A DNA stretch of 64,000 bases from Lysobacteraceae bacterium. Lineage in GTDB: Bacteria; Bdellovibrionota; UBA1018; JAGTJX01. Numbering within the stretch: the first letter of the stretch is position 1; each line of letters starts with the position of its first letter. The stretch spans positions 365,515-429,514 of the forward strand of contig JAGTJX010000004.1 of NCBI GenBank assembly GCA_023657465.1. The letters run 5' to 3'. The translations under genes and the position numbers were made by a program. Under the pieces are notes generated by a model that was given only the letters and a program-made list of their open reading frames with translations, did no database searches and had not been told where the DNA came from. Positions 1 to 64,000 of this stretch are shown in pieces.

Positions 1-526
1 CGTTTTTTCCAGTTGAGATGTGTTTATGAGTGAGTGCATCAACGTCTGGATTGAATCGGAATCCAATGGAAGCAGTCTTCTTCAGTCTCTTCGCAACAAT
101 TGCAATTGCATCTAACTCTTCTAGTGATTCGACATTGATGAGGGCGACAGATGCTTTCTGAGAGTACTTCAGCGCCTGTTCGATTTCTTTTACACTCTTG
201 CCAACACCTGAGAACACAATGCGATCAGGTTTGATTCCTGCTTTCTTCGCACGGAAGAGTTCTCCACCGGAAACTGTGTCCACTCCTCCACCCATAGATT
301 TGATGAGCTTCAGAATCGAGAGATTGCTGTTGGCCTTCATCGCGTAACAAATCTGGTGAGGGATTCCTTCGAGAGACTTGTCGAGAGCTTGGTAAGCTTT
401 CTTGATCGCAGTCTCAGAATAAATGAACAGGGGAGTACCGTATTTTTCTGCACATTTGATGACGGAGGTTTTTTCAGCGTATAATTCTTGAGCGACGTAT
501 GGGAAAAACTCGAGAGGCTGGATCAT
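1..526 (-). CDS. lysA: Diaminopimelate decarboxylase, partial (C-terminus outside window)
   Basis: Reverse-strand reading frame MIQPLEFFPYVAQELYAEKTSVIKCAEKYGTPLFIYSE..YAMKANSN..GGGVDTVSGGELFRAKKAGIKPDRIVFSGVGK matches fold-III PLP decarboxylase (LysA) motifs; not in the ORF track because it runs off the edge; start overlaps the stop of the 526..1167 ORF. Confidence 0.88.
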   Translation of the reverse strand, partial: MIQPLEFFPYVAQELYAEKTSVIKCAEKYGTPLFIYSETAIKKAYQALDKSLEGIPHQICYAMKANSNLSILKLIKSMGGGVDTVSGGELFRAKKAGIKPDRIVFSGVGKSVKEIEQALKYSQKASVALINVESLEELDAIAIVAKRLKKTASIGFRFNPDVDALTHKHISTGKN

Positions 527-1167
527 TAACTCCAGTTTACAGGGACTTGTTTGATATTTCCTTCGGAATATTGAATTTTAACGAAGCCTTTCTCACGGCC
601 ATAGTTAAAGACGTCTTTAGTCACTTTGACGTCTTGGAGGCAGTACTCGATGATCTTGTCGATCTCGCCAGATTTCCACCATTGCACAGCGAGTAAACCG
701 TCAGCGGATTTGCCCACATTGAGTGTACCTTGAGCGACGGAGTCGAGTTTCAGAAATGGTCCGCGAGTGATCGCATGCAGATCATACATGATGTCAAAAG
801 TATCTAAGTCTTTGTATTCGAGCCCGTAAGCGCCTAAGACTGGAAGGTCGAATCCACGGATGTTGTAGCCAATGACGAGGCGCTCTTCCATGAGGCGGAA
901 AAGGTTCTTCAGTTCATTCTCACGGAAGGTGAGCATTTCCTGAGATTTGCTATCGTAAGCACAGGCCACTGAGACGCCCAGCTTATCGATATGATCCCAG
1001 CCGCCGACTTCATCGACCAACTTCTGAGTTTCGATGTCAAAAACCAAGTAGTGGCGGTGCTTCAAAAACAAGCTCGAAGGCACAACGTCTTCACTCATGG
1101 GAACATTGCTCGAATGCCTCCAGTAGGAAGGATTGAGTTTGATTCGGGTTGCAGGAGTGGTGGCCAT
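526..1167 (-). CDS. RNase H-like / 3'-5' exonuclease-like domain protein (YprB-type)
   Basis: ORF with YLVFDIETQKL..GYNIRGFDLPVL..YCLQDVKVTKDVF, the DExD/DEDD-type exonuclease motif set. Confidence 0.7.
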   Translation of the reverse strand: MATTPATRIKLNPSYWRHSSNVPMSEDVVPSSLFLKHRHYLVFDIETQKLVDEVGGWDHIDKLGVSVACAYDSKSQEMLTFRENELKNLFRLMEERLVIGYNIRGFDLPVLGAYGLEYKDLDTFDIMYDLHAITRGPFLKLDSVAQGTLNVGKSADGLLAVQWWKSGEIDKIIEYCLQDVKVTKDVFNYGREKGFVKIQYSEGNIKQVPVNWS

Positions 1168-1217
1168 CGGCTTCTAGTTGTGGCAAAAAGGTCTCACACT
1201 GTAAAGGGGCGAAGACC

Positions 1218-2627
1218 ATGAATGCGATAAGTCATTTTGAAAAAAACTGGGAAGCACATTTAGAAGATTTGAAAAACTTGGTGAGAATTCCAAGCGTGAG
1301 TTTCCCTGGGTTTCCTCCCGAAGAACTTAAGCGCTCTGCAGCCATGACCGCTGAAATTCTGAAGAAGAGTGGTCTTCCTCATGTCGAGATCTTGGAAGTG
1401 GGCAACGCTCCTCCTTATGTCTATGCGGAATCCAAACAAGATCCCGAGAGACCCACCGTACTCCTCTATGCTCATCACGATGTGCAGCCACCAGGACGCG
1501 AAGAGTATTGGAAGACTGTACCGTTTGAACCGACGGTGAAAACTGGCCCAGGCGGAGATAGGCTTTACGGCCGCGGAAGTGCCGACGATAAGGCGGGAGT
1601 GATTGTTCACTCAGCATCGATCGCTTCATTTCTGAAGAATGGCGAAGATCTACCTGTGAATGTGAAGATCGTGATCGAAGGCGAAGAAGAAGCTGGCTCG
1701 GATCATCTTCCTTTGTTCCTTGAGACTTATAAGAAAAAAATTCAAGCAGACGTGATGATTCTCACTGATACAACTAACTTCGATTGTGGTGTACCTGCGC
1801 TCACGATCGCTCTGCGTGGACTCGTCATTATTGATGTCGAAGTACGCGCTCTCACTAAGACCGTGCACTCAGGCATGTGGGGTGGTCCTATTCCTGATCC
1901 TGTTCAAGCTCTGGCTAAGATGCTCGCAACACTATCAGACGCTCAGGGAAGAATTAATATTCCTGCGATTAGGGACATGATTCCACCTTTGTCTCGTGAA
2001 GAAATCGCAGACTTCGAAGCGATGCCTTACAATGAGAAAGACTTCCGTGAGCAAGTGGGCTTGATTCCTTCTGCACAGTTATTGAAAGAGGGCCCATCAG
2101 TCATTGCACAGACCTGGAGATTCCCTTCACTGACGGTGACTGCGATTCAAGCATCGTCACGTGCGACTCCGAATAATATTATCAACGACACTGCCTGGGC
2201 GCGGGTTACGATCCGTGTGGCTCCTGGTATGAGTGGTGAGAAGATTTCTCAGGCTTTGCAAAAGCACCTTAAGTCTCAGGTCATCTGGGGTTTAGAATGC
2301 ACTCTCACTGAAAACGGTGTGGGTGATGGTTGGAAGACGGATCCCTACGGTGAACACAAACACACATTCGAGATTGCAGAGCGCGCACTCGAGAAGGGCT
2401 ACGGCAAGAAAGTGATTAAGATTGGCTGTGGTGGCTCGATCCCGTTTGTAGAGCCGTTTGCCAAAGCGCTCGGTGGAGTGCCTACGCTCCTCATCGGAGT
2501 GGAAGATCCGTACACCAATGCTCATGGCGAGAATGAGAGCTTACTCATTTCAGACCTCAAGAAAGCGTGCCTGTCGCAGATTTATCTGTTCGATGCACTT
2601 GGGAAAGAGTTTAAGAAGCTATCTTGA
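1218..2627 (+). CDS. M20 family dipeptidase / metallopeptidase
   Basis: VLLYAHHDVQPPG, YGRGSADDKAG, IEGEEEAGS, GCGGSIPF motifs; probable ATG at 1218 within ORF 1149..2627. Confidence 0.88.
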   Translation: MNAISHFEKNWEAHLEDLKNLVRIPSVSFPGFPPEELKRSAAMTAEILKKSGLPHVEILEVGNAPPYVYAESKQDPERPTVLLYAHHDVQPPGREEYWKTVPFEPTVKTGPGGDRLYGRGSADDKAGVIVHSASIASFLKNGEDLPVNVKIVIEGEEEAGSDHLPLFLETYKKKIQADVMILTDTTNFDCGVPALTIALRGLVIIDVEVRALTKTVHSGMWGGPIPDPVQALAKMLATLSDAQGRINIPAIRDMIPPLSREEIADFEAMPYNEKDFREQVGLIPSAQLLKEGPSVIAQTWRFPSLTVTAIQASSRATPNNIINDTAWARVTIRVAPGMSGEKISQALQKHLKSQVIWGLECTLTENGVGDGWKTDPYGEHKHTFEIAERALEKGYGKKVIKIGCGGSIPFVEPFAKALGGVPTLLIGVEDPYTNAHGENESLLISDLKKACLSQIYLFDALGKEFKKLS

Positions 2628-2987
2628 TTATCGATCATCAATACACGTAACTGATATCTTCACTTCGTTTGAGATGAATTCACCTTCGCATGATCTCGTT
2701 TGGACGGTATGGGAGTAACTAAAAGATCCTGTAATGAGCTTAAACTCACGGAATCTGTTACTCATGTGATAGATTTTTTTTGAATAACTGACATCATCTT
2801 CATTGAACTTGTAGAGTCCGCCATCGAAACTTACAAGAACACGGTCGTTTTCGAAGATAGTAATTGAAACGCTTTCGCGTGGATCAAGATTGTAATTATT
2901 TTTGCAGAACAATTTGATACCACTGTAAGCATTTGAGCTCATGGCCAGAATAGTTAATTGCAGAGTTATTGTTATAAGAGATTTCAT
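2628..2987 (-). CDS. Hypothetical secreted protein
   Basis: 119-aa ORF with N-terminal signal peptide-like sequence; overlaps the adjacent ORF by 4 nt. Confidence 0.5.
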   Translation of the reverse strand: MKSLITITLQLTILAMSSNAYSGIKLFCKNNYNLDPRESVSITIFENDRVLVSFDGGLYKFNEDDVSYSKKIYHMSNRFREFKLITGSFSYSHTVQTRSCEGEFISNEVKISVTCIDDR

Positions 2988-4089
2988 TTTTCAAATAACT
3001 TTCTAGCAACTTCATTTGCCATTTCACGTAAAGATTCGTTATCAGACTTCAATCCATCTTCTGTTGTGCAGAATACTTTTAGATCATCTAATTGCTTAAC
3101 TTCAAGACGGATCACTTCCAGATCCAATGCAGGATTGTCACATTTCTTTCTGACAGAGTCAGCGAACTTAGCAAACATTCTCTCCTTTGCGTCTGGTGTT
3201 AGTTCAAGCGCAATGTGAGCAATCGAGTTTGATTCGCCTTCTCCTAGAATACTTATTCTGCCAATGGTTCTAACAAGTGTTACACTCTCTTTCTCTTGAG
3301 CAGCTCCTAGAATTAAAAGTTTTTTTACTGGCGATGGATTTGAGTTAAGTTTCTTATACTTAAACATATGCTTATTTGAGAAAAGAGTAGCTGTTCCACC
3401 TACGAATGACGCTATTCCTGTATCGAAAACTATATTAGCTAACAGTGCGCTCCCGCCCCATGTAGTTATACCTACTGCACCAAATGCTGACATAAATCCG
3501 AAAGCAATGAGGCCCATTTTCCTGTCTTGATTTCTAGCTAATATTTTTTCATAAAAATTGAAACAGCCAGGTTTTTCGATATGTCCTATAATTATTTTTT
3601 GAATAAGATTATTATAAGGGTAAATTCTTCGTGATAAATCATAAATCGAACTAGGTAACTTTTCTTGAGTTATTTTTTCATTATCAGTCAGTTCTATTCC
3701 TATTAAATTTAAATACTCATGAAGCAGTAGTACTGTTACTTCTCCTGAATTAGAATTTATTTATTTAAAATCGGGTGCATAAAACTGAATGAGATTTTTT
3801 TCATCATTTTTAAAATGGAGAGCAGATTTTTCTACTCCATTTTTATTTACTAAAATCTCATTTGTTATTTCAATTCTTGAGTTGTGAATTACTTTTGAAA
3901 GTTGATCCACTGCAATCTCAGGATACAGTTTTGCTCCTTCCCCTTGTTTGAAGAATTGTTCGATTTTAAGTCCTAGTTCAATGAGTTTTACTTCATTGAT
4001 TTCTCCGCCATTCCCACCTTTCTCGCCTGCAAGTGCGAAGTAGAGAGTGTCAGTCCTGCGATTAATACTAGCAAATTCATTTACTTCAT
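2984..4089 (-). pseudogene. Decayed secreted/membrane protein gene; its 3' part is the intact ORF 2984..3517
   Basis: Frame of ORF 2984..3517 (MGLIAFGFMSAF..) stays open upstream on the minus strand (..INSNSGEVTVLLLHEYLNLIGIELTDNEK..NFYEKILARNQDRK) to an in-frame TAA at 3761..3763, continues beyond it (GEKGGNGGEINEVKLIELGLKIEQFF..), then has a 2-nt frameshift inside the signal-peptide region (about 4040-4050). Confidence 0.6.
4004..4080 (-). repeat. Duplicated signal-peptide/GEKGGNGG segment, copy A (copy B about 5259..5332)
   Basis: ttcccacctttctcgcctgc..gtagagagtgtcagtc.cgcgat.aatacta..aattcat shared near-identically between the two positions. Confidence 0.75.
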
Positions 4090-4090
4090 T

Positions 4091-5341
4091 TTAATTCTCC
4101 CTGTTACCGTGAATTGTTTCAGTGGCTTTGCCATCAGCTGTAAATTCGAGATCAGCGTAGCCTATTTTTTTATCTGTCCGTCGCAAGCTCGTCATGCTGA
4201 TTTCTCTCATTCGCACGGCATTCTTAATGAGTAATCGGGAGTCTGAGTAAACATGAAAACTTGTATCTTTGATTTCTACTAAGTAGATGCGTTTAGATTT
4301 TCCGCCAAGATCCTTTTCCCAAAAGGATAGAAGCCGATCCCCAAAGAAATTTGGGTCAAATCTACTGTAGTTCCAGGGATTAAAAAGTGCTGTTATACAC
4401 GCGTCTTTCTCGGAGCAGTTTTCTAGAAAGTCCATTTTTATAAAAACATCACTCAGTCTAACTCTGTTCTTCATGTAAGAAGGAGTTTTGATCAAACAAC
4501 TAGCTGATTTGATCTTATTCCGACTATCAGCAAATACCTCTATAGGTCGTTCCAAATAGCAGTAGATGGATGGGACGCCCATTTGGTTTGATATTCCTGA
4601 ATTAAAGTACCGGAGCTCGTGCTGAATTCCCCAAGCGAATGCTTTTGATCCATAGTCTGCTAATGTTTTAGTGCTTGTTAGAACAGATGAGCCTATCCAT
4701 GCATTGAACAATCTCGCATTCCTTGTGGAAGTGAGTGGTGGGATTACTCTGAGGTGACCCTCATTGGTTTTGATCCAATGGTTTATTCGAATTCGTTCAA
4801 TTTGACGTTTCACATTGATCTCGTGATAAATCGTTAACGCGCGCATCTCATTATCGAGTTGCATCCATCTCTCGTGATCAATTGTGAGAAGTTTTTCACC
4901 ATCAGTATCCGGCTGTTTTTGAGTGACTACTTGGATCTTCTCACATCCACGAGGTTGAGTGATCTCATCAGAATCGAGGGACTCCGGTAGGCTACCTCCA
5001 TAGGTAAATCGAACAAGTTGAGTCTTCTGAGAATAGGGATGTTGTTCTAAGAGTCGTAGATCTGAAAGGATTACTTGAGCTGTAGTTAGATACTCATCCG
5101 CGAGTTCAGGATCGAAAAACCTGAGTCTTCTGTCGTATTCGTTGACGAGTGATTCTAGGTCTGCATTTTTATAAGTACCTAGACTCATCGGAAAACCGCG
5201 ATCTTCTGCTTCCCAAAAATCGACGAGCTTCACACGGTCTGGACAGCTGAACATGACGCCTCCGTTCCCACCTTTCTCGCCTGCGTAAGAAGTAGAGAGT
5301 GTCAGTCCCGCGATCAATACTAACCAATTCATGTTCTTCAT
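4091..5341 (-). CDS. Hypothetical secreted protein with GGNGG motif
   Basis: 416-aa ORF, signal peptide MKNMNWLVLIAGLTLSTSYA followed by GEKGGNGG. Confidence 0.6.
   Translation of the reverse strand: MKNMNWLVLIAGLTLSTSYAGEKGGNGGVMFSCPDRVKLVDFWEAEDRGFPMSLGTYKNADLESLVNEYDRRLRFFDPELADEYLTTAQVILSDLRLLEQHPYSQKTQLVRFTYGGSLPESLDSDEITQPRGCEKIQVVTQKQPDTDGEKLLTIDHERWMQLDNEMRALTIYHEINVKRQIERIRINHWIKTNEGHLRVIPPLTSTRNARLFNAWIGSSVLTSTKTLADYGSKAFAWGIQHELRYFNSGISNQMGVPSIYCYLERPIEVFADSRNKIKSASCLIKTPSYMKNRVRLSDVFIKMDFLENCSEKDACITALFNPWNYSRFDPNFFGDRLLSFWEKDLGGKSKRIYLVEIKDTSFHVYSDSRLLIKNAVRMREISMTSLRRTDKKIGYADLEFTADGKATETIHGNREN
5259..5332 (-). repeat. Duplicated signal-peptide/GEKGGNGG segment, copy B
   Basis: See copy A at 4004..4080. 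Confidence 0.75.
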
Positions 5342-6126
5342 TTTTCTTCTCCTAGTTTAGATAACGGAAAGAGTTGCACAGAGAGGCGGTACACTTCCGT
5401 GCGTGTACCTGACTCCAACAAATCACTGAGCTCATCTTGCTGTTTGCGGATGAGCTCTTTTGCTGTGCTGAGTTTGGATGGATCGATCGCCATGGTGAGC
5501 GTCGTAAAATCTCTGATAGTGACTGAGTCCCTATGCAGTGATTCTTTTGCAAGATCGAGCGATTGTTCGTGATGACGCTTCAAAGAGACATCAGCGATAT
5601 CGTCGGTCGTGCGAAAACTTTTCTGTGAACGGGTGAGTTTGCCTGAATCATCTCGGGTGAAGAGCTCGAGTTGTACGAGACGTTCGATGACTTGCTTGGC
5701 TTTGGATTCATTGATGCCTAGTCTGCGAGAGACCCACTCAGGGGATTCTTGGAAGTCTTCACAATTCAGGAGAGACATGACCGCAAAGTGTTCCCACTCA
5801 GTAGAGATTTTGAATTGAGAGGCGGTGAGTTCCAAATACCTAAACGAGGGAACGTCTTTCGATGTTCCAGGTTTCTTATAAAGTCGCTTTACTGGGAATA
5901 AGCCCAGGATCTCTGATCTCTCCTGGGGGTCTAAAAGTAGCCTTTGGGAGATCCGCTCGGCTAGGTCTCGGGATACGTTGCGCTTACCGTTAAGAATAGA
6001 GGAGAGGGCGCCTACATGTACTCCTACCTTCTTAGAGAATGCTCTAAGTGAATATTGGGGATTTGACCTCTGGATATCAGAGAGTTTGCCCCGAAGGAGG
6101 TTTTGTAACGCGATCTGCTCTTTCAT
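5338..6126 (-). CDS. TIGR02147-type (DUF4423) transcriptional regulator
   Basis: N-terminal HTH (LRAFSKKVGVHVGALSSILNGKRNVSRDLAERISQRLLLDPQERSEIL) plus DUF4423-like C-terminus (RLGINESKAKQVIERLVQLELFTRD); likely start MKEQIALQ at 6126. Confidence 0.8.
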   Translation of the reverse strand: MKEQIALQNLLRGKLSDIQRSNPQYSLRAFSKKVGVHVGALSSILNGKRNVSRDLAERISQRLLLDPQERSEILGLFPVKRLYKKPGTSKDVPSFRYLELTASQFKISTEWEHFAVMSLLNCEDFQESPEWVSRRLGINESKAKQVIERLVQLELFTRDDSGKLTRSQKSFRTTDDIADVSLKRHHEQSLDLAKESLHRDSVTIRDFTTLTMAIDPSKLSTAKELIRKQQDELSDLLESGTRTEVYRLSVQLFPLSKLGEEK

Positions 6127-6267
6127 GACGTGGCGGGGTATATCGGCTAATAACTTATAGCGCAATACAATTTGAAACAAACTGTCGCACAAACTTGCAA
6201 CACCAGGTCAATAGCACAAATATTTCATTGAAATCATTGACCAAAAGAGATAACACATCGCATCTAT

Positions 6268-7494
6268 ATGGTCGTTCTCCAAGGTCTAACCAAAGCTGAT
6301 TTAGCCGAAATTCTTCTCCCACTTTCACGTGTGAAAGAAGGCAAAGACCCACGCACTCAAGCCAAGTACAGAGCGAAACAGATCTTCCACTGGGTCTATC
6401 AGCGCTATGTGACTGAATGGGATCAGATGTCGGATCTGTCTAAAGAAGTAAGGGCTTGGGCAAAAGAAAATATCCAAATCGCATCACTGAGCGAGCGCAC
6501 CTCTCAGCAATCTCAAGACGGCACACATAAGTTTCTTTGGAACACTCACGACAACAAAACAATCGAGAGTGTGATCATTCCTGCTGCGCTCACGAGCGAA
6601 GAAGAAAAAGAACAAGCGAGAGAGAGACAGCAAGCCTACGCAGGTGTCGAGAGCGCTGCTGATCTTAAGTCTGATCATTGGACAAGACTCACAGCCTGCA
6701 TCTCTAGCCAAGTGGGCTGCGCGATGGCGTGCAAGTTCTGTCTCACAGGGATTCAAGGTTTGGATCGACATCTTCAAGCTCACGAGATCGTCACACAAGT
6801 TTTAGAACTCCGTAGACGCGCTCCAATTACTAATATCGTTTTCATGGGAATGGGTGAGCCACTTCATAATCTCGAGAACACGATCAAAGCGATTAAGATT
6901 TTACTCGACGATGATGGAATGAACTTCTCCAAGCGTAAAATTACGGTTTCTACGAGTGGGATAGCTCCTGCAATCGTAGAGCTCGGTAAAGAAACAGACG
7001 TGCAGCTTGCGGTTTCTCTCAACGCTTCTGAAGACAAAACACGCTCTGAGATCATGCCTGTGAATAAAAAGTGGCCGATTGCGGAACTGCTCAAGGCGGT
7101 GAGGCAGTATCCACTCTCTCAGCACAGACGAGTCACATTCGAATACGTGCTCCTCGCAAGCGTGAATGATTCTATGGACGATGCCAAGCGCTTAGTGCCG
7201 CTGCTTCGTGGGATTTCATGCAAGATTAACCTCATCCCGTTCAACGTTCACTCAGGAACAGAGTTCAATAGAACTCCTGATGTGAGAGTGAAAGAGTTCC
7301 AACACTATCTCCTCAATCAAGGTTTCACGACGACTGTTCGCATCTCTCGTGGTCGCGATATCTTAGCCGCTTGTGGACAGCTGAGATCCATCTTCGGTAC
7401 GGCAAAAGGTACTGAAAAACACAAGGACTGGAAGGATGCTCCACCAGCTTCTCAAATACCGCTTGCACAGACCTCGAATCCCCCTCTAAACTAA
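6268..7494 (+). CDS. rlmN: 23S rRNA (adenine(2503)-C(2))-methyltransferase RlmN
   Basis: Radical SAM motif GCAMACKFCLTG, FMGMGEPLHN, CGQLRS. Confidence 0.93.
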   Translation: MVVLQGLTKADLAEILLPLSRVKEGKDPRTQAKYRAKQIFHWVYQRYVTEWDQMSDLSKEVRAWAKENIQIASLSERTSQQSQDGTHKFLWNTHDNKTIESVIIPAALTSEEEKEQARERQQAYAGVESAADLKSDHWTRLTACISSQVGCAMACKFCLTGIQGLDRHLQAHEIVTQVLELRRRAPITNIVFMGMGEPLHNLENTIKAIKILLDDDGMNFSKRKITVSTSGIAPAIVELGKETDVQLAVSLNASEDKTRSEIMPVNKKWPIAELLKAVRQYPLSQHRRVTFEYVLLASVNDSMDDAKRLVPLLRGISCKINLIPFNVHSGTEFNRTPDVRVKEFQHYLLNQGFTTTVRISRGRDILAACGQLRSIFGTAKGTEKHKDWKDAPPASQIPLAQTSNPPLN

Positions 7495-7524
7495 TAAAGC
7501 AGTTTGACCAAAGGATGGTGACTC

Positions 7525-8903
7525 GTGCTTTTTGTTATCTCAGCAATGATTGCTTTCACACACGCCGAGACAGTGGATTCGGCAACCTACGCCAAGACCG
7601 TTTACCAAGTGGGTGTCAGGCTTGGTGCTAAGATTAACGAACCCGATATTTTTGAAACCGATTCGGAATCTGATTTCGTTCCTGCTTCAGTGACGAAAAT
7701 GATGACTCTCGCCACCACGCTTGAGAAACTAGGCGCTCAATACAAATTCGAAACCATCATGAGCTGGAGCCAAGTCGAAGGTGAAGCGAACTCTGTTTGA
7801 ATCTTAGGTGATGGTGACCCATCCCTCAAAGCAGAAGTGTTTACAGAGTTCGCAAAAAAATTAAAGGAATCTGGAGTCACTCTCATTCGTGGTCCTGTCG
7901 TCGTAGAAGCTTCAGATCCAAGATTTGATGATGAAGTCATACCTCCTGGAAACCTAGATGAGAACTTGGTCTGGTGCTTCGGAGCTCAGCCCGCTTCATT
8001 CAATATTGATCAGAATTGTGGCCTTGTTGCAGTGACAAGTCTCATAGCAGGATCTTGGTTTGATTCAGGCTTCGGTCAAACAATTCGTGTAGAGCTTGAA
8101 GCCGAGAAGACCAATGACTTCGAGATCACTCGTGAAGGTGATGGGTACTTTATTTCGGGAACAGCAAACCTTGCTACGTTTCCTACTTATCTTGATCTTA
8201 GAGTATTGCGTCCGATTGATCGTGCGCACTCACTTTTTCAAAACGTTCTGATAGCTGAAGCAATCAGTTTCACGATTGAACTTGGTGAGACAAGTGAAGT
8301 GGAGGTTAAGAGTTGCACCCACTTTTCTGAACCTCTGAGCGAGATCATAAAACCAATAGTGAAGTCCAGTCTCAATCAACCACTCGAAGCGCTTCAGAGA
8401 GCTCTCGTCAAAGAAGGCGCGAAAGTCATTACTGAATTCTTATCGACCGAAATCAAAACAACTTCACGTTTACCCGTATTCGTAGATGGATCAGGATTAA
8501 GCAGGTCTAATTTTATTAATGCGAATCGGGTTTATGACTTCCTCATCCAAATGAAATCAAAAACGTACTTCGATTCTTTTCTAAAGGCGCTTTCTGTGGG
8601 GGGGGAGTGGATGGGACCTTGAAGCGAAGATGGATGGGAACGATTGCAGAAGGCAAAGTCTTCGCTAAGACAGGTACTCTCATTGGATATTCGAAAGTGG
8701 TGGGTTATCTCACCGATTCTCTTGTACCACTTGTGTTACTCAATGACTACGATGGTGATCGGATCCCTATATTGAAAGTAAGACAGGCTCAGAACAAAAT
8801 GGTGCTTCATTGGTTCCAAGAAATGAAGCCAGAGTCTATTGGGGCTTCCTCTAAGGGCAATGAATCTCTACCTCACGGACTCTATCTTCTAGGTCTAGAG
8901 TGA
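7525..8903 (+). pseudogene. dacB: D-alanyl-D-alanine carboxypeptidase/endopeptidase (PBP4/DacB, S13 family), interrupted
   Basis: Three consecutive ORFs form one S13 protein: SVTK (SxxK), SGLSRSN (SxN), KTGTL (KTG); interrupted by in-frame TGA 7798..7800 and by a frameshift at the G8 run 8598..8605. Confidence 0.8.
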
Positions 8904-8964
8904 CAGATTGTTAAGCTGATCGATTAAACAACTCTCAACACCGAAAAGAGTGTAGAGGCTTTTT

Positions 8965-9477
8965 ATGAAGTTGTTTTCCATTTTCATTACGGCAGCTGTG
9001 CTGAGTCCCTCTACTACTTTTGCTTCGCCTGAAACTCAGCACACCAATAAAAAAATATTTGGATTCTTGAAAAAATGGAAAGATAATAAGAGAATTAGAA
9101 AAGAAAATCAATACGGCAAAAATCCGCAGACTCCTTTCATGCAAGAAATAGAGGCTTGGGACTCAAAGAATGCCGATGATCCAGTCGCATCGAAAGGCCG
9201 ATGCGGAGTACTCAATTGGCAAGTCGCTTACATCATCATTCATATTGATGCTAAAGGTAGTAATCATGTGCTCATTTGGAATAACTTGAAATCATCTGTT
9301 TTCACCAATCCTGCAGCTAAGCCCATGAAGACATCTGAGATAGCAAAAATTAAACTGATTAACGAGAATCCGTCAGACGCATTCTCTGATGTGGGTGAAT
9401 ACACCAATCATGTCATGAGCAAGGATCTTGCCGTACAACTCATGATTGAAGCTGAGAAGCGCGGGCTTTGTCAGTGA
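8965..9477 (+). CDS. Hypothetical secreted protein
   Basis: 170-aa ORF, signal peptide MKLFSIFITAAVLSPSTTFA. Confidence 0.55.
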   Translation: MKLFSIFITAAVLSPSTTFASPETQHTNKKIFGFLKKWKDNKRIRKENQYGKNPQTPFMQEIEAWDSKNADDPVASKGRCGVLNWQVAYIIIHIDAKGSNHVLIWNNLKSSVFTNPAAKPMKTSEIAKIKLINENPSDAFSDVGEYTNHVMSKDLAVQLMIEAEKRGLCQ

Positions 9478-10167
9478 TTAACGACGTCTGAAGAGAGTGG
9501 CATCTACACCCCACATCCATTGAATGAAGGCGATACGGTTTTTGAGTGAGTAGTAAACAATTGCAATACTTGCCAGAATCACAGAGAGTAAAAACTCAAC
9601 TGGCATCAGGAAAGCGCCAATCCAAGCAAAGATCATAGCGCCATCAAATCCCATTCGAGCAAAAAGCTTAAGTACAGGAATGAGTTTGCCTCTTTTGCGA
9701 CTCATGAGCATCTGAGATTGAGTCGTCTGAGATGTGGCAAGATTCATCATGAACATCCAAGAGCCAATGATGAGCATGGTGAGAAACAGTGCATCGTCTC
9801 GCCAGGTGAGTGCGATTGTATGAAAGAACTTCATGCGAATCTGCGACCGAGAAAACCAAGCCACACAAAAAATAGGAGTGAAGCCAACGAAGCTTCGTGC
9901 CCACATGATCCAGAACATTTTGCTCCTGGAGATGGGAAGAGAGAGTAGGTATTCGCGTGAGAGTGAAGCTCCTGTGACTCCATTCCAGATCTTGGAGAGG
10001 TAGATCGTGAAGAAGAAGAAAAACAAAAAACCTAGGATACTCGTACTATCAAAACCGACCTGAGTGGTCTGGTAGAAGATCAGCGGAGATGCCATAGTGA
10101 GAGTCATGGCGATGAGAAGAAAGTTGTCTTTTAAGTCTCGTTTAACAAAACTGAGCAATGTCTTCAT
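9478..10167 (-). CDS. ABC-2-like transporter permease protein
   Basis: Multi-TM 229-aa ORF overlapping an ABC ATPase gene upstream. Confidence 0.65.
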   Translation of the reverse strand: MKTLLSFVKRDLKDNFLLIAMTLTMASPLIFYQTTQVGFDSTSILGFLFFFFFTIYLSKIWNGVTGASLSREYLLSLPISRSKMFWIMWARSFVGFTPIFCVAWFSRSQIRMKFFHTIALTWRDDALFLTMLIIGSWMFMMNLATSQTTQSQMLMSRKRGKLIPVLKLFARMGFDGAMIFAWIGAFLMPVEFLLSVILASIAIVYYSLKNRIAFIQWMWGVDATLFRRR

Positions 10168-10886
10168 GGAGAATACCCTTCAGATTTCTCAATGAGATAA
10201 GCCAAGGTTTCTGTCAGGTTTTGTTTACTATACTCAGCGATGAGATCAGACTTGCTTGAGTGCTTGAGAAGTTTTCCTTGGTGAAGGAGGATGACTTCGG
10301 TTGCATAGCTGTCTACATCATCTAAGATGTTAGTCGCCATAACAACTGTGGTTCCGTTTTCTCTTCTCAATTTTTCAAGCGCCTTCATGAACTTCGCACG
10401 CCCTACGATATCAAGCACAGCTGTGATCTCATCAATGAAGAGGAGTTTCGGTTGAGCAGAGAGTGCTCCCACGACTTGTATTCTACGAGTTTGTCCTGCA
10501 GATAACTGAGAAATTTTCCAATCATTCTGAAGTCGTAAGTCTTTCATGAGCTCTGTTTCAAGTGTCTGTGAATAGTTTGAATAAAACGTTCTATTGAATT
10601 CGAGAAAGTCACCAATGCTCCAATCCATGGGGGGAGAGATTTTCTCAGAGATGTAGCCAATGGTGTCGCGATCTTTATACGGATCACGGTAAGGTTCATG
10701 GTCCCAAATTGTCACTGATCCTGAAGTGGGCTCAATGATACCCATGAGCATCTGAAGGAGAGTGGTTTTTCCTGATCCGTTTTCGCCGACGACGACGATG
10801 AACTGGCCAGAGTTAATTTTGAAATCAATCTGATCCAAAATCAGCTTGGAGTTCACTTTGTAAAGAAGCGCCTTGGATTCAATCAT
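10164..10886 (-). CDS. ABC transporter ATP-binding protein
   Basis: Walker A GENGSGKTT, signature LSAGQTRRI, Walker B LLFIDEI. Confidence 0.9.
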   Translation of the reverse strand: MIESKALLYKVNSKLILDQIDFKINSGQFIVVVGENGSGKTTLLQMLMGIIEPTSGSVTIWDHEPYRDPYKDRDTIGYISEKISPPMDWSIGDFLEFNRTFYSNYSQTLETELMKDLRLQNDWKISQLSAGQTRRIQVVGALSAQPKLLFIDEITAVLDIVGRAKFMKALEKLRRENGTTVVMATNILDDVDSYATEVILLHQGKLLKHSSKSDLIAEYSKQNLTETLAYLIEKSEGYSP

Positions 10887-12040
10887 TAGAACATGAACTT
10901 TTTATTAGCGACGTTCAGCAGAAGTGCTACGCCGATCATCGAAGTGAGTAGACTAGACCCACCGTAACTCATGAAAGGCAGAGGAACTCCTACGATCGGG
11001 AGAATCCCCATGACCATCCCCATGTTGACGAAAATGTGCCAGAAGAAGAGCGAGGTAATCCCGAAGGTCAGCACCATCGCAAACTTATCATTCGACTGAT
11101 AGGCGATCGATAAACTCATTAAGAGAAAGATCATGTAAAGAGCGAGGAGAAGTGTGCAGCCGATAAACCCCCATTCTTCGCTGAATACTGAGAAAATAAA
11201 ATCAGTGTGATGTTCAGGCAGGAAGTTGTAGTGGGACTGAGTGCCCTTTTTCCAGCCCTTACCCACCAGCTTACCGCTGCCGACAGCGATCATCGATTGA
11301 ATAGAGTTGTAGCCTGAGCCCTTAGGATCAGACATGGGATCGATGAAGGAGACGATCCTTTGTTTCTGATAAGGTTTCAATGCGTACTTATAAGCGAGTG
11401 GAATCGCAATGAGTGCAACCAGAGCTAGGATCAGAAGCGTCTTCGTATTGACCTTCATGAACAGCATGATGGAGCCGAACACGAGCATACAAATCATCGC
11501 AGTACCCAAATCAGGTTGAAGCATGATCAGTGCTGCAGGGATCGCAACCAGTAACCCCGGTAAGACCATATCGCGCAGCCTGTATCCTCCAATCACGTTA
11601 TCCGTCTCGAAGAACTTAGCAAGACAGATGATCATCGAAATCTTCATGAACTCAGAGGGTTGCATGGTCATACCACCGAATCCCAGCCAGCGCTTAGCGC
11701 CTAGACTCGATCTGCCAACGATCAGAACAAGAACGAGTAGGAACAAATTTGCAAAATATACAAAGTACGCAATCCTGGAGAGGAATGAATAGTGGAAAAG
11801 GAAAATAATGATCGTGAGGACTGCTCCAATACCAAACCACATGAGCTGGGTCTTGTAGAGTCCCAAGCTCTTGTCTTCCACTGCTGTAGCAGAGAGGAGA
11901 TTGAAAATTCCAATGAGGAACAGAGTGATTTCCATGATGATCGGTGTCCAGTTGAACTTCTTCAGATCCTCATCAAAAGCCGTAGATCTGATTCCGCCTT
12001 CGTTGTAATCAACAGGGGTTTCCATGGAGGTATAGGTCAT
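10886..12040 (-). CDS. rodA: Rod shape-determining protein RodA (SEDS glycosyltransferase)
   Basis: Multi-TM SEDS protein: [52 protein letters not shown]. Confidence 0.93.
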
Positions 12041-12042
12041 TG

Positions 12043-14079
12043 TTACTCGTCCTCACTTTTTGGTAGATCTGCAGGTGGAATCACACCCGGTTGAGAAATG
12101 AATACATCTTCACTTTCATCGGCTGTGCGCTTGGATGCGCGTACAGGGACTGCAATTTTGTTTGCTTTGATTTTTTCTGCGATGACTTTAGGAGCGTATT
12201 CTTCTGGAAAAGTTTTCTCTAAGTAAGTCTTGATCACATCGCGTGCAATCGGGCCTGCTCCAGTGTTTCCGTGACAGACGTGTTCTCCGAGCACAGCAAC
12301 CACGATCTTAGGATCACTCATCGGGGCCATACCTACGAAGACACCGTGATGGCGTTGATTGTATTTCATGTTTTCGCACTTATTATAAATTTTGTCGGAT
12401 GAGATTTTAAACAGTTGAGCCGTTCCAGTCTTGCCGCCAAACTCCATGCCGGGAAGATTGAGAAAGGTTGCTGTTCCGTGCGCGCCGTTAATCACGTTGG
12501 AGAGACCTTGTTTCACGAGCGCGATCGTCTTCTCACTGATCTTCGCTTGATGAATGATCTCAGGCTTGATGTCTTGAATGATATCGCCTTCGTAAGACTC
12601 TACAGACTTGATGTAATGAGGCTTGTAGATTGGACCGCCATTGGCAATCCCTGCGTATGCGTTTGCAAGTTGAACGACGGTAGTGAGAAGGAACCCCTGA
12701 CCGATAGCGACGTACATGCTCTCACCTTGGTTCCAAGGTTCACCGAATCTGCGCATCTTCCATTCTTCAGTTGGTACTAGTCCACTGGTTTCGCGTGGTA
12801 GATCGATTCCTGTTTTCTGTCCCAAGCCTAGCGCGAATGCCCACTTAGAAACATCATCGATTGATTTGAGTTTTTGTGTGAGTTTGTAGAAGAAGACGTC
12901 GCAAGATTGTTCGAGTGCCTTCACGACATCCACGTTCCCATGTCCGCCTTTCTTATGGCAGTGGATCACTCTGTTACCGACTTTCAGTGAGCCAGAACAT
13001 CCGAAGGTCGTCTTCTCATCGATGACGCCTTCTTCTAATCCTGCAATCGCTGTGATCGCCTTAAAGGTAGATCCGGGAGGATAGTGATCCTGAATCGTCT
13101 TGTCCCTGAGGGGATGGTTTTCATCATCAATCAGTTGTTTCCAGCGGGTAGGAGAGATCCCGCGAGAGAACTCAGTCGGATCAAACGAAGGGCGAGAAAT
13201 CATCGCGATGATTTCTCCGTTCTTAGGATTGATCGCAACCAGTGCTCCCACTTTTTCTCCAAATGCTTTGACTGCGGCAAGTTGCACATCTTGATCAATG
13301 GTGAGCACCATGTTCTTACCAGGAGTCACAGGACGTTTCGGAGTTTCTTCATCTAAGACACGGCCTGCGTCTGAGTTTCTGATCCGACGACCGAGAGCAT
13401 CGACTTCGACGACGTCTTGGCCGTCAATACCACGGAGTTCGTCTTCGAGTTGTTTCTCGATTCCGATTTTCCCGATGTTATCGCCCATCTCATAGCGTTT
13501 TTCTTTTTTGTTCAGTACTGGAAGTTCAGAAGTAGTGACTGCTCCGATATAGCCCAAGAAGTGAGAGGCCACATCTCCGAAGACGTTCGTGCGCTCGATT
13601 TCCATTTCGACAGAGACGCCTGGCATTGCAATTCTCCAGCTCTCGATCCGCGCGACTTCATCTCGATTGAGATCAGTTTTGATTTTTACAGGCATGAAAG
13701 ACGGCTGTGCTTTGAGTTTTTCTAATTTTTCTTCAATCTCTTCGACCTTCATGTTCACCAGTCTAGAGAGCATGTCGAGAACTTCTTTGCGTTGACCCGA
13801 TTCCTTTAAGTACTGAGGAATGATCTCAAGATCGAATGCAGGACGATTGTCCATGAGGAGTACGCGGTTACGGTCGAAGAACATTCCCCTTGGTGCAGGA
13901 ATTTTCACGCGCTTGATACGGTTGTCTTCAGAGTATCTTCGCATGAGATCGCCACGGAGAATCTGGAGATAGATCATCCTCGAGCTCAAGAGTCCTAGTC
14001 CAATGAACAAGACGAAGTAGAGGAGTCTGAAGCGCTCTTGTAATTCCCGTACTTGTTCTTCGTTACCTAGAAAGGACAT
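12043..14079 (-). CDS. mrdA: Penicillin-binding protein 2
   Basis: [16 protein letters not shown] (SxxK), KTGTAQ; N-terminal TM; adjacent to rodA. Confidence 0.93.
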
Positions 14080-14082
14080 TCG

Positions 14083-14649
14083 TTAGAAATCCTCCTCTGA
14101 TACGATAGAGTCATCTCTCATTGCATCTCGTGCACGAGGATCCTTCATAGTGAACCAATCAATTTTGCTTAAGCCTCTATAAACCCAAATCCCCAATACA
14201 CCTTGCATGAGTGCACCTGGTAGGAGAAGTGAAAGCGTGTGCTTCCATTGCTGTGCTCCGTAACCTAAGAAGTAGAGAAGAGCGAGTGATGAGAGTTTCC
14301 AGAATATTGAAGAGAAGAGAGTCACTCCGATCAGAGATTGAAAGTTTTGGAACAGGAGGAGTTTGTTCATCACCTTAAGAGTCATGAAAACTCCCATGTA
14401 AGTAGCAAAGTAGAGTCCGCGAGTACCCGTAGAATGAATCTCTGCAATCTCAGCGAAGAAAAGAGTGAGTATACCCCCTTCAAGCCAGGTGCGTTTGAAG
14501 GACATCCAGATGACGAGGAATAAAATCAAATCAGGCTGGAGATAGTTCAGCGGGTAGAAAGAGAAAAACGACGTCTGCATCCCAATACCTACCAGTACTA
14601 TCGCGATCAAGATCGGAGTATTGAGTGATCTGAGCATGACAGGATTCAT
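14083..14649 (-). CDS. mreD: Rod shape-determining protein MreD
   Basis: Small multi-TM ORF between mreC and mrdA; GGILTLFFAEIAEIHSTGTRGLYFATYMGVF. Confidence 0.8.
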   Translation of the reverse strand: MNPVMLRSLNTPILIAIVLVGIGMQTSFFSFYPLNYLQPDLILFLVIWMSFKRTWLEGGILTLFFAEIAEIHSTGTRGLYFATYMGVFMTLKVMNKLLLFQNFQSLIGVTLFSSIFWKLSSLALLYFLGYGAQQWKHTLSLLLPGALMQGVLGIWVYRGLSKIDWFTMKDPRARDAMRDDSIVSEEDF

Positions 14650-15494
14650 AGAGAGTCCGAGCTATGCCCTGGTGCATTTGTGAATTCTTTTACAACGAAG
14701 ACTTCTTCAAGTTTTGTGAAATCAACACTGGGTCTGACTTCGATCGTCTGAGTGATACCGAAAGATTTTTTGAATACTTTTGAAACCGTTCCCACAGGTA
14801 CACCTTTTGCGAATACTCCGCCAAGACCGCTCGTGAGGAGGAGATCCCCCGGTTGAATGTCATCGGTACGAAGTGAGAACTTGAGCTGGCAGATTTCGTC
14901 AGTCATGCCTTCGACGATTCCGTGTGCACGAGATCGTGCGTCGATCGCGTCGACAGCAGAGAGGAGATCTAAGATGGTGACGATGTCAGCAGTATCAGCA
15001 GTGGTTCTCCAGATGCGGCCAACAATTCCGTCGTGATGGAGGACAGCCATATTCTTGGTGATGCCATCGTTCTCGCCACGGTTAATTCGGATCGCACGGA
15101 ACTCAGTAGAAACGTCTTTTGCGATGACCCGTGCTATGACCCCTGAGAGTTTGAATTGTTCTTTGAAGTCGAAGAGTTTACGGAAGCGCTGATTCTCAAG
15201 TTTTGCTTCTTGGAGATTGACTATAGTCGTCAAAAGCTTTCTGTTTTCATCGAGAAGTGTTGAGTTCTCTTTACGAGTTCTCCAAAGGAAAATATAGTTT
15301 TGGTACATCGATACACCGCTATCCAGAGTCCATGAGATTAAACTTTGAACAGGGGAAGTGAGGCCGATCACGATTTTATCGTAAAAACGATATTCACGCG
15401 GTGCGCGATTGGTTGTGTCGATTGCGATAATCGGAATCAACACAAACATAAATAAAATGATATAGAATCGATACTCCCGGATGTATCTAAACAC
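14646..15494 (-). CDS. mreC: Rod shape-determining protein MreC
   Basis: TM helix plus coiled coil plus MreC beta domain (INRGENDGITKNMAVLHHDGIVGRI, GDLLLTSGLGGVFAKGVPVGTV). Confidence 0.92.
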   Translation of the reverse strand: MFRYIREYRFYIILFMFVLIPIIAIDTTNRAPREYRFYDKIVIGLTSPVQSLISWTLDSGVSMYQNYIFLWRTRKENSTLLDENRKLLTTIVNLQEAKLENQRFRKLFDFKEQFKLSGVIARVIAKDVSTEFRAIRINRGENDGITKNMAVLHHDGIVGRIWRTTADTADIVTILDLLSAVDAIDARSRAHGIVEGMTDEICQLKFSLRTDDIQPGDLLLTSGLGGVFAKGVPVGTVSKVFKKSFGITQTIEVRPSVDFTKLEEVFVVKEFTNAPGHSSDSL

Positions 15495-15534
15495 TGAATA
15501 ATCGTAACGACACCGGGCTGGAGGAGCAACACAA

Positions 15535-16725
15535 ATGATTCGAGCAATGCGAGATAAATTAGGTCCATGGGTAGTAGGAACAATTATGGGAGCGATCGCT
15601 CTCGTTTTCGTTTTTTACGGTGTATATAATCCGAAATATTCAGGTCCAACTGCAACCTCTGCTGGTGCTGTGAACGGCGAGCCGATCTCTGTTTCTGAAT
15701 TCTCTAAAGAACTGAATCGCAAAACTCAACAATTCCAGCAAATGTTCGGCGGCAAAGTCGATCTCGCTCAGATGAAAATGTTTAATCTCCGCCAAATGGT
15801 GTTCAACGAGATTGTTTCTCGTAAACTCATGGTTCAACAAGCTGAGAAGATGGGACTCATACCTTCGCCAGAGCAGATCCGAGACACCATTTCTAAGATG
15901 ACTGCATTCCAAAAAGAAGGCCAGTTCGACAAACTCACCTATAGAAAAGTTTTGGAATCTAATAACCTCGCTCCTTCTCAATTCGAAACCATGGTCAAAC
16001 AAGATTTCATGGCTCAAATGGTGAGAGATTACTTCGCTGGAACGATCAATGTTTCAGACGCAGACACCAAACAAGATTATCTCGATCAAAACGAAAAACG
16101 CTCTGTCAAATTCGTACTTCTCAATCAAGCTACAGGTGGAGCCACACTCAAGTTTGAAACGAAGGACTTTGAGACATTCTTCAAAGATCCTGCGAAGGCT
16201 CAATTGGCCAAAAACCGTTTTGATGACGGAGTGAAGTCTGCTGAGTATAAAGACAAGAAATTCGATGATGTTAAGAACGAGATCGCAAGAGACATTCTCA
16301 GTGCTGAGCATTCAGAGAAGATTCGTAAGAACAACGAAACGTTCGCAAACGAACTCATCGCAAAATTCGGTGATGCTGCTCTCATCAAGCGTGCGGGTGC
16401 TAAGCTTGAAACCTCTCAGCTTCAACCTAAGAGCACATTCTCCATTCCTGGTTTCGGTGAGAACGCAGAGCTCACTGAGGCAGCATTCAACGGCAAGCTC
16501 TCGAAGCCAATGAAGTTTGTATCTCCTCTTGGAGTAGTAGTTGCTCAAGTGAAAGAAGCTAAGAATGTAGACTTTTCAAAAGTAAAACCAGAAGATCTCG
16601 CTAAGTCTAAACGCGAGCTCCTCTCTAAGAAACAAAACCAAGTGTTCCAAGAGTGGATGTCTCAAGTCAGAAACAAAGCGAAGATCGAAGTGAATCAGAA
16701 CCTCATTCAAGGTGAAAATTCATGA
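15535..16725 (+). CDS. Membrane-anchored SurA/PpiD-like N-terminal domain protein
   Basis: N-terminal TM followed by NGEPISVSEFSKELNRKTQQF..FNEIVSRKLMVQQAEKMGLIPSPEQIRDTI, typical of the SurA_N family. Confidence 0.75.
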   Translation: MIRAMRDKLGPWVVGTIMGAIALVFVFYGVYNPKYSGPTATSAGAVNGEPISVSEFSKELNRKTQQFQQMFGGKVDLAQMKMFNLRQMVFNEIVSRKLMVQQAEKMGLIPSPEQIRDTISKMTAFQKEGQFDKLTYRKVLESNNLAPSQFETMVKQDFMAQMVRDYFAGTINVSDADTKQDYLDQNEKRSVKFVLLNQATGGATLKFETKDFETFFKDPAKAQLAKNRFDDGVKSAEYKDKKFDDVKNEIARDILSAEHSEKIRKNNETFANELIAKFGDAALIKRAGAKLETSQLQPKSTFSIPGFGENAELTEAAFNGKLSKPMKFVSPLGVVVAQVKEAKNVDFSKVKPEDLAKSKRELLSKKQNQVFQEWMSQVRNKAKIEVNQNLIQGENS

Positions 16726-17201
16726 AAAAAAACGAACCCAACATTACAGGTGTTCTTGCACGCTGGAATCAGTATTCAAAGTTTCCAGGGGGCAAGTGGT
16801 TGTTTTCAAAAATGGTGGGTCTGATGATCCCTTATACAGGATCTATCAAGGCAAAAATTGAAACTCTGACTCCAGGTGAATGTACGGTTGTACTTCTTGA
16901 TAGAAAATCGGTGAGAAATCATCTCAATTCTGTCCATGCTATTGCTCTGACTAACTTAGGTGAATTCACGAGTGGTCTTGCGATGACATCAGCTCTTCCT
17001 CAGGGCTCAAGAGTAATTCTTAAGGGACTTTCGATTGAATATTTGAAGAAAGCCAGAGGAACAATCAGAGGCAAAAGCAAAGTTGTTCTTCCTGCAATTG
17101 GTGAGAAAACAGAAGTTCCAGTGACTGCTGAGCTAATAGATTCATCAGGTGAAAAAGTAGCGATTTTCAAATCCAATTGGCAGGTGAGCGCACCCAAATG
17201 A
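16722..17201 (+). CDS. DUF4442-type thioesterase-like (hotdog) protein
   Basis: MVGLMIPYTGSIKAKIETLTPGECTVVLLDRKSVRNHLNSVHAIALTNLGEFTSGLAM resembles the DUF4442 family. Confidence 0.7.
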   Translation: MKKNEPNITGVLARWNQYSKFPGGKWLFSKMVGLMIPYTGSIKAKIETLTPGECTVVLLDRKSVRNHLNSVHAIALTNLGEFTSGLAMTSALPQGSRVILKGLSIEYLKKARGTIRGKSKVVLPAIGEKTEVPVTAELIDSSGEKVAIFKSNWQVSAPK

Positions 17202-18163
17202 ACCTAAAAACAAAATTTACAGAGCAAGCCGGCATAGAATATCCTATCATCTGTGGAGCGATGTATCCTTGCAGTAATCCTGAATTAGTGGCAGCTGCAT
17301 CAGCGGCAGGTGGCTTAGGGATTGTACAGCCACTTTCTCTCACCTTCGTGCACAAGCATGATTTCAGAGAGGGATTGAAACTCATCCGTTCAATCACTGA
17401 CAAACCGATTGGTCTCAATGTGCTTGTGGAGAAGTCCTCAGCTCAGTACCAAGACATGAATAAGAAGTGGGTCGATATTGCGCTTGAAGAAGGCGTGAAA
17501 TTCTTCATCACTGCGCTTGGTAATCCGACCTGGGTACGAGATCGGATCAAGCCTCACGGTGGCATCCTCTATCACGATGTAGTGAATAAGAAGTGGGCTC
17601 AAATGGCGATTGATTACGGTGTCGATGGACTCATCGCTGTGAATAATCGTGCAGGTGGGCATGCAGGAGATCAAACTCCCGAACAGCTCATCGCTGATCT
17701 TAAGTCGTTTGGAAAACCAGTAGTTTGTGCAGGTGGAATTGGTGATCGCGCAGGGTTTGAGAAGGCGCTGAGTCTTGGATTCGATGGGATTCAGATGGGT
17801 ACACGGTTCATTGCGACTGAAGAGTGTACTGCTCACGCAGACTATAAGGCTGCGATCTTGAACGCTACAGGTGACGACATCATTCTCACGAAGAAGCTCT
17901 CTGGAGTGAATGTTGCTGTGATCAATACGTCCTATATGAAGCGTATTGGAGCAAACCCTGGGAAGCTTGCTCAGTATTTCTTAGACCACCCGAAGCTCAA
18001 GCACTACATGAGGCTTTTTTATTTGCTCAAGTCTACGCTTGATCTCAAGAAGGCTGCTATGCAAGGTGAGTCCTTCAAGGATTTCTGGCAAGCAGGTAAG
18101 TCGGTCGATGGCATTGAGAAGATCGAGTCTGTTAAAAATATTGTTCAAAGATTTGTGAGCTAA
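17198..18163 (+). CDS. Nitronate monooxygenase / NAD(P)H-dependent flavin oxidoreductase
   Basis: YPIICGAMYPCSNPELVAAASAAGGLGIVQP, NNRAGGHAGDQ, VVCAGGIGDRAGFEKALSLGFDGIQMGTRFIATEEC. Confidence 0.85.
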   Translation: MNLKTKFTEQAGIEYPIICGAMYPCSNPELVAAASAAGGLGIVQPLSLTFVHKHDFREGLKLIRSITDKPIGLNVLVEKSSAQYQDMNKKWVDIALEEGVKFFITALGNPTWVRDRIKPHGGILYHDVVNKKWAQMAIDYGVDGLIAVNNRAGGHAGDQTPEQLIADLKSFGKPVVCAGGIGDRAGFEKALSLGFDGIQMGTRFIATEECTAHADYKAAILNATGDDIILTKKLSGVNVAVINTSYMKRIGANPGKLAQYFLDHPKLKHYMRLFYLLKSTLDLKKAAMQGESFKDFWQAGKSVDGIEKIESVKNIVQRFVS

Positions 18164-18165
18164 AG

Positions 18166-20001
18166 CTACTGCTTCCGCTTCCAGCGGTAATATCTGCGAT
18201 ACCTTGATGAAGTCTTCTTCATGAGTTGAATCGCTCCATCTTCAGGGAAAATATTAGCTCGGAAGATCTGCATGCGATCGTCTTCAATATTCATTCCACC
18301 TGAGTCAGTAGCGATGCCGTAAGCGTAGCCTGCGAGCTCTACTTCTTTCTTGAGAGCGGCATTCACAGATCCGTAAGGATAGGCAAAACTCAAAATTTTC
18401 GTGCCTAGGAAATCTTCCAGTACGTTCTTCGAAGCTTGAATTTCAAATTGTCTTTCGCCAAGCTTGGACTCAGTAAGTTTCGCATGAGTCATCGAGTGAG
18501 AACCCCATTCGATGAGAGGGCTTCGGTTCAGCTCTCCGATCTGTTCAAGATCCATGAGTCTACATACAGGTTCACCAGAAGCCTGATCCCAGACGTTTGA
18601 CTTAATCGTACGATCTCCTAGTAGGTAAATGATCGCCTTGAAGCCGTATTCTTTCAGGAGTGGATAGAGATTCTCGTAATTGTCAGAGTAGGCGTCATCG
18701 AAGGTGAGGAAGATCGGTTTCTTCGGAAGCTCGCCTTCTCCTCGAGTCCACTTGTCGTAATCAGCGAAATGAATCGGTGTGAAGCCGCGAGATTTGAAGA
18801 ACTCAAAATGCTTTTTCATATTGTCTCTAGTGATGAATGTTCTGTTTTGAGTATCGATCGGCTCTGAGGGTACACGGTGGTACATGAGAGCGGGGATCCA
18901 GTTTTTGCCAAGCTTCTTTGCAGTGATGGCTCTTTGGTAGAGTGATCTTACTTTTTTTTCAATTTCAGTCTGTCCATATCGTGCGCGTACAGACTTATTC
19001 AACTGATCGACATCGCTGAGCTGGATATCTTGCTTCACGATCTTTTCGATTTGAAATTTGAGATTATCGTAGTCGATCTTCCCGAAGCGTGTGTCGAGAG
19101 CCACATCACCGAAGTTGGAAGCTCGACACTCATCCCAATTACGAGTAGTGACGAGTCCATGCCCTGTAGCTTCACCGATAGCAAATGTAGGAATTCCGAT
19201 TCCGATGCTCTCCATCGCGATACGGCCAGAGGCGATGACGACGTCACTTGAAGCGAGCTTCTGTTTGAGGTCTCGAGTGAATCCTGAGATTTCAAGTCTT
19301 CCACCTAATTCTTCTGAGACTTCTGTGATCTTCTGCCAAGCTCCCTCAGGAAGGTGTTTCGGATCGCCTCCAGTGATCTCGATCTTAAGATCACGGAATT
19401 CTCTGAGTAGGGGTCTGAATACTGAAGTCACAAGCTCTGCAGTGCGCTCACCCTTAGGTCCTGTCGTTCTCCCTGCAAGTGTGAGTTTGAAGTGATCTCG
19501 AGGTTGAGTTTCACGTTTGGGTAGTGAATCAAAGTCGATGGGGTTTTCGATCACTTGAATTTTATTCGAAGGCAAGTGTGCTTGAGTGGTGAGGTGTTCT
19601 CTCAAAGTGTCACAGACAGTGATGATCTTCTCGCCATAAACGTTTAAGAACTTGTTCTTCTTCTTCACGACTTGTCGTCCGTGAATCGTAGAGATGAGCG
19701 AAGGCTTCAATCCCTGAACAGCGAAGTACGCAATCCAGCTTGCAGCTCTGGAGTGAGCGTGAACGATGTCGATCTTGTGGTCGCGGATCAAATTCCTGAG
19801 GTGTAGAATATTTATATAGCGCTGAATGAGTCTACGGTTGCCAATGGGGTAGCAGATGTACTTGGCTTGATGAGCAAGGGTCAGGGTGTCTGAGACCATG
19901 AAGACTGAGTCGCCCCCAGCCACTTGGAGATTGGCCAGAGTGACAGCATAAGCTTCTGCACCGGTAACTTCGAATTGGGATAGGACATGCAGAATATTCA
20001 T
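18166..20001 (-). CDS. Two-domain fusion: family-4-like glycosyltransferase plus polysaccharide deacetylase
   Basis: N-terminus MNILHVLSQFEVTGAEAYAVTLANL..DIVHAHSRAASWIAYFA..KIQVIENPIDF..LAGRTTGPKGER; C-terminus PALMYHRV..FLTFDDAYSDNYENLYPLLKEYGFKAIIYLLG..EWGSHSMTHAKL..SFAYPYGSVN. Confidence 0.88.
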   Translation of the reverse strand: MNILHVLSQFEVTGAEAYAVTLANLQVAGGDSVFMVSDTLTLAHQAKYICYPIGNRRLIQRYINILHLRNLIRDHKIDIVHAHSRAASWIAYFAVQGLKPSLISTIHGRQVVKKKNKFLNVYGEKIITVCDTLREHLTTQAHLPSNKIQVIENPIDFDSLPKRETQPRDHFKLTLAGRTTGPKGERTAELVTSVFRPLLREFRDLKIEITGGDPKHLPEGAWQKITEVSEELGGRLEISGFTRDLKQKLASSDVVIASGRIAMESIGIGIPTFAIGEATGHGLVTTRNWDECRASNFGDVALDTRFGKIDYDNLKFQIEKIVKQDIQLSDVDQLNKSVRARYGQTEIEKKVRSLYQRAITAKKLGKNWIPALMYHRVPSEPIDTQNRTFITRDNMKKHFEFFKSRGFTPIHFADYDKWTRGEGELPKKPIFLTFDDAYSDNYENLYPLLKEYGFKAIIYLLGDRTIKSNVWDQASGEPVCRLMDLEQIGELNRSPLIEWGSHSMTHAKLTESKLGERQFEIQASKNVLEDFLGTKILSFAYPYGSVNAALKKEVELAGYAYGIATDSGGMNIEDDRMQIFRANIFPEDGAIQLMKKTSSRYRRYYRWKRKQ

Positions 20002-20014
20002 AAGATCTTATGAA

Positions 20015-22531
20015 TTATTTAGCAGAATTGATCTTTTGGGTCATCCAGTAGACTTGGTTTTTTCTGAGATAGTTCCTAAAAGCGCATCTTCGCTCTTTGT
20101 CAGCAGCATATTCATGGCCAGGGACACCCAACCAGGAGTACTTCTGATTTTCTGGAAGCTTAGAGCTAGCTAGGATCGCGTCATAGTTAGAGTTCAGATC
20201 AAGCTTTTCTATCGATCTAGAATCAGAAGGATCTTTGATGCCTTTGAGCGTGATCCCTTTGCAGAATTCTGCGTAGCGATGTCCACGCTCAAATGCAAGT
20301 GATTGAATGCAGAGCTTTGAGCGTACTGTGTGAACGTTTTCTTGTTCATCACCACCGAGTGGTTGTCCTTCCCAGTCATCTCCGAATCCGTAGCGTTCAG
20401 AGTTGGAGGATCCTTCCATCAGAAGTTTCTTGAGAATACTCCAAGCTCCCATGTTTGAGTCTTTGGCTTTGCGAGCGAGTTGCTTGGACTTTACATTAAG
20501 ATAAGTGGCTCTTGGATTCTCATCCCAAACTTTGAACTCTTCAAGAACTGAGAAAAACATATCGCCGAATAGATCTTCTATGCTTCTCAGATTAGGAAGG
20601 TTGATCATGACTTGAGCATTGGAGAGATCCTGCTGAACTTTTGCTGGGTCTTTTTCGTAAACGCTCTGAATGCGATCCATGATTTCGCGACCTGAGACGA
20701 TCATGAGTTCTTTTTGGAACTGAGACATGTTCTCGCCTGATTTGACTTTGAGTGAATAGTCATAAGCGACGAAGTTCGCGAGACGGTTCACGACTAAGCT
20801 CTCGCGCTGAAGGAGCATATTGAATTCGAGATAAACGGTTTCAATGATGGTCTTAAACTTTGCTAAGAACTGTTTTGAGTCACTGACTGAATCAATTTCA
20901 TCAGCACGTACGGTTTTGAATGCGTTTTGAATTCTTTGTATTCTATTGATCGTATCTTCCAAGCTATGAAACATGAGATTGTCACCATTCGCATGAAGCA
21001 CTTGGATTTTTAATTTTTCTAAGTAAGCGTTGATGTGTTCTAAACTTTCCAAGACAGTCAGATTCACCAGAGTCGATGGTGTGAGAGCTTCGGTCACTAG
21101 AACAGAATGATCGACGATCACTCGTTCGACATAATACTTAATAGCTGCAAGCCTTGCACGGTAAGCAAGATTCTCTAAGCGTTCTCTAATGATCCCTGCA
21201 AGTTTTGTTGGGTCATTGAATGGTTCAATGAATCCACCTTTAGAACCATAACTCTGAAAGTATTCTTCCCAGTTCATGAGACCACCGGTCGTAACAAAGG
21301 CGCCTCTTGGTATAGCATCATATCCGACTAGGTAATACGGAATGAGTTTGGGGTTTGTTCCAGATGTGAAGAAGTTGATAGAACCTTGAGTATCCTCTGC
21401 GATTTCTTCTACCAGTTCTCTGATAGCTTTATAGAGGAAGTTTCTTTGTTCTTCGATGGAGTTCTTAGCATTTCTAGCATTGAACCAACCTTCATTGAAC
21501 TGTCCTAGGACGTTCATGTGGGTTTCTAAGAAGATAGAGACTGATCTAATCGCCTCGTTTTTAAACGCTGAATCTGTTTTCCACTGAGGATCAATACCGC
21601 GGTTCACCTTAGTGATCCAATCTGTGACTACTTTCACTTCTCGGTTCAAGATGAAGTAGCCTTCGAGCGGAGATGATGTTTCTTGAGATTTCTTACGAGC
21701 CCACTTCTCGTCCATGCCCATTTTGAAAAGTTCGATGGATTCATTGGTCGTGCAATAAACATGAGTAGTACTCTCGAGTAGACAAGAAACTGAGTTGATG
21801 AATTGAGCTTTTTTGATTCTACGAATGATTTCTGTATATCGGCGTTCTCTCATGATGTTCACAATGTGGCGAATGGTGTTTCCGACTTCGGAAGCTGCGC
21901 CTGGATCACTAGAGGCAAATGAAGCAGCCATATCTACTACGGTTGAGAATAATCTTGCGCCTACATCAGGAGCTCCGATGATGCATTCTTCGAGTGAAGG
22001 AATTGCTGTGAGAACTCGGTTTAATCCTTGAAGACCTGTGATGCTGGAGCGGGATACTCTTTTGGTGAGTGCCTTATAGCTTTCATTAAGCCCTAATACA
22101 GATCCTCCTCCTCCTCCAGTGGCTGATTCGATGGTCTTGTTCATGAATACATCCCAGAAACTACCCTGCGTGGATTTATTCGTTGCGAAGAACGCTCTTA
22201 AATCTGCGAGTTCTTTAGGGAGAGTTTCCCAAGACTGTCTCGATTCATCTCCAGCCTGAGGAGCGCCTTCACCGCCACCAAACCCTTGCTGGGTTTCTTT
22301 TAAGCTGTTTTCTAAGTCCTGAAAGATCTTATGGGCGTGTTCACCTTTGTTTAAAAAGCCTTGGCAAGCAGGGTCGTCTCTTAAGTTATTGATGACTTCT
22401 GTGATCTCTTGGGTCTGTTGAAGTGCACGAGCAGTCCAGCCACCTTGGGAGGCGCAAGAGCCCCCGAATGATTCTGATCCTGCGAAGCTATTCTGCGATA
22501 TAACGCTTATGGCGAGCCACAACCCCAACAT
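20015..22531 (-). CDS. Large hypothetical secreted protein
   Basis: About 840-aa ORF with N-terminal hydrophobic signal (MLGLWLAISVISQNSFAG); no recognised domain. Confidence 0.6.
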   Translation of the reverse strand: MLGLWLAISVISQNSFAGSESFGGSCASQGGWTARALQQTQEITEVINNLRDDPACQGFLNKGEHAHKIFQDLENSLKETQQGFGGGEGAPQAGDESRQSWETLPKELADLRAFFATNKSTQGSFWDVFMNKTIESATGGGGGSVLGLNESYKALTKRVSRSSITGLQGLNRVLTAIPSLEECIIGAPDVGARLFSTVVDMAASFASSDPGAASEVGNTIRHIVNIMRERRYTEIIRRIKKAQFINSVSCLLESTTHVYCTTNESIELFKMGMDEKWARKKSQETSSPLEGYFILNREVKVVTDWITKVNRGIDPQWKTDSAFKNEAIRSVSIFLETHMNVLGQFNEGWFNARNAKNSIEEQRNFLYKAIRELVEEIAEDTQGSINFFTSGTNPKLIPYYLVGYDAIPRGAFVTTGGLMNWEEYFQSYGSKGGFIEPFNDPTKLAGIIRERLENLAYRARLAAIKYYVERVIVDHSVLVTEALTPSTLVNLTVLESLEHINAYLEKLKIQVLHANGDNLMFHSLEDTINRIQRIQNAFKTVRADEIDSVSDSKQFLAKFKTIIETVYLEFNMLLQRESLVVNRLANFVAYDYSLKVKSGENMSQFQKELMIVSGREIMDRIQSVYEKDPAKVQQDLSNAQVMINLPNLRSIEDLFGDMFFSVLEEFKVWDENPRATYLNVKSKQLARKAKDSNMGAWSILKKLLMEGSSNSERYGFGDDWEGQPLGGDEQENVHTVRSKLCIQSLAFERGHRYAEFCKGITLKGIKDPSDSRSIEKLDLNSNYDAILASSKLPENQKYSWLGVPGHEYAADKERRCAFRNYLRKNQVYWMTQKINSAK

Positions 22532-22634
22532 GACGCACCTTATACTAGTGATCGTGGCGGGGAGCAATAACTATTATTGACCTTCATTGACACTGTTCGA
22601 ATCAGTACCATCTTTAGGTTATGATGGGTCTTGC

Positions 22635-22958
22635 ATGGAACATGATGAAGACTCTGACGTTGCAGTAACGGAGGCTCCGCCTGAAGTATCTGAGCCCCCT
22701 AAATATGCAGTGGTACTCTTGAATGACGATTACACGACGATGGAGTTCGTGATTCTTGTTCTTCAAAAATACTTCAAAAAATCGTCAGATGAAGCACATG
22801 CCATTATGCTCAAAATCCATCATGAGGGTCGAGGGACAGCGGGAATTTATAGCCATGAGATTGCAGAGACTAAGGCGAACCAAGTCGTCACTCACGCAAA
22901 AGTAAAAGGCTTCCCGCTACAATGTATTGTGGAGTTAACTGGGGGAGGGAAAGTCTAA
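22635..22958 (+). CDS. clpS: ATP-dependent Clp protease adaptor ClpS
   Basis: PPKYAVVLLNDDYTTMEFVILVLQKYFKKSSDEAHAIMLKIHHEGRGTAGIYSHEIAETKANQV; start chosen at MEHDEDSD within ORF 22587..22958. Confidence 0.93.
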   Translation: MEHDEDSDVAVTEAPPEVSEPPKYAVVLLNDDYTTMEFVILVLQKYFKKSSDEAHAIMLKIHHEGRGTAGIYSHEIAETKANQVVTHAKVKGFPLQCIVELTGGGKV

Positions 22959-25318
22959 TGATTGGACGTTCAGCAGAGAAGGTTCTCAACAGGGCTGTAA
23001 AAATTGCGTTTGAACGTAAACACGAGTTTTTCACACTCGAACACGTACTCCTCTCGCTACTAGAAGAAAAAGTAATCAACGAAATCGTCCTTGCATGCAA
23101 CGCAAGCCGAGACCAGATCATCCAACTCTGCGAAAAGTATCTCGATAAAGAAATTCCAAAAGCTCAAAAATTCCAAGACGAAAAAGGCGAAGAAGCTCCT
23201 GAGAATGAACACCCAGTAGCTACACTCGGAGTGCAGCGCCTCATTCAGCGAGCTCTGTTTCAAGTACAGAGTTCAGGCAAAGATGAGATCGGCCCAGAGG
23301 ATCTCTTTATTGCTCTCTTCCAAGCGAAGGATTCCTATGCACTTCATGTCCTTCAGAAACAAAACCTCGATCGCCTAGACATCATCAATTACGTCAGCCA
23401 CGGAATCAAAAAAGATGGCGCAGAAGAAACTTCAGGAGAAGGGGCAGAAGCGGCAGGTGTTTCTCACGAGGCACCAAAACGCGCAACTCCGGATGCACTC
23501 TTTCAGTACACAGTGAATTTAAATGAATTAGCGAAAAAAGATAAAATCGATCCTATCGTGGGACGTGCTTCAGAGCTCGAACGCATGATTCAAGTCCTCT
23601 GTCGTAGACGGAAGAATAATCCACTACTTGTTGGTGAAGCAGGTGTAGGTAAGACGGCACTCGCTGAAGGTCTTGCACTCAAAATCGTCGCAGGAGAAGT
23701 TCCCGATACGATTAAGTCTGCAGAAGTATTCTCACTCGATATGGGGCTACTGATTGCAGGTACGAAGTACCGAGGAGACTTTGAGTCTCGCTTGAAACGC
23801 GTGATCCAAGCTCTACATTCTAAGCGTGAGAAGGGCATCCTGCCTATTCTCTTCATTGATGAGATTCATACTCTGGTCGGAGCAGGAGCTGTTGGCGGCG
23901 GAACTCTGGATGCTGCCAATCTGATTAAGCCACTGCTTACCCGTGGAGAAATCCGAGTGATCGGATCGACGACGTATAGTGAGTACCGGGGAGTGATCGA
24001 GAAGGATCATGCACTCTCACGTAGATTCCAAAAAATCGATGTTGTTGAGCCAACAGAAGCAGAAGCAATTCAGATTCTCAATGGCCTTAAGTCTCAATAC
24101 GAAACTCATCACGAAGTGGTCTACACACCTGAGGCTTTGAGAGCAGCCGTCGAGCTCTCTTCTAAGCACCTCACCGATCGATTCCTTCCTGATAAGGCAA
24201 TCGATGTGATCGATGAAGCGGGTGCGCGAGCAAGGCTTGATCGAACGGCAGAGACTCCAACGCCGGTCAGTATCTCCGCAGAACAAATTGAAAACGTGGT
24301 TGCTAAGATGGCGCGAATTCCTACAAAGTCGGTCAATCGTGATCAGAAAACTAGACTCTCAAATCTCGACCGAGATCTGAAGCTTGCGATTTTCGGCCAG
24401 GACGATGCAGTTGAAACCATCGTTAATGCGATCAGACTTGCAAGATCAGGTCTTCGTTCAGGCGATAAACCCGTCGGTTCATTCCTCTTCTGTGGTCCTA
24501 CTGGTGTGGGTAAGACTGAACTCTCAAAGCAGCTTGCACATGCTCTCGGAGTCCCCTTCTTAAGATTCGACATGAGTGAGTACATGGAGAAGCATACCGT
24601 TTCTCGTCTCATTGGTGCTCCTCCAGGCTATGTCGGATTCGAGCAAGCGGGCTTACTGACAGATGCAGTTTCTAAGCGTCCTCATTCAGTCATCCTCATA
24701 GATGAGATAGAGAAGGCTCACCCTGATGTTTGGAATATCCTCCTTCAAGTGATGGATCATGGATTCCTCACGGATAATAACGGCAAGAAAGCGGATTTTA
24801 GAAACGCAGTTATCATCCTCACTTCAAACGTGGGTGCTCGTGAGTTTGAGAGACGTCCACTCTCATTCACTGCTGAAGTACAGAATTCGAAGTCAGATCC
24901 AATTGCTAAGCGCGAAGTAGAGAAGGCGTTCTCACCTGAGTTTAGGAATCGTCTAGATGGCATTGTGTATTTCAATCCACTGAGTCCTGTGACGATTGCT
25001 CAGGTCGTGGGTAAACAGCTCGTCGAATTAGAATCTCAGCTCCTCTCTAAGAATGTGGAGATCGAAATTGCGCCTGAAGTGAGGGAGTTCTTAGCTACTA
25101 AGGGCTACGACAAACTCATGGGAGCACGTCCTATGAATAGGCTCATTCAAGATGAGATCAAGAAGCAGCTTGCTCAGGAAATTCTATTTGGGAAACTAGA
25201 GCAAGGTGGCTGTGTCAAGGTTACGATGAAGGATGAGAAGGTTCACTTCGCTTACTCCAAAAAGAAACCCCCGACTCGCGAGCGGAGTGAAGCCGATTTA
25301 AAAACGAATTCCTCGTAA
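22958..25318 (+). CDS. clpA: ATP-dependent Clp protease ATP-binding subunit ClpA
   Basis: Two AAA+ modules (GEAGVGKTALAEG, GPTGVGKTELSKQ) and a Clp N-domain; directly after clpS. Confidence 0.93.
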   Translation: MIGRSAEKVLNRAVKIAFERKHEFFTLEHVLLSLLEEKVINEIVLACNASRDQIIQLCEKYLDKEIPKAQKFQDEKGEEAPENEHPVATLGVQRLIQRALFQVQSSGKDEIGPEDLFIALFQAKDSYALHVLQKQNLDRLDIINYVSHGIKKDGAEETSGEGAEAAGVSHEAPKRATPDALFQYTVNLNELAKKDKIDPIVGRASELERMIQVLCRRRKNNPLLVGEAGVGKTALAEGLALKIVAGEVPDTIKSAEVFSLDMGLLIAGTKYRGDFESRLKRVIQALHSKREKGILPILFIDEIHTLVGAGAVGGGTLDAANLIKPLLTRGEIRVIGSTTYSEYRGVIEKDHALSRRFQKIDVVEPTEAEAIQILNGLKSQYETHHEVVYTPEALRAAVELSSKHLTDRFLPDKAIDVIDEAGARARLDRTAETPTPVSISAEQIENVVAKMARIPTKSVNRDQKTRLSNLDRDLKLAIFGQDDAVETIVNAIRLARSGLRSGDKPVGSFLFCGPTGVGKTELSKQLAHALGVPFLRFDMSEYMEKHTVSRLIGAPPGYVGFEQAGLLTDAVSKRPHSVILIDEIEKAHPDVWNILLQVMDHGFLTDNNGKKADFRNAVIILTSNVGAREFERRPLSFTAEVQNSKSDPIAKREVEKAFSPEFRNRLDGIVYFNPLSPVTIAQVVGKQLVELESQLLSKNVEIEIAPEVREFLATKGYDKLMGARPMNRLIQDEIKKQLAQEILFGKLEQGGCVKVTMKDEKVHFAYSKKKPPTRERSEADLKTNSS

Positions 25319-25790
25319 TCTCTGTCCCACCGATGCTCTTCGTATGAGGAGTAAGGGCTTGGATATCGATCCACTTGCATCCGAGTTTCTCTAATTCTTG
25401 TATCCAGGTGATGAGTGCGATCTTCGACGCGTTGGACTCTGTATGAAACATGCTCTCAGCAGAGACTACTCCATCAATCTCTACTCCGTAGACTCCTCCG
25501 ACGAGTTTCTTACCTTTCCAAACTTCCATGCTGTGAGCGTAGCCAAGCTCATGAAGTGCGCAGTAAGCTTCTAACAGAGCGCTTGTGATCCAAGTCCCAG
25601 GTTGGTCTTTCCTGGTCATCGAAGAACATTCTGTAATCACTGCTCTGAAGTCTTTGTTTCTGGTTACGGTAAACGGGTTCTTCTTCAGAAGTTTTTTTGT
25701 GCTTGTGGAGAGGTGAAGGTTTTTGAATTCTAGGATAGCGCGCTTTTTGGGGCAGAACCAGGGGATGACTTTCTCTGGAAGGTCGCTCAT
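25221..25790 (-). CDS. aat: Leucyl/phenylalanyl-tRNA--protein transferase; conserved sequence extends upstream to about 25862
   Basis: VIPWFCPKKRAILEFKNLH..TWITSALLEAYCALHELGYAHSMEVWKGKKLVGGVYGVEIDGVVSAESMFHTESNASKIAL; upstream same-frame VAVSEYIDTDLLLQAYRLGTFPWP. Confidence 0.88.
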   Translation of the reverse strand: MSDLPEKVIPWFCPKKRAILEFKNLHLSTSTKKLLKKNPFTVTRNKDFRAVITECSSMTRKDQPGTWITSALLEAYCALHELGYAHSMEVWKGKKLVGGVYGVEIDGVVSAESMFHTESNASKIALITWIQELEKLGCKWIDIQALTPHTKSIGGTEITRNSFLNRLHSARESGVSFWSKRSEPSHPSS

Positions 25791-25861
25791 CGGCCATGGA
25801 AACGTGCCTAAGCGGTAGGCCTGAAGGAGTAAGTCTGTATCAATGTATTCTGAAACAGCAA

Positions 25862-26689
25862 CTACATCCGACAGAACGAAGAAACCATCATGAGTTTGGC
25901 ACCCAATTCTGGATCAAAATAGGACTGAGTTCCAATGATGAGGGTGAGTTTTTTGCTGGAGAGTGCTGAAGGATCTAAAATATTAATTTTTTTGTTCAGA
26001 TGGAAGTAGGAAACGAAGTTCATTTTATCGTAGACAAGACTCCCTTTGCCGAGAGAGATAGGCTTCCAAGTGCCCACATCATTGAAGTAGTATTCTGAAT
26101 AGAGTTTGTCTTTATATTCTTTTTGCCAGTCTGGATTGAGATGACGTTTTACTTTTCTCTTCATATCTCCAGAACAAGTTCCTGTTTCCAAGAAACAAAT
26201 GAACTCATTTTTTCTCTTACCGATCTTCCTCATCTTAGGAACAAAGAGTTTGAGACTCAGTACAGTCTCTCGTGAAGTAGGGGGGGTGTATTTACTGAGG
26301 TCTACAGAATACGCGATTTGTTTGTTGTACGAATAAGGAGTGTGCTTCAGTCCTGCATGATCATTACCAATTCCAGGAGTAGTGAGGGGATACTTGTCGG
26401 TATTGAGAGGTGCGAAAGGTTGAATGTTTTTTAGCTCTTCTTCGGTAAGTTTCACGAGAGGGAATTCCTGCAAACGATAACCAAGAGAACAGTTCGTCAT
26501 TTCAGATGCAAAATCATCAGAAGACCAGCCCATGCCTTCAATGGGGTCAGAGCCAGAATCAGTCACAATAGTGGGAGCGTCGGATGCCAGTTCAATTTTG
26601 CTTTCATCAAAAGGAGCGCAGTGTGACACGGCTAGCGAAGCAAGTAAGACAAAAGGAATCAGGTAATGTCTAAAGATGTTCCCATTCAT
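25862..26689 (-). CDS. Hypothetical lipoprotein/secreted protein
   Basis: 275-aa ORF with lipobox-like LLASLAVSHC. Confidence 0.55.
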   Translation of the reverse strand: MNGNIFRHYLIPFVLLASLAVSHCAPFDESKIELASDAPTIVTDSGSDPIEGMGWSSDDFASEMTNCSLGYRLQEFPLVKLTEEELKNIQPFAPLNTDKYPLTTPGIGNDHAGLKHTPYSYNKQIAYSVDLSKYTPPTSRETVLSLKLFVPKMRKIGKRKNEFICFLETGTCSGDMKRKVKRHLNPDWQKEYKDKLYSEYYFNDVGTWKPISLGKGSLVYDKMNFVSYFHLNKKINILDPSALSSKKLTLIIGTQSYFDPELGAKLMMVSSFCRM

Positions 26690-26720
26690 GGATATCCTTA
26701 TAACATAGGGGCTGCCGGTT

Positions 26721-28289
26721 TTAGAGTCGTTTTTCAGATTTAATTAGGTGCGTAAAATTCCAGAGTAACCAGGGAATAGACGCGAGCTTAGAAAACCAAG
26801 AGGATCTATGTAACTTAGCGTAAGTACGGAAGGTTTCGTATTGAAAAGGGCTATAAGGGAACCACCAAAGCGACTTAAACGTATAGAGTGAGCGCTTAGG
26901 CATATTGATGTGCTGACTATGAACGAACTCAAGGAGGCCCTTATCTGAATGCTTTGTGCCAAAACCACTCTCTTTGACCCCACCCCAGGGGGTCTCAGGA
27001 GCCCCAGCGGTGAAGGCTACTTCATTCACAATCACGGTTCCGGCTTCGATTTGCTTAGCGACCCTGAGCCCCAGAGCTGGGTTACTCGTAATCACAGAAG
27101 CAAGGAGTCCATACTTAGTATTGTTGGCTTTTTCGATTGCTTCAGAGACTGACTGATAAGTGGTGATCGTCTTAATCGGACCGAAGGTTTCATTGAGGTA
27201 CACATCAGATTCTTCAATGTGATTGCCCATGAAAACTGTCGGTTCTAAACTCACTCGGTCCTTCTGCCATTCACCACCGGTGACTACTTCAAGTGATCTC
27301 GACTTCGCATCGGCAAGTTGTCTGTCATACACTTCTTTTTGTTTGGGCATTGTGATTGCGCCAAGATCTGTTTTTGCAGAATCATTAGGTATGTGTCTGA
27401 GTTTCTCTGCTTTTTCTTTGAATGATTTTATAAACGCATCTTTCATCGCTTCAGGTATGAGAATCCTTTGAGTCGATGCGCAGATTTGGCCGGAGTTAGC
27501 GAACGCTCCCCAGAGGGCAGCGCTCGTTGCGAAGTCCACGTTCGCATCAGGAAGGACGATCATGGGGTCTTTGCCACCGAGTTCAAGATTCACTGGGATG
27601 AGGTATTGAGATGCTTGTCCCATGATTTTCTTGCCGGTTGCAACACTACCTGTGAAGAAAATCTTAGCAGGACGCTGATCAATGATTGCAGCTCCTAATT
27701 TGCCATCTCCATAAACGGTTTCAACCAAATGGCGAGGAAATCCTGCTTCTTCGAAGAGAGATTGGATCTTACGACCGATGAGCATCGCGTATTCAGAAGG
27801 CTTGAAGATGACGGCATTGCCAGCAAGAACTGCCATACAAATTTCTGTAATGGGAAAAAACAGAGGGAAATTCCAAGGAGAAATCACGCTGATCACGCCC
27901 AGGGGTCTATGAATGAGATAACTCTTGCGAAGGAGGAATAAAGGACTTCCTAAATGAATTCTTTGATCCTTCAGTGTCTTTACACCCGACTTAGCAAAGT
28001 AGTGAATACTCTCGAGTGAAGTGATGATGTCATGAACCATGGCTTCAGTTCTGGGCTTGCCATTTTCTTTGCATATCAAGTCTGAAATTTCATCCATGTG
28101 CTGAATGATGACTTCTTTCAAATCGACAAGGAGTCTCGCTCTTTCAGAAACTTTTACGAGCGCCCACTTCTCTTGAGTTTGTTTTGCTTTGAGAAACAAT
28201 CCAGGAAGCTCTCCTAGATCCGTGAGATCGACTTCGTCTAAGATTTCTTGATTAACAGGACTTCGTACCTGCCATTTTTGTTTGTTCAT
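26721..28289 (-). CDS. Aldehyde dehydrogenase family protein
   Basis: ISPWNFPLFFPI, FTGSVATGKKI, LELGGKDPMIVLPDAN, GQICASTQRI, ETFGPI. Confidence 0.92.
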   Translation of the reverse strand: MNKQKWQVRSPVNQEILDEVDLTDLGELPGLFLKAKQTQEKWALVKVSERARLLVDLKEVIIQHMDEISDLICKENGKPRTEAMVHDIITSLESIHYFAKSGVKTLKDQRIHLGSPLFLLRKSYLIHRPLGVISVISPWNFPLFFPITEICMAVLAGNAVIFKPSEYAMLIGRKIQSLFEEAGFPRHLVETVYGDGKLGAAIIDQRPAKIFFTGSVATGKKIMGQASQYLIPVNLELGGKDPMIVLPDANVDFATSAALWGAFANSGQICASTQRILIPEAMKDAFIKSFKEKAEKLRHIPNDSAKTDLGAITMPKQKEVYDRQLADAKSRSLEVVTGGEWQKDRVSLEPTVFMGNHIEESDVYLNETFGPIKTITTYQSVSEAIEKANNTKYGLLASVITSNPALGLRVAKQIEAGTVIVNEVAFTAGAPETPWGGVKESGFGTKHSDKGLLEFVHSQHINMPKRSLYTFKSLWWFPYSPFQYETFRTYAKLHRSSWFSKLASIPWLLWNFTHLIKSEKRL

Positions 28290-28726
28290 GGACGTTTATC
28301 GTGTTCTTTCTTCTTTGGAGGAGCATCCCATTCATTCGGAGAGACATAATACTCCTGGTGCTGAGATTCCTTCGCGTCTTGAGCGATGAGATAGATGTAG
28401 TTTTTGGGTGAGTCGATGGGAATGACGAGTTTGAATCTCCCAGACTGGGAGAGCGCGACTTGCTTACGACCCCAGAATAGCTTCCATCCGGGTTCAGCTT
28501 CATACGATCCTTCGACCACGGCATGAGGATAAGTCGTTGTTGAGTCACTTGTTTTACGTAATTCTATCGGGTATTTCTTTTCAGCGATCTTAAGACCCTT
28601 GATCTCGATCTCTTTTGTGACGGAGGAGAGGGTTCCCTCTGTAGGAAGAGCGTAAAGATTTTGACTGAGAGAGCCTAACGCCAGAATAAGAATTAATCCA
28701 AATCGTTCCATAAGAGTTCTTTTCAT
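28286..28726 (-). CDS. Hypothetical secreted protein
   Basis: 146-aa ORF with signal peptide-like N-terminus; overlaps the aldehyde dehydrogenase start by 4 nt. Confidence 0.5.
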   Translation of the reverse strand: MKRTLMERFGLILILALGSLSQNLYALPTEGTLSSVTKEIEIKGLKIAEKKYPIELRKTSDSTTTYPHAVVEGSYEAEPGWKLFWGRKQVALSQSGRFKLVIPIDSPKNYIYLIAQDAKESQHQEYYVSPNEWDAPPKKKEHDKRP

Positions 28727-28742
28727 TTTATACTGAGGAGAA

Positions 28743-30068
28743 ATGACTCCACAACTCTTGTTATTAAAAATATTAATATTAGCGGTTCAAACTGCCTCTG
28801 CTGACCCCTATGTCCAAGTAGGAACAGCAAAGACAAAAAAAACCATTGTTGCAATTCAGGCTTCCCGTGTCACTTCTCCTGATTTGGGAGAGTATTCAAA
28901 ACAAATTCAGAGCACGATCACAAACGATCTTCTGTTTATGGATCAATTTAAGATCCTTGCTCCGACATCTTTCATCGAAGACGAGAGTCAATCAGGAGTA
29001 GCACTCGGATCCTTCAAAATGACTGACTGGAGTAGCATCGGCGCTGAGTTCCTAGTGAAGTCTTCATTAAAGTCTGAAGATGGGCAGCTGGCTCTTGAAG
29101 CTTATATTTATGAAGTGGCATCCGGAAAGCAAGTGCTCGCGCGTAGATATACAGGCGATAGAAAAGATCACAAAATCATTTCTCGAACTTTTGGAAATCA
29201 AATCATTGAAACTCTGACTGGATTACCAGGGATTTTCCTCACGAAGATTGCGATGTCTTGTGATCGCTCAGGGAAAAAAGAAATTTATGTTATGGACTTC
29301 GACGGAACCAATGTGAAGCAAGTGACGAATCACAGATCGATTGCGTTTGCACCTGCATGGAATACTGAAGGCACTAAGCTTGCTTACTCTCTCTATACGA
29401 AGCGAAGAGACAATGTGAAGAATATCGATCTTTATGAGTTTGACTTCGCAACTAACCGAGTGAAGCTTCTCTCTGATCGTAAAGGGATCAATAGCGGTGC
29501 GTATTATCATCCCAAAAAACCACTTCTTGCGATGACGATGAGTTTCTTAGGTAACCCTGAAGTGTTCACACTCAATCAGTCCAATAATACGGTGACCAGA
29601 CTCACAAACTCTTTCGGCTTCGATGTAGATCCATCGTTTAGTCCGGATGGTTCAAAGATCACGTTTGTTTCCTCACGCTCTGGAATGCCAATGGTCTACA
29701 GCATGAATGAAGACGGCTCCAAGATTCAGCGTCTCACTTATGCTGGCAGATACAATGCCACTCCCAATTGGTCACCTAATGGAAGCAAGATTTCATTTGC
29801 AGGTTGGATTGATAGCTCGTTTGATATTTTCATTATGAACTCAGATGGCTCTCATATCGAGAGATTGACTAAGAATATGGGGAATAATGAAGACCCTTAT
29901 TACAGTCCAGATGGGAACTTCATTGTGTTCTCCTCCAGTCGTGCAGGCGGAAAAAACATTTATGTCATGAATATCGATGGCAGCTATGTGAAGCGTCTGA
30001 CCTTCGGGATGGGTCAGTGTGTCGCACCAAAATGGTCTAGACCCCTAGTGGTCATTCCTAAAAAGTGA
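28743..30068 (+). CDS. tolB: Tol-Pal system beta-propeller protein TolB
   Basis: TolB N-domain plus repeated WD40-like PD40 motifs (PSFSPDGSKITFVSSRSG, PNWSPNGSKISFAG, PYYSPDGNFIVFSSSRAGG). Confidence 0.88.
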   Translation: MTPQLLLLKILILAVQTASADPYVQVGTAKTKKTIVAIQASRVTSPDLGEYSKQIQSTITNDLLFMDQFKILAPTSFIEDESQSGVALGSFKMTDWSSIGAEFLVKSSLKSEDGQLALEAYIYEVASGKQVLARRYTGDRKDHKIISRTFGNQIIETLTGLPGIFLTKIAMSCDRSGKKEIYVMDFDGTNVKQVTNHRSIAFAPAWNTEGTKLAYSLYTKRRDNVKNIDLYEFDFATNRVKLLSDRKGINSGAYYHPKKPLLAMTMSFLGNPEVFTLNQSNNTVTRLTNSFGFDVDPSFSPDGSKITFVSSRSGMPMVYSMNEDGSKIQRLTYAGRYNATPNWSPNGSKISFAGWIDSSFDIFIMNSDGSHIERLTKNMGNNEDPYYSPDGNFIVFSSSRAGGKNIYVMNIDGSYVKRLTFGMGQCVAPKWSRPLVVIPKK

Positions 30069-30084
30069 TAAACTTTTTATTACT

Positions 30085-31368
30085 ATGTCTAACTCAGATC
30101 GCATCGTTGTAGTTGAAGGAACCAGAACCCCATTTGTCAGAGCAAGGAGCGTATTCGCTAATATGGCCGCCTCAACTTTGGGGGGAGGCACTCTTAAGGA
30201 AACAGTTGCAAGATCTGGCATAGATCCCAAACTCATTGATGAGATTCTATTTGGTATCGTGAGTCCTCCTGCAGAAGGTTCTAATATCGCTAGAGAAGCA
30301 CTCTTCGATTCTGGATTACCCTCTGAGATTACGTGTACGACGATCAATCGTTACTGCGCTTCAGCTGCTGAAGCCATTGCAGTTGGCGTTGCAAAAATTT
30401 CTTCAGGCCAAATCGACATCGCGCTTGCAGGTGGAGTCGAATCGATTAGTTCAGTACGCGCTTTGTTTAGTTTAGAAGCGACGAACTTCTTCCAAGACTT
30501 CGGAAAAGCCAAAAACTTCGGAATGATGGCAGGTCATCTCGCAAAATTTAAAATGAAATACATGACTCCGATGGCTCCAGGAATCAAAGAACCTACAACT
30601 GGACTGACGATGGGGCAGAGTGCAGATCTCATGGCGAGACACTTCGGTGTGGGTCGTGATGAACAAGATCGTTATGCGCTGGATTCACATAAAAAAGCAC
30701 ACGCTGCTTGGGAGAGAGGATTCTATAAGTCTCATGTGATCCCCGTAGCTACTCCTGACTCCAAAGTCATTGATCGTGATACGGATATTCGCGCAGACTC
30801 CACGCTTGAGAAAATGGGAAAATTAAAACCTATTTTCTATAAAGACGGCACGATAACTGCTGCAAATGCGAGCCCTCTTACTGACGGTGCTTCTTCAGTT
30901 CTCCTCATGAAAGAATCTCGTTCAAGAGAGTTAGGTTTAAAACCACTCGCAGTGATTCGGTCACATGCGGCTGCTGCAATTAATATCAAGAAGGAGCCAC
31001 TTCTCATTGGGCCAGTGTACGCAATACCTAAAGCGCTCAAAATGGCTGGTATCAGCTGGAATGATGTTGATCTCGTTGAGATGCATGAAGCGTTTGCAGC
31101 TCAAGTGCTCTCGTCAATTAAGGCAATTGAGTCAGATACTTTCGCAAAAGAAAAACTGGGTCTCAGCAGTGCGATTGGAAAAGTTGATCCTAATAAGTTT
31201 AATCTGAATGGGGGAAGTATTCCTCTGGGACATCCATTTGGAGCAACAGGCGGAAGAGTCATGATTCAGCTAATTCACGCACTTCGTGAGAAAAAGAAAA
31301 ACATAGGATTGATCTCCATTTGCGCAGCTGGCGGATTGGGTACGGTCACCATCGTCGAAGCTCTATGA
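30085..31368 (+). CDS. Acetyl-CoA C-acyltransferase (thiolase)
   Basis: VEGTRTPFVRA, NRYCASAAEAI, NLNGGSIPLGHPFGATGGR, CAAGGLGT. Confidence 0.92.
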   Translation: MSNSDRIVVVEGTRTPFVRARSVFANMAASTLGGGTLKETVARSGIDPKLIDEILFGIVSPPAEGSNIAREALFDSGLPSEITCTTINRYCASAAEAIAVGVAKISSGQIDIALAGGVESISSVRALFSLEATNFFQDFGKAKNFGMMAGHLAKFKMKYMTPMAPGIKEPTTGLTMGQSADLMARHFGVGRDEQDRYALDSHKKAHAAWERGFYKSHVIPVATPDSKVIDRDTDIRADSTLEKMGKLKPIFYKDGTITAANASPLTDGASSVLLMKESRSRELGLKPLAVIRSHAAAAINIKKEPLLIGPVYAIPKALKMAGISWNDVDLVEMHEAFAAQVLSSIKAIESDTFAKEKLGLSSAIGKVDPNKFNLNGGSIPLGHPFGATGGRVMIQLIHALREKKKNIGLISICAAGGLGTVTIVEAL

Positions 31369-31919
31369 TCGATATCTGGCATTATCCTAAGAAGGACGAT
31401 GCAAAACTGAGACGCGAAATTCTCGCTGAGTATTTCGGTGATGAGACTTTTCAAATGCTCAAGACCGAACGCGGTCAGCCTTATGCAAAATCAAAGACTG
31501 GAATCTTAAGCTTCAGTATCACTCATACTGCAACAGATTGCTTCTTAGCGGTCTCCACTCGTGGACTTCCCGTAGGAGTAGATGCGGAATTGAAGACCAG
31601 AAAAGTTAAAGGAGAGCCGATCTTACGTCGTTATGGCAGTGTGAAGGAGCAGAAGAAGTATAAATCCCTTAAATCCGTAAAAGACAAAAACACCTTCATG
31701 CTCAAGTCCTGGGTACTCAAAGAAGCAGTCAGTAAGGTGTTTGGTATTGGTATTATTGGGATACAAGCCAGATTTTTTCGCTCCATTGATGTAACACTCG
31801 CTTCGAAGAACAGCGGTACGTTTAAGATAGAGTCTGACCAGGGGATAATCACTCTTTATTATCGCTGGCTCAAGAGTCCTCAGTACGTCGTTGTAGTCGT
31901 TACGATTAAGCCTCAATAG
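31365..31919 (+). CDS. 4'-phosphopantetheinyl transferase superfamily protein
   Basis: SFSITHTATDCFLAVSTRGLPVGVDAELKTRK..FMLKSWVLKEAVSKVFGIGI (PPTase motifs GVDxE and WxxKEA-like); ATGA overlap with thiolase stop. Confidence 0.8.
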   Translation: MIDIWHYPKKDDAKLRREILAEYFGDETFQMLKTERGQPYAKSKTGILSFSITHTATDCFLAVSTRGLPVGVDAELKTRKVKGEPILRRYGSVKEQKKYKSLKSVKDKNTFMLKSWVLKEAVSKVFGIGIIGIQARFFRSIDVTLASKNSGTFKIESDQGIITLYYRWLKSPQYVVVVVTIKPQ

Positions 31920-31927
31920 TCAAAAAA

Positions 31928-33778
31928 TTGTCTCGTATAGTTTTGTCTGGTATAGTTTTATTCACCAAATACCGATCTGTACAATTGGATATGTCTGATT
32001 CAAGTGCTGTTAAAAAATCTGAACCTCTCGTTGCAGAACCCATTGTGGTGATTTGCGCTCCAGGAAAAGTTGCGCCTGTCGTGATTGCTCCGCTAGAGAA
32101 GCAGGTGCAAGAAACTAAAGGTGTTGATTTCAAGCGCACACAGACGATTCAAGGAGCAACTGCACTTGCTCAAAAATCTAAAAAAGTCGTAGCGATTCTC
32201 TGTGTATCTGATAAATCAGAACTCATGAGCGCATTGACTTTCTTGGCATCTGTATCTTCAAGAGTATCTGTAGGAACAGTGCGAGTGATGATGATCAACA
32301 AAATCTCACATCCAAAAATTCCTCTCATGCTCAAAGATAAAGGAGCAAGTGAAGTACTCGATTACACGGTTAATCAAAAAGCAATCAGCTTCAAAATCAA
32401 TACTTATCTCAAACTCGTGCACCAGGCTTACGAGAAGAAATTAAAATCAGATGCAAGACTTCCTATACATAAGGGTTCATTGGGCGGAAGTGCTAAGGGT
32501 GCTTCATCTAAGATGGGTCTCTCAAAAGCGAGTGATGCTGGAGCAGAGATTGTTTGGAAAAAACCACTGAGTTTCGAGAGTGATATCTGGTTAGTAAATT
32601 CCAAGAAAGATGTAAAGTGTGTTTTGGGTCGTTGGCTCATTCATCTAGTAGGTCCAGGTCCAAGCGCTGGCGGATTCGAACCCTCTACTTTAACATTTGC
32701 AGGAGAGAAGGGCTGGGAGTGGACGGCTCGAGAAGGAAAAGAAAAAGAATTTATTAAAGATGAAGGTAAGTGGGTTTTCTTCGGAAGAAAGCCCAAGTTC
32801 CTATGGAAGAGTAACGTCTGGTCATTCGTCAGTAATCATCCGACTCTTGCATTCTATGTAGGTTCAGAAGCCACTAATTATAGAATGCTTTGTGAACAAG
32901 GTAATAAACTTCTCATTCCAGGTAACTCTTACAGCGCTAAGAAGCTCATGCCTGCAATCAAGGAAACGATTCAGACGTCTGCAAGATTCAAAGGCGAAGA
33001 TCAAAAAACATCAATTAATATAGATAAAATTTTCGATGGCGACAACTCTACTCCTGAAGCAGCGCTATCAGATGATGAAATCATGAGTATGGATAACTTA
33101 AACACTGAGGCAGTAACTGGCGCTGATGAGGACTTGGGTTGGAATGATAACAGTATTGCGGGTGATGATGTCGGAGTTGAGTCAGATGATGTAGCTGGCT
33201 TACTCATAAGCGAAGAAGAGACTGATGGTGAGGATTTAGATTGGAGTGGAGTAGGAACAAAGCCCATACGTGGTACAGCAATAATTTCTGAAGACTCAGT
33301 TCAAACTGTAAGCTTGCCTGGCGAAGTGACTGATAACGAAGATGATCAAAAAAAGGTAGAGCCTGCAGCCGTATCCAAGTCTGGTAAAGAATGGAAACAA
33401 GGTAAACAAGCTTTTGAAATGATGACTCTCGAGTTCCTCGTCAAGTCAAAAAACGGTGTTGCTCTCATCAAGCCTGAAACAGTGAATCTCCTTGAAACTC
33501 AAAAATTAGAGGCAGTGATCGATGCAGCTGCAGGGCAGTTTAAGCTTAAAGATAATCTTGTCATTCAAGTGAAGCTATCTAATGGAAAAATAACAAGCAG
33601 CGAGTTTGAAATTCAAGTAGAAGTACTGAGGATCGAAGGAGAGCCTGACGAAGGAAGACAGATCACCGTTTTCACACTCGATGAAAAGGCAGAAGTTAAA
33701 ATCAATGATATTTTAAAAACATATTTAGATCGTCAAGGAGAACTCATGGAGTTCTTCCAAACAGCAAAAGGAGCATGA
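31928..33778 (+). CDS. Hypothetical multi-domain protein with receiver-like N-terminus and possible PilZ-like C-terminus
   Basis: 616-aa ORF; probable start MSDSSAVKK; three regions separated by an acidic linker (about residues 340-460). Confidence 0.6.
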   Translation: MSRIVLSGIVLFTKYRSVQLDMSDSSAVKKSEPLVAEPIVVICAPGKVAPVVIAPLEKQVQETKGVDFKRTQTIQGATALAQKSKKVVAILCVSDKSELMSALTFLASVSSRVSVGTVRVMMINKISHPKIPLMLKDKGASEVLDYTVNQKAISFKINTYLKLVHQAYEKKLKSDARLPIHKGSLGGSAKGASSKMGLSKASDAGAEIVWKKPLSFESDIWLVNSKKDVKCVLGRWLIHLVGPGPSAGGFEPSTLTFAGEKGWEWTAREGKEKEFIKDEGKWVFFGRKPKFLWKSNVWSFVSNHPTLAFYVGSEATNYRMLCEQGNKLLIPGNSYSAKKLMPAIKETIQTSARFKGEDQKTSINIDKIFDGDNSTPEAALSDDEIMSMDNLNTEAVTGADEDLGWNDNSIAGDDVGVESDDVAGLLISEEETDGEDLDWSGVGTKPIRGTAIISEDSVQTVSLPGEVTDNEDDQKKVEPAAVSKSGKEWKQGKQAFEMMTLEFLVKSKNGVALIKPETVNLLETQKLEAVIDAAAGQFKLKDNLVIQVKLSNGKITSSEFEIQVEVLRIEGEPDEGRQITVFTLDEKAEVKINDILKTYLDRQGELMEFFQTAKGA

Positions 33779-33787
33779 GACTGAACA

Positions 33788-35095
33788 TTGGCAACTGAAC
33801 AAGAGATGTTTAAAAACTATCTGTCCGAATCAGCAGCACTTGTTGTGGATACCAATCCATCTTCTCGCTCAAGACTTGTTTCTACTCTCATCGATCTGGG
33901 GATGAAGCCTGCAAAGATCAAAACTGCAAAAAGTTACGTGCAAGCTCAAGAAGAAGTCCGTAAACATAGACCTAAGGTCATTCTCACGGATTATTATCTA
34001 GGTAAAGAATCAGGTTTAGACCTCCTTCAAGATCAGAAAGCAGAATATTCGGATTCAAAGGATTGCCTCTTCGTACTCATCACTGGAAACACATCTCAAG
34101 CAGCGGTAGCCAGAGCTGCAGAAGAAGATGTCGATAGTTTCTTGCTCAAGCCCTATACGCTTCAAAGCTTGAAGGACTCGCTGACAAAAGCTGGTATTGC
34201 TAAGCTCTTTCCATCGAATTATGCGAAGACTGTCACACAAGGTAAAGAAGAGATGCTCAAGGGTGAACTCGATCAAGCCATTGCGACATTTGAAAAAGCA
34301 AAGACGATGTCAGAATCTCCCACGCTCGCTTGTTTTTACTTAGGACAAGCTCATTTCATGAAAAATGCGCTTGGTGAATCACAGAACAAATACAAAGATG
34401 GTCTGAATTACAATCAGATTCACTACAAGTGTCTCGTAGGTTTGTTTGATATCTTACTCAAAAATGGCAAGCATAACGAGGCTTATGATGTTGTTAAGAA
34501 AATTGCAAAATATTTTCCAGCTAATCCAAAACGTTTGAGCTCTGTTTTGCGCTTAGCGATTATGACAGATAATTTTGCAGATCTTGATGACTATTATACT
34601 TTGTTCATTTCGATTGATGAACGCACCGAAGAGCTCGTAAACTACATGTGTTCTGCATTGGTCGTTTATGGGAAGTATCATTTGATCAATGGCAATAATG
34701 AGAAAGCGCTTGAGACTTTCGAAAAGGCAGCTGTCAGTTGTGCTGGACGTACTAAGTTTTTGAGGTACATCATTGAGAACCTTGTTGAAGTTAATTTAGT
34801 TAATGAATCGAAGAAGTTTTTATACAGATTTCAACCTCAGAACATGAAGGAAGAAGATTATTTGGTTTCAGATTACTTGTTCTCATCGAAGTCTCAGGAG
34901 TCCGCTGAAGTCATTCGTAAAGGACGTGAATTGGTAAAAAACGGACTGAAGAGTTTGATCGTTTATCGTTCACTCATTGCTGTGACCAATAAAGCTGGAT
35001 TAAAAGACCAGGCTGAGCAATTATTCCTTGATGCTTCGAAATTTTGGCCAGATCAGGTACCGCAATTGAGAGAAGCCATTACACAGAATCTCTAA
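33788..35095 (+). CDS. Response regulator receiver domain plus TPR-repeat protein
   Basis: Receiver: ALVVDTNPSSRSRLVSTLIDLG..VILTDYYLGKESGLDLL..VLITGN..FLLKPYTLQSL; C-terminal TPR-like helices. Confidence 0.82.
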   Translation: MATEQEMFKNYLSESAALVVDTNPSSRSRLVSTLIDLGMKPAKIKTAKSYVQAQEEVRKHRPKVILTDYYLGKESGLDLLQDQKAEYSDSKDCLFVLITGNTSQAAVARAAEEDVDSFLLKPYTLQSLKDSLTKAGIAKLFPSNYAKTVTQGKEEMLKGELDQAIATFEKAKTMSESPTLACFYLGQAHFMKNALGESQNKYKDGLNYNQIHYKCLVGLFDILLKNGKHNEAYDVVKKIAKYFPANPKRLSSVLRLAIMTDNFADLDDYYTLFISIDERTEELVNYMCSALVVYGKYHLINGNNEKALETFEKAAVSCAGRTKFLRYIIENLVEVNLVNESKKFLYRFQPQNMKEEDYLVSDYLFSSKSQESAEVIRKGRELVKNGLKSLIVYRSLIAVTNKAGLKDQAEQLFLDASKFWPDQVPQLREAITQNL

Positions 35096-35116
35096 ACCAT
35101 GCTAAAAACTTGATCT

Positions 35117-37456
35117 GTGGGCGTGCTTTTTATTTCACTCTTTTCTTCATTCTTGATGAGCATTTCTAGCGCTCAAAAAACGCAGCGCGTAAAGACACTC
35201 GAGTGGCCAGCAGATTTTTCTCAATTTGTTACCAGGCGCGGTGATCAAGTTCTCTATGCTGCGACTAATGCCGTATTCGAAGGACTGAACTCAGTTGATT
35301 TGAATTTCCCCCTCTCTGACAAAACAAGAATCGGGATCGCATGCGAAAGAAAAGTTTATGAGACTCGCGAGATCACCAATACTTGGGTAGTTGAAGATCA
35401 TTTTAGAATCATGTTCCCCACAAAGTTCGAATGGAAAGATACAGCTGATGCCGTAGTAGGGCAAGTGGGAGTCACAGCAGGGCTCATCGTCACTCCTGGC
35501 ATTGAGTGGATTAATTTTAAAAAAACAAAGCCCAGTCAATATCAAGAGATTCCTAGCTTGGAAGATCAAAAGAGTTCGCTCTCTACTTCGAATTGGTATC
35601 AGGGAATAATGGAAGGAAAGTCATCTGTTACTAAAGCTGAATCAGAGAATGAAACCCAATCAAAAGCTCAAAATAATAAATACTTCTGGGATCCATCAAT
35701 TAAGCCTAGATTTGCTAAGATTTTAAATCCACTCACTATTCCATTTAGACTTCCGTTTAACTCGAATCAATTGAGACACCTTCAGGACGAAGAAGTATTT
35801 ATTTACAGTGGGACAGGAACTGTAGAAGCAAGTTTAGGTGTCTCGCTTCCATTATTAAAACTCATTCCAGGAATCACTATGGATGCTGGAGCAGGAGTAC
35901 GTGCATACTTCGGCGGAGAATTCAGAGTCGCCGTCATGAAAGAAAGTGCTCGTTATGCAAAAGTGCGAGTCGCTTGGAATCCTAGAGCTGGAGTAGGTGA
36001 TCGCACTGGAATAACAGCAATGGGAAGGAATAGAGTTGTCAGCTGGCTTGGTTTTGGAATTGATTACAAGCCTAAAATCATTCCCTTCTTAGTCGCTAAC
36101 GATCAAATCATTTCACACATGACGGATTGGTCGTTTCGTTATGACTTAGATGATCCCAAAGCGCGGGAAGCATTCGACAAGGCGATTTGGGGATTACTCG
36201 GTGATTCACAAGATCTTGCAGATGAGCAACTCAGACTTCCAGAGGCTGAGCGCACAGTGAATTTACTCAGTCATCGTGAAGTGAAGCAAAACAGTAATGA
36301 AACCATTCACTTCAATCGTCTTGAGTTTCTTCTCGATGCCTCACGTAGAAGAGCACTCCTATTCTCAAATATTGATGTAACCCTGCCAGATGGTTTCCAT
36401 GAAATACTTAAATGGGAGTCGCATCATGAGAAGAAACTCAGTTTCTTTGCAGGAGCTAACAATGAAACAGAGAGATTCTCTTATACAATTCTTCTAGATT
36501 ATTTGCTGCTTTCGGAGAAGAAGCCCAACGCCTATGCAGTCATCGCAGAAGGTTTCATCGAAGATTTTTTCAGCACGGGTAAGGAGCTGAATGCGTCGAT
36601 CAATAAAGTTGAGCAAATGATAGGAGACAGTCAGTTCATAGAAACAATTCCTGAAGAATACTTGCTACCTGATAAGAATAAAAAACGTAAAACAGTTTTT
36701 GGTCGATCGTCTTTTTATTTTGGATACAACTTAACTCAGTCTCAAGTAGATGATGTTCTCAATAGTGAACCTAAGAAAATGAAAGAAATCATTATTAAAT
36801 CATTCAAAAATATAAATAAAGGTCGCCAAGCATTTAGAAAGTGGATGAAGGCCCATCGGGCTTTTGATATTAAGACAAGATTGGAATACTTATCAGAAAT
36901 GTTGCATGTCAAAACCAAAGGCAATGAGATCATGAGAGTTTTTCAGGAAGTTCTCGATGGTCAGACGGTTGATTTTTTTATTAATCTTTATGCACAGCCA
37001 CTAGGTCGAATTGCGCAAAGGAAAAACGCAACGGTTCAAATTGATAAAATGCGTGTCAACTCTGAACCAGGTGTCAATATTGAAGAACAAGTCCTTCGTT
37101 TCTCTGGAGACCCAACAGCGATTATTAATGAACTTAAAATAACGGATTTAGGACAAAATAAAATGAAATTTCAGTTTGATTTGGCTTTGCCTCCTCAAGG
37201 GTTAACTTTTATTTTTCAAAGATCAGGATCGTTCCAATTCAGACCCGCATTTGCATTGAAAATTAAAAACGATCAAGGCCAGTTTAAAGAAGGTAAGAAT
37301 GAGATTATAATTGATGGAATGAGTGATGATGAAAATTCTCGGAACATCAGTCAACGATTAGAGCCAGGAAATTTTTATACTCTTATAGTTTCATATACAG
37401 TAGATGGAGAAAAATGGGGGCCACAAGAAAGAGTAAGATTTTTTTTGCCTAAGTGA
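35117..37456 (+). CDS. Large hypothetical exported protein
   Basis: 779-aa ORF with signal peptide-like N-terminus (VLFISLFSSFLMSISSAQ), no recognised domain. Confidence 0.6.
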   Translation: MGVLFISLFSSFLMSISSAQKTQRVKTLEWPADFSQFVTRRGDQVLYAATNAVFEGLNSVDLNFPLSDKTRIGIACERKVYETREITNTWVVEDHFRIMFPTKFEWKDTADAVVGQVGVTAGLIVTPGIEWINFKKTKPSQYQEIPSLEDQKSSLSTSNWYQGIMEGKSSVTKAESENETQSKAQNNKYFWDPSIKPRFAKILNPLTIPFRLPFNSNQLRHLQDEEVFIYSGTGTVEASLGVSLPLLKLIPGITMDAGAGVRAYFGGEFRVAVMKESARYAKVRVAWNPRAGVGDRTGITAMGRNRVVSWLGFGIDYKPKIIPFLVANDQIISHMTDWSFRYDLDDPKAREAFDKAIWGLLGDSQDLADEQLRLPEAERTVNLLSHREVKQNSNETIHFNRLEFLLDASRRRALLFSNIDVTLPDGFHEILKWESHHEKKLSFFAGANNETERFSYTILLDYLLLSEKKPNAYAVIAEGFIEDFFSTGKELNASINKVEQMIGDSQFIETIPEEYLLPDKNKKRKTVFGRSSFYFGYNLTQSQVDDVLNSEPKKMKEIIIKSFKNINKGRQAFRKWMKAHRAFDIKTRLEYLSEMLHVKTKGNEIMRVFQEVLDGQTVDFFINLYAQPLGRIAQRKNATVQIDKMRVNSEPGVNIEEQVLRFSGDPTAIINELKITDLGQNKMKFQFDLALPPQGLTFIFQRSGSFQFRPAFALKIKNDQGQFKEGKNEIIIDGMSDDENSRNISQRLEPGNFYTLIVSYTVDGEKWGPQERVRFFLPK

Positions 37457-37460
37457 ACGC

Positions 37461-39128
37461 TTAGCGATTACTAGACTTCTTCAGGGGGGCAATCTTTGAA
37501 AATTGAACTGTTTTGTAATTGTCTTCACACCATCTCAATGACCAGTCAGACTTGAAGAGCACTACAGGATTCTGGTCACGGTCTTCTAGTAACTTCGTTT
37601 CTTCTCTTCGATCAAACATGCTCGCTTGGAAGCCATCTCCACTAACCCATCTTGCGTGGAGGAAGGGAAGTCTTTCAATCTTCGTATCGACGCCGTATTC
37701 GGTTTTGATTCTGTGTTGAAGGACTTCGAATTGGAGTGCTCCTACAGCTGCGACGACTGGGTCACGATCACCGAAGCCAGGCTGAGCGTAGACTTGTACT
37801 ACGCCTTCTTCTGAGAGTTGATCGAGACCTTTCTTCAGTTGTTTGCGCTTGAGTGGATCAAGAATCAGCATCATCGAGAAGTGCTCTGGACTGAACGTTG
37901 GCATCGCTTCGTATTGAAGTGTAGGGCGTTCAGCAAGAGTGTCTCCAATACGGAGTTGCCCTGAGGTATCTACAAGTCCCACGATATCGCCAGGCCAAGC
38001 TTGGTCGATGACGACTCTTTCTTGTCCGAAGAAGTTGAGCGGCATGGAGAGTTTAATGTCTTTGCTCAACCTCGTGTGTTTGACCTGCATGTTTCTCTCG
38101 AAGTGACCGGAGCAGATGCGCATGAATGCGACTCGGTCTCGGTGAGAGGGATCCATGTTCGCTTGTATTTTGAAGATAAATCCAGAGAATTTCGAATCAG
38201 TAGGCTCAATGAGCTCTTCCTTCTTCTCCAGATGAGCAATGCGGTGCTGAGGCGCGGGAGCCATGGCGATGTACTTCTCAAGGAATCGCTGGATACCGAA
38301 GTTATTCATCGCACTTCCGAAGAATACTGGAGAGAGCTGACCATCCCAGACTTTTTTCATATCGAGAGTGTCGCCAGCGAGGTCCAGCAGTTCTAATTCG
38401 GTTTCAAGTTGGCCGGAGAGCTCCTTTGCTTCATCATGATCCTTCTTGGGACCGGCAAGGAGTTCTTGGAAAACAGGGTCACTGAGTCCATTTACTTTCT
38501 TCGGTGCGAGTTTGCCTTTGACGTTCGCTTCGCCTTCAGTCTGGAAATAGAGCACTTCACTAGTCGTACGATCATAGACACCACGGAATCTGCTGCCTGA
38601 ACCAATCGGCCAAGTGATCGGGCAGGATCTGATACCTAGCACCTTTTCTAATTCATCGATGAGTGCGAGTGGTTCTTGTGAGGGTCTGTCCATCTTGTTG
38701 ATGAAAGTGAAAATAGGGAGTCCGCGCATTCTGCAGACTTCGAAGAGTTTGCGGGTCTGTGGTTCTACACCCTTGGCAGCATCGATCAGCATGACTGCGC
38801 AATCCGCTGCCATGATCGTGCGATAGGTGTCTTCAGAGAAGTCTTTGTGGCCAGGGGTATCGAGCAGATTGATTTGTACACCTTGATATACGAATTGCAA
38901 AACCGTCGTGCTGATTGAGATTCCTCGTTGTTTCTCGATCTCCATCCAGTCAGACGTCGTGTTTCTTTGATTAGCCTTGGCTCTTACGGCACCGGCTAAG
39001 TGAATTGCGCCGCCATAGAGGAGGAGTTTTTCAGTGAGCGTAGTTTTCCCTGCATCCGGGTGAGAAATGATCGCAAATGTACGTCTACGAGCGACTTCTT
39101 TTTGGAGTTGATCTGCGGTTACAGGCAT
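37461..39128 (-). CDS. prfC: Peptide chain release factor 3
   Basis: Translational GTPase SHPDAGKTTLTEKLLLYGGAIHLAGAVRAK..SDWMEIEKQRGISI..DTPGHKDFSEDTYR..FINKMDR. Confidence 0.94.
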   Translation of the reverse strand: MPVTADQLQKEVARRRTFAIISHPDAGKTTLTEKLLLYGGAIHLAGAVRAKANQRNTTSDWMEIEKQRGISISTTVLQFVYQGVQINLLDTPGHKDFSEDTYRTIMAADCAVMLIDAAKGVEPQTRKLFEVCRMRGLPIFTFINKMDRPSQEPLALIDELEKVLGIRSCPITWPIGSGSRFRGVYDRTTSEVLYFQTEGEANVKGKLAPKKVNGLSDPVFQELLAGPKKDHDEAKELSGQLETELELLDLAGDTLDMKKVWDGQLSPVFFGSAMNNFGIQRFLEKYIAMAPAPQHRIAHLEKKEELIEPTDSKFSGFIFKIQANMDPSHRDRVAFMRICSGHFERNMQVKHTRLSKDIKLSMPLNFFGQERVVIDQAWPGDIVGLVDTSGQLRIGDTLAERPTLQYEAMPTFSPEHFSMMLILDPLKRKQLKKGLDQLSEEGVVQVYAQPGFGDRDPVVAAVGALQFEVLQHRIKTEYGVDTKIERLPFLHARWVSGDGFQASMFDRREETKLLEDRDQNPVVLFKSDWSLRWCEDNYKTVQFSKIAPLKKSSNR

Positions 39129-39224
39129 GATGATGGTTTAGCATTTTGGCATTGGCTTTGCAATTCAGCACCTCAATATGAGTTTGATTTATGCATATAA
39201 TATACATATAATAAAAGGTGCAGG

Positions 39225-39467
39225 GTGAGTCCTGTAGTGTTTAAAAACGAAAATTGGAAGTTTTATATCTATTTTCAAGACCATGAGCCACCACACATTT
39301 ATGTAAGAGGTAAAAAGGCGGAAGCTAGATTTAACATTCAAACTCTGGAATGTATGAAGAATTTTGGTTTTAACGCAAGAGCAATCTTAAAAATTAGAAT
39401 TGCTTTAGCCCTGAGAAGAGAAAAACTACTTGAGAGATGGAATGAGTACAAAAAAGAAACAGATTAA
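39225..39467 (+). CDS. DUF4160 domain-containing protein
   Basis: YIYFQDHEPPHIYVRGKKAEARFNIQTLECM is the DUF4160 signature region; GTG start. Confidence 0.75.
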   Translation: MSPVVFKNENWKFYIYFQDHEPPHIYVRGKKAEARFNIQTLECMKNFGFNARAILKIRIALALRREKLLERWNEYKKETD

Positions 39468-39699
39468 ATACTGTGAAGTTCAGATTTCAGACGAAGTGTT
39501 TGATCCTCGGAACATGAAAGAAAGGATTACGATTTTTCTCGACGAAGACATCATCGATCATTTTCGCCTCGAAGCAAAAAAGGAAGGAACGGGTTATCAA
39601 ACTCTCATCAACTCTGCGTTGAAAAGTCATGTCATTAAAACCCCCATTGAAAAACGTCTTGAAATGATCGAGAAAAAACTCGATCGTCTTGCGAAATAG
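39442..39699 (+). CDS. BrnA-antitoxin-like / CopG-like small protein
   Basis: KERITIFLDEDIIDHFRLEAKKEGTGYQTLINSALKSHV resembles BrnA C-terminal sequence; ATG overlaps the end of the DUF4160 gene. Confidence 0.65.
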   Translation: MSTKKKQIKYCEVQISDEVFDPRNMKERITIFLDEDIIDHFRLEAKKEGTGYQTLINSALKSHVIKTPIEKRLEMIEKKLDRLAK

Positions 39700-39780
39700 A
39701 TTAAAAAACCGACAAAAACGCTTGCAGGAGTGCCAAAAGTCCATCATCATTGAAGTTGAACTACCAATCAGGAGGGTACT

Positions 39781-40044
39781 ATGGATAAAAAACCAAACGC
39801 AGCATTTATGGCACCATTACAACCATCAGCAGCTCTAGGAGCAGTTGTTGGCAATAAAGCATTGCCTAGAACACAAGTCGTGAAAAAACTTTGGGCTTAC
39901 ATTAAGTCTAAAAAACTTCAAGACAAAAAGAATAAGAGAATGATCAATCCAGACGACAAATTAGCTGCTATTTTCGGCAGTTCCAAAAGCGTTAACATGT
40001 TTTCCATGATGTCTCTTCTCAAGAAGCATCTCAAAAAAGTTTAA
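39781..40044 (+). CDS. SWIB/MDM2 domain protein
   Basis: LPRTQVVKKLWAYIKSKKLQDKKNKRMINPDDKLAAIFG; AGGAGG-like RBS upstream. Confidence 0.85.
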   Translation: MDKKPNAAFMAPLQPSAALGAVVGNKALPRTQVVKKLWAYIKSKKLQDKKNKRMINPDDKLAAIFGSSKSVNMFSMMSLLKKHLKKV

Positions 40045-40066
40045 GACGAGTTTTTGTATTACAGAA

Positions 40067-40102
40067 GCGCCCTTTGTACATGATGGATTTAGGGTGTTTT
40101 TT
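40067..40102 (+). terminator. Putative rho-independent terminator after SWIB gene
   Basis: cgccct..agggtg stem followed by tttttt. Confidence 0.45.
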
Positions 40103-40212
40103 GTCCTCTGTTTGTCTTCTGAGACACACCCCAACTGTTAAGACGCTCGACGCACCTCTCTACTATTCCGATAAGGTAGTAAGTCAAGAAACTGAAAGAG
40201 GTATCCCCACCT

Positions 40213-40665
40213 ATGAAAACCGGAACTATAGCACTCTTAGTGCAATCCTGTGGTCCTGAAGCAAAACCAACCGTTATTGAGACCTTATCTGATGACCAAG
40301 AGATTCAATGGGTCGAGCAGAAGATGTCTTGTCGTGAACTAGCGCTCATAGATGAGTTAAAGAAGCTGCGCGAAACCCGTACTACTGAAGAAGAGCAGTT
40401 CGGTGATTATGTAGAGAAGCTCCTCTCTCAACCTTTTGTGGATCCTGCCATTAGTGAGCAGGGAATGCTCTGGATGCATTCTAAGATCAAAATCGAGAAG
40501 TTTAGAAAATCTGAAACCGAGGCAGCAAAAGTAATTGCTGAGTTTGCCATTCGGTTTTTCACTGAGAACCCTGAATGTGAGGACTTTTATCTCATGGGAC
40601 CTAGTGCTAAGGTGAGGGTGAGGATTTTTAAGTTAGATGAACAAAAACAACAACGAGCGGCTTGA
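40213..40665 (+). CDS. Hypothetical protein
   Basis: 150-aa ORF overlapping the rnd start. Confidence 0.45.
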   Translation: MKTGTIALLVQSCGPEAKPTVIETLSDDQEIQWVEQKMSCRELALIDELKKLRETRTTEEEQFGDYVEKLLSQPFVDPAISEQGMLWMHSKIKIEKFRKSETEAAKVIAEFAIRFFTENPECEDFYLMGPSAKVRVRIFKLDEQKQQRAA

Positions 40666-41830
40666 GCTGATCGATAACCCCAATTTAGTTCCTGGAATTG
40701 CAAAAAAACTAGCTGAGTCAGAATGGATTTCGTTTGATACGGAGTTCATCAGGGAGAGTACATTCTTCTCTAAACTAGAAATCTTACAGATAGCTGATGA
40801 GTCTCAGACTTGGTTGTTTGATGTTCCAAAACTTGGAGCTTCAGGACTAAAACCCATATTCGAGCTATTCCAAAATCCAAAAATTTTAAAAATCGTTCAT
40901 GCCGCTCAAGGTGACCAAGAAGCGCTATTCACATCGTTTGGAATTGTAGCCACACCGATATTAGATACTGCACTTGCAGGTTCACTCTGTGGTTACGGTG
41001 AGTCTGTGGGACTGGCTAATCTCTTAAGATCAGAACTCGGCGTCGAAATCAAAAAAGGTCATGCTAGAACTCATTGGGGTACGCGCCCTCTAGCACCTCA
41101 GCTTCTTGAGTATGCTGCAAGCGATGTGACTGATCTTGTGAGACTAGCTCGAGGGCTAAAAGAAAAACTAGACAAAAAAGGCAGATTTAATTGGGCGTTA
41201 GAACTTTCGAGAAAGTTTGAAAACGTGAGTCTCTATAAACCTCAGCCGGACGAGCTTGCTCTGAAAGTAGCTAAAGGTACACGCATTGATCAGAAGTCAT
41301 TCCAAGCACTTGTTGAACTGCTGCGATGGAGAGAGACAAGAGTACGTGCTCTTGATCGTCCAAGAAAATGGGTTGCAGATGATGGGATTATTTATGATCT
41401 CAGTATTGCTCAACCCAAGACTATGGACCACCTTTCTGCTTTCCGTGGCATCGCAAAACCAGAAGTTTCTCAGAGTGGAAAACAGATTTTAGAGGCGATT
41501 CAAAAAGGATTAGCGGGAGATCCGAAGGATTATCCTGAACGCGAGAGAGTGAAGCCTCCGACAGAATCAGAGTCACGAGTACTGGAGCTCACAAAAGTAT
41601 TCTTAGGCCACCTCTCTGACAAAAACGGTATTTCGGTGAATCACATGGTCACCCAACCGAGCTTGCTTCAGATTCTACGAAATCCAAATCAATCACTTGA
41701 AGAGTGGGTCAAAGAAGAATGGATCACTGCAGGTGCAGTGGAAATCATGGGTAATGAGCTGAAGAGTTTCTTGAGTGGTCAAGTGGGTATTTTCGTTGAT
41801 GGATTATCAATTCAGTTTGAAAAGAGGTAG
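40637..41830 (+). CDS. rnd: Ribonuclease D-like 3'-5' exonuclease with HRDC domain
   Basis: WISFDTEFIRESTFFSKLEILQIAD..VHAAQGDQEAL..LLEYAASDVTDLVRL plus HRDC-like region. Confidence 0.88.
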   Translation: MNKNNNERLELIDNPNLVPGIAKKLAESEWISFDTEFIRESTFFSKLEILQIADESQTWLFDVPKLGASGLKPIFELFQNPKILKIVHAAQGDQEALFTSFGIVATPILDTALAGSLCGYGESVGLANLLRSELGVEIKKGHARTHWGTRPLAPQLLEYAASDVTDLVRLARGLKEKLDKKGRFNWALELSRKFENVSLYKPQPDELALKVAKGTRIDQKSFQALVELLRWRETRVRALDRPRKWVADDGIIYDLSIAQPKTMDHLSAFRGIAKPEVSQSGKQILEAIQKGLAGDPKDYPERERVKPPTESESRVLELTKVFLGHLSDKNGISVNHMVTQPSLLQILRNPNQSLEEWVKEEWITAGAVEIMGNELKSFLSGQVGIFVDGLSIQFEKR

Positions 41831-41832
41831 CT

Positions 41833-42087
41833 ATGTCTAAAGTAACTGTTTATACGATGGATTATTGTCCTTACTGTGTCGCTGCTAAGAATCTGCTGAA
41901 GCAGCACAATATTCCATTCGATGAGATTAAGTTCGCAGAAGATGACGATGCATCTTGGGACATGCTTGAGAAGAAATCAGGCATGAAAACGATGCCTCAG
42001 ATCTTCAACGGAGATGAGCTCATTGGCGGTTACAATGAGCTCTCTGCTCTTAATCGATCAAATGGTCTGGATCACCTGAAAAAGTAA
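41833..42087 (+). CDS. grxC: Glutaredoxin 3
   Basis: VTVYTMDYCPYCVAAKNLL..MKTMPQIFNGDELIGGYNEL. Confidence 0.93.
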   Translation: MSKVTVYTMDYCPYCVAAKNLLKQHNIPFDEIKFAEDDDASWDMLEKKSGMKTMPQIFNGDELIGGYNELSALNRSNGLDHLKK

Positions 42088-43128
42088 TCCAGTCAGAACG
42101 ATGGTGAGCCAGGCAGGAAATTTGATCTGCGCTAGGAATGCAAAAACTCCACTGAAGAGTAGCTGTGGACTCTTCCAGTTAAACCCAGCTCCTAATTGAA
42201 TGATAGAAACAAAGAGTCCTGAGAGAATGACGGGCATCGCTCCATTGAGAAACTGACTCCCTCTTTTTTCCCATGTTTCTGCAAACCGCTTTTCCATCCA
42301 GGGTACTAAAATGAGCGCAATAAGAAATGAAGGAAGAAACGAACCTACTGTTGCCATGACTGCGCCTGCGAACCCCGCTGTCTTCGCTCCGAGATAAGTG
42401 GCAGTGATGAGAACAGGGCCAGGAGTGATTTGTCCTGCCACGAGGCCATTCAAAAACTCTTCGTGAGTGACCCAGTGGTAGAGTCCAACAAATTCATTTT
42501 CGAGGAGGGGAACAATGGCTAGTCCCGTTCCAAAAACAAGGAATGAAGATTTAAAACAAATCCAAAAAATAAGAAGCAGAGTAGCCCCGTCATAGAGTTT
42601 TATTTTTTTTGCGATTCGACTTGTAAGAATGAGTCCAAAACCTAAAATGAGAAGAGGTTCTGATCTTTGTGAAAAAATAAGTATGGGAAGAGAAAATAGA
42701 AAAATAGGCCACGCATGAATTTTCTTTACCCAAGGTCGTGCTAGACCTATGACTGAAGTCGCAATTACTACTAAAGCTCCCAATCTTAAGCCAGTAAACA
42801 CATGCTCAATGCGTGGGTTTCCAGAATAACTAAAAAGATAATTTGAAAATAATAAAATGATTAAAAAAGCAGGCAAAATAAAAGCAATACCAGATATTAT
42901 TCCAAACCCTCTTCCATTGATCAAATAGCCTAGTCGAACGGCTACTTGAGTAGCAGTAGGGCCAGGTAATAGTTTTGCAATAAAAAAACTTTTCTCAAAA
43001 TCTCTTTGTGTGACCCAATTCCTTTTTTCTTGAATTTCTTTTTGCATGAGAACGATAGCTCCTATGGGACCTCCAAAGCTAGTCAGACCCAATTTAAAAA
43101 AAGTGAGAAAGAGATTTACGGCTTTCAT
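42058..43128 (-). CDS. chrA: Chromate transporter, two-domain
   Basis: TFFKLGLTSFGGPIGAIVLMQ..KLLPGPTATQVA and second repeat LVAGQITPGPVLITATYLG. Confidence 0.9.
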   Translation of the reverse strand: MKAVNLFLTFFKLGLTSFGGPIGAIVLMQKEIQEKRNWVTQRDFEKSFFIAKLLPGPTATQVAVRLGYLINGRGFGIISGIAFILPAFLIILLFSNYLFSYSGNPRIEHVFTGLRLGALVVIATSVIGLARPWVKKIHAWPIFLFSLPILIFSQRSEPLLILGFGLILTSRIAKKIKLYDGATLLLIFWICFKSSFLVFGTGLAIVPLLENEFVGLYHWVTHEEFLNGLVAGQITPGPVLITATYLGAKTAGFAGAVMATVGSFLPSFLIALILVPWMEKRFAETWEKRGSQFLNGAMPVILSGLFVSIIQLGAGFNWKSPQLLFSGVFAFLAQIKFPAWLTIVLTGLLFQVIQTI

Positions 43129-44972
43129 GATTTTAGTTTCCTCGACCGAAAACCTCTCACAATATACCTGCCAGGATGAACACGCGTGAAAAGATCTGCG
43201 TCCATTCCAATGGCTTGATTCATTAGGATTTCACGGATCAATTCAGCACTGCTGCAAGCATAAGTAATACCTCGTGAGCCTAGTCCGCTTAAGATCATGA
43301 GGTTAGGTACGTATTCTGCTTGCGGGTAGACTGAAGCACGTCTGCCTTTGTAGAGATCAGAGTAGTGTTGCTGATAATAATCTGGATTGGGAATCATTCC
43401 TACTAGTGGGAGTTTATCAGGGGCCATAGCGCGAACGCTAGCTCTGGCATTGAATTTCTGGATACTTGTATCGGGGTTACTCCAAGTAAGATTGAGTTTT
43501 TCTAGCGCTTCATCTGTGAATTGACTGAGTGATTCCCAGTCTGTGCTCAAATCTGATTTCTGTTCAAATGTTGCGCCCAAGGTGTACTCGTTTGAGGTGG
43601 GAATGAGGTAGGCATCATTCATGATGACTTGATCAGTTGAAGTTGTAAGTGCGTCTCGTGGAAGTCTGAGGATTTGGCCTTTCATGGCTTTGAGGGTGAC
43701 ATTGAGATCGGGTGCGAATTCTAAGGACCTTGAACCTAGGGCGATGATCACAAAAGAGTCGAGACTGAGTTTTGCGTTTGTTTCTACTATAATCCTAGGA
43801 TGCTTGAGAAGGCTTTTGCACCACTCCTTGGGATTTATCCAGCCCGATGTTGCGTAATGAGTCTTACTCTTATCCACTATCTTAGCCAATCCCTTAACCA
43901 GGGAGTGTTCTTCTATAGCTTGAGATTCTTCCTTCCATTCTGTGAGACCAGATCTCTCTCCGAGTCCACTTCCATAGCGATCGAACCACCGTTGGAATAC
44001 TTGGAAGGAATGAAGTGAGAATCTACTTGTGTCATTGGTTTCGTTTGATAAGTGAGGCATGAAGATACCTGCAGAGTTCCCTGATGCACCGAATGCGATT
44101 TCACTCTCAGGCTCTAATACTCTGATGTTGAACCCATTCTCTGCAAGTTCACGTGCAACTGATGCTCCAGCTAGACCACTACCAAAAACCGTAATCGACT
44201 GAGTCTTCTCTTTGTTTTTGGGAATACTGTACCAAGGATCAATAGGTGATGCGCGAGATTGGAGATGAGTCAGTACTCCTTTGAGACAATGTTTCTTCAT
44301 TCCAATGCCAGGAGCCTTCTCTACTTCGAAACCCGACTGCTGGAGACTCTCTCTGACTCCACTTGCGACTGAATAAGTTGCAATACTCGTTCGTATCTTC
44401 GAGAGTTCTGCGACGGTCTTAAGCAGTTTTTGCGACCATGCTGATTCATTCTTAGAAGGGGTGAAGCCATCCAAATACCATGCATCCATTCCTTCAAAGT
44501 CATGAGGCGCAATCCATTGTTTGAGGGCTTGCTCCGCATCACCCAGCAGCAAGTGAAGAGTAATGTTGTAGCTTATCTTGAGATTGTAAAACCCTGCAGT
44601 TGGGAACTCAGGATAGAGTTTAGTCCATTCGGAATACTGTAATAGATCTGAAAGATGTTTCGCATAAGTATGAATAAGAAACGACCGTTCGAGAGGTGCA
44701 TTTTCTACACTGAGATAATGTAAGTGAGTGTTTGGGAATTGCTCGTGTGACCTGAGAGTGGTTGTAAAATTAATCCCTGCACCGAATCCGATTTCTCCAA
44801 TCCAAAACTCTTTCGATTCCTTCAGCCGTGATGCGAGATCATTGCCATTAATATAAACATGTTCTGATTCTGCAATAGCACCATAAGTAGAAAAGTAGAT
44901 GTCGTTGTATTCAGATTGTCGGAGTGAGTTACCGTCCCAAGAGGCTAGGGGACGTTTAATCTTCAATATCAC
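43125..44972 (-). CDS. mnmC: Bifunctional tRNA (mnm5s2U34) methyltransferase/FAD-dependent oxidoreductase MnmC
   Basis: N-terminal methyltransferase (EIGFGAGINFTTTLR, DAWYLDGFTPSKN) and C-terminal FAD oxidoreductase (VFGSGLAGASVARELAENG, GNSAGIFMPHLS); likely GTG start at 44972. Confidence 0.9.
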   Translation of the reverse strand: MILKIKRPLASWDGNSLRQSEYNDIYFSTYGAIAESEHVYINGNDLASRLKESKEFWIGEIGFGAGINFTTTLRSHEQFPNTHLHYLSVENAPLERSFLIHTYAKHLSDLLQYSEWTKLYPEFPTAGFYNLKISYNITLHLLLGDAEQALKQWIAPHDFEGMDAWYLDGFTPSKNESAWSQKLLKTVAELSKIRTSIATYSVASGVRESLQQSGFEVEKAPGIGMKKHCLKGVLTHLQSRASPIDPWYSIPKNKEKTQSITVFGSGLAGASVARELAENGFNIRVLEPESEIAFGASGNSAGIFMPHLSNETNDTSRFSLHSFQVFQRWFDRYGSGLGERSGLTEWKEESQAIEEHSLVKGLAKIVDKSKTHYATSGWINPKEWCKSLLKHPRIIVETNAKLSLDSFVIIALGSRSLEFAPDLNVTLKAMKGQILRLPRDALTTSTDQVIMNDAYLIPTSNEYTLGATFEQKSDLSTDWESLSQFTDEALEKLNLTWSNPDTSIQKFNARASVRAMAPDKLPLVGMIPNPDYYQQHYSDLYKGRRASVYPQAEYVPNLMILSGLGSRGITYACSSAELIREILMNQAIGMDADLFTRVHPGRYIVRGFRSRKLKS

Positions 44973-45300
44973 ACTTAAAACTATACTTCTTACCACTGAG
45001 TTTGAATTCAGCAGATTGTTGAATGAATAAGTTACCATCCACAAAAATATTCAAATCAGATTTGTTTCCTGTGACTTCGACTTTCATTCGGTTGATGTTT
45101 TCTCTGACTTCTACGGCTTCTTGAAATTTGAGTGCGTACTGAATTCCTGATTTTTCGAAGAGCTGCAATTGGATTGGTTGATCGACTTTTTCTTTTGGTT
45201 CGAAGACTTCAATCTTGAGTTCTTGGTCACCAGTCAAACATTTGACGTGAGCATAAGAAGAATTTGCACCCAAAAATGCCAAAATCAGTATGAGTTTCAT
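44956..45300 (-). CDS. Hypothetical secreted protein
   Basis: 114-aa ORF, signal peptide MKLILILAFLGANSSYA. Confidence 0.55.
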   Translation of the reverse strand: MKLILILAFLGANSSYAHVKCLTGDQELKIEVFEPKEKVDQPIQLQLFEKSGIQYALKFQEAVEVRENINRMKVEVTGNKSDLNIFVDGNLFIQQSAEFKLSGKKYSFKCDIED

Positions 45301-45354
45301 ATGTCTCTGATTGTAATCGTGACAATCAGAGAATCAAAAGACAAAATAGAAAGA

Positions 45355-46404
45355 ATGAGTAAATCGCTCCACGTTTTGATCATCTTTGATCTCAATAGTG
45401 AATTGCCGCGCGAAGAGTATTCATCTTATCTAAAAGAAGACGTAGATTGGAAAGTGACCTCAGATGTCAAACGATCACTCGAACGTCTGGGGCATGAAGT
45501 GCGCCTGCTAGGAATCTATAATGATCTCGCTCCTTTTCTCGATTGCATGAAAGATCGTAAACCTGATTTGATTTTCAATCTGAGTGAAGCATTTAATAGC
45601 GAGAGAGATTTTGAACCCCACATGGCTTCCCTCTTCGAACTTTTCTCAGTCAAGTATACAGGAGCATCACCTGAAGCCTTGAGGCTTTGTAAGGATAAGG
45701 GACTAGCTAAGAAGATCCTTTCGTATCATAGACTCCAAGTTCCTAAGTTTGTTGTATCGCATAAACGCAATCCTCTGAGATCTCTTAAGAATTTCATTTA
45801 CCCTGCTTTCATTAAGCCACTGAGTCTAGAAGCCTCAGAGGGCATCTCACAAGTCTCTTTCGTTGAGAATGAGGCCGAGTGTTTGGAGAGGATCAAGTTC
45901 ATCCATGACAAAATGGGTGTCGACGCCATCATTGAGGAATACATCGATGGTAGAGAGATCTATGTCTCTGTGATGGGGAACGACAGATTAGCTGCATTCC
46001 CTGCAAGAGAACTCTACTTCGAAGAGATGCCTGATGGAGTTCCCAAGTTCGCTACCTTTCATGCGAAATGGAATGATGCCTACAGGAAGAAGTGGGGCAT
46101 TGCCACTGACTTCGCAAAGCCACTTGGCGATGAGTTAGAAAAGAAAATTTTAGAAACGAGTAAGAAAATTTACCGAGTACTGAAAATGAGTGGCTACGGC
46201 AGGATTGATCTTCGAATCAGAAACAACAATGAGATTGTTTTCTTAGAAGCCAATCCTAATCCCAATCTTGCCAAAGATGAAGATTTCGCGCTTTCTGTTC
46301 TGAAATCTGGTGTGAAGTTTGATGAACTCATTCAGAAGATCATCTCTCTTGCATTCAGTAGAGAGTCCATCAAGGAATCAGCGGAATCACCCAGCGGAAA
46401 TTAA
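45355..46404 (+). CDS. ATP-grasp protein, D-alanine--D-alanine ligase-like
   Basis: DLIFNLSEAFNSERDFEPHMASLFELFSVKYTGASPEALRLCKDKGLAKKIL..FLEANPNPNL. Confidence 0.82.
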   Translation: MSKSLHVLIIFDLNSELPREEYSSYLKEDVDWKVTSDVKRSLERLGHEVRLLGIYNDLAPFLDCMKDRKPDLIFNLSEAFNSERDFEPHMASLFELFSVKYTGASPEALRLCKDKGLAKKILSYHRLQVPKFVVSHKRNPLRSLKNFIYPAFIKPLSLEASEGISQVSFVENEAECLERIKFIHDKMGVDAIIEEYIDGREIYVSVMGNDRLAAFPARELYFEEMPDGVPKFATFHAKWNDAYRKKWGIATDFAKPLGDELEKKILETSKKIYRVLKMSGYGRIDLRIRNNNEIVFLEANPNPNLAKDEDFALSVLKSGVKFDELIQKIISLAFSRESIKESAESPSGN

Positions 46405-47110
46405 TGGAGTTCCCTCGGTCGATAAAGATATTATACCAAGAGTGTGTAAAAATATTCTTCCTCATATCGTATTGATTACGCGACATCTGCCAGGACATGA
46501 GCATTCCAAAAATGAATCTCTGCGCCATGGGATTAAGTTCTAGATTCTCCACTCCTCCAATGACGTGTGCTGCTGCAAACGCAAGCGAGGATATCGGCGC
46601 TCCTACCCACTCCGTGCCAAACAAGCGAGAGAGTCCATGAAACCAAAAGCCTCTGAAGAGAGCTTCTTCGCCTAGGCCTACGAAGCTATAGCTCACGGGG
46701 ATTTCCCATCTTTGGAATGATGGATAGCCTCCACCAGTGTAGTAACCATAGCCTGCAGCGAATCCCACAGTCGGTGCTGCAATGAGGTCGACGAGATTCA
46801 GTGGATTCACGTTTGAAATCCAATTCTCATAGATCGAATGTTTAGCAGTTCCCGGCGCTCCAGCATCACGGTAAGCGTCGTATTGGTTATAGAGCCAAAT
46901 ATTAAATCCAATGTTACTAAAATAGGGGTTCTTCAGAAAATACATCGCACTCACACCTGCATAGGCTAAACCTTCTAGTGCATTGCCATTCAAGGTCTGT
47001 CCAAGGCCAGGCAGAAGCATGCTCGAAAAACCAGCGACTGCTGGAGCAGGTTTGGCTTGTGCGTATGAAAGCTGAAAAACAATGAGGAGTGTAGTCAGGA
47101 TGAGTTTCAT
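46370..47110 (-). CDS. CPBP family intramembrane metalloprotease-like protein
   Basis: GEEALFRGFWFHGLSRLFG..SSLAFAAAHVIGG (EExxxR and FxxxH motifs), signal peptide. Confidence 0.78.
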   Translation of the reverse strand: MKLILTTLLIVFQLSYAQAKPAPAVAGFSSMLLPGLGQTLNGNALEGLAYAGVSAMYFLKNPYFSNIGFNIWLYNQYDAYRDAGAPGTAKHSIYENWISNVNPLNLVDLIAAPTVGFAAGYGYYTGGGYPSFQRWEIPVSYSFVGLGEEALFRGFWFHGLSRLFGTEWVGAPISSLAFAAAHVIGGVENLELNPMAQRFIFGMLMSWQMSRNQYDMRKNIFTHSWYNIFIDRGNSINFRWVIPLIP

Positions 47111-48015
47111 GATGACGATGTGGACGTGCTTTCTTTGATAAACTTATTCCAAGTCTCTATGTCTGCTTCCATGCGCCGGATCGTTTTTGTTTCACGGTCT
47201 GGCTTACCGCGCTCTTCGATGAATCGGTAAAGGCGATAAAAATCTACATAAACAAACCCTGGGAGAACGATGACAGGTGGGATGATTCGTTCAAATAGCT
47301 CATTGATTTTTTGATTGATCAGAGGTTCTTGAAAGTTGTACTTGGCGATGAACAGTTCGTTAGGTGCGATTTTCACTGAAGGCTCAGGTATCATGTCTCC
47401 GCTAACAAGAATTCTGTAATCGACTTGAAGAGCGAGGCGATACGTTCGTTTTTCTTTTGCCCAGAGATTTTGAGGCAAGGGGTTTCTCAGTGCAGCGATG
47501 AGAGCTGCAACAGTATAGGTCTGAAGCAAAGGTTGATCAGTACTGAGAGATTCTAGATTACCGTTGAACACACCCTGTTCATTCACTTCGAAAAGTAGTC
47601 TCACGTTTCCAGCAATTCGTTGTGAAGCCAAGGATTGGGGATAATGAGTACGGTTGTTGATGTTCTCATAGAGAGACTTGATGAAAGGGTGAAGTTGGGA
47701 GTCTTGAGTAAGAGAGTAATCACCGAATTCTTTGAATCCAGAAGTATTGGTTTGTCCATGCTCAGGAGCGGCTTGTGAGGATCCTTTGAGAAAAAAATCC
47801 GAGGCAAACGACGAAAGATTCTTGATCGATTGTAGAGATCCTCGCGCACTTGTTCCTTGCCCTACTTTTTTAATAGGTGACTCAATAGCAATCAGTTCGA
47901 TTTCGTGACTCGGATTATTTTGTTGGTGTGGAATCTCAAGCAAGGATAAGAAATAGATCCCTAAAAGTAATGCGTGAAGCAGAACTGAGAGTGCTAAAGG
48001 GGACCAGTTTTTCAC
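47107..48015 (-). CDS. TonB-like periplasmic protein
   Basis: N-terminal TM (LALSVLLHALLLGIYFLSL) and TonB-C-like NNRTHYPQSLASQRIAGNVRLLFEVNEQGVF. Confidence 0.55.
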   Translation of the reverse strand: MKNWSPLALSVLLHALLLGIYFLSLLEIPHQQNNPSHEIELIAIESPIKKVGQGTSARGSLQSIKNLSSFASDFFLKGSSQAAPEHGQTNTSGFKEFGDYSLTQDSQLHPFIKSLYENINNRTHYPQSLASQRIAGNVRLLFEVNEQGVFNGNLESLSTDQPLLQTYTVAALIAALRNPLPQNLWAKEKRTYRLALQVDYRILVSGDMIPEPSVKIAPNELFIAKYNFQEPLINQKINELFERIIPPVIVLPGFVYVDFYRLYRFIEERGKPDRETKTIRRMEADIETWNKFIKESTSTSSS

Positions 48016-48107
48016 TCAATGAACGTACAGCACCGCGCGTTACCCTGCAACTTTCGATTCACTAAATACTTGTACTATCGTTTTATCCGTTATTAACTCA
48101 AACCTGA

Positions 48108-48662
48108 GTGAAAGACCTAACTCCTACAGATAAAACAGCAAAATTCGAAGCCGTTTCAAAAGCGATTTTGGAATTGCTCAACCAATCTGGAGTTTCGGGA
48201 GTGAGTCATACGAAGGTTGCGAGACTTTCAAAAGTTTCTCGCCCCTGGATCTATAAGTACGTAGGGAAAACCACTCACACACTGATTGAGTTCTCTGCGA
48301 TTCACTTCGGAAATCAATTATTACAAGTAGGGAAAAGCAGCCGCACAGCGAGCACCACTGAAGAGCTCATGACTCTTGCGCTTCAATCAAGCTGGTTACT
48401 TCTTGAAAAATTCACAGACCAAAAAGAAATCTTGCCTATATATTTCAGATATGCAGGAACAAAAAACCCTATTGGAATCGCGATAGATCAGCTTGAAAAT
48501 AATCAGCTGAAGGAAATGACAGGTACCCTTGCGATTAGAATGGGTGTTGGATTCCGCTACAGTCAATTAGGGCTCAAGATGCAGAATTCACTTCTAGAAA
48601 AACAAAAATCATTGAGACGTCTCTATGAGTATTCTGCAATCATCCTAAAAAATCGGAGTTAA
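48108..48662 (+). CDS. TetR-like transcriptional regulator
   Basis: ILELLNQSGVSGVSHTKVARLSKVSRPWIYKYVG helix-turn-helix; adjacent to an NAD(P)-binding protein. Confidence 0.65.
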   Translation: MKDLTPTDKTAKFEAVSKAILELLNQSGVSGVSHTKVARLSKVSRPWIYKYVGKTTHTLIEFSAIHFGNQLLQVGKSSRTASTTEELMTLALQSSWLLLEKFTDQKEILPIYFRYAGTKNPIGIAIDQLENNQLKEMTGTLAIRMGVGFRYSQLGLKMQNSLLEKQKSLRRLYEYSAIILKNRS

Positions 48663-48663
48663 A

Positions 48664-49539
48664 ATGAACAACAAGAATATCCTCTTCATCGGAGCAACTG
48701 GATTACTAGGTAAGCCAGTGGTGAAGGAATTACTGAAAGCTGGTTTCCATCTGAGGGCACTTGTTAGGCGTCCAAACCTTGCAAAAACTAAACTACCTCC
48801 TGAAGTCGAACTTGTTCAAGGAGATATTTTTGATGAGGCGTCTCTCGGCCGCGCTATTCAAACTCGTGATATAATCTACTTGAATCTATCGATTGCTCCT
48901 GATGAATCAGAGTCTCAGATGCATACAGAAAAAGAAGGCTTAGATATTCTCCTTAAAGTTGCTCGTGAGAAGAATACTTCGCGTATCGCTTATCTCTCTT
49001 CCATCGTTAGAAAATACCAAGGTATGAATGGGTTCAATTGGTGGGTGTTTGATATTAAACATCAAGCCGTAGAGAAAATAAAAAAATCAGGTCTGCCTTA
49101 TTTTATTTATAACCCTTCTGCCTTCATGGAAAATTATTACGGCCCTCAGCGCAGAGGTAATAAGCTAGCACTAGCTGGAAAGTCTAAACACCCCATGTGG
49201 TTCATTGCCGGAGAAGATTACGGCAAACAAGTAGTGCGCTCACTCTCACTCGACCCTCAGCTCAGTCGTGAATTTTCTATCCAGGGATTGAAAGCTTATC
49301 GTTCCGATGAAGCGGCTGATGTATACATCAAAAACTTCACAGCTGCAAAGCTCTCAGTCATGTTCGCTCCTATTGGAGTTTTCAAAGTAATGGGAATGTT
49401 GATGAAGTCGATGAATTATCTCTATCACATCATGACAGCGCTCAATGAATACCCCGAGCAGTTTGAGAGTGAAGAGACTTGGAATATTCTGGGTAAACCC
49501 AGCGTGACTCTAGAAGAGTTTGCGAAGCGATCCAGTTAG
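48664..49539 (+). CDS. NmrA/NAD(P)H-binding family protein
   Basis: ILFIGATGLLGKPVVKELLKAGFHLRALVRRP, LVQGDIFD. Confidence 0.85.
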   Translation: MNNKNILFIGATGLLGKPVVKELLKAGFHLRALVRRPNLAKTKLPPEVELVQGDIFDEASLGRAIQTRDIIYLNLSIAPDESESQMHTEKEGLDILLKVAREKNTSRIAYLSSIVRKYQGMNGFNWWVFDIKHQAVEKIKKSGLPYFIYNPSAFMENYYGPQRRGNKLALAGKSKHPMWFIAGEDYGKQVVRSLSLDPQLSREFSIQGLKAYRSDEAADVYIKNFTAAKLSVMFAPIGVFKVMGMLMKSMNYLYHIMTALNEYPEQFESEETWNILGKPSVTLEEFAKRSS

Positions 49540-49805
49540 TTACGAATCAAAGTCCAAGCACCCATCAGAATAAACAACGATCCTGAAATCCACTTCAGAG
49601 TAATAGGTGGGAGCGTGTTACCGAGAAGTTTACCAGCAAGTACTCCGACAGTACCTGCGACTGCGAGTCCTAGAACTACGCCTAGCCAAATAGATACAGT
49701 GGAAGTGTTCACAGTCGACATCCCCATTGCTGCAAATTGAGTCTTGTCACCCATCTCTGCAAAAAGTATGGTGATGAACGTCGAAGCGAAAATTTTCCAG
49801 TCCAT
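49536..49805 (-). CDS. TMEM165/GDT1 (UPF0016) family protein, single-repeat form
   Basis: TFITILFAEMGDKTQFAAMGM (E-x-G-D-K-T motif), 89 aa. Confidence 0.85.
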   Translation of the reverse strand: MDWKIFASTFITILFAEMGDKTQFAAMGMSTVNTSTVSIWLGVVLGLAVAGTVGVLAGKLLGNTLPPITLKWISGSLFILMGAWTLIRN

Positions 49806-49815
49806 ATACGATTCC

Positions 49816-50211
49816 CTATTTCTTCTGATTGAGTTGATGGATCAGTTCAGAGATTTTCTTTTGTGCTGCATAAACATCAGATTCCTTCTTAGCCCCAATA
49901 GTCACAATCAGTTCTTCGATCTCAGTGCGAGAACGAGAGGGCAGAGCACTTAAGAGGTGCATCTTCAGTTCATGACTTGATTTTCTCAGTGCGGTCGCAA
50001 GAAGTGTGCGATCGAGATTGATCAGAAACGGCTGGAGAGAAGCTGCATCGATTCTGAGCAGATCCTCGAAAAGGAACATTAGATCTTCAATCGCAGATGC
50101 AAGTTTGGGATCCTGTTCCTTGATTTCGCCTAAGATTCTCTCGCGAGTTGCATCATCTAATCCTGCGAGTAGTTCTGCTGCTCCACGTGGTCCAGTTGAA
50201 GGTTTAGCCAT
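49816..50211 (-). CDS. Orphan FliG middle/C-terminal domain-like protein
   Basis: AELLAGLDDATRERILGEIKEQDPKLASAIEDLMFLFEDLLRIDAASLQPFLINLDRTLLATALRKSSHELKMHLLSALPSRSRTEIEELI..VYAAQKKISELIHQL aligns by eye with FliG ..FVFEDLxxLDDRxLQxxLREVDxxxLAxALKGxSEExKxxxxxNMSxRAAEMLxEDxE..VExAQxxIVxxxRxL. Confidence 0.7.
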   Translation of the reverse strand: MAKPSTGPRGAAELLAGLDDATRERILGEIKEQDPKLASAIEDLMFLFEDLLRIDAASLQPFLINLDRTLLATALRKSSHELKMHLLSALPSRSRTEIEELIVTIGAKKESDVYAAQKKISELIHQLNQKK

Positions 50212-50217
50212 AGTGTC

Positions 50218-51099
50218 TTATTGAAGCGCGCATTTTGTATAAGCAGAATAATCTGCAGGAATGAGCGCTGTTTTCCTCTCTAAGGTTTTTGAGCCAATGA
50301 TGCATTGTCTGGTTTCCATAAACTCGAACACTCGAATGCTGAGAAAATTTTTGGGGTTACGATCCAAAGTTTGATTGTATTGATAGACCGCTCCCATTTT
50401 GAAAAAGGTGAGAGGTGCAAAGACTGCAGTCCAATCTTGAGTCATAGGTAATGACATCCGGTAGAGTTTACGATTGTTCTTGGGGTCGATCTTGTCAGTG
50501 TGAATGAGGAGTGACCAAGGCTCAGGTGTAAGTCCGTCAGCCGAGATATAAGTCATCTTGTGGTAAGGGCCTTGGATTTTCCTCCGTGAATCAGTCACAT
50601 CCTCATTCCAATAGTGAGCATAGATATTGCCTGAAGGATCTACAGTGGCTTCGTAATTGAATTTCTGAGATCCATCTTTGCGTGAGGTCCAGAGCTCTTG
50701 CCAATGAGTGAGACGGTTGTTAGCATCGAGAGTGATTTCTCGATTGAGAATATAAGATGCCAACACTTCCATCGTCTTTAGTTTCTGATTGTTGAACGAA
50801 TGTTTAGCGTTGTTTCCGCAGAGCTTGAATGAGAAATTGCCATTGTTAAACTTCACATCAAACGGAGAGATTGGGTATTGAGCTGAGATCTTTATTTCGA
50901 GCTGTTCACAGTCTGCGTAGTTCAGCTCATCTTCTGAGAGCGGGAGTTCCATGGAATTCTGAAGTGATTGAGAAGCTTGCATCCTCTCATTAAAGACAGG
51001 CCAAGACGAATCGAAGGCTGCGAGTAAACTAGTGAGATCAGTCTGGGCTTGTGCAACATTGATCAATGATCCTATGACCAGGAATATCGACTTCATCAT
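50218..51099 (-). CDS. Hypothetical secreted protein
   Basis: 293-aa ORF, signal peptide MMKSIFLVIGSLINVAQA. Confidence 0.55.
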   Translation of the reverse strand: MMKSIFLVIGSLINVAQAQTDLTSLLAAFDSSWPVFNERMQASQSLQNSMELPLSEDELNYADCEQLEIKISAQYPISPFDVKFNNGNFSFKLCGNNAKHSFNNQKLKTMEVLASYILNREITLDANNRLTHWQELWTSRKDGSQKFNYEATVDPSGNIYAHYWNEDVTDSRRKIQGPYHKMTYISADGLTPEPWSLLIHTDKIDPKNNRKLYRMSLPMTQDWTAVFAPLTFFKMGAVYQYNQTLDRNPKNFLSIRVFEFMETRQCIIGSKTLERKTALIPADYSAYTKCALQ

Positions 51100-51188
51100 A
51101 AATAGAGAGTCTCTCAGAGGTTAAGTTTTGTCAAAAAACAAGCTTTTTTTTTTCGATTCAAGAAACTTTGGCGTTATTTCGATATTCA

Positions 51189-51995
51189 ATGTGGATGAGT
51201 AGGATTTATATTTTTCTATTAGGTGGAGTAGGTTTATTGATCTCAACGGTGGGAGGATTCTTCTCCGTCGTAGGTCTCACTCACTTATTCACAGGTGCAC
51301 CACTGAGTGTCGGCTTGATGGCTGCAAGTCTCGAAGCAGCCAAGCTCGTCACTGCAGGTTTCCTTTATCGTTATTGGGGTCATATTGGCCGCATCATGCG
51401 TAACTATTTGACATTCGCAGTGGCGATGCTTTCATTCATCACAAGCTTAGGTGTGTTCGGCTTCCTCTCTCATGCGTATTTCAAATCAACTGTAGATCTA
51501 AAAACGAAGAATATGAAAATCTCTCAGCTCAGAGCTCAAGACAAGCTCCTTTAAGAGACGATTAACAAGGCAGAAGATTTCATTAAAGAGATCCTACAAA
51601 ACAGAATTTCTAAAAAGTTTGAACTCTATGAGAAGTCGAGAACTCAGATGAGAAAAAACACCGAGCGTTCTCTTTCAATTCAGACTGAAATCGCTGTACT
51701 TCAATTACAATTCTACGGTGCTCAAGCAGATATTGGGCCGCTCTAAGATGTTTCAGAAGCCACTGAAATTCCAGTGGATACAATTGCTAAGGTTCTAATA
51801 CTCATTTTCGTTTCAGTGTTTGACCCACTTGCGATCTGTTTGGTCTTCGCATGGGGTCTTGCGATTCGTCTCAGAGAGAAGTATCGCGGCGATGAGAAGC
51901 GAATCTCGCATCTCTCGTTCACTAAACCTGTTGATCAAGCTCCTAGAGATATTGCTTCTTCAATACAATGGTATATCCCTGTGCGTCATCACTGA
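51189..51995 (+). pseudogene. Phage-type membrane/coiled-coil protein, interrupted by two in-frame TAA codons
   Basis: Same frame throughout: TM region GFFSVVGLTHLFTGAPLSVGLMAASLEAAKLVTAGFLYRYWG..TFAVAMLSFITSLGVFGFLSHAY, coiled coil, C-terminal TM ETxx-like DTIAKVLILIFVSVFDPLAICLVFAWGLAIR; TAA at 51552..51554 and 51744..51746. Confidence 0.7.
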
Positions 51996-53088
51996 GTCTT
52001 GGTTTTGGTTGAGGATTAGGGTTCTTATCAGTAGGCTTGTCTGTCACAGTCAATCTAAACGGATTGTCTAAGTATGACTGAGTGACTGTGTAGAATCCGT
52101 ACTGAGACTTGTCACCCGAAGCTTGTCCCATGACATCATGGCCAGTTTGTCCCCAGCTGTTCTTAATGATCACGCCATTATAGACTTCATTGACGATGAG
52201 TACAGCGTGGCCGCCAGAGATTTTTTCACAGGTTCCATTTGGGCATGCAGTCGAGTCGAATACTCCTGTTTGCTTAGTTTTCTCAAAAGTATCGCCGAAA
52301 ATAATGAATCCCATGGGAACTGCGTTTCCATCTGCAAGAGACTTCTGGATCTTAGGGTAAACACTTGTTTGATTGGAACGAGTCACAATGACTTCTTTGT
52401 ACTCAGAGCTGTCGAAGTTAAGATAGTCCTTCGCAAAAGTAAGTGGTGTGTATTCCTTGCCTTCATATACAAACTTATCGTTCGGCTTAGGAGGAGTTGC
52501 ACCGAATGCAATAGCAAATTCAGCCAAGAGCTTCTCTGGGTGAGCTTCGTAGTCTGCAACAGTGTCTTTGAGTTGAAGCTTCTCTGAGAAATAATTGATG
52601 ATTCGTTTCTCCATATTGGCGCGTTCTTTTGAGATCTTGGTTTCAAAAATAGACTCGGGAACGATTCCGTACTTGGCTGCGTAATCAAATGGAGCCTGCA
52701 TTCCAGGAGATCCTTCAGACGGAGTCTGTTGAAGGAAGCCAAGAGCTTGTTCCAAGATCATTTTGCGGACAGGTTCCCAAACTTTTTTACCAAATCCTGT
52801 TGTTGGAAGTTTTTTTCTAGCGAGTGCCTTAAATGTAGGCATACCTTTTAAGAAGCCATCGTACATGTGATAAAAGCCGACATATTCAGGAGAGAGAGTG
52901 ATGGTCTTGCCAGACTTCAGAGCTTCGCCTTCCATGAGTCCCATGAGAGTGTATGACCAGCAGAATCCAACGTATCCTTGATCCCTAGGATTTGTATGAG
53001 GCACAGGGTTTCCTGCGTTTTGTGCAAAGGCTGGATTTTGGAATAAACAAAGTACAGCCAAGGTAAGCGAAATAGTATTTTTCATCAT
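51943..53088 (-). CDS. Secreted C1 (papain-like) family cysteine peptidase
   Basis: RDQGYVGFCWSYTLMGLMEGEAL (catalytic Cys), GGHAVLIVNEVYNGVIIKNSWG (His/Asn); signal peptide from MMKNTISLTLAVLCLFQNPAFA. Confidence 0.85.
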   Translation of the reverse strand: MMKNTISLTLAVLCLFQNPAFAQNAGNPVPHTNPRDQGYVGFCWSYTLMGLMEGEALKSGKTITLSPEYVGFYHMYDGFLKGMPTFKALARKKLPTTGFGKKVWEPVRKMILEQALGFLQQTPSEGSPGMQAPFDYAAKYGIVPESIFETKISKERANMEKRIINYFSEKLQLKDTVADYEAHPEKLLAEFAIAFGATPPKPNDKFVYEGKEYTPLTFAKDYLNFDSSEYKEVIVTRSNQTSVYPKIQKSLADGNAVPMGFIIFGDTFEKTKQTGVFDSTACPNGTCEKISGGHAVLIVNEVYNGVIIKNSWGQTGHDVMGQASGDKSQYGFYTVTQSYLDNPFRLTVTDKPTDKNPNPQPKPRLSDDAQGYTIVLKKQYL

Positions 53089-53169
53089 GGCGCGAGATAT
53101 AGGCATTTGGGATTCCTGAGTCAATACATAATGCTTGTGTCGTAATTTGATTTCGTTTATCAATCGCTC

Positions 53170-53586
53170 ATGACTCATTTAATCAGTTTGATAATATTTT
53201 TTCTGGTCGGATCTCGTGCATTTGCAATGGGTTTCTTAGACCAATCCTCGCCGATCAAAGTCCTCCGCGCAGGTCGTCACGGCATTGAGCTACAGGTGTT
53301 GATGGCTCCAGGCCAAGTCATCAGAGGCGAGAACTGCTCACTACAAGCGATTGGGTCAAAAGAATCGGAGTCTGATGATGTCATCGGTAGAGGTTATCGA
53401 CTCTCATTCCATGGTATCCCAGTAGGATCAATTGATCCTATCATTCAATGGTCTGGAACGTTTAGGAACCTCTGGGGTAATCCTCACATTCTGATAGTGA
53501 GATGCAATACACCGCGAGATTTCTCCCTCACGATCGGTGAAATTGAAAAAGACTTGTCTCACGCCATTCGTTTCTATAAACCATAA
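53170..53586 (+). CDS. Hypothetical secreted protein
   Basis: 138-aa ORF with signal peptide-like N-terminus. Confidence 0.5.
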   Translation: MTHLISLIIFFLVGSRAFAMGFLDQSSPIKVLRAGRHGIELQVLMAPGQVIRGENCSLQAIGSKESESDDVIGRGYRLSFHGIPVGSIDPIIQWSGTFRNLWGNPHILIVRCNTPRDFSLTIGEIEKDLSHAIRFYKP

Positions 53587-53588
53587 GA

Positions 53589-54296
53589 ATGATAAATAAA
53601 AAAATCGCTCTCGTTACAGGTGCAAAACGCGGCCTAGGCTTTGCTACGTCTGAAGCACTCGCTGAGATGGGATATACAGTTATCCTGGTGGGTCGTGGCA
53701 AAAAAGAAATCGAAGCCCAAGCGGAGATTTTAAAAACTAAGAAACTCGATGTTGTTGGTTTCTATTGTGACATCACTAAGGATTCTGATGTCTCGAAACT
53801 GAAGTCATTTGTTGCTGAGAATTTTGGCAAGCTAGATGTACTCGTCAATAACGCCGGAGTATTCAATGAAGTAATGGGTGAATCTAGCGTGTTCACTACT
53901 ACTGCTGTTGTCGTCAAAGAGACTTTTGAAACGAATACTCTTGGAACCTTTCGTGTGATGAATGCATTGTCTGATCTTCTGAAGAAATCAAATGAAGCGC
54001 AAGTGGTTAATGTTTCCTCAGGTATGGGTCAACTCTCCGAGATGAATGGAGCGTTTCCAGGTTATAGACTTTCAAAAACCGCGATGAATGCGCTCACAAA
54101 AATTTATGCAGAAGAGTTCGGTGATACGGTGAAAGTAAACTCGATCTGTCCGGGCTGGGTGAAAACCGAAATGGGTGGAGCAGGTGCCGAACGTACGATT
54201 CCTGAAGGAATCAAAGGGATCGTTTGGGCTGCAACACTTCCTGCAAATGGACCTACTGGCGGATTCTATAGAGATGGAGAGAGGCTCGATTGGTAA
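53589..54296 (+). CDS. SDR family oxidoreductase
   Basis: ALVTGAKRGLGFATSEAL, LDVLVNNAG, YRLSKTAMN. Confidence 0.9.
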   Translation: MINKKIALVTGAKRGLGFATSEALAEMGYTVILVGRGKKEIEAQAEILKTKKLDVVGFYCDITKDSDVSKLKSFVAENFGKLDVLVNNAGVFNEVMGESSVFTTTAVVVKETFETNTLGTFRVMNALSDLLKKSNEAQVVNVSSGMGQLSEMNGAFPGYRLSKTAMNALTKIYAEEFGDTVKVNSICPGWVKTEMGGAGAERTIPEGIKGIVWAATLPANGPTGGFYRDGERLDW

Positions 54297-54982
54297 TCAA
54301 TAATCTCCCTCAAGGTTGGAATCTTAAGACGATTGTGAATGAAGATAATCTCACTTATGTTGCGTACAATAGCGTGACTCAGGAAGGAATCGTCGTCGAT
54401 CCTATGCGTGAAGATTGGGAGAAACTCCTCACAGTGACTCGCGATTCAGGTGTGAAACGTTGGATTTCTGTGATTGATACTCATACACATGCAGATCATG
54501 TGTCATGTGCGGCGAAGCTTGCTGATGAGCTAGAAACATCGCTCCTCATGTCTGAAGCGGCGGCAACTACCAAAGTTCATCTCAGGGTGAGTCTAGATAC
54601 AGTAATTCCTACTCAAGCAGCTCCCCTAGAAATTCTTATGACTCCAGGACATACTCCTGACAGCATCACTGTGGTTTGGGGTCCGTTCCTCTTCACTGGA
54701 GATACAATTCTCTACGGAGATACAGGAAGAGACGATCTTCCAGGTGGAGATCCAGTCGAGCATTATAAAAGTTTAGTGGAGATTAAGAAAGCTGCTCGTA
54801 ATGAACTCTACTTTCTTCCAGGTCACGATGCCAAAGGGGGTAGAGTCTCTACTTGGGGTGAGCAGTTGAAGTTCAACTCTTGTCTCACTCAAGATCGTGA
54901 ATCATTCATCAGAGAAGCAAGCGCGTTCCAAGCTGCAGCTCCCAAGAATCTTAAAGAGTCTCTTTTTGAGAATATGAAATAA
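54290..54982 (+). CDS. MBL-fold hydrolase, ETHE1/persulfide dioxygenase-like
   Basis: VIDTHTHADHVSCAAKLADEL, TPGHTPDSITVV, FTGDTILYGDTGRDDLPGGDP, PGHDAKG. Confidence 0.85.
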   Translation: MVINNLPQGWNLKTIVNEDNLTYVAYNSVTQEGIVVDPMREDWEKLLTVTRDSGVKRWISVIDTHTHADHVSCAAKLADELETSLLMSEAAATTKVHLRVSLDTVIPTQAAPLEILMTPGHTPDSITVVWGPFLFTGDTILYGDTGRDDLPGGDPVEHYKSLVEIKKAARNELYFLPGHDAKGGRVSTWGEQLKFNSCLTQDRESFIREASAFQAAAPKNLKESLFENMK

Positions 54983-54985
54983 ATC

Positions 54986-55708
54986 ATGTTTCCAGGGCAT
55001 GAAGTACTTTTAATTCTACTGTCTTTCTTTACTGAGATATTAGGCACGCTTAGTGGATTTGGGTCATCGGTCCTATTCGTTCCTGCTGCAGTTTTTCTTG
55101 AAGAGTTTAAGACAGTTCTTGTTCTCACTTCTATGCTTCATGTCTTTGGTAATATTTCAAAACTTTTTTTGTTTCGCGGCTACTTATCTATTAAAACTTT
55201 TCTACTTCTGATACTTCCAACAGTATTATTTACAGGGGTGGGTGCGTGGGTGGTTGACCTTGCGGACCCTCAGCTTTTTCGTGCCGCTTTTGGTGTTGTT
55301 CTGATTTTATTTTCTTTATTAATGTTTTTTAGGAAAAAAATTGAATCAAAAATTAATAAATCTCAAGCCATTGTGTTTAGTTCTATCTCTGGATTTCTCA
55401 CTGGATTTTTCGGTACTGGGGGAGCTATCAGAGGAGTTGCACTTTTTGGTTTAGGGCTGAGTGCTCAGTCGTTTATTGTAACTTCAGCTGCAATAGATAT
55501 TTTTGGAGATGTTTTGAGAGCAGGAATTTACTTGAAAAACGGGTACCTGAAATCTGAACACTTTTTCTATTTGCCGATATTCATTGTCATTACTTTTTTA
55601 GCTTCTTGGATTGGTAAAATTATACTCAAGAAGATTACTCAAAAACAATTTGAAAAAATCGTCCTACTCATGATTGCGGTTTCAGGTCTAATCATGCTTT
55701 TCAGCTGA
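54986..55708 (+). CDS. Sulfite exporter TauE/SafE family membrane protein
   Basis: Multi-TM; ILGTLSGFGSSVLFVPAAVFL and repeat FLTGFFGTGGAIRGVALFGLGLS. Confidence 0.82.
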   Translation: MFPGHEVLLILLSFFTEILGTLSGFGSSVLFVPAAVFLEEFKTVLVLTSMLHVFGNISKLFLFRGYLSIKTFLLLILPTVLFTGVGAWVVDLADPQLFRAAFGVVLILFSLLMFFRKKIESKINKSQAIVFSSISGFLTGFFGTGGAIRGVALFGLGLSAQSFIVTSAAIDIFGDVLRAGIYLKNGYLKSEHFFYLPIFIVITFLASWIGKIILKKITQKQFEKIVLLMIAVSGLIMLFS

Positions 55709-56161
55709 ATCTTGAATTGCCGAATTCGAGTTGAACTCAGTATGTCGAATCTTTCCGCCTTTCAAGCCAGTCCAACCCAATAACAGGATCGTGAGGAGTG
55801 TGAGCGCCGCTAATGCCTTATGGAAAATATTGGGCTTATCTGAAGTGGTTTTAAAGAAAGTAGTAAAGAGACCGAGCGCTCCTGAGATTGAAGCAAAGAT
55901 AAACGCAATCTTTCCAATTTCTTCATGATCTTCAATGGATGACTTGAGTACCCCATTAATGGATTCAATGGCGTCTTCTGCAGGTTCTCCAGTGAAAAAT
56001 ACAATTACTGTGCTGAGAAGAAGTAGGCTGAGCACTAAAGTAGAATATCTTAATAGGGTTTGATTAGGTTTCTTAAGAGCAAATAAATAAAATGCGAGGG
56101 CTACAGGAATACCAATGATGGGTAAGTGATTCGTCACTAAGTGAATATATCCAATGTTCAT
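55688..56161 (-). CDS. Hypothetical multi-TM membrane protein
   Basis: 157-aa hydrophobic ORF beginning MNIGYIHLVTNHLPIIGIPVALAFYLFAL. Confidence 0.6.
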   Translation of the reverse strand: MNIGYIHLVTNHLPIIGIPVALAFYLFALKKPNQTLLRYSTLVLSLLLLSTVIVFFTGEPAEDAIESINGVLKSSIEDHEEIGKIAFIFASISGALGLFTTFFKTTSDKPNIFHKALAALTLLTILLLGWTGLKGGKIRHTEFNSNSAIQDSAEKHD

Positions 56162-56175
56162 GATAGAATCGTAGC

Positions 56176-57384
56176 ATGTTCCTCAATTTGAGACCACTCA
56201 TCCAATACAGAGATTTTAGACTCCTCTACCTGGGACAATTTATCTCACTTCTAGGAAGCATGATGAGTTATGTCGCAATTCCTTATCAGATGTTTCAACT
56301 CACTCAGTCTTCAGCGATGGTTGGAGCAATTGGAATCGCACAGTTAATACCTACTGTCGTATTCGGGATTCTAGGTGGATCTGTTGCTGATTCGATGGAC
56401 CGTAGGAAACTTCTTCTCTACTCAGAATTGTTTCTCGGTGTTGCAGTCATTGGACTTGCTATCAATGCAATGATTCCTCAGCCAAGTATTGCAGCAATTT
56501 TTATTCTGACAATACTCATTCAATCTGCTGTTGGCTTCCATAGACCTGCAATGGATGCTGCTGTTCAAAAGCTAGTCGATGCCAATGACTATGCGACGAT
56601 CGGAGCACTCGGAGGATTCCGGTTCAGTGTGGGCTCAATCTTAGGACCAGCAATGGGAGGAATCCTGATCGCTTCATTCGGTGCTTCAATTGCATATTGG
56701 GTTGATGCTGCGACATTCTTGATTTCATTCCTGCTCATCTTAGCGATGAAGAGGATGCCCTCACCCGAAAGAGCGAGGAAGAATCACGCAGAAGATATTA
56801 AAGAAGGTTTAAGATATGCCTTCTCTCGTCCTGTGCTGATGGGAAGTTATGTGGTCGATATCATTGCTATGACGTTTGCGTTTCCAGTAGCGATATTCCC
56901 GGAGATGAGTGTCGCTTGGGGAGGGGCCAAGGCCGCAGGAGTTTTGTTCTCAGCCATGTCTATTGGAAGTCTTGTGATGACGATCTTCAGCGGTTGGACT
57001 CCGAGGGTGAAGAGACATGGAGCAGCGATTATTATTTCTGCATCGATCTGGGGAGTAGCGATCATTGCTCTAGCTTACGCACCTAATCTCACGATGGCTG
57101 TAGTCTGCTTAGCAGTAGCAGGTGCGGCGGACATGGTGAGTGGATTATTTCGTGGGATCCTATGGAATGAAACGATTCCCAACTCTATGCGCGGACGCAT
57201 GTCTGGGATTGAGATGATCAGCTATATGAGTGGACCGCTTTTGGGAAATGCGCGAGTGGGCTACATGGCATCTCATTTTACAATACACATTTCTGTTCTC
57301 TTGGGTGGAGTGATTTGTACTATCGGAGTGATTGCATGTGTCTGGATGTACAAGGAATTCTGGGAATACAGCTCATCAATCTAG
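56176..57384 (+). CDS. MFS transporter (EntS-like)
   Basis: 12-TM pattern; IQYRDFRLLYLGQFISLLGSMMSYVAIPYQMFQLT, GGSVADSMDRRKLL. Confidence 0.88.
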   Translation: MFLNLRPLIQYRDFRLLYLGQFISLLGSMMSYVAIPYQMFQLTQSSAMVGAIGIAQLIPTVVFGILGGSVADSMDRRKLLLYSELFLGVAVIGLAINAMIPQPSIAAIFILTILIQSAVGFHRPAMDAAVQKLVDANDYATIGALGGFRFSVGSILGPAMGGILIASFGASIAYWVDAATFLISFLLILAMKRMPSPERARKNHAEDIKEGLRYAFSRPVLMGSYVVDIIAMTFAFPVAIFPEMSVAWGGAKAAGVLFSAMSIGSLVMTIFSGWTPRVKRHGAAIIISASIWGVAIIALAYAPNLTMAVVCLAVAGAADMVSGLFRGILWNETIPNSMRGRMSGIEMISYMSGPLLGNARVGYMASHFTIHISVLLGGVICTIGVIACVWMYKEFWEYSSSI

Positions 57385-57396
57385 AGGCTATTAAAT

Positions 57397-57440
57397 AAAA
57401 AAAGCCCAACCAAGCGATGATCACACTGCCTGGTTGGGCT
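57397..57440 (-). terminator. Rho-independent terminator for the minus-strand cspA gene
   Basis: Inverted repeat agcccaacca/tggttgggct with A-tract on the left (U-tract for minus-strand transcript). Confidence 0.8.
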
Positions 57441-57464
57441 AGGTTTATAAGGGTCAAAAATCTT

Positions 57465-57662
57465 TTATGATAGAACTTTTACGCCGCTAGCTTGCGGACC
57501 TTTTTTACCTTCAACAACATCGTACTCAACTTTAGTACCTTCTTGAAGATTTGCGCCATTTGTATCGTTAGCGTGAACGAATACGTCTTTGCCGCCATTT
57601 TCTGGTGTAATGAATCCGAAACCTTTAGCGACATTGAAAAACTTAACTGTACCTTTTTGCAT
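57465..57662 (-). CDS. cspA: Cold shock protein
   Basis: [36 protein letters not shown], 65 aa. Confidence 0.95.
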
Positions 57663-57827
57663 TTTATTTTCTTTCTTAATTATATTGATGACAGCGAAAT
57701 GCCGTCACCACTTTTCAATAGACCCTTATATGCACCAAAAGTAAAGGAGCAATGTGTTGTAACTGATACTAACGCACCGCACTTAGTTATTTTCTTATGT
57801 TTTGCTCCCATAAGCCGAGAAGTCTCA

Positions 57828-57947
57828 GTGGACAAAAAAAAGAACAAGAAAAAACCTATACGTCGAGAGACTGCGGATTACACGAAGGAGCTTAAATACC
57901 TTTTAAGCTTACTTCAGCAAGTTCGTAGTTTATCGGCAAAAGTTTAA
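57828..57947 (+). CDS. Small basic ORF (39 aa)
   Basis: GTG-initiated VDKKKNKKKPIRRETADYTKELKYLLSLLQQVRSLSAKV; in frame within ORF 57492..57947. Confidence 0.35.
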   Translation: MDKKKNKKKPIRRETADYTKELKYLLSLLQQVRSLSAKV

Positions 57948-57960
57948 AAGGAGAGATCGT

Positions 57961-58203
57961 TTGAAGAAAAAAAGGCAAAGGAAGAAAAACGTAATGAAAA
58001 AAAGAAAAGCAATGAAGAAGTCAGTTACCACTCATCATGCTGCTCCACATCAGTTTGATGAAGTGAATGGCGCTAAGTATTTGAAAAACAAGGTTCTTGT
58101 TTTCAAATTACGTAAGAAAATTAATGGCGAAATGTTGAATGATAAGAAAGAGATCAAAGAACTCACTTATTTGACAAGACGCGCACGTAAAATTGCAGCG
58201 TAG
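57961..58203 (+). CDS. Small Lys/Arg-rich protein
   Basis: 80-aa ORF (TTG start) with good RBS aaaggagag and strong downstream terminator. Confidence 0.55.
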   Translation: MKKKRQRKKNVMKKRKAMKKSVTTHHAAPHQFDEVNGAKYLKNKVLVFKLRKKINGEMLNDKKEIKELTYLTRRARKIAA

Positions 58204-58217
58204 TATTTTAATTAGAG

Positions 58218-58270
58218 TCGCAGAGGCAGATCAACATCATGATTTTTTTTACGCCTCTGCGATTTTTTTT
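58218..58270 (+). terminator. Rho-independent terminator
   Basis: Perfect 10-bp stem tcgcagaggc/gcctctgcga followed by T8. Confidence 0.85.
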
Positions 58271-58392
58271 CACATCAATCGGCTAATTAGTCTCACCACA
58301 TATCCTCTAAGACTTTTTATTGCTTGCTCTGGCTTGGTATAGCTCTTGCTAATCATGGCTCCTGTAACAATAAACTTAACCTAGGGGGTTAT

Positions 58393-59148
58393 ATGAATTT
58401 GAAAGTTTTATTGGGCTTCACTTCGCTCGTCATGTCTGTATCTATCGCAAACGCAAATCCATACGGATTCAAAGTCGAGGTCGCTCTAGAGAGCCTGCTC
58501 ACTCCTTCTCAAGGCTGGGATGATAATGATCACATTCAAGCTGTTGCTTTTGGTTACCTTCCAAACGGTTGTTATACTCTGGCTGATGCCAGAGTTGAGT
58601 ATCTTGGAGGAAATAAGTTTTCTGTGAAGCAATTCGCCCATAAAGTCACTAATGGACTCTGCTCGTATAATGGTGAGGGATTGCTTCCTCATATGAGATC
58701 GAGAATTCCTTTTACTAGTGAGATCCCAATCGGAAAACTTGCATCAGGCGGCTATGAACTCGCTTATCTGAAACAATCTAGCGGCTGGGGAATGAGGTAC
58801 TTCAATGTTTCAAATTCAATTGCACCTATGATTGATAGCAAGCTGTATGCAAACGTTTCTCAAGAGATCACACCCGATGTTCTTAATGGAGTAGACATTC
58901 TTAATGTCACTCTTAAAGGAATGTTGAACTCAGCATGTGTTGAATTGGATAAAGTAGAAATTGTAAAAGAGAATGATGTCTACGTACTTCTTCCGATACT
59001 CAAGACAGTAGCTGTGGCCTGCGCAGATGTGCTTACTCCTTTTGAAACGACTCTTAGCCTGGGATCGCAAGCTCCAGGCAATTACTTGATTCACTCGAGA
59101 AGCCAAAACGGCAAGTCTGTCAATCATGTAGTGAGAGTCATGCGCTAG
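58393..59148 (+). CDS. Hypothetical secreted protein
   Basis: Signal peptide MNLKVLLGFTSLVMSVSIANA; ATG at 58393 within ORF 58324..59148. Confidence 0.6.
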   Translation: MNLKVLLGFTSLVMSVSIANANPYGFKVEVALESLLTPSQGWDDNDHIQAVAFGYLPNGCYTLADARVEYLGGNKFSVKQFAHKVTNGLCSYNGEGLLPHMRSRIPFTSEIPIGKLASGGYELAYLKQSSGWGMRYFNVSNSIAPMIDSKLYANVSQEITPDVLNGVDILNVTLKGMLNSACVELDKVEIVKENDVYVLLPILKTVAVACADVLTPFETTLSLGSQAPGNYLIHSRSQNGKSVNHVVRVMR

Positions 59149-59158
59149 ATGGTGGTCT

Positions 59159-59419
59159 CTATTTTTTTGGACTAGTCTTAATAAGTTCGATTATTTTTTT
59201 TGGAACTTTTTTCCAGCCGTGAAGTTTAATGGCTGACCATGTCTCTTTGCCTGTTAAAAGCAATCCAAACCAAAACAGAACTTCAGCTAAAACAATGAGT
59301 CCAGTAACTGTGCTTGCTTTTTGTGTTGGAGAATTGAGAAGCGGTAACCAAGGAACAAAAGGAATAGCCAACCAAGGTAAGAATGAAAGAGCGATGAGGA
59401 TCAGTCCTGTCCGAAACAT
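59159..59419 (-). CDS. Small hypothetical membrane protein
   Basis: 86-aa ORF with two TM helices. Confidence 0.55.
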   Translation of the reverse strand: MFRTGLILIALSFLPWLAIPFVPWLPLLNSPTQKASTVTGLIVLAEVLFWFGLLLTGKETWSAIKLHGWKKVPKKIIELIKTSPKK

Positions 59420-59457
59420 GAGCTAGGGATTATTAGAACACTCGTGTTAAATTAAGC

Positions 59458-60189
59458 TTACCAAGGTATGCGCTCCCCCTGGTGAATCAACTGCCCATGA
59501 GGAAACTGATCTCGGGCAACTGTCACAAGTTTAACTACAGTGCTGGCACCTTCTTCAACTTCCATTGGTGCTTCTTGAGTTCCCAAATCGGTCTTTACCC
59601 ATCCAGGATGTGCTGAGGCAACAGCGATTTTTTTACTCTCGAGTGTTTTCGATTGAATTAATGTGAGCATGTTGAGACCGGCCTTAGATGTCGAGTACCC
59701 AACAGTCATGAAAGTTGAAACATGCTCCCAATTAGTCTCAGCAGAACTTATTGAGCCAAGCATTGAGGAGTGATTGATCACTCGCGCATCTTCACTTAGT
59801 GAGAGAAGCGGTACAAGTGATTCTGTTATTGCAAATGGAGCGATGAGATTCACCTCAAGAGTGCGACGAACCTTATCTGAGTTGGTAGGTTCACCGTCCC
59901 ACTCCAGTGAGATCCCTGCGTTATTCACGAGCACGTCAAGCTTGCCGAATTTAGTTTTGAGATAGCTTGATAGTTTGGCAATATCTTTAGGATTGGTAAC
60001 ATCGAGTTGAACAGAAAGGGCGTTGCAACCTAAAGCTACAAGTTCCTCAGATGCCTCGGACCCTGCCTTAATGTCACGAGAAGTGAGGATAACCGTGTAC
60101 CCAAGTAAGCCAAGCTGCCGCCCAATCTCCTTACCTAGACCCTTGTTTGCTCCTGTAATGAGCGCAATTTTATTGTTCTGTTTGTTCAT
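59458..60189 (-). CDS. SDR family oxidoreductase
   Basis: ALITGANKGLGKEIGRQLG, LDVLVNNAG, YSTSKAGLN. Confidence 0.9.
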   Translation of the reverse strand: MNKQNNKIALITGANKGLGKEIGRQLGLLGYTVILTSRDIKAGSEASEELVALGCNALSVQLDVTNPKDIAKLSSYLKTKFGKLDVLVNNAGISLEWDGEPTNSDKVRRTLEVNLIAPFAITESLVPLLSLSEDARVINHSSMLGSISSAETNWEHVSTFMTVGYSTSKAGLNMLTLIQSKTLESKKIAVASAHPGWVKTDLGTQEAPMEVEEGASTVVKLVTVARDQFPHGQLIHQGERIPW

Positions 60190-60223
60190 GGTTTTCCCTT
60201 AAGAAACTAATAAATTGAAAAAA

Positions 60224-60299
60224 TGGCGTCCCCACAGGGATTCGAACCCTGGTTACTGCCTTGAAAAGGCAGTGTCCTAGGCCTCTAGACGATGGGGAC
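60224..60299 (-). tRNA. tRNA-Glu (anticodon TTC)
   Basis: Reverse complement GTCCCCATCGTCTAGAGGCCTAGGACACTGCCTTTTCAAGGCAGTAACCAGGGTTCGAATCCCTGTGGGGACGCCA: cloverleaf with encoded CCA and anticodon loop TTTTCAA. Confidence 0.95.
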
Positions 60300-60399
60300 G
60301 TTAAAGGCTCTCTGTTTGAGAAAATATTGTTTAACCGTGTGTCACGATGAATTCAAGATAGAAATTCTAAGGTTGTGAATAATGCGCAGAGTCTAATCT

Positions 60400-61014
60400 T
60401 TAAGGATTGAGTCTTTGTCTCGCCCAAACGCCCAAATTCAGCGTGTATCTGCAGCGATCGTGAAGCCTGTTGTCTTGTCCGATCCAAAACTCAAAACGCT
60501 CTGGAATGAGTGCCAATCCTCCCCAATGAGGGGGGCGGGTGACCGCTTGGCCCTCAAAACGCTCCTTGGCTTGGTGGAATCGCTTCTCAAGAGTGTCTCT
60601 GGAATCGAGCACTTCGCTCTGGTGAGAAGCCCAAGCTCCTAGCTGACTGTCGCGTGCGCGAGTGGCGAAGTAAGCGTCTGATTCCTCGTCTGAGAGTTTG
60701 ATCACGCTGCCATCGATCCGTACTTGTCTACCGAGTGAGTGACCGAGTGTAGGCCAGAAGAAAAGGAGACAGGCTTGAGGGTTTTTCTCGATTTCATGCC
60801 CCTTCTGGCTGTGAAGATTGGTGAAGAATTGGAATTGATTATTGGTCACGCCTTTTAGGAGCACGACTCTGGAGTTGGGTCTGCCACTATCAGAAATCGT
60901 CGAGAGAACCATAGCGTTGGGTTCAGGGAGTTTTGCATTTACAGCTTCTTTGAACCAAGTCTGAAAGAGGGCGTAAGGATCTTTTGAAAAGAGTTTATCT
61001 AAGTCTGTGCCCAT
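60400..61014 (-). CDS. pdxH: Pyridoxamine 5'-phosphate oxidase
   Basis: [60 protein letters not shown]-type motifs, C-terminal [17 protein letters not shown]..LNP. Confidence 0.93.
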   Translation of the reverse strand: [204 protein letters not shown]

Positions 61015-61056
61015 ACAGGCTTTTTACTAGAAAATATGTTAAATCGGTAGTCGTAA

Positions 61057-63495
61057 ATGTCGCTCTCTAGTGAATGGAATGAATGTATTGATCATGCGTT
61101 GAAACAAGCAAGAAGCGAGCCTGCTCGTGCGGGGCTAGATGCGTTCAAAAACGAATCGATGTGGGCTAGTGATCTTATTTCAGCCCAATCCATGCAGCAG
61201 GAAACTGCTGAGATGATGAGTCTCCTTGAGCGAGAAGGACTCTGGAGTTCGCTCTTGGGTCTAGCGGATCCAATCCCTGTGCTCGCTGTTCTCAAGCGCG
61301 GACAAGTGTTGAACACTGCCGAGTTAGTGCTCATGCGATCCTGGCTCTATGCTCTGGATCAGTGGTGCACGTTCCCTAGGGACGATCTCAAGCTTCCGCT
61401 GTTTAAGAAAACTCTTTCGATGCTTCATGAGCCTGCGTTCGAGCTCAAGACATTGAATCGTATCCTCACTCCCGGTGGAGAGATATCAGAGAAGGCATCG
61501 CCCACACTCGCAAGGTTGTCTGGAGAGCTGCGCGCTGTGAAGGTAGAAATCGAGAAGACGCTTGACGATCTTGTAAATCGCTACTCAACAGCAGGCCACC
61601 TACAAGATCGCATCACCGATCACAGAGATGGTCGCTATGTGCTCGCAGTGAAAATTTCAGAACAGAGCGAAGTCGAGGGGATTGTCTACGATTCCTCAGT
61701 GAGTAAACAGACGGTTTACATCGAGCCTAAAGAAATCGAGTTACTGAATAATCAGTTGAAACGAGTTCAACATCAGGTCGAACAAGAAATTTATAAAATA
61801 TTAGAACAAGTTTCTGCAGAACTAAAACCTCTCGTCCATGAAATGGAGTCGAGCTTCGGAATTCTCATTCATTGGGACATGGCCCAAGCACGTGCGAGGT
61901 TCGGAAGGCAGTACGGTGGCAAGCCGCTCACGATTGTTCCTGATCTCACGCTCTCGTTGCAAATGACTGCGCATCCGCTGTTGTGGTTCGCGATGGATTC
62001 ATCTCAAATTATTCGCAACTCAGTGGATCTAGGGGAGAAAGCCAAGACTCTCCTCATCACAGGTCCTAATACGGGTGGGAAGACTGTGTTTCTGAAGACC
62101 ATCGGGCTTGCGATGATTGCAGGACGCACAGGATTCCTGTTTCCAGGTACGGATCGACTTCTTGTTCCTTTCATCGAGAGATTCTTCGTTGATCTAGGAG
62201 ATGCTCAATCGATTGAGAAGAAGATTTCTAGTTTCTCAGGTCACGTTCTGAAATTCAAAGAGATTTTAGAAAACCTTACTCCTCGTTCGCTTGTTCTGCT
62301 GGATGAACTAAACTCTGCAACTGATCCGCAAGAAGGTGCTGCACTCGCTCGCGCACTCCTTGAGACGCTGATCGACCGTGGTGCGATGTTAGTTGCCACC
62401 ACTCACGATCCTTATCTCAAGGGACTTGCGCTTGAAGATCCTAGAATCTTAAGCGCTTCGATGGAGTTCAATGAATCGAGTGCACTCCCTACTTTCAAGA
62501 TGATGATGGGATCTCCAGGACGATCGCGAGCGCTTGAGACAGCTGAGAGACTAGGGCTTGATTCTTCGATTATTGCGAAGGCACGTGGGTTTCTGACCAA
62601 GGGACAGCTTGAGTTTGAGTCACTGCTCTCTAGGCTTGAGCGTGAAGCGATGGATACTCAGAAGCTCAGGAACGAAGCACAGTTTCTGAAGGATCAAGCG
62701 ATGAAACTAAAAGACAAGTGGGAAGAGAAGTCTAAAACCACGATAGAAGAGATGCTCACTCGTACTCGTACAAAGCTCAAACAAGTGTTGGAGAAGGCGC
62801 AAGACGAAGTCAGATTCACAGTGAAGAAAATTGTAGAGACGAAGGATGCAAAGTCAGTCGATCGTGACCGTAGAAATATCTTAAGCTCCGTGGAGCGTGC
62901 AGAGTCTCTCATAGATGAAATCATCGAGGGCGAAGCTCCAGAGATCTCGCGAGCACTCAAGTCCAAGAGTGAGGCACGTACAGAGCCTGTAGACACAGGA
63001 CTCACTCAAGGTGAAGTGGTGCGTGTGAAGAAGTTCAAGAGTTTGGCAACTGTCATGTCTGTCGATGGTGGGAGGCTCAAGGTGGTGTTAGGTCATCCGA
63101 CGCATCAATCAAAGTCGTCGCTAACGATGACAGTAGGAGCGGATGAGATTGAGCGACTGACCGATCAAGAACTCAGAACGCTGAAGATCCAAAGCGGCAG
63201 AGGAGGAGCAGCCTCTGTAAAGACTCAGATTGAGTCAGACTTTACGATGCCTCAGCAACTCGATCTACGAGGTAAGCGCTATGACATGGCCATGCATGAG
63301 CTAGAGAAGTATCTCGACCGCGCGTTTCGTTCCGGTCGTGCAGAAGTCACGATTGTTCATGGACTAGGTACAGGCACGATCAGGCAAGGAACACTCGAGC
63401 TACTAAAGTCACTTCCTTATATTAAGTCGTATTATGATGGTGGAACGGGTCGTGGCGGAGATGGCGCTACGGTGGTGGAGTTTGCCCGGAACTAG
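61057..63495 (+). CDS. mutS2: Endonuclease MutS2
   Basis: LLITGPNTGGKTVFLKTIGL Walker A, LVLLDELNSATDPQEG, C-terminal Smr domain (LDLRGKRYDMAMHELEKYLDRA..VTIVHGLGTGTIRQ). Confidence 0.93.
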   Translation: MSLSSEWNECIDHALKQARSEPARAGLDAFKNESMWASDLISAQSMQQETAEMMSLLEREGLWSSLLGLADPIPVLAVLKRGQVLNTAELVLMRSWLYALDQWCTFPRDDLKLPLFKKTLSMLHEPAFELKTLNRILTPGGEISEKASPTLARLSGELRAVKVEIEKTLDDLVNRYSTAGHLQDRITDHRDGRYVLAVKISEQSEVEGIVYDSSVSKQTVYIEPKEIELLNNQLKRVQHQVEQEIYKILEQVSAELKPLVHEMESSFGILIHWDMAQARARFGRQYGGKPLTIVPDLTLSLQMTAHPLLWFAMDSSQIIRNSVDLGEKAKTLLITGPNTGGKTVFLKTIGLAMIAGRTGFLFPGTDRLLVPFIERFFVDLGDAQSIEKKISSFSGHVLKFKEILENLTPRSLVLLDELNSATDPQEGAALARALLETLIDRGAMLVATTHDPYLKGLALEDPRILSASMEFNESSALPTFKMMMGSPGRSRALETAERLGLDSSIIAKARGFLTKGQLEFESLLSRLEREAMDTQKLRNEAQFLKDQAMKLKDKWEEKSKTTIEEMLTRTRTKLKQVLEKAQDEVRFTVKKIVETKDAKSVDRDRRNILSSVERAESLIDEIIEGEAPEISRALKSKSEARTEPVDTGLTQGEVVRVKKFKSLATVMSVDGGRLKVVLGHPTHQSKSSLTMTVGADEIERLTDQELRTLKIQSGRGGAASVKTQIESDFTMPQQLDLRGKRYDMAMHELEKYLDRAFRSGRAEVTIVHGLGTGTIRQGTLELLKSLPYIKSYYDGGTGRGGDGATVVEFARN

Positions 63496-64000
63496 CCTTC
63501 TCTTCCTTCGTCAACATTCCTAAGAATTCCATGAAGAACGCAAACTCTTCTGCTGTTTGCTTCACGTATTCTAATCTCGTCCCAGCACCGTGAGCAGAGT
63601 TTGCATTTACTCTGAGGAGAATGGGGTTGGTGCCCTTCTGCGCTTCTTGGAGAGCTGCTGCCAATTTGAAACTATGAATAGGAGCTACACGGTCGTCTTT
63701 GTTTCCTGTTGAGATGAGAATAGGAGCGTATTCAGCAGGCGTCACGTTATGAACAGGAGAGTATTTGAGCATGGCTTGAAACTCTTCTTTCGATCTCAGT
63801 GATCCGTATTCATTGATCCAGTGGAATCCACGTGTGAATTTGTGAAATCTCATCATATCGTAGACACCTACGTTTGCGATTGCAGCCCCGATAAGATCGG
63901 ATGCTTGAAGTTCCATTGCAGCGATGAGGAGACCGCCGTTAGATCCCCCTTCAACACCAATTCTCGAGTGTTCAGTCCAGCCTTGAGCGACTAACCACTT
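63467..64000 (-). CDS. Prolyl oligopeptidase (S9 family), C-terminal part, truncated by window edge
   Basis: Frame of ORF 63467..63916 continues to the edge as WLVAQGWTEHSRIGVEGGSNGGLLIAA; STGNKDDRVAPIHSFKLAAALQ..NSAHGAG. Confidence 0.88.
   Translation of the reverse strand, partial: KWLVAQGWTEHSRIGVEGGSNGGLLIAAMELQASDLIGAAIANVGVYDMMRFHKFTRGFHWINEYGSLRSKEEFQAMLKYSPVHNVTPAEYAPILISTGNKDDRVAPIHSFKLAAALQEAQKGTNPILLRVNANSAHGAGTRLEYVKQTAEEFAFFMEFLGMLTKEEKASSGQTPPP

Follow-up and report, generated by a model that had tools for sequence, protein, structure and literature searches.

Two groups of described membrane proteins that invite comparison with the protein considered here are the tetraspanins and the Rz-like spanins. 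Tetraspanins (PF00335) have four transmembrane (TM) helices, and the large region that separates TM3 from TM4 lies outside the cytoplasm, bears a CCG motif, and is disulfide-bonded; Rz-like spanins (phrog_739 and phrog_214) are periplasmic coiled coils held in the membrane by a single TM anchor. In the window (the whole stretch of 64,000 nucleotides that was analysed), an interrupted gene encodes a membrane protein with four TM helices and a coiled coil. Its likeness to tetraspanins is one of topology only: the relatives of the window protein scored 9.5–12 bits against the Pfam cut-off of 32.1 (E 0.16–0.94), the tetraspanin CCG motif is absent from the frame, and its hairpin region is a coiled coil free of cysteine, so this identity was rejected. 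Weak PHROG matches to Rz-like spanins were obtained for two of 11 members (best E 4.7e-06), but the model of an intact relative (L012) has four TM helices and a hairpin in place of the spanin's single anchor, and this identity was rejected as well. When the tested members were scanned with Pfam, NCBIfam, PHROGs, and PADLOC, the only matches were weak ones of coiled-coil type, none of them convincing, and a literature search for the 4-TM/coiled-coil-hairpin architecture found no paper. The main text of the paper on phage XacN1, which carries a homolog (ORF242), does not name that ORF (PMC5852040). The window copy is most probably a young pseudogene of this unnamed, widespread membrane family, which is common to phages and bacteria.

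The interrupted frame and its surroundings

The frame lies at positions 51189–51995 (+) and comprises 268 codons plus a terminal stop (TGA, 51993–51995); the gene is present as a single copy in its own 2.83-Mb, 4-contig genome. A sequence-only reading had described one frame interrupted only by TAA at 51552 and 51744, with no frameshift, and translation confirmed exactly two internal stops, both TAA, and zero frameshifts, whereas we estimate that about 12–13 stops would occur by chance in a random frame of equal length (3/64 per codon). In tblastn searches, residues 2–250 aligned across both stops with an intact protein from an Oligoflexia metagenome-assembled genome (MAG) (48% identity, E=2e-75), and residues 6–241 aligned with Stenotrophomonas phages CM1/RAS14 (35% identity, E=4e-35), the comparison with phage proteomes having been proposed in that reading as a check. 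On the strength of this homology on both sides of each stop, we take the frame to be coding. Sequence comparison places it in the family over TM1–TM3 and TM4, whereas the uninterrupted frame expected of a functional member is broken by the two TAA codons. Translation may start at either of two ATG codons (51189 or 51195), and the second is perhaps the true start, because the proteins of the relatives begin MSKVY/MNRVY.

The TM region, coiled coil, and final TM segment previously read from the sequence agreed with the L012 model and with hydropathy. TM1 and TM2 (residues about 5–61, 51201–51371, +) were placed by transferring the model through the alignment, with hydropathy, and TM3 (residues about 68–98, 51390–51482, +), which carries the TSxGxxGxL signature, was placed by alignment, model, and hydropathy. 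The coiled-coil hairpin, predicted from the model, hydropathy, and charge to be periplasmic, spans 51483–51764 (+), divided by the model into arm 1 (51483–51587), a turn (51588–51605), and arm 2 (51606–51764). It holds both stops: the first TAA (codon 122, 51552–51554, +) falls in arm 1, and the second (codon 186, 51744–51746, +) lies beside the conserved GP motif that precedes TM4. At both columns, the relatives carry sense codons. TM4, with its VFDPLA signature, follows at 51774–51863 (+; alignment, model, and hydropathy), and the predicted cytoplasmic C-tail extends over 51864–51992 (+), its end overlapping the 3' end of a convergent C1-peptidase ORF (51943–53178, −).

The other genes of the window are nearly all open. 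A second interrupted gene is found at about 3623–4080 (−), with an apparent frameshift and a TAA at 3761–3763; a signal-peptide-like start lies in one frame and a GNGGE...LLLHEYLNLIGIE body containing the TAA in another. It has a distant intact homolog in genome G017 (25% identity, E 3e-7). With two such genes, the interrupted locus at 51189–51995 is not unique in the assembly. The second gene fits ongoing gene decay and local consensus errors equally well. Separately, a 131-aa protein encoded at window positions 49816–50211 (−) consists of the FliG C-terminal domain alone (E 4e-23), without the remainder of FliG.

Lineage, decay, and rival explanations

In an unrooted tree of 141 sequences, 19 Bdellovibrionota proteins formed a monophyletic clade (support 0.989) that contained the window protein; within it, the window protein grouped with L012, L013, and L014 (support 0.964), L012 being its sister (0.86). 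Its closest relatives, at 47–48% identity, are intact, stand-alone chromosomal Bdellovibrionota genes, and their neighbours are ordinary chromosomal genes, which by our reading of the sequences include a cyclophilin gene, rpoD, and dnaG; no synteny shared between the window locus and these relatives was found. The gene was present in 23 of the 141 genomes searched (25 copies) from the order of Bdellovibrio sp. qaytius, and in two of the 55 genomes of the window's own order, namely the window genome and G013, whose copy is intact and was the only addition from genome searches by relatives, order, and class. This patchy presence shows that the gene is dispensable.

The window copy was held to be decaying in the sequence-only reading, and the two stops, branch length, and conserved-site losses bear this out. 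It is the longest tip in its clade (0.80 versus 0.33 for its sister L012 in the 141-sequence tree), and on a fixed topology in IQ-TREE its tip measured 0.59 versus 0.33 before the first stop and 0.83 versus 0.20 after it. At the 44 near-invariant positions within the Bdellovibrionota clade, counted by leaving one sequence out at a time, seven are broken in the window copy, compared with 0–5 in the 19 relatives. The four radical changes at such positions all lie 3' of the first stop, and only two losses, both conservative (A to G, A to S), lie 5' of it; the difference between the two sides of that stop lacks significance (Fisher p 0.5–1.0). Relative-rate tests gave p=0.007–0.32 depending on the outgroup (pooled p=0.04–0.10), favouring acceleration of the window copy in a suggestive but not decisive manner. 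Under neutrality, about 18 missense changes are expected per nonsense change, so that two nonsense changes would be accompanied by about 36 missense changes, and the observed excess appears compatible with that number once uninformative sites are allowed for. The GC3 values by segment (0.46, 0.40, and 0.37, against a gene mean of 0.43 with an sd of 0.07) gave no clear signal. Among the 25 copies listed for the order that includes Bdellovibrio sp. qaytius, every one is uninterrupted up to its terminal stop. L016 and L017 had been flagged as containing stops, but on inspection these proved to be terminal, with the sequence running on past them.

These observations make the break look like ordinary gene decay, which is probably recent; over 800 bases the frame has not shifted, and the DPLA/TM4 and C-tail motifs can still be recognised, which argues against older decay. 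We infer that a first stop in the window lineage would have cut off TM4 together with the later part of the hairpin, and that, once constraint had been lost, the gene would have gathered a further stop and changes at several family-invariant positions, still without a frameshift. The remaining product would be at most a 119–121-residue fragment with TM1–TM3, and the copy would be inactive.

A phage link had also been proposed, and it holds insofar as homologs occur in marine T4-like, pelagibacter, and jumbo phages (Mosig, CM1/RAS14, XacN1, and immuto), but the link is indirect, the closest relatives being chromosomal Bdellovibrionota genes. The further proposal, that the window lineage captured and domesticated a phage or prophage gene of which this is the relic, draws on the abundance of the family in phages and on the position of the bacterial clade among phage clades in the unrooted tree. 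Yet the window protein sits deep within the Bdellovibrionota clade, whose monophyly is well supported, its nearest relatives stand in housekeeping contexts on the chromosomes of several Bdellovibrionota, and, as the sequence-only reading had itself remarked, no other phage gene lies nearby (no phage-specific PHROG match was found among the nine neighbouring ORFs). A recent phage origin is therefore unsupported, and we consider such a relic scarcely credible; from its placement and context, the gene is of chromosomal lineage. Because the tree is unrooted, there may have been an ancient exchange between phages and bacteria, in either direction. Production of the full protein by programmed read-through, another of the earlier proposals, or by recoding of TAA would agree with a frame that stays open beyond both stops and with its recognisable motifs. 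However, TAA is usually the least leaky stop, and here it is the commonest stop in the window, terminating 22 of the 51 ORFs of at least 150 aa, which marks it as an ordinary stop and makes its recoding very unlikely. No relative has a stop at either column, those listed are uninterrupted, and the accelerated window copy has lost conserved residues after the first stop, leaving read-through with a negligible probability.

Two explanations deserve somewhat more weight. If the 119–121-residue TM1–TM3 product were still made and useful while the remainder decayed, the mild, conservative character of the losses before the first stop, the restriction of radical losses to the region after it, and the larger tip excess there would all be expected; but that contrast lacks statistical significance, no short form occurs among the relatives listed, and the invariant TM4 motif and the hairpin would be lost, so we regard a functional truncation as very unlikely. 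The main rival is that the gene would be intact in most cells and both TAA codons artefacts, arising from a strain-level variant or from an error in assembly or consensus. The intactness of all relatives listed, the lack of a frameshift, the motifs kept 3' of the stops, and the second interrupted frame in the window, which error could also explain, all speak for it. It requires, however, two independent substitutions of like outcome within one gene of a 4-contig assembly in which nearly all other genes of the window are open, and two stray errors would not account for the broken conserved positions away from the stops. We judge it unlikely, though less so than truncation, and prefer recent pseudogenization.

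Predicted fold and partner of the intact protein

The AlphaFold2 model of intact L012, built from an alignment of 81 sequences, had a mean pLDDT of 94.6 and comprised helices at residues 3–31, 33–59, and 66–131 (TM3 continuing into arm 1), a short turn, arm 2 at 138–190, and a helix at 194–243 (TM4 and tail). In both bacteria and phages, the TM2–TM3 loop and the C-tail are positively charged and the TM1–TM2 loop is uncharged, from which the hairpin is predicted to be periplasmic and both termini cytoplasmic. The intact protein is thus predicted with high confidence to span the inner membrane four times and to extend a long antiparallel coiled-coil hairpin, roughly 35–55 residues per arm, into the periplasm between TM3 and TM4. 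A Foldseek search of BFVD with the model returned phage proteins of matching fold (best E 1.6e-15, TM 0.85), and a search of the PDB gave no significant match (best E 0.086). We infer that the intact protein is most likely an inner-membrane scaffold or spacer, probably an oligomeric one that meets periplasmic or cell-wall partners in the envelope.

At 11 Bdellovibrionota loci (L019, L020, L021, L022, L023, and L025–L030), a second gene lies directly downstream of the homolog. Its protein has four helices in the TM range and a small C-terminal beta domain, and no Pfam match was obtained for it. The partner model is of moderate confidence (pLDDT 72), and its best PDB matches, with E values of 1.7e-03 and above and high match probability, are mostly PilZ-containing, namely BcsA complexes, MapZ, PA4608, and Alg44. 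This hints at a signal-controlled envelope complex of the hairpin protein and a PilZ-like 4-TM partner. In the closest relatives of the window protein, no partner adjoins the homolog gene, and in the window genome none was detected in a search run without a positive control.

The wider family and its known relatives

An alignment of 11 sequences (the window protein, eight phage proteins, one plasmid protein, and one MAG protein) has 16 invariant columns (S26, G29, F34, E49, K52, L53, T85, S86, G88, G91, L93, G183, P184, D212, P213, and A215), all kept by the window protein, itself one of the aligned rows. Homologs were found in 13 records of jumbo and T4-like phages. A single-sequence query of viral contigs gave no match, but an alignment query did, yielding at least 573 confirmed homolog loci in IMG/VR. 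The species-genome collection contained 130 homolog loci; the 80 retained belong mostly to Bdellovibrionota and Verrucomicrobiota/Opitutae, and the rest of these lie on contigs assigned to other taxa. Some such contigs, for instance L086, look like phage contigs. In phages, the gene often sits after the DNA polymerase gene and before those of a UvsX-like recombinase and a DnaB-like helicase. L107, L112, and about 16 other viral contigs of T4-like phages carry it between the DNA polymerase and the UvsX-like recombinase, a placement that suggests early expression. In some flavobacterial-type contigs, the homolog adjoins a holin and an endolysin-like gene. The homolog on a Pseudoalteromonas plasmid (L007, NZ_CP072685.1, 10860–12065) is annotated as "chloride channel protein", which is probably a misannotation, because the protein belongs to the hairpin family and has no chloride-channel Pfam match.

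The pseudogene itself is ordinary, and the value of the locus lies in the broad, undescribed family to which it points. With hundreds of loci in phages and further copies on Bdellovibrionota and Verrucomicrobiota chromosomes, and matching no Pfam, NCBIfam, or PHROG entry in these scans, this family is a good candidate for naming; its confidently predicted shape, which has no relative in the PDB, offers a lead on what these bacteria have in common with large phages at the inner membrane. We offer tentatively, as a possibility that we hold to be well short of probable, the joint reading that the family in its intact form constitutes an undescribed envelope module carried by T4-like and jumbo phages and by Bdellovibrionota and Verrucomicrobiota chromosomes. 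The module would have four TM helices, a periplasmic coiled-coil hairpin, and in some bacteria a TM-PilZ-like partner; phages and bacteria would have exchanged it anciently, phages would deploy it early in infection to guard or remodel the inner membrane, and the window would record its recent loss in one lineage.

Compared with its known relatives, the window gene is closest to the Bdellovibrionota homologs, among them those of Oligoflexia bacterium SJ240 (L012, JADLCR010000019.1), JACQAX010000302.1 (L013), and Bdellovibrio sp. qaytius (L022, CP025734.1), which resemble it in length, architecture, and clade at 37–48% identity; unlike the window gene, the chromosomal homologs of this phylum are uninterrupted, and many have the downstream PilZ-like partner gene that the window lacks. 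Uncharacterised phage proteins, among them XacN1 ORF242, WAX21716.1 of Stenotrophomonas phage RAS14, Mosig_00157 of a Pelagibacter phage, and immuto35A_85, share 27–35% identity over 81–88% of the query, the invariant motifs, and the fold in BFVD, but they are intact, lie in replication or lysis neighbourhoods, and often have a longer C-tail. Opitutae/Verrucomicrobiota proteins of about 860 aa are encoded on the chromosome at L046, L059, and about 36 other loci, and their C-terminal domain is unnamed. These proteins, of which L046 and L059 are examples, share with the window protein the N-terminal 4-TM/coiled-coil unit, at about 43–45% identity in TM1–TM3, and differ from it in having a much longer coil and an extra TM helix, as well as about 400 aa of C-terminal domain.
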